From: a virus
Virus record (IMG/VR): IMGVR_UViG_3300046656_000262
Location: 1-28,484 of that record
Length of the DNA: 28,484 bases
Direction: 5' to 3' (one strand)
Shown: one piece after another, positions 1 to 28,484 of the stretch
How positions within the stretch are numbered: the first letter of the stretch is position 1
Layout of the letters: each line of letters begins with the position of its first letter
Translations under genes and position numbers: made by a program
The notes under the pieces: model-generated
The model's database searches: none
What the model was told of the DNA's origin: nothing
What the model saw: only the letters and a program-made list of their open reading frames with translations

Positions 1-1
1 G

Positions 2-100
2 TTCATTGAGCGGCCCGCGCCCGCCAAACAACTGACCTGGGAAGAAATGTGGGCGAGGCCGTTCGCGGAAACCAACCCGGACTATGAGGGGGCGCGATGA
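2..100 (+). CDS. C-terminal end of an unknown protein (5' truncated)
   Basis: The frame is open from the window edge to a TGA at 98-100 and encodes 32 residues ending in NPDYEGAR. It is rich in Trp, Glu and Pro (TWEEMWARPF in the middle). Too little is present to name a family. Its stop overlaps the ATG of the GcrA-like gene (ATGA, 97-100), the same coupling used by the next genes, so it is probably the upstream member of the same operon. The overlap and continuous frame support it being real. Confidence 0.55.
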   Translation, partial: FIERPAPAKQLTWEEMWARPFAETNPDYEGAR

Positions 101-480
101 GCGAGTGGACAGCCGAGCGGACGCAGCAACTGCGCGATGACTGGACCGCGGGATTGCCGGGGTCCGCGATCGCGGCTCGCCTCGACGTGACACGCGCCAC
201 CGTCATGGGCAAGGTGCGACGGCTGAAACTGGCGACGCGGAAACTCCAGGCCAAAACCGGACGGCCGCCTCGTGCGCCGGAGCAAGCACCACCCATCCCG
301 CCCCACCTGACCCCGCCGACAATCTGGGCGACGCTGTACGGGCTTGCGCCCGGCGAATGCCGCTGGCCGCTCGGCGCGCGGGACTTCGTGTTCTGCGCGC
401 TGCCGGCAGACGGCGGGCCCTACTGCGCCTGTCACGCGCGCATCGCCTACCAGCCCAGCCGGGTCAGGGAGGCGGCATGA
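97..480 (+). CDS. gcrA-like: GcrA-like cell-cycle transcription regulator
   Basis: This 127-residue protein matches the GcrA layout. Residues 4-46 form a helix-turn-helix of the type WTxERxxxLRxxWxxGLxxxxIAxxL...VxGKxxRL. A Pro-rich linker follows (about 55-75). A C-terminal block holds CRWP (Cys88), FxFC (Cys100) and YCxCHxRIAYQP (Cys110, Cys112, His113). Host GcrA binds sigma70 RNA polymerase and activates promoters carrying CcrM-methylated GANTC sites. A phage copy could redirect host or phage transcription through such sites; that role is inference. The linker is short and the usual intervening region is missing, so it may be a reduced version. ATGA overlaps couple it to both neighbours. 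Confidence 0.85.
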   Translation: MSEWTAERTQQLRDDWTAGLPGSAIAARLDVTRATVMGKVRRLKLATRKLQAKTGRPPRAPEQAPPIPPHLTPPTIWATLYGLAPGECRWPLGARDFVFCALPADGGPYCACHARIAYQPSRVREAA

Positions 481-701
481 CCGCGCATTGCCGGCCAGAC
501 CCGATCCGAGGACACCCACGCCGGAACTCCCGCGGCACCAGCGTCGTCGATCGACGCGCGGGCTCCGCCGTCACAACATGGATCAGTTACGAGGAGTATT
601 GCGCGCTGGAGGCAGACGCCAAGGCGCGCGACATCAGCAAGTCGGCCCTGATGCGGCAACTGATCCAAGATCATTTGGCCGCGCACCGGGGGCCGCCATG
701 A
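477..701 (+). CDS. Small ribbon-helix-helix (CopG/Arc-like) DNA-binding protein
   Basis: This 74-residue protein has a basic, disordered-looking N-terminus (about 1-32). Residues about 33-68 have the ribbon-helix-helix pattern: a short strand (VTTWIS), then helix one starting EEYCALEADAKARD, then a turn (ISKS), then helix two (ALMRQLIQDHL). The family usually acts as dimeric repressors or antitoxins at operator repeats. No toxin gene lies beside it, so a regulatory role in the early block is more likely. The ATG at 477 overlaps the gcrA-like stop (ATGA), and its own stop overlaps the ATG at 698. Longer starts upstream would overlap the GcrA-like gene and are less likely. Confidence 0.7.
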   Translation: MTAHCRPDPIRGHPRRNSRGTSVVDRRAGSAVTTWISYEEYCALEADAKARDISKSALMRQLIQDHLAAHRGPP

Positions 702-1495
702 GTCGCGCCTTCATGCCATTCTATTTCGGCGACTATCTGCGCGACACCGGCCACCTCACGACCGAGCAGCACGGTGCCTATTTCCTTCTGCTCGGCCATT
801 GCTGGGAGCACGAGGGTGTAATCCCTCTGAACAACAATGAGCGGGCCGCCATAGCCAAACTGACTGCAAAACGGTGGCACGCGATCAAGGCGCCGATCGA
901 GCGGTTCTTCAACCCTGACGGAACCCAGAAGCGAGTGAGCAAGGAACTCGCGAAGGCGGACGTGGTGAGTGTCAGGCGAAAAATCGCCGGGGCGAGAGGC
1001 GGGTTTCACTCAGCCATAGCGAGGGCCAAGCAAAACCCAAGCAAACCACCAGCAAAAGGCAAGCAAATGACCAAGCAAATGCCAAGCAAAAGTGAAGCAA
1101 ACGACCCAGCAAAACCCGAGCAAAATTCAAGCAATAGGATACACAACCACAACCACATTAAGAATCTTACTTCTTCTGAGTATGAAGCCGCGCGCGCGAC
1201 CCCCGAGGAAATGCCGACAGATCAACAAGATAACACGGCGGGCTCGCTCGCTACAGCGCTGCGTGGGGGCGCGCTCACTCGCCCGCCTGATGCCGAGCCA
1301 GCAGCCACACCAGCCAAGCCGCCGAGCGAACTCACACGCGCCGAGTTGGAGGCAACGTTCGAACGCCGCCGAGCAAGCGATGCCGCGGCAGCCGCCGCGC
1401 GCGCACGCCGCGTCTGGGGTCGTAGCCAGCCACCACCGCCAGCCGCCTCAAACGCAGTCGAAAAACAGGAAGGGACTACCGATGTCGAGAGATGA
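698..1495 (+). CDS. DUF1376 (YdaU-like) replication protein carrying an internal iteron array
   Basis: The 265-residue protein starts MSRAFMPFYFGDYLRDTGHL, the hallmark N-terminus of the DUF1376/YdaU family, with further family signatures (TTEQHGAYFLLLGHCW) to about residue 100. Members sit in phage replication modules and are thought to be winged-helix initiator-like proteins. After residue 105 the sequence becomes low-complexity, rich in Lys, Gln, Asn, Pro and Ser, exactly where the DNA carries phased AGCAAA repeats (1029-1135). The C-terminal third is Ala/Arg-rich. I infer it binds its own gene to open the origin, by analogy with lambda O. The ATG at 698 overlaps the previous stop; its end overlaps the next gene's start by 14 bp. 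Confidence 0.8.
   Translation: MSRAFMPFYFGDYLRDTGHLTTEQHGAYFLLLGHCWEHEGVIPLNNNERAAIAKLTAKRWHAIKAPIERFFNPDGTQKRVSKELAKADVVSVRRKIAGARGGFHSAIARAKQNPSKPPAKGKQMTKQMPSKSEANDPAKPEQNSSNRIHNHNHIKNLTSSEYEAARATPEEMPTDQQDNTAGSLATALRGGALTRPPDAEPAATPAKPPSELTRAELEATFERRRASDAAAAAARARRVWGRSQPPPPAASNAVEKQEGTTDVER
1029..1135 (+). repeat. Ten helically phased AGCAAA iterons (candidate replication origin)
   Basis: The hexamer AGCAAA begins at 1029, 1040, 1051, 1062, 1074, 1085, 1096, 1108 and 1119, with AGCAAT at 1130. The steps are 11, 11, 11, 12, 11, 11, 12, 11 and 11 bp. A weaker AGCGAG at 1018 keeps the step. Most copies read AAGCAAA. The units fall in all three codon phases of the host gene, so selection appears to be on the DNA, not the protein. 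One unit per helical turn in a replication gene, followed by AT-rich DNA, is the architecture of an iteron origin. Confidence 0.75.
1131..1187 (+). other. AT-rich stretch beside the iterons (candidate DNA-unwinding element)
   Basis: Directly after the last iteron the sequence drops in GC and is dominated by short A/T and CA-rich runs (for example ATTAAGAATCTTACTTCTTC at about 1157-1176), inside otherwise GC-rich DNA. It ends abruptly at a GCGCGCGCG run at about 1189. The position next to an initiator-binding array fits a duplex-opening region; function is inference. Confidence 0.45.
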
Positions 1496-1793
1496 ACAGG
1501 CGATCGAGCAGGAAATCCAGGCCAAGGGACTCAACGCGCCGCGGCTCAATCCAGCGGCCATCGACGCGACAATCAGGTCGGAGGACTATTACGTTTTCCC
1601 TGGAACCACGCTCACGATTTGCAAGCTCACGCTGCAGAACGGTTTCCACGTGACTGGCGAAAGTGCTGCTGCATCGCCCGAGAACTTCGACGAGCAGATC
1701 GGCCGCAAGATCGCGCGCGATAACGCCCGCAACAAGATTTGGGCACTGGAAGGCTATCTGCTGCGATCAAAGCTTGCGGCCACCACACCATGA
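1482..1793 (+). CDS. Phage protein of the N4 gp49 / Sf6 gp66 family
   Basis: This 103-residue protein matches the Phage_gp49_66 family along its length. It has an N-terminal EIQAKGLNAPRLNP block, a middle TICKLTLQNGFHVTGESAA, and a strongly conserved end of the type SPENFDxxIGRKIARxNAxNKIWxLEGYLLR. The molecular function of the family is unknown; it is usually found in early or replication-side regions of phages. The ATG at 1482 lies inside the end of the DUF1376 gene (14-bp overlap), so translation is probably coupled. Longer upstream frames run through the iteron region in a shadow frame and are not credible. Confidence 0.9.
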   Translation: MSRDEQAIEQEIQAKGLNAPRLNPAAIDATIRSEDYYVFPGTTLTICKLTLQNGFHVTGESAAASPENFDEQIGRKIARDNARNKIWALEGYLLRSKLAATTP

Positions 1794-1861
1794 ACGACTG
1801 CTGCCACAGCAACGTGACCGAGCGAGGTGGGGCCGCGGACAAAATGAAGGCGTGCGACTGA
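1790..1861 (+). CDS. Possible 23-residue peptide
   Basis: An ATG at 1790 overlaps the previous stop (ATGA) and opens a 24-codon frame ending at TGA 1859-1861. The peptide begins MNDCCHSN and ends KMKACD, with three cysteines. Many genes in this block are joined by the same overlap, which is the main argument for it. It could equally be a degraded gene start. No family is recognisable. Confidence 0.3.
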   Translation: MNDCCHSNVTERGGAADKMKACD

Positions 1862-1911
1862 TCGGTATCCCGATGGCCTGCAAATCGCACGCGCGAGTGA
1901 ATGTGGCGGCA

Positions 1912-1926
1912 CGCAATAATATTGCG
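1912..1926. repeat. 15-bp inverted repeat CGCAAT-AAT-ATTGCG
   Basis: Perfect 6-bp arms flank a 3-bp centre. It lies in the gene-free region, about 50 bp after the last small frame of the replication block. Its size and symmetry suit a dimeric repressor or regulator site, for example for the ribbon-helix-helix protein at 477-701. Partner assignment is inference. Confidence 0.4.
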
Positions 1927-2322
1927 CGGACACCATCTAATCACAAAACACCTCAGCAATATCAATGACTACAAGCCATCTTGACACACACCATGAAACC
2001 GTTGGAGCCATCTCTCTTGCCCCAAGCACAGACCGGAACCTACTCCTACATATTCCGGATGTGCGATGTTTCGAGGCTTTCATTCCTATCCTTCTCCCCG
2101 CTGAGACGTCGGTTGCCCCTCGATCAGGCGCACCGATGTGTGGAGCAGACGTGGAGGTCTTGGATTGTTCAACGATATCAACGGTGAGCGTTCCCTTGGT
2201 TGGGGAGAGCAGGCATCTACAGCCTCGGCAGCGCCTGAAACCGCCGATGGTATCGGGGGTGGGGAGCCCCGGGGTACCGGCCCCCAGCGAGGTTGAAGTG
2301 TGAGACCCCCACAAGCTCTCCT

Positions 2323-2396
2323 CCCCAGGAAAAATTCTGGGACGCGACATGGTTAACCGGCCCTCACCGACTTCACCCCCCAGGGAAAAATTGGGG
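2323..2396. repeat. Duplicated CCCAGG(G)AAAAATT element
   Basis: Copy one is at 2323-2342 and copy two at 2376-2396. Both contain CCCAGG(G)AAAAATT followed by a G-run. Copy one is also symmetric: CCCAG (2324-2328), 8 bp, CTGGG (2337-2341). The spacing is about 53 bp, near five helical turns. They may be regulator sites; alternatively the similarity may come from related coding starts. The second copy directly precedes the small membrane peptide and could supply its ribosome site (AGGGA). Confidence 0.4.
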
Positions 2397-2398
2397 CC

Positions 2399-2500
2399 CT
2401 GATCGCGTGCTGCACCGCGGTGGTTGCGCTGGCGATCATAAGCTGCGTGGTGTTTTGGTGGCCGCTGTTCGGCTACGTGTGGAGATATTGGTATGACTGA
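2399..2500 (+). CDS. Candidate small single-span membrane peptide with a non-ATG start
   Basis: The frame ending at TGA 2498-2500 reads as a strongly hydrophobic helix (LIACCTAVVALAIISCVVFW) followed by an aromatic, basic tail (WPLFGYVWRYWYD), typical of a small bitopic membrane protein. The frame is closed by a TAA at 2354 and holds no ATG. Possible starts are CTG at 2399 (chosen) or ATT at 2390, both after AGGGA at 2382-2386. Its end overlaps the ATG of the next gene at 2493, as in a coupled operon. Real translation is uncertain because the start is not canonical. Confidence 0.4.
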   Translation: MIACCTAVVALAIISCVVFWWPLFGYVWRYWYD

Positions 2501-2741
2501 CGCGCGCGACCTCCAACGACCCCGTAGCGCCGATATTGCGACCCGCGAGTTTGCGAGAGTGCATGCCACGACGCCGCGTGTACCGAACGTAAAGATGCCG
2601 CTTGAGCCTGTGGTGAATTTGCTGGCGCTTGGCGGCGTGGTGTACGTTGCGACGGTGTCGAACGTGTATCGTGTTGAGGGTGATGAGTTGGTTCGGCTGC
2701 ACTGGCCGCGGGCTCCGGCGCGTCGGCGCAAGGAGGGTTAG
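2493..2741 (+). CDS. Small phage protein of unknown function
   Basis: This 82-residue protein has a basic N-terminus and ends in a very basic tail (RAPARRRKEG). Its central segment (about residues 40-70) alternates hydrophobic and polar residues (GGVVYVATVSNVYRVEGDEL), suggesting a beta-hairpin like those in repeated beta-blade proteins. Third codon positions are mostly G/C, as in the neighbours. The start at 2493 overlaps the preceding membrane-peptide frame, and its TAG (2739-2741) abuts the next ATG at 2742, with AGGAGGG upstream. No family recognised. Confidence 0.65.
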   Translation: MTDARDLQRPRSADIATREFARVHATTPRVPNVKMPLEPVVNLLALGGVVYVATVSNVYRVEGDELVRLHWPRAPARRRKEG

Positions 2742-2930
2742 ATGCCTACCGACGCTGAGGTTGAGGCTGCCGCGCGCGCTATGTTCGACTCGTTTCAGGA
2801 GACGCAGGACGCGCACCTGCGGCGCGACACCTGGGACAGCCAACATGGGTTAGCGCTTCAGCCGTATCACCGCGCTGCGGCTCGTGCTGCGCTTGAGGCT
2901 GCGGAGAGCGTGCGCAAGGAGGAGGGATGA
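2742..2930 (+). CDS. Small helical phage protein of unknown function
   Basis: This 62-residue, largely helical protein begins MPTDAEVEAAARAMFD and ends YHRAAARAALEAAESVRKEEG. The pattern of an N-terminal EAAARAM helix, a Trp-containing middle and a C-terminal ARAALEAAE helix recurs in many phage hypothetical proteins; no function is known to me. A strong AGGAGGG ribosome site lies just before the ATG. Its stop overlaps the next ATG (ATGA at 2927-2930). Confidence 0.65.
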   Translation: MPTDAEVEAAARAMFDSFQETQDAHLRRDTWDSQHGLALQPYHRAAARAALEAAESVRKEEG

Positions 2931-3019
2931 TCATGCCGTATGGTGGCAAGGCTTCGCAAGGTTCGCATCGTGGTGGCAAGCGCGGGAAGCGTCGGCATCG
3001 GCGCGGGCGTCGGAAGTGA
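2927..3019 (+). CDS. Arginine/lysine-rich 30-residue micropeptide
   Basis: The ATG at 2927 follows GGAGG and overlaps the previous stop (ATGA). The 30-residue product begins MIMPYGGKAS and ends KRGKRRHRRGRRK, so roughly half of it is Arg, Lys or His with several glycines and no acidic residue. It resembles nucleic-acid-condensing or RNA-binding tails. A second micropeptide at 7980-8021 ends in the same RGRRK. Its stop overlaps the GTG of the next gene (GTGA). It may help neutralise packaged DNA or bind RNA; this is inference. Confidence 0.6.
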   Translation: MIMPYGGKASQGSHRGGKRGKRRHRRGRRK

Positions 3020-3309
3020 GCAACTACTGCACGGAGGCGGTCGCGCGGCAACGGTGGTGTCCGTTTGCGCGGGTGCCGTCTGTCGATGACTCTGCCGATG
3101 TGATCACGGATCAGGGGCAGCGTGTGCACACCAAGGAAGGGTCTGCGATCAACCGGCCGTCGAGTGGAGAGGGGCTTGGGGGTTCTTACTGTTTGGCGTC
3201 TGGATGCATGTGCTGGCGGTGGGCACCGGATGCTGCGCCGACGGTTGGGTCATGTGGGCTTGCTGGCATCCCGCAGGTAGCGACGTGGCCGTGGGCGTGG
3301 GGGCAGTGA
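3016..3309 (+). CDS. Small cysteine-rich phage protein
   Basis: A GTG at 3016, overlapping the previous stop as GTGA, starts a 97-residue protein with six cysteines: Cys5, Cys15 (WCPFARV), Cys59, Cys64, Cys66 (YCLASGCMCWRW) and Cys80 (GSCGLAG). The combination WCPxARV...CxxxxCMxWRW...CGLAG occurs in a common phage hypothetical family, possibly metal-binding; no function is established to my knowledge. It ends 58 bp before the terminase. A longer in-frame reading would start inside the previous genes and is unlikely. Confidence 0.7.
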   Translation: MSNYCTEAVARQRWCPFARVPSVDDSADVITDQGQRVHTKEGSAINRPSSGEGLGGSYCLASGCMCWRWAPDAAPTVGSCGLAGIPQVATWPWAWGQ

Positions 3310-3367
3310 TGATTGTCCGCCGGTTGTGTAGGTCTCCGGGCTGAGGGCGGGAAGGTAGGGACCGGCG

Positions 3368-5197
3368 ATGACTGCGCAGCACTGGCTCGGGCTGTTTCTT
3401 GAGTTCATCGAGCATCTCACCATCGACAGCAAGGAGACCGGCGTTTCGCCGCTCACGCTGTATGGATCGCAGCAGCGGTTTTTGCAGGAGGTGTGCGAGG
3501 GGCTCGACCGTGGGGTGCGGCACTTCGTGTGCTTGAAGGCGCGGCAGCTCGGGATCAGCACGGTGTCGCTCGCGATGGATTTGTTCTGGCTCTCGGTGCA
3601 CGAGGGATTGCAGGGCGCGCTGATCACCGACACCGAGGGCAACCGCGACAAGTTTCGGATTCTGCTTGAGCGCTACATTGCGTCGCTGCCGCGGCGGCTG
3701 CGTGCCGGTGTGGTGAAGAACAACCGCACCAATCTGGTGTTGGCGAACGGGTCAGTGCTCGACTACGTGGTGGCCGGCACGCGCAAGGCGGGCGCCGCCA
3801 CCATGGCGCGGTCGCGGGCGTGGAACTTCGTGCATGGCACCGAGTGCTCGAGCTGGGGCTCGGAGGAGGGCGTCGCCTCCATGATGGCGTCGCTCGCGCA
3901 GAAGCACCCGGATCGGCTGTACGTGTTTGAGTCGACGGCGCGCGGCAAGAACCTGTTCTGGGAAATGTGGAACGACGCCAACGAGGACGTGCACACCCAG
4001 AAGGCGTTCTTCATCGGGTGGTGGGCGAAGGAGGATTACGCGGTCTCGCGCGAGGACCCACGGTTCAAGGACTACTGGACCGGCAAGCTTGATCCTGGCG
4101 AGGAGGTGCTCGCTCGCGCGGTGAAGAAGCGCTACGGCGTCGAGCTCGCGCCTGAGCAGATCGTCTGGCATCGCTGGATGAGGACGGTGAAGATCGGCGA
4201 CGAGGACCTGATGAACCAGGAATATCCCTGGACCGCCGAGCAGGCGTTCATCGAGTCGGGGAAGTCGTTCTTTCCAGCGCGGCGGGTGGCTGACGACATT
4301 GCGTTCATCCGGCGCGAGCAGATCGCCTTCAAGGGCTACTGCTACCGCATGACCGACAACTTCATGCAGACCGAGCTCGAGCAGGTCACCCGCGCTCGAG
4401 ATACCGAGCTGCGCATCTGGGAGGACCCGCACCCCAACGGCATCTATGTGGTGGGCGTGGATCCAGCCTATGGGCGAAGCGACCTCAAGGACCGGCACTG
4501 CATCGAGCTCTACCGCTGCTTTGCCGACGCGCTCATCCAGGTCGCCGAGTATGCGACCGATGTGCCGGAGACCTATCAGGTGGCCTGGGTGCTCGCCCAC
4601 ATGGCGGGCTCCTATAAGAACGTGTGGATCAACCTGGAGATCAACGGGCCGGGCCCGGCGGTGATGCGCGAGCTGCAGCATCTGCGGCAACTGATGGATG
4701 CCGGTTATCTGCGCGAGCAGGCGAATGAGCGCAAGCTCGACGACGTGTTCTCGGCGACTCGCTGGTATCTCTACCACCGGCCGGACTCGCTCGGGGCGGG
4801 CTACGCCTACGGGTGGAAAACGACGGCTGACAATAAAATCCTGATCCTCAACCAGATGCGCGACGCCTACTCGCTGCGGCACCTGCGGATACGATCGGTC
4901 CCGCTTCTGCAGGAGATGGAAACCGTGATACAAGACGGGAGTTCGATCGAGGCGTCTGGCCGCAACAAGGACGACCGCGTGTTCGCGACCGCGCTCGCCC
5001 ATAAGGCGTACATCGATTGGATCAGGCCCAACATGATCGCCAACAATCTCACCTATGAGAGCGTGGTGCGAGCCGAGCGGGCGGCGCTGGAAAACCCCGG
5101 CCACACCCTCGTCGACGCCATCATTCAGGACTTCTTCAAGAAGAAAGAGGAGCAGCGCCAGGACGACGATGTGGCGCGGGCGTGGGGGATGCGATGA
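3368..5197 (+). CDS. terL: Terminase large subunit (packaging ATPase/nuclease)
   Basis: This 609-residue motor cuts phage DNA and pumps it into the prohead through the portal. The N-terminal ATPase domain shows a Walker A-like KARQLGIST (57-65), a Walker B-like hydrophobic strand ending in HGTEC (about 154-160) and a coupling FESTARG motif (188-194). The C-terminal RNase H-like nuclease shows VGVDPAYG with Asp365, a middle acidic strand NLEINGPG (about 425), and DDRVFA with Asp535/Asp536 as metal ligands. The ATG at 3368 follows AGGGA with a 6-nt gap. No clear small terminase is visible upstream; one of the tiny genes may serve, or it lies outside the window. The end overlaps the next ATG (ATGA). 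Confidence 0.93.
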   Translation: MTAQHWLGLFLEFIEHLTIDSKETGVSPLTLYGSQQRFLQEVCEGLDRGVRHFVCLKARQLGISTVSLAMDLFWLSVHEGLQGALITDTEGNRDKFRILLERYIASLPRRLRAGVVKNNRTNLVLANGSVLDYVVAGTRKAGAATMARSRAWNFVHGTECSSWGSEEGVASMMASLAQKHPDRLYVFESTARGKNLFWEMWNDANEDVHTQKAFFIGWWAKEDYAVSREDPRFKDYWTGKLDPGEEVLARAVKKRYGVELAPEQIVWHRWMRTVKIGDEDLMNQEYPWTAEQAFIESGKSFFPARRVADDIAFIRREQIAFKGYCYRMTDNFMQTELEQVTRARDTELRIWEDPHPNGIYVVGVDPAYGRSDLKDRHCIELYRCFADALIQVAEYATDVPETYQVAWVLAHMAGSYKNVWINLEINGPGPAVMRELQHLRQLMDAGYLREQANERKLDDVFSATRWYLYHRPDSLGAGYAYGWKTTADNKILILNQMRDAYSLRHLRIRSVPLLQEMETVIQDGSSIEASGRNKDDRVFATALAHKAYIDWIRPNMIANNLTYESVVRAERAALENPGHTLVDAIIQDFFKKKEEQRQDDDVARAWGMR

Positions 5198-5391
5198 CGG
5201 CTAATCCATGGATACCTGAACGTTGTCGACGCATGGCAGATATCGTTGCTAGACGCGGTTATATTCAGCACAACTTCGTGTTTGCGCGAATGATCACAGT
5301 GAACCAGTTTTTCCGATCGCAGTGCCATCCTACCGAGATTCGCGCGGCAGAAATCGCCCATGCTCTGCGTCGCGTGAGGACATGGCGATGA
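5194..5391 (+). CDS. Unknown small protein with atypical codon use
   Basis: This 65-residue protein starts MTANPWIPERCRRMADIVAR and contains a helix-rich C-terminus (EIRAAEIAHALRRVRTW), basic overall. Its codons use more A/T at third positions (ATA, CCT, GCT, AGA, ATT) than those of the terminase before or the genes after. This suggests a recent arrival between two ancestral genes. It is joined to both by ATGA overlaps (5194-5197 and 5388-5391), so it is probably translated. A small helix-turn-helix DNA-binding role is possible but unsupported. Confidence 0.6.
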   Translation: MTANPWIPERCRRMADIVARRGYIQHNFVFARMITVNQFFRSQCHPTEIRAAEIAHALRRVRTWR

Positions 5392-5696
5392 CGATCAGGA
5401 TGAAGGACGGCTTGATGTTCGGCGCGCTCGCGGACCCCGACGCGGCGTGCGAGCACATCTTAAACATGCTGCAGACCAAGGGGGCGATCCTCGAATACAT
5501 CGAGCCGATCGCGCAGGTGCTCGCCGCGGCGGGTCGCGCGTCGCAACGGGCGATGGGCGACAGCCCCGAGTATGCGGTTCGCGAGTGGTCAAAGGTGATC
5601 CAAGACAGAGCGCTTGAGATATTGTGCGAGGAGACAAAGGAGAGGCTTACGAAAAAGCTTCAGAAGATCGAACAGCAGCGGGCCGTCGACAAATGA
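5388..5696 (+). CDS. Unknown helical phage protein
   Basis: This 102-residue protein is predicted helical throughout (EHILNMLQTKGAILEYIEPI; a charged C-terminal helix rich in Lys, Glu and Gln). GTGAGG at 5374-5379 gives a ribosome site for the ATG at 5388; an ATG two codons upstream (5382) is also possible. It lies in the stretch between terminase and portal, coupled by ATGA overlaps on both sides. Its size and position would suit a small packaging or assembly factor, but no family signature is seen. Confidence 0.65.
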   Translation: MTIRMKDGLMFGALADPDAACEHILNMLQTKGAILEYIEPIAQVLAAAGRASQRAMGDSPEYAVREWSKVIQDRALEILCEETKERLTKKLQKIEQQRAVDK

Positions 5697-6220
5697 TCAT
5701 CCGAACTTATCGCTGCAACGAGTGCCAGGAAGTGTTCGACGTGACGTGCGAGTCGGGCGACGGCGATCCCGATTGTCCGTACTGCAAGCAGGTGCTGGTG
5801 TGGACGCCCAAGAGTTTCTCGATCGGCACCACCAAGGGCAAGGCGGTCGACGTCACGCAACAGATCATGGAGGAGGACTACGGCATGTCCGACTTCAACG
5901 ACAACATGCGCGAAGGCGACGTCGCGGCGAAGACTCCGGTGCGCTCAAAGGACGAGCGCGACGCCATCGAGCAGATGGAGCGCGACGCCAAGGAGATTGC
6001 GGCGTCGGCCAGCAACATGGTGCCGCAGGCGCGTGAGTTCTTCGCCGGCAACCAGACCCGCGCGAACGTCGCCGCCGCTGCGTTCGCCGACGCAAAGGCG
6101 ACCAAGGGCCAGCACAACGGCATGGACCTGATGGCGGCGGCGGGCCGAAAAGGCGAGTTGCCGATGAACTATCGGCTTGTCACCGAGAATGGACAAACGG
6201 TAACAAGAAGAGTTTCCTGA
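5693..6220 (+). CDS. Zinc-ribbon protein (FmdB-like N-terminus)
   Basis: This 175-residue protein opens with IIRTYRCNECQEVFDV and then DCPYCKQ, a CxxC-x16-CxxC zinc ribbon (Cys8, Cys11, Cys28, Cys31) of the FmdB type often found next to phage terminase and portal genes. The rest is charged and probably helical, with an EEDYGMSDFNDNMREGD segment (about 65-80) and an Ala-rich stretch. Its role is unknown; zinc ribbons often bind nucleic acid or assist assembly. The ATG at 5693 overlaps the previous stop. A 39-bp hairpin leader separates it from the portal gene. Confidence 0.75.
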   Translation: MIIRTYRCNECQEVFDVTCESGDGDPDCPYCKQVLVWTPKSFSIGTTKGKAVDVTQQIMEEDYGMSDFNDNMREGDVAAKTPVRSKDERDAIEQMERDAKEIAASASNMVPQAREFFAGNQTRANVAAAAFADAKATKGQHNGMDLMAAAGRKGELPMNYRLVTENGQTVTRRVS

Positions 6221-6223
6221 TTC

Positions 6224-6257
6224 CGATCCCCGCTCCGGCGCGACTCACTGGGGATCG
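6224..6257 (+). promoter_or_regulatory. Stem-loop in the portal leader covering the ribosome site
   Basis: CGATCCCC (6224-6231) and GGGGATCG (6250-6257) are perfect 8-bp complements around an 18-nt loop starting GCTCCGGCG. The right arm is the only purine-rich Shine-Dalgarno candidate for the GTG start at 6260, so the folded RNA would hide it. The same loop start and a related stem precede the gene at 24106. This suggests a shared translational control element. Regulation is inference. Confidence 0.55.
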
Positions 6258-6259
6258 CC

Positions 6260-7912
6260 GTGAAGATACCGCAAAGAAACCTCGGCGGCTGGGCGCGCGA
6301 CATCATCGATCAATGCGGAGTGTCGCGGCCGGATCGGATCAGCCAGCTCGGGAGCTGGCGTTCCTACTATTATGCGGGGAGTAACGACGCCAATGATCCA
6401 GCCAGGTACAACAAGATTTTTTCGCACATCGATCGGCTGGCCTCGTTCCTCTACTCCGCCGATGACATTCGATTTTCGATTTCATACGACGGCGTGCTGG
6501 GCGAACCTTGGACTGAGCGCGCCGCCGCCGCCGCTCGCGTACTCAACCGCGATTATCACCGCCGCGGTTGTGACCTGGAATTTGCAGACGCGGTGCATTG
6601 GGCGCTGATCGAGGGCAAGACCTTCATAAAAACCGTTTGGGGCCACAACGGTCTCGAAAGCTGGCTGGTTCACCCGCAGTTCATGGGGGTGTTGCGCGAG
6701 GATATCGACGGCCTCGACCGGCAGGAGGCGTTCACCCACACCGCCTACCTCACGCCGGGCGAGCTCGACCGCCAGATCAAGGATCATCCCGACTACGACA
6801 AGATCAAGAAGGAGCTCGCGTCGGCGACGAAGCGAACGACCTCCGATGAGGCCGACCCGCTCTCGGACACGCTCCGTCAAATCGTGATCGGCGGCATGCG
6901 CCCGGTTCAGATGAACGTGGGGGCGACCAGCAAAAGCAACGTGATCGTAAGCTCGGCGCCCACCCCGAGCCTCGACCCCAAGGTGGCGCGTGAACTCGTG
7001 CGCATCGACGAACTATGGGTGCAGAACACCGAGCGCGAGGACTACACCACTATCCGGGTGATCGAGCCCGACATTGTGATCGAGGGCAACCTGCGCCACC
7101 GCAACATGTCGGGCGTCGAGGGCGAGCACCCGTTCACCGAGGTCTGCCCCAACCGGCTCGATAACTACTTCTGGGGGCAAAGCGAGATCGGACCGCTGGC
7201 GCCCTTGCAGGACATGCTCAACGAGGCGGTCGCCGACGTTCGCCGCATCACGCGGCTGCAGGCCCGCCCGCCCAAGGCGTTCATCGGGTTCCAGGGTTTG
7301 ACCGAGGCGAAATACAAGGCGCTCAACGTGCCGGACGGCTACATCTCGGAGGATCAGCCCAACGCCAAGGTGGAGCGGCTGGCGCCCGAGGTGCCGCCCG
7401 AGATGTTCCAGCAGATCGAGAAAATCCTCAACTGGTTCGACGAGGCGGCGGGCTTCCAGCCGATCATGATGGGGCAGGGTGAGCCAGGTGTGCGCGCCGG
7501 ATCGCATGCCGCGACCTTGCTGCGAACCGGCTCGCCGCGCATGCGCGACCGCGCCTTGCTGGTCGAGCGGCAGGGCGGCGCGCACGGGGATTTCTGCTTC
7601 AAGCTGCTGCAAAACAAGGATGCGGAGGTGTTCGTCTCAAAGCTGAAAGAGCAGTTCCTGCTCAAGCAATTGCCGGGCGATTATAGGATCGCGGTGGACA
7701 GCCACTCGGGCTCGCCGGTGTTTCAGGAGGACATTGAGAGAAAAGCCGCGCTCCTGTCTAAGGGTGGGGCTCTTTCTCCTGTCGACCTCATCATGTTGAC
7801 GCGCCCGCCACACCAGGATATTTTGATGGAACACGCCGAAGCGCGCGAGAAAGCCCAAGCACAATTCATGGCTCAACACCCTGAGGCGATGCTCAAGGGC
7901 AAAAAGCGCTGA
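6260..7912 (+). CDS. Portal protein (head-tail connector)
   Basis: The 550-residue protein has the length and place (after terminase, before scaffold and capsid) of a podovirus portal, the dodecameric ring through which DNA enters and leaves. Family-type features include the N-terminal SQLGSWRSYYYAGSNDAND segment. A central region of the type FWGQSEIGPLAPLQDMLNEA (about 308-330) introduces the helices around the channel, followed by an FDEAAGFQPIMMGQGEPGVRAG segment (about 393-415). The C-terminus is charged and helical (EHAEAREKAQAQFMAQHPEA). The start is GTG at 6260, preceded by GGGGATC, itself part of a hairpin. Other GTG/ATG options lie further inside conserved sequence. Confidence 0.88.
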   Translation: MKIPQRNLGGWARDIIDQCGVSRPDRISQLGSWRSYYYAGSNDANDPARYNKIFSHIDRLASFLYSADDIRFSISYDGVLGEPWTERAAAAARVLNRDYHRRGCDLEFADAVHWALIEGKTFIKTVWGHNGLESWLVHPQFMGVLREDIDGLDRQEAFTHTAYLTPGELDRQIKDHPDYDKIKKELASATKRTTSDEADPLSDTLRQIVIGGMRPVQMNVGATSKSNVIVSSAPTPSLDPKVARELVRIDELWVQNTEREDYTTIRVIEPDIVIEGNLRHRNMSGVEGEHPFTEVCPNRLDNYFWGQSEIGPLAPLQDMLNEAVADVRRITRLQARPPKAFIGFQGLTEAKYKALNVPDGYISEDQPNAKVERLAPEVPPEMFQQIEKILNWFDEAAGFQPIMMGQGEPGVRAGSHAATLLRTGSPRMRDRALLVERQGGAHGDFCFKLLQNKDAEVFVSKLKEQFLLKQLPGDYRIAVDSHSGSPVFQEDIERKAALLSKGGALSPVDLIMLTRPPHQDILMEHAEAREKAQAQFMAQHPEAMLKGKKR

Positions 7913-7936
7913 GGCGTTTCGAGGACGCAACCACAC

Positions 7937-7963
7937 GCAGCGATGAGGCTAGAGCCTCGCTGC
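7937..7963 (+). promoter_or_regulatory. Stem-loop between portal and micropeptide genes
   Basis: GCAGC (7937-7941) pairs with GCTGC (7959-7963), and GAGGC (7945-7949) pairs with GCCTC (7954-7958), around a TAGA loop with a 3-nt bulge; the outer stem extends one more C:G pair. No T-tract follows, so it is not a classical intrinsic terminator. It may stop exonucleases, tune readthrough or separate portal from downstream expression. Confidence 0.5.
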
Positions 7964-7979
7964 GCAACGGGAGACCATC

Positions 7980-8021
7980 ATGGCTCGTCGTCGCAGGTCG
8001 CGTCGGGGACGTCGGAAGTAG
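7980..8021 (+). CDS. 13-residue arginine-rich micropeptide MARRRRSRRGRRK
   Basis: An ATG at 7980 with GGGAGA about 5 nt upstream opens a 14-codon frame ending in TAG (8019-8021). The product MARRRRSRRGRRK is ten Arg/Lys in thirteen residues. Its end matches that of the 30-residue peptide at 2927-3019, and the DNA shares CGTCGGAAGT at the end of both. The good ribosome site and recurrence argue against chance, though so short a frame cannot be proven by reading. It may condense DNA or bind RNA. Confidence 0.5.
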   Translation: MARRRRSRRGRRK

Positions 8022-8058
8022 TCCGACTCTTCACCGCGGCCATGTTGCCCTCCGCATC

Positions 8059-8466
8059 ATGGCCACACCACAACTGCCTCCCTCCGTGACCGGGCGCGCG
8101 CCGATGGGCGCTTCTCCGATGGGTCCCCCTACGGGGAATCCGGGCCAGCAGGCCAACGCGCTCGCGCAGGTGAGGGAGGCAGTGAAGATTCTAGAGAAAG
8201 CCTTACCGGAGCTCGCCACCGGGTCGGAGCCCTACAAGGCCGTTCTCAACGCCATCTCATCCGTTTCCAAACACGTCAGTCCTTCGGGGGAAGTCCCCGG
8301 CGTGCAACAGACCGCCCTACGCGATCTGCAGCAAGGCGCTCAGTCGAGCGGCATGATGCAGTCGCTGATGCGCTCGCTCGCCGGAGCGGGACAGGGTGCG
8401 TCGGGGGGTCCATCACCCGCGTCCTCGGGCGGGCCTCCCGGCGCTCTCCCTGCGGCGGCGGCATAA
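8059..8466 (+). CDS. Small conserved phage protein between portal and scaffold
   Basis: This 135-residue protein has Pro/Gly/Met-rich ends (PMGASPMGPPTGNPG near the start; a Gly/Ser/Pro/Ala tail) and a compact helical centre of the type ALAQVREAVKILEKALPELA...YKAVLNAISSVSKHV (about residues 33-72), followed by EVPGVQQTALRDLQQ. This central pattern recurs in proteins next to portal genes in related podophages; I know of no proven function. It may be a minor head or head-tail protein. The ribosome site is weak. Confidence 0.65.
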   Translation: MATPQLPPSVTGRAPMGASPMGPPTGNPGQQANALAQVREAVKILEKALPELATGSEPYKAVLNAISSVSKHVSPSGEVPGVQQTALRDLQQGAQSSGMMQSLMRSLAGAGQGASGGPSPASSGGPPGALPAAAA

Positions 8467-8477
8467 AGGAGTTTCAG

Positions 8478-8666
8478 ATGCCCAAGTTCCCAGGCCCCAA
8501 CTACAATTCGCTGATCAATTCAGACCCGCAGATCGTCAAGGTGGGGATGGACGAGTGTGGCATCGGCTCCCGCAAGTCCATTTTCGGTCAGCTCGGCGGT
8601 GACCCCAAGGGCAACAAGCCGGCGAAGCCGACCGCGCCCGAGATGACCGTGAAGCACACGAGCTAA
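8478..8666 (+). CDS. Small unknown protein in the head operon
   Basis: This 62-residue, largely disordered-looking protein (MPKFPGPNYNSLINSDPQIV...) has a Lys/Pro-rich C-terminal half. A textbook AAGGAG (8466-8471), overlapping the previous stop, sits 6 nt before the ATG, implying strong translation. Its position between portal-associated and scaffold genes suggests a minor structural or assembly role. No family recognised. Confidence 0.65.
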   Translation: MPKFPGPNYNSLINSDPQIVKVGMDECGIGSRKSIFGQLGGDPKGNKPAKPTAPEMTVKHTS

Positions 8667-8670
8667 GCTC

Positions 8671-9195
8671 ATGGCAGAGATCGACGACACCGAGCTTGCG
8701 ATCCTGCGCGGCGCCCACAAGCTCTTAGACCAACTGCACACCTCGCCCAAGACGCGGCGGCAGTTTCAGAAGGCGGTCAAGGAATTGCATCCCTCGACCA
8801 TCACGGACGAGGACCGGGTGAGCGAGGCGCCGGAAGTGCAGCGGCTGGGCAAGCTCGAGGAAACCGTCACCAAGTTCATCGGCGATTTCAGAACCAGAGA
8901 GCAGGACGCCGAGTTCAACGCCGCGTTCGGCCGGCTACGTGACCAGGGCTACACCGAAGAAGGCGTCACCAAGATCAAGCAGCTCATGGTCGATCGCAAG
9001 ATCGCGGACCCCGAGGCGGGCGCGGCGCTGTTCGACAAGATCAACCCGGCGAAGGAAATGCCGGCGTCCGGCTTCATGCCGACGAGCTGGAATTTCGGCG
9101 GCATGGGGGCCGACGAGCCAGACACCAAGCTCTTATTCGAGAACGAGGATGTTTGGGCGGAAAGAGAAGCGCTCAAAGTGATCCGCGAGGGATAA
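8671..9195 (+). CDS. Scaffold-like protein
   Basis: This 174-residue, highly charged and predicted helical protein lies directly upstream of the major capsid gene, apart from an HNH insertion. That is the usual place and character of a podovirus scaffold, which shapes the prohead and then leaves. Visible features are a helical N-terminus (LRGAHKLLDQL), a KLEETVTKFIGDFRTREQDAEF helix (about residues 56-82) and a C-terminal acidic segment. No catalytic motif is seen. The last codons (TTA, GTT, AGA, GGA) deviate from the rest and border the HNH gene. Its TAA overlaps the next ATG by one base (TAATG). Confidence 0.6.
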   Translation: MAEIDDTELAILRGAHKLLDQLHTSPKTRRQFQKAVKELHPSTITDEDRVSEAPEVQRLGKLEETVTKFIGDFRTREQDAEFNAAFGRLRDQGYTEEGVTKIKQLMVDRKIADPEAGAALFDKINPAKEMPASGFMPTSWNFGGMGADEPDTKLLFENEDVWAEREALKVIREG

Positions 9196-9695
9196 TGACC
9201 AAGGCTCACGGCACAGGCGGACATTGGCGAGGCACGCACGAGGCCGACTGTGCAGTGTGCGGGAAGCATTTTTCTTTCGTTAAAGGAGGCGGTGGGAAGG
9301 GTCGTAACTGGAGTTATTCCCCGCGAAAGTTTTGCTCGGTGGAATGCCGGTCGATCGGACGACGGAACAGAAGCGTGGGCCTCATCGACAAGCACGGGTA
9401 TCACGTGACGTTCGGCTCTCGGAACGGAAAACGAAGTCAATTCCAGACGCACCGACTAGTCATGGAGCGTCATCTTGGACGACCTCTACATGCCCACGAA
9501 ACGGTGCATCATAAGAACGGTGACAGAGCCGACAACAGGATCGAGAATTTAGAGTTGTGGTCTAGCCGTCACGGCAAGGGACAGCGCGTCGAGGACAAGA
9601 TTGAATTCGCGCGGTCCTTTCTCTATGAATATGGAATCGACGCTCCGGTGATCTCAGTGTCTGACGCATTGCGGGGATGCGCGGGATTGATCTGA
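9195..9695 (+). CDS. HNH homing-type endonuclease
   Basis: This 166-residue free-standing HNH nuclease has an N-terminal zinc finger with Cys19-xx-Cys22 and Cys47-xxx-Cys51. A central HGYHV region follows, then the core THRLVMERHLGRPL and VHHKNGDRADNRIENLELW with His105-His106, Asn108, Asp110, Asn114, Asn118 and Trp122. Such genes cut cognate phage DNA lacking them and spread by repair. It separates scaffold from capsid, which are normally adjacent, and its codon use is AT-richer than theirs. The ATG at 9195 overlaps the scaffold stop (TAATG). A longer frame starting at 9153 would enter the scaffold gene and is not preferred. Confidence 0.88.
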   Translation: MTKAHGTGGHWRGTHEADCAVCGKHFSFVKGGGGKGRNWSYSPRKFCSVECRSIGRRNRSVGLIDKHGYHVTFGSRNGKRSQFQTHRLVMERHLGRPLHAHETVHHKNGDRADNRIENLELWSSRHGKGQRVEDKIEFARSFLYEYGIDAPVISVSDALRGCAGLI

Positions 9696-9711
9696 TCACC
9701 GGAGGGCCAAA

Positions 9712-10782
9712 ATGCCCCAGACCAATGTCGGCATAGTCCCAGGGGGAGCTATTGGGTCGCAGCTTGTCAGCGTAACCCGACGTGCTTTTATTCCTAGGCT
9801 TGTGGTCCAATTATATAAGGCAACTCCGCTACTTAGCCTGTTGATGCGCAATGCGCAGCGCGCGAAAGGCGGCGTCTCCCAAGTCACCGTTCCGGTGCAG
9901 AACTCCTCGTTCGTGTCGTTCTCCTGGTCGGACTACTCGGGCACGTTCCCGCAGCCGGCCGATGTGGCGGCGCTGCAGAACGCCGAGTTCAACCTGAAGC
10001 TCGGCGTGGTGCCGATCCCGTTCATGGGGATGGAGGCGCTCATTCAGTCGAGCGAGGTGGTGATCCCGCTCCTGAAAGCGCGCATGGCGGACGCCAAGAC
10101 GGTGGCGGTGCAGGCGATCTCATCGGCGCTGTTCACCAACAACGCGGCAGCGCCGACGCAGGTCGACTCGCTGTTCCAGGCGGCCGACGACGGCACCAAC
10201 GTCACGTCCTATGGCGGCATCTCGCGCGCAGGCACGCAGGGCCAATTCTGGCGCGGGCAATATGTTGACGTGACGGGAGCTGCCGCGATTCTCACGCGCC
10301 AAGCATTGTCGCGGTACATCACGCAAGCCTCGGTGGGATCGACCACAGGCAATGCGGCCAGCCCAAGATACGGAATTTCCAACGGCGGCGGCGGCGAGGC
10401 GGTCGATTTCGGGGTGATGAATCCGGGCGACTGGACGACGCTCATGACGGACTTCATGGGGGCCGAGAGTTTCCGCACCACGCCGGGCACGCGCTACGGC
10501 TCCGACTCGATCATCAATGCCGGATTCCGCGGCCTGATGCTGCAGGACACGCCACTGTTCATGGACCCGTGGTGTCCGAAGGGAGAGCTGTATCTGTTCA
10601 ACTCGCGCTACCTCGCGTTCTACATGAGCGAGGACGCGCCGTTCGCCTTCTCGGGCTTCTATTCCGCGATTCCAAACCTGCAGATTGCGAACATCGGTGT
10701 GGTCATCGTGGCGTTTAACGTCGTGAACACAAAGCCAGCATCAATGATGCACATCGTGAACATCACCGGCGGCGCCTTCTAA
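9712..10782 (+). CDS. Major capsid protein
   Basis: This 356-residue protein lies directly after scaffold and HNH. It has a strong GGAGG (9701-9705) 6 nt before the ATG, as expected for the most abundant virion protein. It has the alternating beta/helix texture of an HK97-fold capsid protein: an N-terminal arm (TRRAFIPRLVVQLYKATPLL), a VPVQNSSFVSFSWSDYSG strand region, and a long helix (MADAKTVAVQAISSALFTNN). The C-terminal beta region reads MDPWCPKGELYLFNSRYLAF then FVVNTKP-like segments. About half of its first 43 codons end in A/T, unlike the remainder, so the 5' end may have been exchanged or recoded near the HNH gene. Confidence 0.85.
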   Translation: MPQTNVGIVPGGAIGSQLVSVTRRAFIPRLVVQLYKATPLLSLLMRNAQRAKGGVSQVTVPVQNSSFVSFSWSDYSGTFPQPADVAALQNAEFNLKLGVVPIPFMGMEALIQSSEVVIPLLKARMADAKTVAVQAISSALFTNNAAAPTQVDSLFQAADDGTNVTSYGGISRAGTQGQFWRGQYVDVTGAAAILTRQALSRYITQASVGSTTGNAASPRYGISNGGGGEAVDFGVMNPGDWTTLMTDFMGAESFRTTPGTRYGSDSIINAGFRGLMLQDTPLFMDPWCPKGELYLFNSRYLAFYMSEDAPFAFSGFYSAIPNLQIANIGVVIVAFNVVNTKPASMMHIVNITGGAF

Positions 10783-10792
10783 GGAGAGCACT

Positions 10793-11917
10793 ATGGCATT
10801 CCCTCGTCTCGGCGGCGCCGGCATTGGCCTTTCGGTCGCGTCGGGCCTTGTCCCCAACTTCGCCGGCACCCCGCCGGTGGTGCAGGGCCTCACCAACACG
10901 ATCCAGTTGGCGGCGGCGGAAATCTTCAACCTGCCGGCCGGCACCTACATGGTTATTCCCGGTCCCTATACGTGCGTGCAGTTCCTCGATCCGGTCACCG
11001 GCACTTGGCGCACCATCAACGCCGAGAACGGCATCCAGCCGATCGTGCTCGACAGTGACGGCGGCAACTTCCGGCTCGCGAACCTCACCGGCACGCCGGT
11101 GGGCGGCTTCATCACCAACGCCGGCTCGGGCCTGACCAACGGGTTCGGCACGGTGACGATCACGCCATCGGCCGGCGCGAGCGTGTGGACGTCGGTGGTC
11201 GGCGGCGCCATCAACTCGACGGTCACCATCACGGCGGCGGGCTCGGGCTATCTGTTCCCGCCGATCCTGATCATCGACGCGCCGCCGGCGGGCGGCATCC
11301 AGGCGAGCGCCACCTGCACCCTCTCGGCGGGCGCCATCAACGCGGTGACGGTGGTGAACCAGGGCGCCGGCTACTCGACCGCGCCCAAGATCACCATCGT
11401 CAACGACCCGCGCGACACGGCTGGCGGCGGCGGCATCTTGACGGTGAACGCGACGCTCGCGGGATCGGGCGCGCTCACCGCCATGTACCCCACGAACCCC
11501 GGCATCGTGGTCACGGCGGTGCCGACCTTCACGTTCTCGCCGGCCTCGACCATCGCGGTCACGGCCGTGATGAACTTCGTGGTCACCGGCCTGACCATCA
11601 CCGGCGGCGGCGTTGCGGTTCCGGCCGGCTCGTTCCTACTGGTCAACTCTGGCGCCATCACCGCGACCCGCGCCGCCAACGTGGCGGGCCCGATCGCCGA
11701 CACGCTGTTGACGCAGGAGCGCCTCGGCATCATTCAACCCACCATCGCGGGCGGCGTGATCACGGCCACTGGCATCATCATCGACGCCGGGTTCGGCTTC
11801 CAGGCGGTTCCGGGCGTCGGCCTGGTGAGTTCGACCGGCGTGGCGCCAACGACCGGCATCAACATCACGCCGACCGTGGGCGGCATTACCGATCTATCGT
11901 ACGTGCAGCGCATCTGA
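10793..11917 (+). CDS. Beta-repeat decoration or fibre-like virion protein
   Basis: This 374-residue protein is rich in Gly, Thr, Ala and Val and has almost no charged residues. It contains repeats of the type GSGYxxxPxxxIxxPxxGG...GAINxVTVVNQGAGY (about residues 140-205), with more degenerate copies flanking them. These beta modules occur in phage head-decoration and fibre proteins. The first ~100 residues (FNLPAGTYMVIPGPYTCVQF and on) look like a small beta domain that could bind the capsid. AAGGAGAG overlaps the capsid stop and gives strong translation. The stop TGA ends at 11917. I cannot tell decoration from head fibre. Confidence 0.6.
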   Translation: MAFPRLGGAGIGLSVASGLVPNFAGTPPVVQGLTNTIQLAAAEIFNLPAGTYMVIPGPYTCVQFLDPVTGTWRTINAENGIQPIVLDSDGGNFRLANLTGTPVGGFITNAGSGLTNGFGTVTITPSAGASVWTSVVGGAINSTVTITAAGSGYLFPPILIIDAPPAGGIQASATCTLSAGAINAVTVVNQGAGYSTAPKITIVNDPRDTAGGGGILTVNATLAGSGALTAMYPTNPGIVVTAVPTFTFSPASTIAVTAVMNFVVTGLTITGGGVAVPAGSFLLVNSGAITATRAANVAGPIADTLLTQERLGIIQPTIAGGVITATGIIIDAGFGFQAVPGVGLVSSTGVAPTTGINITPTVGGITDLSYVQRI

Positions 11918-11929
11918 TGGGAGGGGGCT

Positions 11930-12832
11930 ATTGCTCTCAACGCCTACCTGGCACAGACACAGCGGCTGCTGCACGACCCCGCCGCGATCTACTTCTCGAC
12001 CGCGGACCTGACCGCCTACATCAATATTGCGCGCTCGCAGATCGCGATCGAGAGCCAGTCGGTGCGGGCGCTCATCTCGGGTTTCATCGCGTCGGTCGCG
12101 GTCAACGCTGGCGGCACGAACTACTCCGCGCAGACCTCCGTTTCATTCGCTAGTCCCTCGGGTGGCACCGGCGCGGTGGCGACCCCGACCATCGCGGCGG
12201 GCGTGATCACGGCCGTGACAATGGTGGCGCCCGGTTCCGGCTTCGACACCGCATCGACCGCAATCGCCAGCGACCCGACCGGCGCGGGCCACAATGCGGT
12301 GCTCACCCCGACCGTGAGCGGCGCCAACATGATGGTTATCGGACAGGAGGTCTACACGTTCGCGTCACGCCAGACGCAGGCGCAGCTCACCCCCGGCGTG
12401 TCGGCGATCCACGGCGTCATGAGCATCACGGCGTCATGGGGTGCGTCGCGCCCGATGCTCGGGAGGAAGGACTGGACGACGTTCCAAGCCAAGTATCGCT
12501 CATGGGCGGCGGGCTGGATCAACAACCCGGTGGTGTGGGCGCAGTATGGGCAGGGCGCCAAGGGCTCGGTCTATCTGGCGCCGATCCCCGCCAACGCCTT
12601 CAACATGGAGTGGGACACCTATTGCGTGCCGATCCCGCTCGTGGATGACACGACGGTCGAAGCGATCCCCTACCCGTGGACGGACCCTATTCCGTACTAC
12701 GCCGCTTATCTCGCGGCATCGAACGCGCAGCGCGCCCAGGATTCCGCCAGCATGTTCGGGCAATACGAGGTCTTCATGAAGCGCGCGCGCGCGATGTCGG
12801 AGACCCCGTTCATTCCCGACGCCTACGAGTGA
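11930..12832 (+). CDS. Tail connector/adaptor-like protein with an inserted beta-repeat domain; ATT start
   Basis: The N-terminus reads IALNAYLAQTQRLLHDPAAI then YFSTADLTAYINIARSQIA. It resembles a podophage adaptor family that normally begins with Met followed by similar residues. The only in-frame start between the stop at 11915 and this conserved block is ATT at 11930, just after GGGAGGGGG. The next candidate, GTG at 12062, would delete the conserved block. An 80-residue GGTNY...GSGF beta-repeat is inserted at about residues 50-130, like those in the preceding gene. The C-terminal part (MMVIGQEVYTFASRQ onward; YPWTDPIPYYAAYLAA) returns to the adaptor type. The 301-residue count assumes the ATT start. 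Confidence 0.7.
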   Translation: MALNAYLAQTQRLLHDPAAIYFSTADLTAYINIARSQIAIESQSVRALISGFIASVAVNAGGTNYSAQTSVSFASPSGGTGAVATPTIAAGVITAVTMVAPGSGFDTASTAIASDPTGAGHNAVLTPTVSGANMMVIGQEVYTFASRQTQAQLTPGVSAIHGVMSITASWGASRPMLGRKDWTTFQAKYRSWAAGWINNPVVWAQYGQGAKGSVYLAPIPANAFNMEWDTYCVPIPLVDDTTVEAIPYPWTDPIPYYAAYLAASNAQRAQDSASMFGQYEVFMKRARAMSETPFIPDAYE

Positions 12833-12835
12833 GCC

Positions 12836-14476
12836 ATGCCGCCTCGTGGAGAACAGCGCGGAGGCGGTGGCCTTCCCTTCGCGGGCGACGAGGGGCGATT
12901 CTTCGCGCTGCAGAAATTCAACTCGCTCAACACCAAGGCGCAGCGGCCGGCGATCGAGGACGAGGAGTTTTCGTGGCTCGAAAACTTCATGCCGCTCGGC
13001 GACGGCAACTTGAGGACATTGCCGTCGAACGGGTCCGCGCTCTTTACCGCGCCGGGCGGCACCACCATCGTCTACATGTTCTTTTACAACATTGGCGCCA
13101 CCTCGTTCGGCGCGTTCTTTCTCTCTGACGGCACCGCCACGCAGGTCAACACCACGACCGGCGTGCAGACGGTGATCTCGAATGTGCCAGGCACGTTCTA
13201 CGGCGGCGGCACGCTGCCGGCGGCGGCGCAATGGGGCTCGTCCGGCATCCTGATCGTGTCGAAGGTGACGCCTGACGGTTACTGGGCGTGGGACGGCACC
13301 ACGTTGTTTGCACCGGGCCAGCCGTCGCCGGTGTGGCTCAACGGCGGCACGCCGACCAACATGCCGCTTGGACTGTCCGGCAACGCGATCGAGATATTCC
13401 AGAGCCGCGCCTGGGTGTTCAACCTCGGGGTGGGCAACTTCTCGGCGCCAAGCAACGGCGCGAGCTTCTCGGGCGCTTCCGGCGGCGGCTCGTTCCCCTC
13501 AACCGACTCGTTCCTGCGGCGCTCCTTCATCGCTGCGCGACAGTCCAACGGCTTCCTCTATGTCTGGGGTGATTCATCGATCAACGTCATCTCGAACGTG
13601 CAGACCTCCGGCTCGCCCGCCACCACGACCTTCAACAATCAGAACATCGACCCGCAGGTCGGCACGCCCTGGCCGAACTCGGTGCAGGCTTATGGGCGTG
13701 GTCTCGTGTTCGGCAATTCGAGCGGAGTCTATTCGCTGGTCGGCGGCGGCGCCGAGAAGATCAGCGACAAGCTCGACGGCATATTCCTTGAAGCGCAGGC
13801 AACGATCACGGGCGCCAACCCGACGCAGGCCCCGAGCGCGGCCGTGCATACGCTCTACGCCATCAGGGTCTATTGCCTGTTGTTGCCGGTGCAGGACCTG
13901 TTCACCGGCCAGTTCCGAAACGTGCTGACCGTGTTCGACGGCAAGAAGTGGTTTCTGGCCTCGCAGGTCTCGACGCTCGTCTATGTGGCAACGCAGGAGA
14001 TCGACTCGGTCCTGACCGCCTGGGGCACGGACGGAACCAACGCGTTCCGGCTGTTTCAGACTCCGTCGACGTCGCTCAACAAGATCATTCAATCAAAGCT
14101 CTGGTCGGGCGACGGCTTCGTGATCACCAAGGATGCGTTCCGGCACTACCTGATGGCGACCGACAATTCCGGCGGCGGCTATTCGATCACCGGGACCGTC
14201 GACATGCAGAACGAGAACGGCGGCAACTCGGTCTCGGTGTCGTTCTCCTCCAACACGTTTGCGATCGTGTGGCTCAATGCCGCCTCCGGCGTGATCCAGT
14301 GGCAGAATGCGTCCGCGCAAAATCTGTTCTTCACCGTGGTCGGGCTCTCGCTCGGCGGCCAGAACGTCAACGCGACCGGCGCGCTGCTCGGCGTCACGCT
14401 GCAATCGACCAGCGCCGATTTCACTATCGAGGCGTACGCGCTACTCTATCGCAACAAGGCCCCGATCGGAGGCTGA
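12836..14476 (+). CDS. Large tail-associated structural protein
   Basis: This 546-residue protein has the conserved-looking early block LNTKAQRPAIEDEEFSWLEN then FMPLGDGNLRTLP (about residues 28-62), then a long succession of beta-strand segments with Gly-Trp/Phe turns (YWAWDGTTLF, SFIAARQSNGFLYVWGDSSI). That texture suggests a beta-propeller or stacked-beta tail protein. Proteins of this type follow the adaptor in podophages and may act as head-completion (gp10-like) or tail-tube parts; exact identity is not settled here. The ATG at 12836 follows the previous stop by 3 bp, so coupling is likely. Confidence 0.65.
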   Translation: MPPRGEQRGGGGLPFAGDEGRFFALQKFNSLNTKAQRPAIEDEEFSWLENFMPLGDGNLRTLPSNGSALFTAPGGTTIVYMFFYNIGATSFGAFFLSDGTATQVNTTTGVQTVISNVPGTFYGGGTLPAAAQWGSSGILIVSKVTPDGYWAWDGTTLFAPGQPSPVWLNGGTPTNMPLGLSGNAIEIFQSRAWVFNLGVGNFSAPSNGASFSGASGGGSFPSTDSFLRRSFIAARQSNGFLYVWGDSSINVISNVQTSGSPATTTFNNQNIDPQVGTPWPNSVQAYGRGLVFGNSSGVYSLVGGGAEKISDKLDGIFLEAQATITGANPTQAPSAAVHTLYAIRVYCLLLPVQDLFTGQFRNVLTVFDGKKWFLASQVSTLVYVATQEIDSVLTAWGTDGTNAFRLFQTPSTSLNKIIQSKLWSGDGFVITKDAFRHYLMATDNSGGGYSITGTVDMQNENGGNSVSVSFSSNTFAIVWLNAASGVIQWQNASAQNLFFTVVGLSLGGQNVNATGALLGVTLQSTSADFTIEAYALLYRNKAPIGG

Positions 14477-14479
14477 GAC

Positions 14480-15643
14480 ATGTCGATCCGAACCATCCTC
14501 GCCAATCTCGTCGCCGGCAACCAGCCGGTGTCGCTGATCGACCAGCTCTTTCAAGATGTCTGGAACGCCGCCACGATGTCCTGCACGGCGTCGGGCACCA
14601 ACGTGATCACGCTCACGCCGCGCGCCAACGTCAACGCGCCGGCCGCCTACGTTCCGAACCAGCGCTTTGCGTTCGACGCGGCGGCGACCTCGACCGGGCT
14701 CGTTACCCTTTTGGTCGGCTCGCTCGCGACGCTGAAGCTGTTCCAGCCGGGCGGCGCGCAAGCCGGCGCCGGCAACATCGTGATCGGCAACTATTACGAG
14801 ATCGCCTATGACCCGACGCTCGACGGCGGCGTCGGCGGGTTCATCATGTTAAACTCGACCTTGCCCTCGGTCGCGCAGCCGGTGCAGGGCGAGTTCAAGA
14901 ATCTTGTCGTCACCAACACGACGTCGGGCACCGCCGCGAGCCACGTCATCGTCACCGCCGATCAGGTGCTGCTGTGGAACGCCAGCAACGGCGCCATCAA
15001 CGTCCAGACCGTCTCGCTCGACATCAATGCCAACGCGGCGGGCGCCAACGGTCTCGACACCGGATCGTTTGCCATCAACACCTGGTACTACGTGTGGGTC
15101 ATCTACAACGGCGTCACCGCCACGACGGCGGGGCTCTTGAGCGCCTCCGCGACCGCCCCGACGATGCCGTCCGGCTTCACCTACAAGGCGCGCGTCGGGG
15201 CGATCCGAGCCGGCGCCGGACCCGCCTTCGTCAACATGATGCAGAAGGGCCGGCGAGCGCAGTATCTCGTCGGGACGTTCGGCGGCAATGTGCTTGCCAA
15301 CCTGCCGCTCATCGCCAACGGGGCGGCGGGGACGTTTTCGGACACGGCGCCCGTGTGGGCGGTGGTGTCGATTTCCAATTTTGTGCCGCCAGCGGCATCG
15401 GAAATCATGATCGCGGCAACCAATAAATTCGGCGGCGCCGGCCCGAACAGTATGCAACTCGCGCCAAATTCCAATTATGGCGGCGGCGCATCGACGATCC
15501 CGCCGCCGCTCCAGCTTTCCACCGTCACCGGGCTTGTTCTTGCTGCGACTGTATCGCTGGAACTGGAGTCCACGAACGTTTCTTGGGCATCCGCCGGTGG
15601 CGGAGGCGCAATCTCTGCTCTGGGTTGGATCGATAATTTATGA
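14480..15643 (+). CDS. Fibre-like virion protein
   Basis: This 387-residue beta-rich protein has an N-terminal helical segment (RTILANLVAGNQPVSLIDQLFQ), an AGNIVIGNYYEIAYDPTLDG middle, and a module of the type NTWYYVWVIYNGVTATTAGLL...ASATAPTMPSGFTYKARVGA (about residues 195-250). I recognise that module as recurring in phage fibre and baseplate proteins. The C-terminal end is a compact Gly-rich beta domain. It may be a head or tail fibre that touches the host. It ends with a 4-bp overlap into the next ATG (15640). Confidence 0.6.
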   Translation: MSIRTILANLVAGNQPVSLIDQLFQDVWNAATMSCTASGTNVITLTPRANVNAPAAYVPNQRFAFDAAATSTGLVTLLVGSLATLKLFQPGGAQAGAGNIVIGNYYEIAYDPTLDGGVGGFIMLNSTLPSVAQPVQGEFKNLVVTNTTSGTAASHVIVTADQVLLWNASNGAINVQTVSLDINANAAGANGLDTGSFAINTWYYVWVIYNGVTATTAGLLSASATAPTMPSGFTYKARVGAIRAGAGPAFVNMMQKGRRAQYLVGTFGGNVLANLPLIANGAAGTFSDTAPVWAVVSISNFVPPAASEIMIAATNKFGGAGPNSMQLAPNSNYGGGASTIPPPLQLSTVTGLVLAATVSLELESTNVSWASAGGGGAISALGWIDNL

Positions 15644-15756
15644 GAATCATGCCCGACATCGTTTTTCCAACCCTCGTCGGCGTTGCCTTGGCGCTATTGC
15701 TTGGCGTCTACTTTGTCGGCATGCTCTATCTCGGCGGCAGCGGCGTCGGCGGCTGA
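15640..15756 (+). CDS. 38-residue single-span membrane protein
   Basis: The ATG at 15640 overlaps the previous stop (ATGA). The peptide has a single hydrophobic helix (FPTLVGVALALLLGVYFVGM, residues about 9-28) and a short Gly-rich tail. No charges lie inside the span, and the N-terminus carries Arg. Too short for a holin of known type, it may be a lysis-timing or membrane accessory peptide in a structural operon. Translation coupling supports it being expressed. Confidence 0.6.
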   Translation: MRIMPDIVFPTLVGVALALLLGVYFVGMLYLGGSGVGG

Positions 15757-15774
15757 ACAAAGGATCATCCCACA

Positions 15775-16008
15775 ATGCCATCAAAACCCACCAAGACCGA
15801 CCCGCAGTACCCGTTCCTATCCGAATGTGTGAAGGGCTCGGCGCTGGTCGAGACGCCGAACGGCATCGCACGCGACATGGGACTCTCGCCCGATCAGCTC
15901 GCGCTCGGCGCCCGCAACGACAAGGGCCTTCCCGACAACGTGTTCGGCGAGGTCGTGACGCGGCGTTCGACCGACGACATGGCGACTGGCAACAGAACCG
16001 GCGAGTGA
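15775..16008 (+). CDS. Small unknown structural-operon protein
   Basis: This 77-residue hydrophilic protein (MPSKPTKTDPQYPFLSECVK...) ends TGNRTGE. It has a moderate AAGGA ribosome site and lies between the membrane peptide and the His-rich protein. The sequence looks partly disordered, with a central amphipathic segment (GIARDMGLSPDQLALGARND). No family or function recognised. Confidence 0.6.
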   Translation: MPSKPTKTDPQYPFLSECVKGSALVETPNGIARDMGLSPDQLALGARNDKGLPDNVFGEVVTRRSTDDMATGNRTGE

Positions 16009-16011
16009 TCG

Positions 16012-16347
16012 GTGCCGCTGCCGTTTTTGTTCGACATCACGGCGAGCGACGCCTCGCTTGAGCAGTTCTTTTTCTGGAACGCGCAGGATCACATCGAGAT
16101 CAGCCAGGCGATCCAGGCGCAGAAAAGCGTCAACCTGTTCCACCGGGTGCTTGACCCGGTGGACAAGGATGCGATTGACGGGTGGATGGAGTTGCACCAG
16201 CAGTCCCACAACGACATCAACCAGGTGCTCGGGCTGAGCGGCAACGATCTTTCCGACCTCGACTTTTCCAACCATGCCAGGGTGCGCGAGTGGATGAACC
16301 TCCACGCGCAGGAGCACCAGGCCATGCGCCAGACATTGAAGATTTGA
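16012..16347 (+). CDS. Small helical protein with duplicated WxxxHxxxH segments
   Basis: A GTG at 16012, 3 bp after the previous stop, starts a 111-residue helical protein. Two segments match in pattern: WMELHQQSHNDINQVL (Trp58, His62, His66) and WMNLHAQEHQAMRQTL (Trp94, His98, His102). A weaker third begins at Trp22 (WNAQDHIEISQAI). They suggest a helical repeat bundle, perhaps metal-binding through HxxxH, though the ligands are not proven. Similar proteins occur in structural operons of related phages by my recollection; function unknown. Confidence 0.65.
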   Translation: MPLPFLFDITASDASLEQFFFWNAQDHIEISQAIQAQKSVNLFHRVLDPVDKDAIDGWMELHQQSHNDINQVLGLSGNDLSDLDFSNHARVREWMNLHAQEHQAMRQTLKI

Positions 16348-16376
16348 AGGCTCCGGCGTAGGCTTGCGGCGAGGAC

Positions 16377-16393
16377 GCGGGCAGGAAACCCGC
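16377..16393 (+). promoter_or_regulatory. Hairpin displaying the ribosome site of the next gene
   Basis: GCGGG (16377-16381) and CCCGC (16389-16393) pair around a CAGGAAA loop, and the next gene's ATG is at 16395. The loop holds AGGA, the ribosome-binding candidate, 8 nt before the ATG. Here the site would be exposed in the loop, the reverse of the portal leader. A 46-bp leader with GGCTCCGGCG (16349-16358) precedes it. Confidence 0.45.
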
Positions 16394-16394
16394 C

Positions 16395-16904
16395 ATGGCC
16401 TTGGAAGACAATCAGGTACTGCCTGCCGCCACGGGCGCGGGCGGCATGAACCCGCAGCTACAGGCATTCATCAATCTGCTGATGGGTGGCGGGCTGCACG
16501 GCTTCGGCGGCTTCGGCGGCCAGCCGTTCGGCGGCTTCGGGCGATTCCTGATGGATAATCCGGGGCTGATGCAGGGCCTTGGTATCATCCCGCACGGCGC
16601 GGTTCCGGGCCCGCTGCCGGGTGCATCTCCGGTGCAGGATTCCACGACGGCCGCGTTAGGCTCGCCGGCCGCACCGGCACCGGCCGCACCGACGACGCCG
16701 AGCCAGGTCCCTGACCCGGCTGCAGCAGCGCCGGGCACGCTAGGCGGGGCGCCAGCCGCTGCGCCGCCTACAGGCGACACCAGCGTCATGGGCGGCACAC
16801 TGCCAGCGGGCGGCACCTTGCCCGGTGGTCTTCTGACTCCTCGCTGGGCCGATAAGGGCGGCATGACGGCCACGCCGCTGCCGCCGATGCTGCGGAGGGG
16901 CTAA
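16395..16904 (+). CDS. Low-complexity Gly/Pro/Ala protein
   Basis: This 169-residue protein has an N-terminal helix (QLQAFINLLMGGG), a GFGGFGGQPFGGFGRF repeat (about 36-51) and a long Pro/Ala-rich, uncharged region, ending in PMLRRG. The second half is probably disordered. It precedes the ejection-protein genes and may be a small internal virion protein or chaperone-like partner. Function unknown. AGGA in a hairpin loop is the likely ribosome site. Confidence 0.6.
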   Translation: MALEDNQVLPAATGAGGMNPQLQAFINLLMGGGLHGFGGFGGQPFGGFGRFLMDNPGLMQGLGIIPHGAVPGPLPGASPVQDSTTAALGSPAAPAPAAPTTPSQVPDPAAAAPGTLGGAPAAAPPTGDTSVMGGTLPAGGTLPGGLLTPRWADKGGMTATPLPPMLRRG

Positions 16905-16907
16905 TCC

Positions 16908-18077
16908 GTGTCTTGGCTGTCGCAATTCGTCCACAACCCCGGGCAGTTCATCACGCATCAGCCGCTGAAGGCTCTGTCTCTGCTTGCCGCGCCAGTTGCG
17001 GCGTTTGCGGCGCCATTCGTCGCGCCCGAGATCGGCGCGGCGTTCGGGCTCGGCGGTGGTGCTGCGGCGGCTGAAGGAGCGGCAGGACTTGGAGCGGCAG
17101 AGCTCGGGGCGGCGGGACTCGGTGCAGAGGGAACAGCGCTTGCGGGCGGCGAGGGCGCATTGGGCTTGGGCACGTTCGGGTCGGAGGCTCTCGGCTTCGC
17201 GCCCGAGGCTACATCGGCATTCGCGGGGGCGCTGCCAGACAGCATTCCGGCAGGCTTCCTTGAGGCGGGCTCGGGCACGCCCGCGTCTTTCTACGATGCG
17301 GTCGGCTTTGGATCGGGCGCCAGCACGGCCGGAACCACGGTGCCGGACATCACCGGCAGCGTGATCGGCGACGTGACCGGCGGCGGCGCGGCGAGTGGCG
17401 CGGGAGGCGTTGAGGCCGCGCTCTCGCCCGAGATGGCGGCGGGTGCCCCGTTCGCGGACTCGGCGGTGGGTCAGGCGATGGTCAACGCCGGCCTCGTCCC
17501 CGCGAATGCGTCGCCCGGGATGTGGTCGAGCGCGATGAGCTGGATCAAGGCCAATCCGATGATGGCGGCCACGCTCGGGCTCGGCGGCCTCGGGCTGGCG
17601 AAAAACCTGATCGGCGGAATCCCGCAATCGGGAGCCTTGAAGGGAGTGGCCGCGCAGGCGGGACAGCAGGCGGGCGCGCTGTCGGCGGAAGGCCAGAACC
17701 TGTTGGGCCCGATCCAGGGCGGGCCGCTGCCACCCGCTCTTGAGCAGCAAGTGCTCAACGGCGTCAAGGCCGCAGACGCTGCCACCAAGTCGCGTTTTGC
17801 TCAACTCGGACTGTCCGGTTCGACGATGGAAACCGACGCGCTCAGCAACAACCAGAACCAAGCGCAGGCGCTGCGCGGCACGCTCGCGCTGCAGCTCGCT
17901 CAGTCGGGCGCGCAACTCCTTCAGATCGCAAACCAGGACCTCGGTATTGAGTCGGGCGTGTTCACAAGCCTGATGAACGCGCAGATCGCGCAAGACAGCG
18001 CGCTCGAGCAATCGATTGCGCGATTTGCCGGATCGGCCGCGATGGCGTCCGCGATATCGAGCCGAAAGGCGGCGTGA
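16908..18077 (+). CDS. Internal virion (DNA-ejection) protein 1
   Basis: This 389-residue protein starts at GTG 16908, 3 bp after the previous stop, with GGAGGGG upstream. It is Ala/Gly-rich with hydrophobic stretches near the N-terminus (ALSLLAAPVAAFAAPFVAPE, about 22-45) and in the middle (MMAATLGLGGLGLAKNLI, about 220-237), suited to crossing a membrane. The C-terminal third is charged and helical, with the pattern RFAQLGLSGSTMETDALSNN typical of podophage internal proteins that leave the capsid with the DNA. Assignment is by composition, motif and position before two larger partners. Confidence 0.65.
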   Translation: MSWLSQFVHNPGQFITHQPLKALSLLAAPVAAFAAPFVAPEIGAAFGLGGGAAAAEGAAGLGAAELGAAGLGAEGTALAGGEGALGLGTFGSEALGFAPEATSAFAGALPDSIPAGFLEAGSGTPASFYDAVGFGSGASTAGTTVPDITGSVIGDVTGGGAASGAGGVEAALSPEMAAGAPFADSAVGQAMVNAGLVPANASPGMWSSAMSWIKANPMMAATLGLGGLGLAKNLIGGIPQSGALKGVAAQAGQQAGALSAEGQNLLGPIQGGPLPPALEQQVLNGVKAADAATKSRFAQLGLSGSTMETDALSNNQNQAQALRGTLALQLAQSGAQLLQIANQDLGIESGVFTSLMNAQIAQDSALEQSIARFAGSAAMASAISSRKAA

Positions 18078-18078
18078 C

Positions 18079-19554
18079 ATGGTGGATCCAACCCCCATCA
18101 ACGGCACGGGCGGCGACTCCGACGTCGACGCCTTCTTTCGGTCGCGCGGAATGCAGACCTACGGCGACATCCAGAAGCAGCGTGACGAGCTGGTCCCGAA
18201 ATACGAGGAGGCCACGCGTCCGGCGGTGGAGTCGCTTGAGAAGGCGCGCACCGAACGCGACAAGCTCACCGCCGCCCCGATCAAGCCGCCCGCCGCGCCG
18301 ACATTACAGAGCATGCCGGCCGCGCCACGCCAGCAGTACGACGACCCCATGAAGGCGTTCGGCTCACCGGCTGTGATCCTCGCCACGCTCGGCTCGCTGT
18401 TCACGCGCCACCCGCTCAAGGTCGCGTTTGATTCCGCCGCCGCCGCGATCGACGGCTACCACAAGGGCGACAAGGAGAAGGCCGAACTCGAACAGAAGAA
18501 CTGGCAGGAGGCGACCGAGGCCGCGATCAACCAGAACAAGACCGAGCTCGAAAAATATCAGGCCGCATGGAAAGAGACCGAGCACAACGTCAACGAACGC
18601 TTTGCCAAGATGCATGCAATCGCGGCGGGCGTCAAAGACGAGGTGATGCTCTCAGGGCTCAAGACCGGCAACCTCGACCTCATCTGGAAGACGCTGGAGC
18701 AGCGGCAGACCGCGATGGACAAGCTGGTGCAGTTCCAGACGCAGGAGAAGGACCGGCAAGAGCGGCTGAAACAACAGCAGGAGATGATCGATATCCGGCG
18801 CCAGCAGGCCAACACGGCAAGGCAAAATCAGGAACAGTCATTTCTCAGCGACGAGTCTCTGAAAATGCGCGCGCAGCAGTACGTTGTTGCTGGTGACGAA
18901 GGCGTGCGGCGCGGGCTCGGCGGCGGGGTGTCCGGGCGCGTTAATCTCGCCAGGCTCGACGACATGATCGCGCAAACACAAAAGGAAATGGGCGTCGACG
19001 CGAAAGAGCAGGCGAAGCGCATCGCTGGATTCATCGGCGAGAAGCAGTACCAGCGCACGGCCGGCGGCTATTCGGCGCGCGTCGAGGTGGCGTCGAACGA
19101 GGTGGCGCAGATGGCGCCGCTCGCGCTCGAGTCGTCGGAAAAGCTTGAGCGCATGGGCGGCGGCTTTGTGGCGGTGAACGAGGCGCAACAGGCGTGGATG
19201 CGTGGCACCAGCAATCTGGCGCTCACCGAATTCGCCACCAACAACTTCGCGCTCAAGAACGCCTACGTGCGCGCCATGAACCCGACCGGCGTGCCGCGCG
19301 TGCAGGAGCGCGCCGAGGCGCACGCCGAGGGACTGTTCAAGACCGCGACCAGCCAGGAAGCCTATCGCAAGATGGTGGAGACCATGCTGCGCGAGGTGCT
19401 CGGATCAAAGCGCGCCGTAGCGGCGACCCGCAGCGAGGCTGAAGTGGAAAGCAAGCTGATCGACCTCCTGTCCGGCAAGGAAGGATCGGCCGCGAGCGAC
19501 GACCCAAAGACCATGTCGGATGACGAGCTGAAGAAACGCCTCGGGATCAAGTAA
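18079..19554 (+). CDS. Internal virion (DNA-ejection) protein 2, coiled-coil
   Basis: This 491-residue protein has about residues 125-270 dominated by Glu, Lys and Gln in helix-forming runs (KEKAELEQKNWQEATEAAIN; RQERLKQQQEMIDIRRQQAN), a long coiled coil. A folded helical C-terminal half follows (residues 290-460). The character and position between two other ejection-type proteins suggest part of the trans-envelope conduit. The ATG at 18079 is one base past the previous stop; an upstream in-frame start at 18016 would overlap that gene and is not preferred. The TAA overlaps the next ATG by one base. Confidence 0.65.
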   Translation: MVDPTPINGTGGDSDVDAFFRSRGMQTYGDIQKQRDELVPKYEEATRPAVESLEKARTERDKLTAAPIKPPAAPTLQSMPAAPRQQYDDPMKAFGSPAVILATLGSLFTRHPLKVAFDSAAAAIDGYHKGDKEKAELEQKNWQEATEAAINQNKTELEKYQAAWKETEHNVNERFAKMHAIAAGVKDEVMLSGLKTGNLDLIWKTLEQRQTAMDKLVQFQTQEKDRQERLKQQQEMIDIRRQQANTARQNQEQSFLSDESLKMRAQQYVVAGDEGVRRGLGGGVSGRVNLARLDDMIAQTQKEMGVDAKEQAKRIAGFIGEKQYQRTAGGYSARVEVASNEVAQMAPLALESSEKLERMGGGFVAVNEAQQAWMRGTSNLALTEFATNNFALKNAYVRAMNPTGVPRVQERAEAHAEGLFKTATSQEAYRKMVETMLREVLGSKRAVAATRSEAEVESKLIDLLSGKEGSAASDDPKTMSDDELKKRLGIK

Positions 19555-22500
19555 TGGCCGAGGACAACCTCACCCTGATGATCGAGGCGAACCGGCGCGG
19601 ACTCCTCCCGCCGGACCAGAAAGCCACCTTTGACGAGGCGGTGCGGCGCGGCCTGATGCCGTCTTCGGCGTCCGGCATGGATCGGTTCATGATGGGCGCC
19701 ACCGATCCCGGCCGCGGCATCATGGAAATCGTTCAGCAGATCGTGGGCAAGCCCGAGGCCAAGGCAGAGACGCCGGACCCGAACGCCAAGCCGAAGGACG
19801 TGAAGATACCCGGCGAGGTCATCAGCCCGACCGATCCGATGCGGATCGCCGGCAATGTCGCCAACCCGGCGAATCTGATCACGCCGCTTGCGGCCTCGCG
19901 CGTGACGGCTCTGAGCCCGATGGCAAAGACCGTTCTTTCGGGGACGATCCCGGCGCTGCTGCAGCCGTTAGGCGAGACCAACGACTTTTTGGGCGAGAAG
20001 ACAAAGCAGGGCGTCACCGGCGCGGCTCTCGGATACGGGTTCTCGGTCGCCGGCAAGGGCGTGTCGAAGGGCATGGACGCGCTCGGGCGCTGGCTCGTGT
20101 CGCGTTACCCCGAGAACATCGCGAGCCACGCGGTTTCGCTCGTGCTCAAGAGGATCGAGCAGGACCGCGCTGGCGGTGGGTTGACCGCCCGTAACATGGT
20201 GGAGCTGGTGCGGCTCGCCGGCACGCAAAACAAGCCGCTCACGCTCTCCGATGTGGGCGGAAAAAATGTCGAGCGCCTTGCGGGCAACATCTACCGATCG
20301 GGCGGCTCTGCCGCTAACACCGCCGAGACGCTGTACGAAACGCGCGACTCGGCCGCTGCCAATCGCCTGCGGCAGGACATCGCCAAGTACGTGCACGGCG
20401 GCATGACCGTGTTCGAGGCGACCGAAGCGCTGCTGACCTCGCGCAGCGCGGCGGCGCGTCCGCTCTATGAGCAGACCGACAAGTTGCAGGGCATCTGGTC
20501 GCCGCGGCTCGGCGAGTTTTTCAAGGACCCCGTCATCAAGGACGGCATGAAGCGCGGATACGAACTTGAAAAGATGGTCTCTCTCGCCGAGAACCGGGCG
20601 TTCGACCCGACCGCCATGGGCGTCGACATTGCCGACCCCAACAACATCACGTTTCTCCGCGCGCCGAACATGCGCGTACTCGACATGGCCAAGCAGGGCC
20701 TCGACGCGATGATCGCGGACGAGCGCAACGCCATCACCGGGCGCTTGTCGGCGCGCGGCGTGGCCCTCGACAAGCTGAAACGATCATACGTCTCGGAAAT
20801 CGACAACCTCGACACCACCGGCGTCTACAAGAAGGCGCGCGCTGCGTGGGGCGGCTATTCGGCCTCCCTCGACGCGCTCAAGTCTGGCCGCGCTGTGTTT
20901 CAGGCATCACCGGAGGAGAACGCCGCGCTCGCCAAGTCTCTATCGCCAAGCGATCAGGAGTTCTATCGCATGGGCGTGGCCGACATGCTCAACGAGCGGC
21001 TGGCAAAGACCGGGTTCTCATCCGACGAGGCGAAGGCGCTCATCAAGAACGACTGGGCCAAGGGCCAGCTCAAGCCGGCGTTCAAGAGCGAGCAGGAGTT
21101 CAACGAGTTCGTCGACTCGGTCGCGATGGAAAGCATGATGTTTGGGAGGAGGCGCGCGATCACAGGCGGGTCGCAGACCGCCGAGCGCATGGTTGAGGAT
21201 CAGTCCGAACTCATCAAGCGCGCGGAGGCGAGCGCAAGCATCGCTGGCAAGCTCGCGGGCGGCCACTACTTCAAGGCGGTCGCGGATTTCTACCGGATGC
21301 ACAAAGACCTCGGTCTGCGGTCAGACCCGAAGATGAACGAGGTGGTCGCCAAGATACTGTTCTCGCCGCTGCCGCCCCACGCCAAGACCGAAAGCGCGCG
21401 CGCGGTGCGCTCGATCCTGTCGCCGCCGCCACCCGGTCAAGGAAACTATCTGCAGGGCCCGGCCCGCTCGGTGCAGGACCTCATCGCGCCGGCTCTGGCA
21501 TCGGAGACCGGAGAAATCAGCGGCGGTCGACCGTTGCCATTGCCTCGATACGCGGAGGGCGGCGTGTCAGCGGGCGGGCAGGCGGTGGTCGGCGAGGACG
21601 GGCCCGAAGTCGTGAACCTGCCGCCGGGCGCGAAAGTCATTCCAAACCACAAGCTACCGGGGTCTTCTGTCGATTGGCTGCGCCAATATCTGCCGACTGC
21701 GGTAGGGGACTATCTCTCGAAGAGAGAACAACAGGCGATGGCTCCTATCAGTGCCCGCGAAGTTGCTGGCGATGCCATCTCGACTGCAGCGAACATCATG
21801 CCCGCGGGTCGGCTCGGTCCTATGTCCTTTAAATCTCCATGGGGGTTCAAGGACTACAGCAACGTTTCACCAGCACAGCACGTCATCAATCTAAAAACTC
21901 GAATCGGTCAACTATCGAGGGACCTCACGGAGTTCAACAAACGCTATCCCGGCGAGGCTCATTCCGGAAGAGAGGAACTAAGGCGGTTTCGGCAAGAGCT
22001 GAAAGACCTGCAAAGCTATCTGAGTGATCTGCCGCACTACCAGGAAGGCGGCATTACACCCGGCGGCCCAGTTGTAGTCGGCGAACGCGGACCAGAGGTT
22101 GTCGAGCCCCCCCCCGATATCGACTCGCTGTTGCGCCAGATGGGATCAGGGCCGGCACCCCCGCCGGGCGAACCGATGACGCGCGCGCTGCCGGGCTACG
22201 AGCAACGTAGCCCCGGCGAGCTGGCGATGATCCGCACGCAGGAGGCGACGCGACCGACGCGCGGACGCGCCGACATCACGCCCGAGCACGCTGCGCAAAT
22301 GCTGCTCGCGGCAGGCGGGACCTATGCGGCGCCGGAACAACTCCTGGCGCGCGGGATCGCGGCGGCGCCCAAGACGATGACGGCATTGCTTGCCGCGCTG
22401 GGAGTGGGGACGGGCCCGACGGAAGCGGGCGAGTCTGCCTTTAGTGAGCCAGAGCCAAAGCGGCCATCTGAAATCCAGACACAGATTGACTCGATCAATA

Positions 22501-23435
22501 CCAAAATCAATCCTAAGCGCACGGCGCTTGATAAGCTCAAGGCGAATTTTGCAGCCGGGCGGATCGACAAGCAGGAGTTTGAACGGCGACGCGTTCCGCT
22601 GGAGGGCGAGATAGGACGGGCTGCAGACGATATTAAGAGCATTGACGCGCCGTTCCAGCGGCAACTTACTGCATGGGAAACCCGCAAGAACGACGCGCTT
22701 ACGGAACAGAGCAAAGCGGACGAAGTCCGTCGCCAAAAGTTGGCAGATGCGGAGTTGCCTTTCCGCGTCAAACATCCCGAGGCCACGCAAAACATCATCA
22801 AGGGGGGCACGGGGCTCACTGGCCTGACGGCGCTGCTGACCGGGCTCTTGAGCAAGGGCAAGATCAAGCCAACCCTCGGCGTCGCGGGAGTTGGCGGGCT
22901 TGAAGGTGCCGTCACTTCCAACATTCCAGAATGGCTCGACCTCGGCGGCTTCCAACCTGTCGGCGGCGAAGCTTGGAAGAAGACCCGTGATCAACAGTTG
23001 TCGTTGGACAATCTCATTAAGACGATCTCTGAGGCTGGCGTGCATGCCGCCGGTGCGGGTGCGATCAGTTATGGCTCATCGTTTGGTCCCAAAGTAGCGG
23101 ATCGCATCAAGAGTTATTTTTCACCAGGAAAGAGGCCGCCATCGTCACCACCGTCCCCGCCAGGACCCACGGGAGGGCTGGCGCCCCCCAGTGTGGGACC
23201 AGGAGGATTGACCACCCCACCGGCACCAGGAGGAATGCCAGGAATGATGTCGGCGCCCTCAACTTTACCCGCAACTTCGCCAGCAACATCAGGCCCTCCC
23301 ACGATGGTCCGCAGCGGCATCACTTATGAGTTTACCAGCTCTGGCTGGCGCGTCCAAGCCGGCCAGAAGGGCGGCGGGCGCTTCATGAAGAACCCGCCGG
23401 AATGGCCGTCATGGCTGCCGAAAGAGGGTCAATAA
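19554..23435 (+). CDS. Large internal virion / tape-measure-like ejection protein
   Basis: This 1293-residue protein is the largest in the window. It has a structured N-terminal half (to about 640). Then come two copies of a YxEGGxxxGGxxVVGExGPEVV motif (residues 666-688 and 829-850), seen at the C-terminal side of many phage tape-measure proteins. A coiled coil (about 973-1072), a hydrophobic Gly/Leu segment (about 1083-1120), a Pro/Gly/Ser-rich linker (about 1190-1245) and a short basic C-terminal domain follow. Parts from 21660 to 22060 and 22440 to 23330 are AT-richer than the rest. It is probably the third ejection protein; lytic activity is not visible. It starts TAATG, overlapping the previous stop. 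Confidence 0.65.
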   Translation: MAEDNLTLMIEANRRGLLPPDQKATFDEAVRRGLMPSSASGMDRFMMGATDPGRGIMEIVQQIVGKPEAKAETPDPNAKPKDVKIPGEVISPTDPMRIAGNVANPANLITPLAASRVTALSPMAKTVLSGTIPALLQPLGETNDFLGEKTKQGVTGAALGYGFSVAGKGVSKGMDALGRWLVSRYPENIASHAVSLVLKRIEQDRAGGGLTARNMVELVRLAGTQNKPLTLSDVGGKNVERLAGNIYRSGGSAANTAETLYETRDSAAANRLRQDIAKYVHGGMTVFEATEALLTSRSAAARPLYEQTDKLQGIWSPRLGEFFKDPVIKDGMKRGYELEKMVSLAENRAFDPTAMGVDIADPNNITFLRAPNMRVLDMAKQGLDAMIADERNAITGRLSARGVALDKLKRSYVSEIDNLDTTGVYKKARAAWGGYSASLDALKSGRAVFQASPEENAALAKSLSPSDQEFYRMGVADMLNERLAKTGFSSDEAKALIKNDWAKGQLKPAFKSEQEFNEFVDSVAMESMMFGRRRAITGGSQTAERMVEDQSELIKRAEASASIAGKLAGGHYFKAVADFYRMHKDLGLRSDPKMNEVVAKILFSPLPPHAKTESARAVRSILSPPPPGQGNYLQGPARSVQDLIAPALASETGEISGGRPLPLPRYAEGGVSAGGQAVVGEDGPEVVNLPPGAKVIPNHKLPGSSVDWLRQYLPTAVGDYLSKREQQAMAPISAREVAGDAISTAANIMPAGRLGPMSFKSPWGFKDYSNVSPAQHVINLKTRIGQLSRDLTEFNKRYPGEAHSGREELRRFRQELKDLQSYLSDLPHYQEGGITPGGPVVVGERGPEVVEPPPDIDSLLRQMGSGPAPPPGEPMTRALPGYEQRSPGELAMIRTQEATRPTRGRADITPEHAAQMLLAAGGTYAAPEQLLARGIAAAPKTMTALLAALGVGTGPTEAGESAFSEPEPKRPSEIQTQIDSINTKINPKRTALDKLKANFAAGRIDKQEFERRRVPLEGEIGRAADDIKSIDAPFQRQLTAWETRKNDALTEQSKADEVRRQKLADAELPFRVKHPEATQNIIKGGTGLTGLTALLTGLLSKGKIKPTLGVAGVGGLEGAVTSNIPEWLDLGGFQPVGGEAWKKTRDQQLSLDNLIKTISEAGVHAAGAGAISYGSSFGPKVADRIKSYFSPGKRPPSSPPSPPGPTGGLAPPSVGPGGLTTPPAPGGMPGMMSAPSTLPATSPATSGPPTMVRSGITYEFTSSGWRVQAGQKGGGRFMKNPPEWPSWLPKEGQ

Positions 23436-23998
23436 TGCCCCGAATCAACTCCCGCGACCGCGTCACTGGCAAGCGCCTTCCCCACAGGGCGGTGACCGCG
23501 GAAAACGCCGCCTTGGTCAAGCGCATTGACGTATTTGCAACCGAGATATTGAAACAGGCGTTCGATCAGAAGGACCCGCCTCTCGCGATTGCCGTGCAGC
23601 TCGACGTGCTCGACAAGCTCGCCAAATGGGTCTCGGTGCGTAATAAGCTTGTAGACGCAGGTGAGGAACCGGACGGAAGGGCGCTTGATGGCATCCGCAA
23701 CCAGCTCAAGAGTAACACTTCTAGCCGAGCGCTCCCTCGACTCGGCCAGCGCCCCGGCGACTTCGTTACCCAGCGCTATGGACGACGGCCCCAAGACCTC
23801 CGCGACGACGACGGCGCCGACCTCGCAGCCCTCAAGGCCCGCATTCCTAGAGCAGATGCTGGCGGTGATGACGACGATCGCGACGATGCTTGCGGCGAGG
23901 ATGATCCTGACTCTGGCGACGATCGGGGCGTTCACGCTGACGTATCTGGCGATCAATCAGGGGACGACGACGGCGCTGATCGCGGCCGGGACGTATGA
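23435..23998 (+). CDS. Helical phage protein overlapping a second gene in another frame
   Basis: This 187-residue protein has an N-terminal half (HRAVTAENAALVKRIDVFAT; AIAVQLDVLDKLAKWVSVRN) that is a convincing helical phage protein. Past residue 85 the same DNA also encodes a membrane protein in the next frame (from 23688). The residues here become strongly Asp-rich (GGDDDDRDDACGEDDPDSGD), a typical by-product of hydrophobic codons read out of phase. Segment LAALKARIPRADAG still looks native. Either both frames are real or this gene's selection ends early. The ATG overlaps the previous stop (TAATG). Confidence 0.65.
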   Translation: MPRINSRDRVTGKRLPHRAVTAENAALVKRIDVFATEILKQAFDQKDPPLAIAVQLDVLDKLAKWVSVRNKLVDAGEEPDGRALDGIRNQLKSNTSSRALPRLGQRPGDFVTQRYGRRPQDLRDDDGADLAALKARIPRADAGGDDDDRDDACGEDDPDSGDDRGVHADVSGDQSGDDDGADRGRDV

Positions 23999-24047
23999 CG
24001 TGCTCGTGGTCTGCCCGATGGTGTGGCTGTATTTGCAGCGCGGTTGA
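23688..24047 (+). CDS. Two-span membrane protein, holin-like
   Basis: This 119-residue protein is read in the frame shifted relative to the gene above. The ATG at 23688 has GGAAGGG (23675-23681) 6 nt upstream, a very good site; an ATG at 23778 is the alternative. A Ser/Thr/Ala-rich N-terminus leads into two hydrophobic helices (MLAVMTTIATMLAARMILTL... and ALIAAGTYDVLVVCPMVWLY, from about residue 55 on) ending LQRG. The topology suits a class II holin or a small membrane accessory protein. It lies before the spike, away from the lysis genes at 27314 on. It overlaps the previous gene by 311 bp. Confidence 0.65.
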   Translation: MASATSSRVTLLAERSLDSASAPATSLPSAMDDGPKTSATTTAPTSQPSRPAFLEQMLAVMTTIATMLAARMILTLATIGAFTLTYLAINQGTTTALIAAGTYDVLVVCPMVWLYLQRG

Positions 24048-24073
24048 TTAGAGGGTATCTTTCGCGCCGTCCG

Positions 24074-24100
24074 ACCCCGCTCCGGCGAATTCACGGGGGT
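24074..24100 (+). promoter_or_regulatory. Leader stem-loop resembling that of the portal gene
   Basis: ACCCC (24074-24078) pairs with GGGGT (24096-24100) around a loop starting GCTCCGGCG and ending TTCAC. The portal leader (6224-6257) has the same CCCC-GCTCCGGCG...TCAC-GGGG order, with different bases at the stem edge. The G-rich right arm includes the ribosome site for the ATG at 24106. Two copies upstream of structural genes 18 kb apart suggest shared control. Confidence 0.5.
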
Positions 24101-24105
24101 GGGGC

Positions 24106-24426
24106 ATGGGCGTTAATAGCTATTTTCTTCGGGACTCGTCGCAAGCCGCGCTGCCTACGTCGAGCACGCAAATTCTGCCGTTTAGCTCGGCGCGCAGCTT
24201 CCTGCTGCTTGAGAACACCGACGCCACCAATGACATCTGGGTCAACTTGACCGGAGGCACTGCGGTCGCCCGCGGGCCCGGCTGCATCTTCCTGCCACAT
24301 GCCTCCGCAACGCAGCCGTCTCCCTCGCGTATCGTTTTCAACGCCGGCTGCCCGACCAACGCCATTACTGCGATTTCGCTGGTGGCCACGACCTCGCTGA
24401 CCGTCATCGACAACGGGGTTGCCTGA
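24106..24426 (+). CDS. Small beta-rich virion protein A
   Basis: This 106-residue protein is predominantly beta (SSARSFLLLENTDATNDIWV; a GPGCIFLP turn; TSLTVIDNGVA end), like small jelly-roll or bracelet proteins that fix spikes or fibres to the head or tail. The next protein has the same arrangement (an early FLLLEN / LIFHN strand and a late LTxI strand), so the two are probably paralogous. The start ATG at 24106 follows GGGGTGGGG. Its stop overlaps the next ATG (TGATG). Function inferred only from fold-like pattern and place. Confidence 0.6.
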   Translation: MGVNSYFLRDSSQAALPTSSTQILPFSSARSFLLLENTDATNDIWVNLTGGTAVARGPGCIFLPHASATQPSPSRIVFNAGCPTNAITAISLVATTSLTVIDNGVA

Positions 24427-24743
24427 TGACGGTGGGCAGCCCGTTCTATGGCCAAAACCCCGTCAACTACGCGGTGGCGGTGGGCGTGACCTCGATTGCG
24501 GTGATCGGTGCCAACAGCAACCGCAAGCAACTGATCTTTCACAACCCGCACGGCACGTTCCAGGTCGCGGTGTGCTGCGCGCAGGATTCGACCGGCGCCA
24601 ACCAGCCGGCGGTGATGAACGGCAAGGGCTCGTTCGTGATCCTGCCGCTCTCGACGCTGATCTTTGACCAGCAGCCGACCAGCGCGTTCAACGCGATCTC
24701 CAACAACGCGGGCGGCCAGCTCACCATCTTCGAGGTCCTGTGA
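24426..24743 (+). CDS. Small beta-rich virion protein B
   Basis: This 105-residue protein starts MTVGSPFYGQNPVNYAVAVG. Its beta-strand pattern matches protein A upstream (NRKQLIFHNPHGTFQVAVCC, then GSFVILPLSTLIF, then GGQLTIFEVL). It sits directly before the spike, with TGATG overlaps at both ends, so a spike-anchoring or connector role is plausible. No enzyme motif is present. Confidence 0.6.
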   Translation: MTVGSPFYGQNPVNYAVAVGVTSIAVIGANSNRKQLIFHNPHGTFQVAVCCAQDSTGANQPAVMNGKGSFVILPLSTLIFDQQPTSAFNAISNNAGGQLTIFEVL

Positions 24744-26383
24744 TGTTTTCGATTCTTGCGCTCGTCCTGTCGTTGTTCGGTGCCGATCCTGCCGCCGCGC
24801 AGGGGTGCGGCCAGCAGAACCCGAACTGCATCGTGCCGACCGCGCCAGTCGGCACCAGCAACAATCAGGCGGCGTCCACCGAGTTCGTGCAGCAAGCCAT
24901 CCCGGCCGCCGGCCAGCCGCTCACCAAGGCTGACGACACCAACGTCACCGTAACGCTCGGCGGCACGCCCGCGACCGCTTTGTTGCAGCCGACCTCCATC
25001 ACGATGGGGTGGGCGGGCACGCTCTCCGTCTCGCGCGGCGGACTGGGCATCGGATCGGGCACGAGCGGCGGCATCCCGTATTACTCCGGGTCAACCACCA
25101 TCGCGTCATCGGGCGTGCTGTCCGCCAGCAATCCGGTCATCGGCGGTGGCGCGGGCGTAGCCCCATCATCGGGCACTCGTAGCGGTAATACTACAGTTTT
25201 TGGAACAACCAGCGGGACCTTAACTTCGCAGAATTGTGTGAAGTTCGATGCGAGCGGCAATCTCGTTGCCCAAGGCACTGCCTGCGTCAACGGAGCGGTC
25301 GCCAGTTTCTTCGCCGATCCATCAACGGGCAATGATAGCAATGATTGTTTGGCGGCCTCTGCTGGTGGTGGTCACGGTCCATGCTTGACCCTGCAGCGGG
25401 TGGTCAGCGTTGCGATCACCTATGACGCCGGCAATGTTCGGCCGATCATCAATCTCGCAGCTGGAACATTTACATCCGGTGCAACAGTTGCTGGCGCACT
25501 GCGAGGTGAAGCAACGCCAACTGCAAACCCGCCAGGGTTGTCTATTGTGGGGGCCGGCTCAGGGTCGACAACGATAGATGATACTCCGTTATGCGGAACT
25601 TTAATCGCAAGCAACCATGCGAATGTCATTCTTTCAAATCTCACAATTCAGCATTCTGGTGCCGGCGGTTGCGGAGGCCAGGGAAGCGCGATTTTTGCAG
25701 AAGGGTTAGCATTTGTTGCTCTCGGCGCTGATGTGAAGTTTGGCCCGACGCAGGGCCAGCATATGCATGCTGAGGGCGGGGCGCTGATCGAGATCACCGC
25801 AAACTATTCGATCGGTGGTAGCGCAGCCAACCACATGGCTGCATCAACTTCAGGAAAGATATTCAACGACGGTCACGTTGTGACATGTACGGGGGCGTTC
25901 GCATATACGACCTTCATACTCGCACAATCAAACAGCACTATATTGTTTTTACCCGGCGCTACGTTTTCTGGATGCGGTGGCACGACCGGTGTCAAGTTTC
26001 AGTTAGTTGGCGGTGCCATACTTGATGCTGGCGGGGTTTCTGGCTTACTAGCTACCATTCCCGGGTCAAACAATGGCCAAGTGGATGACAGCTCACGTTA
26101 CAGCAACCCTGAGCCTTTGGCGACCCTGGGTACTTGTACCTCCGGCTCGTTGAATGCCAACAGCACCGATTGGAAGATGCTGGTGACTTTTGGTGTTGCT
26201 CCTGGCGCCTCATGCGCCATCAATTTTGCCTATTCTAAACCAGTAGCGCCCGTCTGTGTTGCAACCACTTCAGCGGTAGGGGCGGTTACGCTGAGTGTGA
26301 GCACGACTCAGGTCGTGGTCACTCAGGCTTTTGTGAACGGTGAGTCCCTGTACGTCATCTGCAGGCCCCTCAGCTGGATGTAG
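24743..26383 (+). CDS. Tail spike with beta-helix-like C-terminus
   Basis: This 546-residue protein recognises the host surface, by position and texture. Residues 1-20 look like a secretory signal (FSILALVLSLFGADPAAAQG), odd for a virion protein. Residues 25-55 (PTAPVGTSNNQAASTEFVQQ) are a repeat typical of phage fibre anchors. From about 190 on (DPSTGNDSNDCL...; CGTLIASNHANVILSNLTIQ) the sequence has the regular strand-turn rhythm of a right-handed parallel beta-helix like pectate-lyase-type spikes. No catalytic residues can be assigned. GC and codon use change from about 25180. The ATG at 24743 (TGATG) is preferred over the GTG at 24740. The last 114 bp overlap the opposite-strand methyltransferase. 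Confidence 0.75.
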   Translation: MFSILALVLSLFGADPAAAQGCGQQNPNCIVPTAPVGTSNNQAASTEFVQQAIPAAGQPLTKADDTNVTVTLGGTPATALLQPTSITMGWAGTLSVSRGGLGIGSGTSGGIPYYSGSTTIASSGVLSASNPVIGGGAGVAPSSGTRSGNTTVFGTTSGTLTSQNCVKFDASGNLVAQGTACVNGAVASFFADPSTGNDSNDCLAASAGGGHGPCLTLQRVVSVAITYDAGNVRPIINLAAGTFTSGATVAGALRGEATPTANPPGLSIVGAGSGSTTIDDTPLCGTLIASNHANVILSNLTIQHSGAGGCGGQGSAIFAEGLAFVALGADVKFGPTQGQHMHAEGGALIEITANYSIGGSAANHMAASTSGKIFNDGHVVTCTGAFAYTTFILAQSNSTILFLPGATFSGCGGTTGVKFQLVGGAILDAGGVSGLLATIPGSNNGQVDDSSRYSNPEPLATLGTCTSGSLNANSTDWKMLVTFGVAPGASCAINFAYSKPVAPVCVATTSAVGAVTLSVSTTQVVVTQAFVNGESLYVICRPLSWM

Positions 26384-27106
26384 GGCGGGGTTCGTCCAGT
26401 ACTGAACTCCGTCCCCGAATGTGATAGTGCCGAACTCGGTCTGATGGGTTCGTTGCAACGGATAATTGGCCTCGCAATGCCAGCCGGCTTGTTGAAGCAA
26501 GCGGTAGACTGACTCGTGAATCTCGTCGCTGTGGGTGGCAACGAATAGCCGTCTGACCTTGGCGCCGAGTCCATTGATGGAGTGTTCGATACAGGGCAGT
26601 TCGGCGCCCTGGATGTCCATGTCAATCAGGTCAATGTAGTCGAGGTCGTTGATCAGATCGGGGATCGTGATCGCCTCCATGGTTACGACCTTGGCCTCGG
26701 GCCAGTTGCCGAAACCATAGTCAGCGCTCGGAATGATCGCCTGACCGTACCACTCGTCAGGATGGCCGATCGTGAAGTGGACGGGTTCTCGCTGTCCGCT
26801 GACGGGCGCGTTGATCAGCGTGCATGACTTGAGGTCGACGCCATATCGGTAAAGGTGGCGGCTGAGTTCCCGAAAATGTGTCGGCTCGGCTTCGACCGCG
26901 ATGAAGCGCGCCGGCATTCCTGGATACTTTGCTTTCAAGGCTTGCGCAGCTCGCGCCGTCCATCGCCCATATCCGGCGCCAAGCTCCAGCATGGTGTAGT
27001 GGTCGCAAGCGTCCACGACGCTTTCAAGCAGGGCGATCCATTCAAAAATCTCCTCGTCGGCCGGCTCTTGAGCGCGATGGAATTCGGAAAAAATATCGAT
27101 GTTCAT
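26270..27106 (-). CDS. FkbM-type SAM-dependent methyltransferase
   Basis: This 278-residue protein is on the reverse strand, the only such gene here. Class I methyltransferase motifs are present: YTMLELGAGYGRW (38-49, SAM-binding Gly-rich loop), an acidic strand FIAVEAEPTHF (68-78), and the FkbM signature YIDLIDMDIQGAELPCIEHS (157-176) with Asp162/Asp164. FkbM enzymes O-methylate sugars. In a phage this could alter host surface glycan to block superinfection or change serotype; inference. The start at 27106 is chosen for GGGGAGGG just upstream; an ATG at 27250 lacks such a site. The last 38 residues (241-278) are antisense to the spike gene and may be a readthrough tail. Confidence 0.8.
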   Translation of the reverse strand: MNIDIFSEFHRAQEPADEEIFEWIALLESVVDACDHYTMLELGAGYGRWTARAAQALKAKYPGMPARFIAVEAEPTHFRELSRHLYRYGVDLKSCTLINAPVSGQREPVHFTIGHPDEWYGQAIIPSADYGFGNWPEAKVVTMEAITIPDLINDLDYIDLIDMDIQGAELPCIEHSINGLGAKVRRLFVATHSDEIHESVYRLLQQAGWHCEANYPLQRTHQTEFGTITFGDGVQYWTNPALHPAEGPADDVQGLTVHKSLSDHDLSRAHTQRNRPYR

Positions 27107-27222
27107 ATTTGGCCCTCCCCTGACAGGCGATCCTGGCACTTTCCAGGCGTGGACGCCAACCGGGCCGCCTTGGGGACCTGCGATAAACTTGCCACACCGG
27201 ATCAAGAAACGCCTCTGACCCG

Positions 27223-27250
27223 TTGAAGTCTTTGCATTTCTCCATATCAT
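27223..27250 (+). promoter_or_regulatory. Candidate promoter before the lysis genes
   Basis: TTGAAG (27223-27228) and TATCAT (27245-27250) are separated by 16 bp, 64 bp upstream of the endolysin ATG. The match to TTGACA/TATAAT is moderate (4/6 and 5/6). It sits in the 207-bp divergent gap between the reverse methyltransferase and the lysis genes, where a forward promoter would be needed if late transcription does not read through. Confidence 0.3.
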
Positions 27251-27313
27251 ACCGGCCGTCCCATTCCGGCTGGGCGTTGGCGCTGCCTCTGAGCGCCGCG
27301 CGGGCCCAGCATC

Positions 27314-27931
27314 ATGCGCTACTCATCAAAGTGGGGTGTCTACGCCAAGCAGTGGGACAGGATGGTGATCCAGCGGCGGCGCGGCGCTGACTTCGAAAGC
27401 TGTGCCCGCTTCGCTCTCCTCAATAAGGATCGCTACGTCGAGATACAGGATTTGACCGCGCACGACGAGCTCGGCCGCGAAGGCGAGGGCATTCCGTGGT
27501 GGATGATCGCGGCGCTGCATCGGCGCGAGAGCGACACTGACGAGGAAGGCAACCCACGATTCGACACCTATCTCGGCAACGGCCAGCCGCTCAATCGCAA
27601 GACCACAATCGTTCCGATCGGGCGTGGCCCGTTCAAGACTTTCGAGGATGGCGCGCTCGATGCCTTCAAGGTCGATGGGCTCTCGTCCGTGCTCGATTGG
27701 CGGCTAGAGAAAGTCCTCTATCAGTGCGAGATTTTCAACGGCACCGGCTACAACGCACGCGGTCTGCCATCACCCTACATCTGGGCCGGCACCAACATCC
27801 AGAAGTCCGGCAAGTACACTGGCGACGGCAAGTGGAACGGCCGCGCGTGGGACACACAGCCCGGCTGCGCGCCGATCATCGCGACAATCGCCAGGCTGGA
27901 TCCATCCGTGACATTCGTGCGGGAGACCTGA
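27314..27931 (+). CDS. Endolysin (lysozyme-like peptidoglycan hydrolase)
   Basis: This 205-residue protein matches a phage lysozyme-like family. It has GIPWWMIAALHRRES (59-73) with the likely catalytic Glu72, then VPIGRGPFKTFEDGALDA (101-118), FNGTGY (about 140) and GLPSPYIWAGTN (148-159). These are the Glu active site, GRGPF strand and SPYIW motif of that group. The long polar N-terminus (1-50) has no signal peptide, so a holin or similar pore would be needed for access to the wall. The insert at 74-100 (DTDEEGNPRFDTYLGNGQPL) is compatible with the family. The ATG at 27314 has a weak ribosome site. Confidence 0.85.
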   Translation: MRYSSKWGVYAKQWDRMVIQRRRGADFESCARFALLNKDRYVEIQDLTAHDELGREGEGIPWWMIAALHRRESDTDEEGNPRFDTYLGNGQPLNRKTTIVPIGRGPFKTFEDGALDAFKVDGLSSVLDWRLEKVLYQCEIFNGTGYNARGLPSPYIWAGTNIQKSGKYTGDGKWNGRAWDTQPGCAPIIATIARLDPSVTFVRET

Positions 27932-27933
27932 GC

Positions 27934-28143
27934 ATGAATTGGGTATGGACCGCGTGGATCGCCGCAATCGCTCTTTCGTTCATGGCGTTCGAGGGCTACG
28001 CGCTCGCGCACGGGAAGACCACGCTATCCCGCTACACCTGGGACCTCACCAAGGCGTGGCCGCCGCTGCCGCTCATCGTCGGGCTGCTCGTTGGTTTCAT
28101 AGCGGCGCATTTTTGGTGGGGCGGATCGCTGATCTGTTACTGA
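27934..28143 (+). CDS. Two-span small membrane protein of the lysis block
   Basis: This 69-residue protein (MNWVWTAWIAAIALSFMAFE...) has two hydrophobic helices (about 3-24 and 46-63) separated by a basic polar loop (HGKTTLSRYTWDLTKAWPPL), suiting a holin or pinholin-like membrane protein. The ATG at 27934 is 2 bp after the endolysin stop; GGGAG at 27921-27925 is a plausible ribosome site. No spanin-type lipobox is seen. It is followed closely by a second holin-like gene. Confidence 0.7.
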   Translation: MNWVWTAWIAAIALSFMAFEGYALAHGKTTLSRYTWDLTKAWPPLPLIVGLLVGFIAAHFWWGGSLICY

Positions 28144-28154
28144 GAGGAACACCC

Positions 28155-28454
28155 ATGGACCCGCAACTAAAAGCCTCTCTCGAACGTGTTGGCACCATCT
28201 ATGCCACCTATTTCATCATGAAATACGGGCCCCGAATTCCTGGGTTTGATTCCTCCATTGTCCCCGACATCCTCGTTATCGGAGGCTCTGCCCTCAGCGC
28301 TGCTTGGGGCGCCTATATCAATCGCAAGTCCAATCTTGTCGCCGTGGCCGCAACCGCTGTCCCTTCGGCCGTTATCACTCTCGACCCCAAGAATCACGAC
28401 ACCGCAGAAATCGCAAAAGCCGCCCCCGATAACGTCGTCGTAGCAACCCACTAA
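28155..28454 (+). CDS. Holin-like protein (Pam3 gp28-like)
   Basis: This 99-residue protein has GAGAGGA upstream of the ATG at 28155. Residues 8-65 (VGTIYATYFIMKYGPRIPGF; VPDILVIGGSALSAAWGAYI) form one or two hydrophobic helices, followed by a basic NRKSNLVAVA turn and a hydrophilic C-terminus that resembles phage holin families of the Pam3 gp28 type by my recollection. Its place after endolysin and a small membrane protein completes a lysis cassette. Precise family needs a search. Confidence 0.65.
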   Translation: MDPQLKASLERVGTIYATYFIMKYGPRIPGFDSSIVPDILVIGGSALSAAWGAYINRKSNLVAVAATAVPSAVITLDPKNHDTAEIAKAAPDNVVVATH

Positions 28455-28465
28455 AGGAGCGTGAC

Positions 28466-28484
28466 ATGAAATTCATTCTATCCC
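28466..28484 (+). CDS. Start of a further gene (3' truncated)
   Basis: AAAGGAG 6-7 nt before the ATG at 28466 gives a strong start, and six codons (MKFILS) remain before the window edge. The hydrophobic beginning could be a signal peptide or membrane helix, as for a spanin-like or lysis accessory protein, but the sequence is too short to say. Confidence 0.45.

Follow-up and report, generated by a model that had tools for sequence, protein, structure and literature searches.

Why should a phage gene carry ten copies of one short word, AGCAA(A/T), at steps of 11 or 12 bp that run through all three of its codon phases? The gene lies near the start of a 28,484-bp stretch of viral DNA, analysed over its full length and called the window below, and a sequence-only reading had proposed the array inside this DUF1376 gene as a replication origin. 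Judged from the DNA pattern, the array most likely marks the place where copying of the phage genome starts.

The array and its gene

The hexamers lie where they had been reported, with AGCAAA at 1029, 1040, 1051, 1062, 1074, 1085, 1096, 1108 and 1119 and AGCAAT at 1130, and the degenerate copy claimed one step upstream (four of six matches) is present as well (Table 1). Successive steps of 11, 11, 11, 12, 11, 11, 12, 11 and 11 bp average 11.22 bp, and the hexamers do occupy each of the three codon phases. AGCAA(A/T) occurs 18 times on the plus strand of the window, and 10 of these 18 sites are packed into the 107 bp of the array. The gene stays open because AGCAAA, in its three frames, encodes harmless linker residues (S-K, A-N/K or K-Q). 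The AT-rich DNA described behind the array was found, and so was the lambda-like layout in which such a tract follows the array inside the gene; the GC minima of the whole record fall here, in the 57-bp segment starting at 1121 and the 150-bp segment starting at 1028. The CACAAC repeat of this tract can be taken as the counterpart of the 6-bp-repeat tracts behind the arrays of related genes. Scans of positions 400–2600 showed nothing resembling a sigma-70 promoter and no more terminators than expected, and an Rfam search gave no match.

Table 1. Coordinates of the array, its gene and the adjoining tract in the window
Feature	Position	Strand	Support or reference value
Putative phage replication initiator/primosomal protein, DUF1376 gene, 265 aa	698..1495	+	Pfam PF07120, E 7e-15; PHROG 3992, E 4e-23
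DUF1376 N-terminal domain, modelled as small, helical and winged-helix-like, with a long helix	710..949	+	AlphaFold2 mean pLDDT 88
Degenerate outer copy AGCGAG, one 11-bp step upstream of the array	1018..1023	+	
Array of ten AGCAA(A/T) sites, 11/12-bp steps, three codon phases	1029..1135	+	
AT-rich tract, putative DNA unwinding element, 36.8% GC	1131..1187	+	Window 63% GC
CACAAC x2.7, 6-bp repeat within the AT-rich tract	1142..1157	+	TRF; lag-6 identity in relatives
C-terminal part of the initiator, without family match	1191..1492	+	

The protein scores 55.6 bits with the PF07120 HMM, for which the curated cut-off is 30.1, and is thus a DUF1376 member; its best PHROGs carry the name 'primosomal protein'. 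A single-sequence AlphaFold prediction of the whole protein was poor (pLDDT 55) and was set aside for a model of the N-terminal domain built with 92 sequences, whose long last helix is predicted to run into the linker that the array encodes. A sequence search of the PDB with the domain profile found no match. Foldseek against the PDB returned weak matches to the modelled domain (best E 0.1), mostly helix-turn-helix and winged-helix proteins, among them 4pta ('Structure of MDR initiator') and 4pql ('N-Terminal domain of DNA binding protein') at E 0.4–0.5, which we take to be staphylococcal plasmid RepA structures. This modelled likeness to plasmid initiators may serve as a lead only; a Pfam scan of the window protein gives DUF1376 alone, with no RepA_N or RepC family match.

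A DNA signal across phage initiator genes

The phased array is a real DNA signal and no by-product of the protein. When the same protein was recoded synonymously in 350,000 trials and the longest phased chain was scored, the maximum was seven sites against the ten observed: five with phage codon usage (200,000 trials), six with uniform codons (100,000 trials) and seven when codons were shuffled within the gene (50,000 trials), the check that had been suggested. The array is built from codons that the phage, itself GC-rich, avoids (GCA, 9% of Ala codons; AAA, 19% of Lys; CAA, 24% of Gln). Across 99 pairs of related DUF6291 genes, which are not independent of one another, third positions at conserved amino acids had changed in 37 of 953 comparisons in hexamers (3.9%), 65 of 334 in spacers (19.5%) and 3562 of 13352 in the rest of the gene (26.7%), and the contrast is large. 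The nearest relative of the window gene, L001, whose best tblastn segment is 81% identical in amino acids, has retained most hexamers and differs in the spacers and by one indel; third-position changes between the two number 0 of 12 inside hexamers compared with 26 of 195. Both the recoding and the scarcity of synonymous change in the hexamers bear out the view that the pattern is imposed on the DNA and not on the protein, and here a DNA code that passes through every reading frame has shaped a coding sequence.

To what extent do other DUF1376 genes carry such repeats at the same place? Among 145 non-redundant genes, fetched by the N-terminal domain alone, AGCAA pairs behind the domain number 28 at 11 bp, 22 at 12 bp and none at 10 or 13 bp, with a second rise at 22, 23 and 24 bp (12, 17 and 10 pairs). 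Distances of 11, 22, 23 and 35 bp are not multiples of three and therefore cannot be made by codon repetition. Phased AGCAA chains number 21 in about 75 kb of linker and two in the other ~1.6 Mb of strand. Some 5-mer is present in at least three copies at 11/12 bp in 39 of the 145 loci, compared with 0.5 in shuffles and 0 or 1 at spacings off 11–12 bp, and the further words include AAGCAATGCT-, CAACG- and ATGCG-types. The expectation of phased repeats at the same place thus holds for these 39 genes and fails for the other 106, in which no exact phased 5-mer was found; given these, and the Rac gene ydaU, in which no phased array was found, the array is not universal.

The phasing is sharper in DUF6291 genes, with 150 AGCAA pairs at 11 bp, 118 at 22 bp, 89 at 33 bp and nearly none elsewhere, in a sample that was likewise fetched by the N-domain and leans to arrays since its queries came from array-bearing genes. 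Over 149 non-redundant genes with an array, the repeat has the consensus A-AGCAAA; 508 steps measure 11 bp and 111 measure 12 bp, the three codon phases are used equally (265/254/249), and codon 108 is the median start of the array. Just behind the array the GC fraction drops to 0.36, and lag-6 identity, with a background of 0.28, climbs to 0.56; this tract is (TAATGN)n in DUF6291 genes and CCTTCA-, ACAACC- or TCACAG-like in DUF1376 genes. One run, of 58 AGCAAA copies at exactly 11 bp (L457 6662–7300, from IMGVR_UViG_2891296228_000001; also L448 and L539), looks like an array expansion, and its contig also has a DUF6291 gene with a long array.

A blind search of viral contigs by DNA pattern, five AGCAAA at 11/12 bp, leads to the same kind of gene. 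Among the matches listed, 83 genes include 41 of DUF6291 and 13 of DUF1376, others belong to DnaB_2, Lin1244_N and Phage_rep_org_N, and the PHROGs comprise replisome organizer, replication initiation and DnaD-like loader. A control with the wrong spacing (three AGCAAA at 13/14 bp) hit 115 stretches in the whole viral collection, whose 58 genes contain one of DUF1376, the rest falling into baseplate, holin, protease and similar families or none. Five-copy arrays therefore lie mostly in phage replication-initiation genes, whereas the wrong-spacing control does not. In bacterial chromosomes a four-copy array turned up in one of about 696 distinct genomes, drawn from overlapping samples, and there as a simple tandem repeat; these counts are not comparable with those from the viral collection.

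In several named phages a replication gene comes after the initiator gene. In Bacteroides phage Versailles and Pseudomonas phage UFJF_PfDIW6 it is a DnaC-like loader, in Plectonema phage Lbo240-yong2 DnaB, in vB_RanS_PJN03 a primase/helicase and in Rhizobium phage RHph_N28_2 a DnaA-like gene. Lbo240-yong2 uses AAGCA-type phased words, and Nitratiruptor phage NrS-3 has ACC-type words followed by a TAATGN tract. AGCAA arrays are absent from TP901-1 rep, Listeria phage A118 gp49 and Rac ydaU. The replication-region gene gp49 of A118 (L126 5609–6541) resembles the window gene in having four CAACG at 11/12-bp steps, the same word as in one DUF1376 type, and differs from it in word and protein family.

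Arrays of AGCAAA at 11 bp also occur in non-coding DNA (L413 9632–10937, L450 469–1760, L471, L503 and L445); at several of these loci they form inverted pairs roughly 1.2–1.5 kb apart, and one array stands directly ahead of a gene that seems to encode a large terminase subunit. Genes starting MAKSPGFWFFTGDWM have, besides the internal array, another of four AGCAAA copies in inverted orientation, mostly with steps of 12, 11 and 11 bp, which overlaps the start codon or lies just upstream of it (L008, L105, L409, L414, L417, L419, L441, L446, L454, L462, L463, L484, L490, L495 and L505).

A candidate origin and its precedents

Our preferred reading is that the array and the tract together form an origin of phage replication, set within the linker-coding part of the phage's own initiator gene, a model to which, taken whole, we give a probability of about two in three. 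The AGCAAA words would be bound cooperatively by the DUF1376 protein or by a complex containing it. At a step of ~11.2 bp neighbouring protomers would touch and could form a spiral nucleoprotein filament on somewhat underwound DNA, whose stress may open the GC-poor 6-bp-repeat tract beside it; the C-terminal part of the initiator would then bring in a helicase or its loader. We are more confident that the array is an origin element, and less so that the DUF1376 domain alone reads the word, than we are of the model as a whole.

The geometry of the sites departs from what had been supposed. One-turn spacing was expected to place all sites on one face of the helix, but in relaxed B-DNA, with 10.5 bp per turn, each step rotates the site by about 25 degrees and the vector sum is 0.30. 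The sites of the window align only at ~11.25 bp per turn (vector sum 0.99), and underwound DNA wrapped in a spiral protein filament would suit them more than a one-sided row.

Origins inside initiator genes are of a kind already known. The O genes of lambda and Stx phages carry iterons in mid-gene followed by an AT-rich tract, and iteron copies lengthen the protein linker (PMC7466680, PMC5043065). The window resembles them in having repeats and an AT-rich tract within the initiator gene, and two features of a self-embedded origin of the lambda O type, gene-internal repeats beyond what chance or the protein would give and an adjoining AT-rich tract, are both found. The ~19-bp inverted-repeat iterons of the lambda origin proper were not, the word A-AGCAAA being non-palindromic. 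Lambda has four and Stx phages six such long iterons, bound by O dimers; in the array genes described here, by contrast, the word is 6–7 bp long and non-palindromic, occurs mostly in 3–9 copies at 11/12 bp and is accompanied by a 6-bp-repeat tract, and the protein families are unrelated to O. In phage SPP1, compared by its published description only, the origin-binding protein is the replisome organizer gp38, and its gene, gene 38, likewise contains oriL, with direct repeats and an AT-rich unwinding element (PMC6316719). RepC of repABC replicons has its origin in the rep coding sequence, where silent mutations of an A+T-rich region abolish replication, and the iteron plasmids pSK41 and pAD1 have oriV inside the initiator gene (PMC3155836). 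RepC differs in being without iterons.

A similar step is found in E. coli oriC, where weak DnaA sites are 9-mers 2 bp apart, that is, in 11-bp steps; these are sites for the host initiator and lie outside the initiator gene. For oriC, oppositely oriented, phased arrays of such weak sites that guide oligomer assembly are cited in PMC5043065. In the literature searched, which is thin in subscription journals, no description was found of a three-frame ~11.2-bp array across DUF1376, DUF6291 and related initiators, nor of its swappable words and 6-bp-repeat tract, nor any paper on DUF1376 function, AGCAAA origins or the binding or replication roles of DUF1376 and DUF6291. If the origin model is correct, two large families of 'unknown function' gain a testable role, and phages known from metagenomes alone gain a simple DNA signature for their origins.

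Several observations count against the origin model. Sister genes with identical N-domains carry different words, which a simple model where the domain reads the word does not predict. Most DUF1376 genes (106 of 145) are without an exact phased 5-mer. Similar arrays lie outside initiator genes, beside terminase genes. The GC skew of the window is weak (cumulative minimum at 2134), and no helicase loader adjoins the initiator gene in the window, where it is followed by a Phage_gp49_66 gene.

Readers of the word and other explanations

The sister genes bear most directly on how the word is read. Three sister DUF6291 elements, L508, L512 and L513, align at 77–89% DNA identity across matched flanking blocks, and L508 and L512 have identical 64-aa N-domains and nearly identical (~90%) C-domains. 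Their words are AGCAAA in L508, ACCAAA in L512 and AAAACCCCTAA in L513, and all three keep the 11-bp step and the same tract. Across the sister DUF6291 genes, with N-domains up to 100% identical, the words are AGCAAA, ACCAAA and AAAACCCC. Since the word differs among near-identical genes, the folded initiator domains alone do not set it. The AGCAA label changes at least seven times on the N-domain tree, counted by well-supported branches.

The alternative that survives best keeps the array as origin and has the word read by something other than the folded domains of the initiator. The reader could be a host protein, a different phage protein, or the array-encoded Lys-rich linker acting with the short basic segment directly ahead of it. 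We consider this alternative possible, although clearly less probable than the preferred model. AGCAAA accompanies unrelated N-domains (DUF1376, DUF6291 and Lin1244_N) and different C-domains, a single N-domain occurs with AGCAAA, ACCAAA and ACCCC words, and the repeated switches of word type on the tree point the same way. Between AGCAA and ACCAA genes of DUF6291 only residue position 70 separates the N-domains, at the linker boundary; here an AT-hook-like GGRP/GGRK just before the array is found in 10 of 13 ACC-type genes and in none of 51 AGCAA genes (Fisher p 2e-9, with rows that are not independent). This link is partly trivial because P-K in GGRPK already results from reading the first ACC word in frame. 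No type-specific neighbour gene was evident in the six sister contigs, which are incomplete, and AGCAAA differs from ACCAAA by one base, so that the same domain with relaxed or slightly altered reading could serve both.

The word swaps, together with the sharing of AGCAAA by unrelated N-domains, suggest that the word is an exchangeable cassette. One may go further and propose that unrelated initiators of many phage lineages share an exchangeable origin cassette, made of a very short word (mostly AGCAAA), the ~11.2-bp step, three frames and a 6-bp-repeat unwinding tract. The folded domain of the initiator would then not be its reader; this part could fall to a shared factor or to the basic linker that the array itself encodes. 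We hold this stronger proposal to be unlikely. Were it true, the DNA would encode its own reader, and a cassette swap would switch origin specificity (incompatibility) while leaving the initiator unchanged. The sister genes raise the question of how initiators so alike can function with different iteron words.

It is improbable that the array is an operator for autoregulation of the replication operon, or a point of recombination and module exchange, instead of an origin. The MAKSPGFWFFTGDWM family, with its inverted four-copy array over the start codon, would suit an operator, and the word-cassette swaps between sister genes would suit an exchange point. In most genes, however, the array is internal, some 76–123 codons in, which is unusual for an operator, and the GC-poor 6-bp-repeat tract beside it looks more like an unwinding element. 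About equally doubtful is a structural role, in which phased A-tracts confer intrinsic curvature and the exact word is secondary. A-runs do recur at the same 11-bp step in the AGCAAA, ACCAAA and AAAACCCC sister genes, and lambda iterons are intrinsically bent (PMC7466680), but the A-runs are mostly only 3–4 bp long, ten copies at a mean step of 11.2 bp would drift by ~220 degrees at 10.5 bp per turn, and the AGC conserved ahead of the A-run is left unexplained. Selection for a basic SKxxANxKQ repeat in the linker, with the DNA regularity arising from the linker or from tandem duplication, is already strongly disfavoured and has very little left to recommend it: 11 bp amount to 3.67 codons, near one alpha-helical turn, 11 residues make three such turns and most families have a Lys-rich linker, but synonymous recoding does not produce the array, synonymous changes are ~7-fold rarer inside hexamers, hexamers stay while spacers diverge, the 12-bp steps break the 3.67-residue period, and arrays occur also in non-coding DNA and on the opposite strand across the gene start.

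Two further genes of the window deserve mention. Upstream of the initiator lies a GcrA-like gene (97–480, E 3e-25); GcrA is a cell-cycle regulator of alphaproteobacteria, and for this reason the host of the phage is probably an alphaproteobacterium. Towards the far end an FkbM-type methyltransferase gene (26270–27250, minus strand) sits amid forward-strand phage genes.
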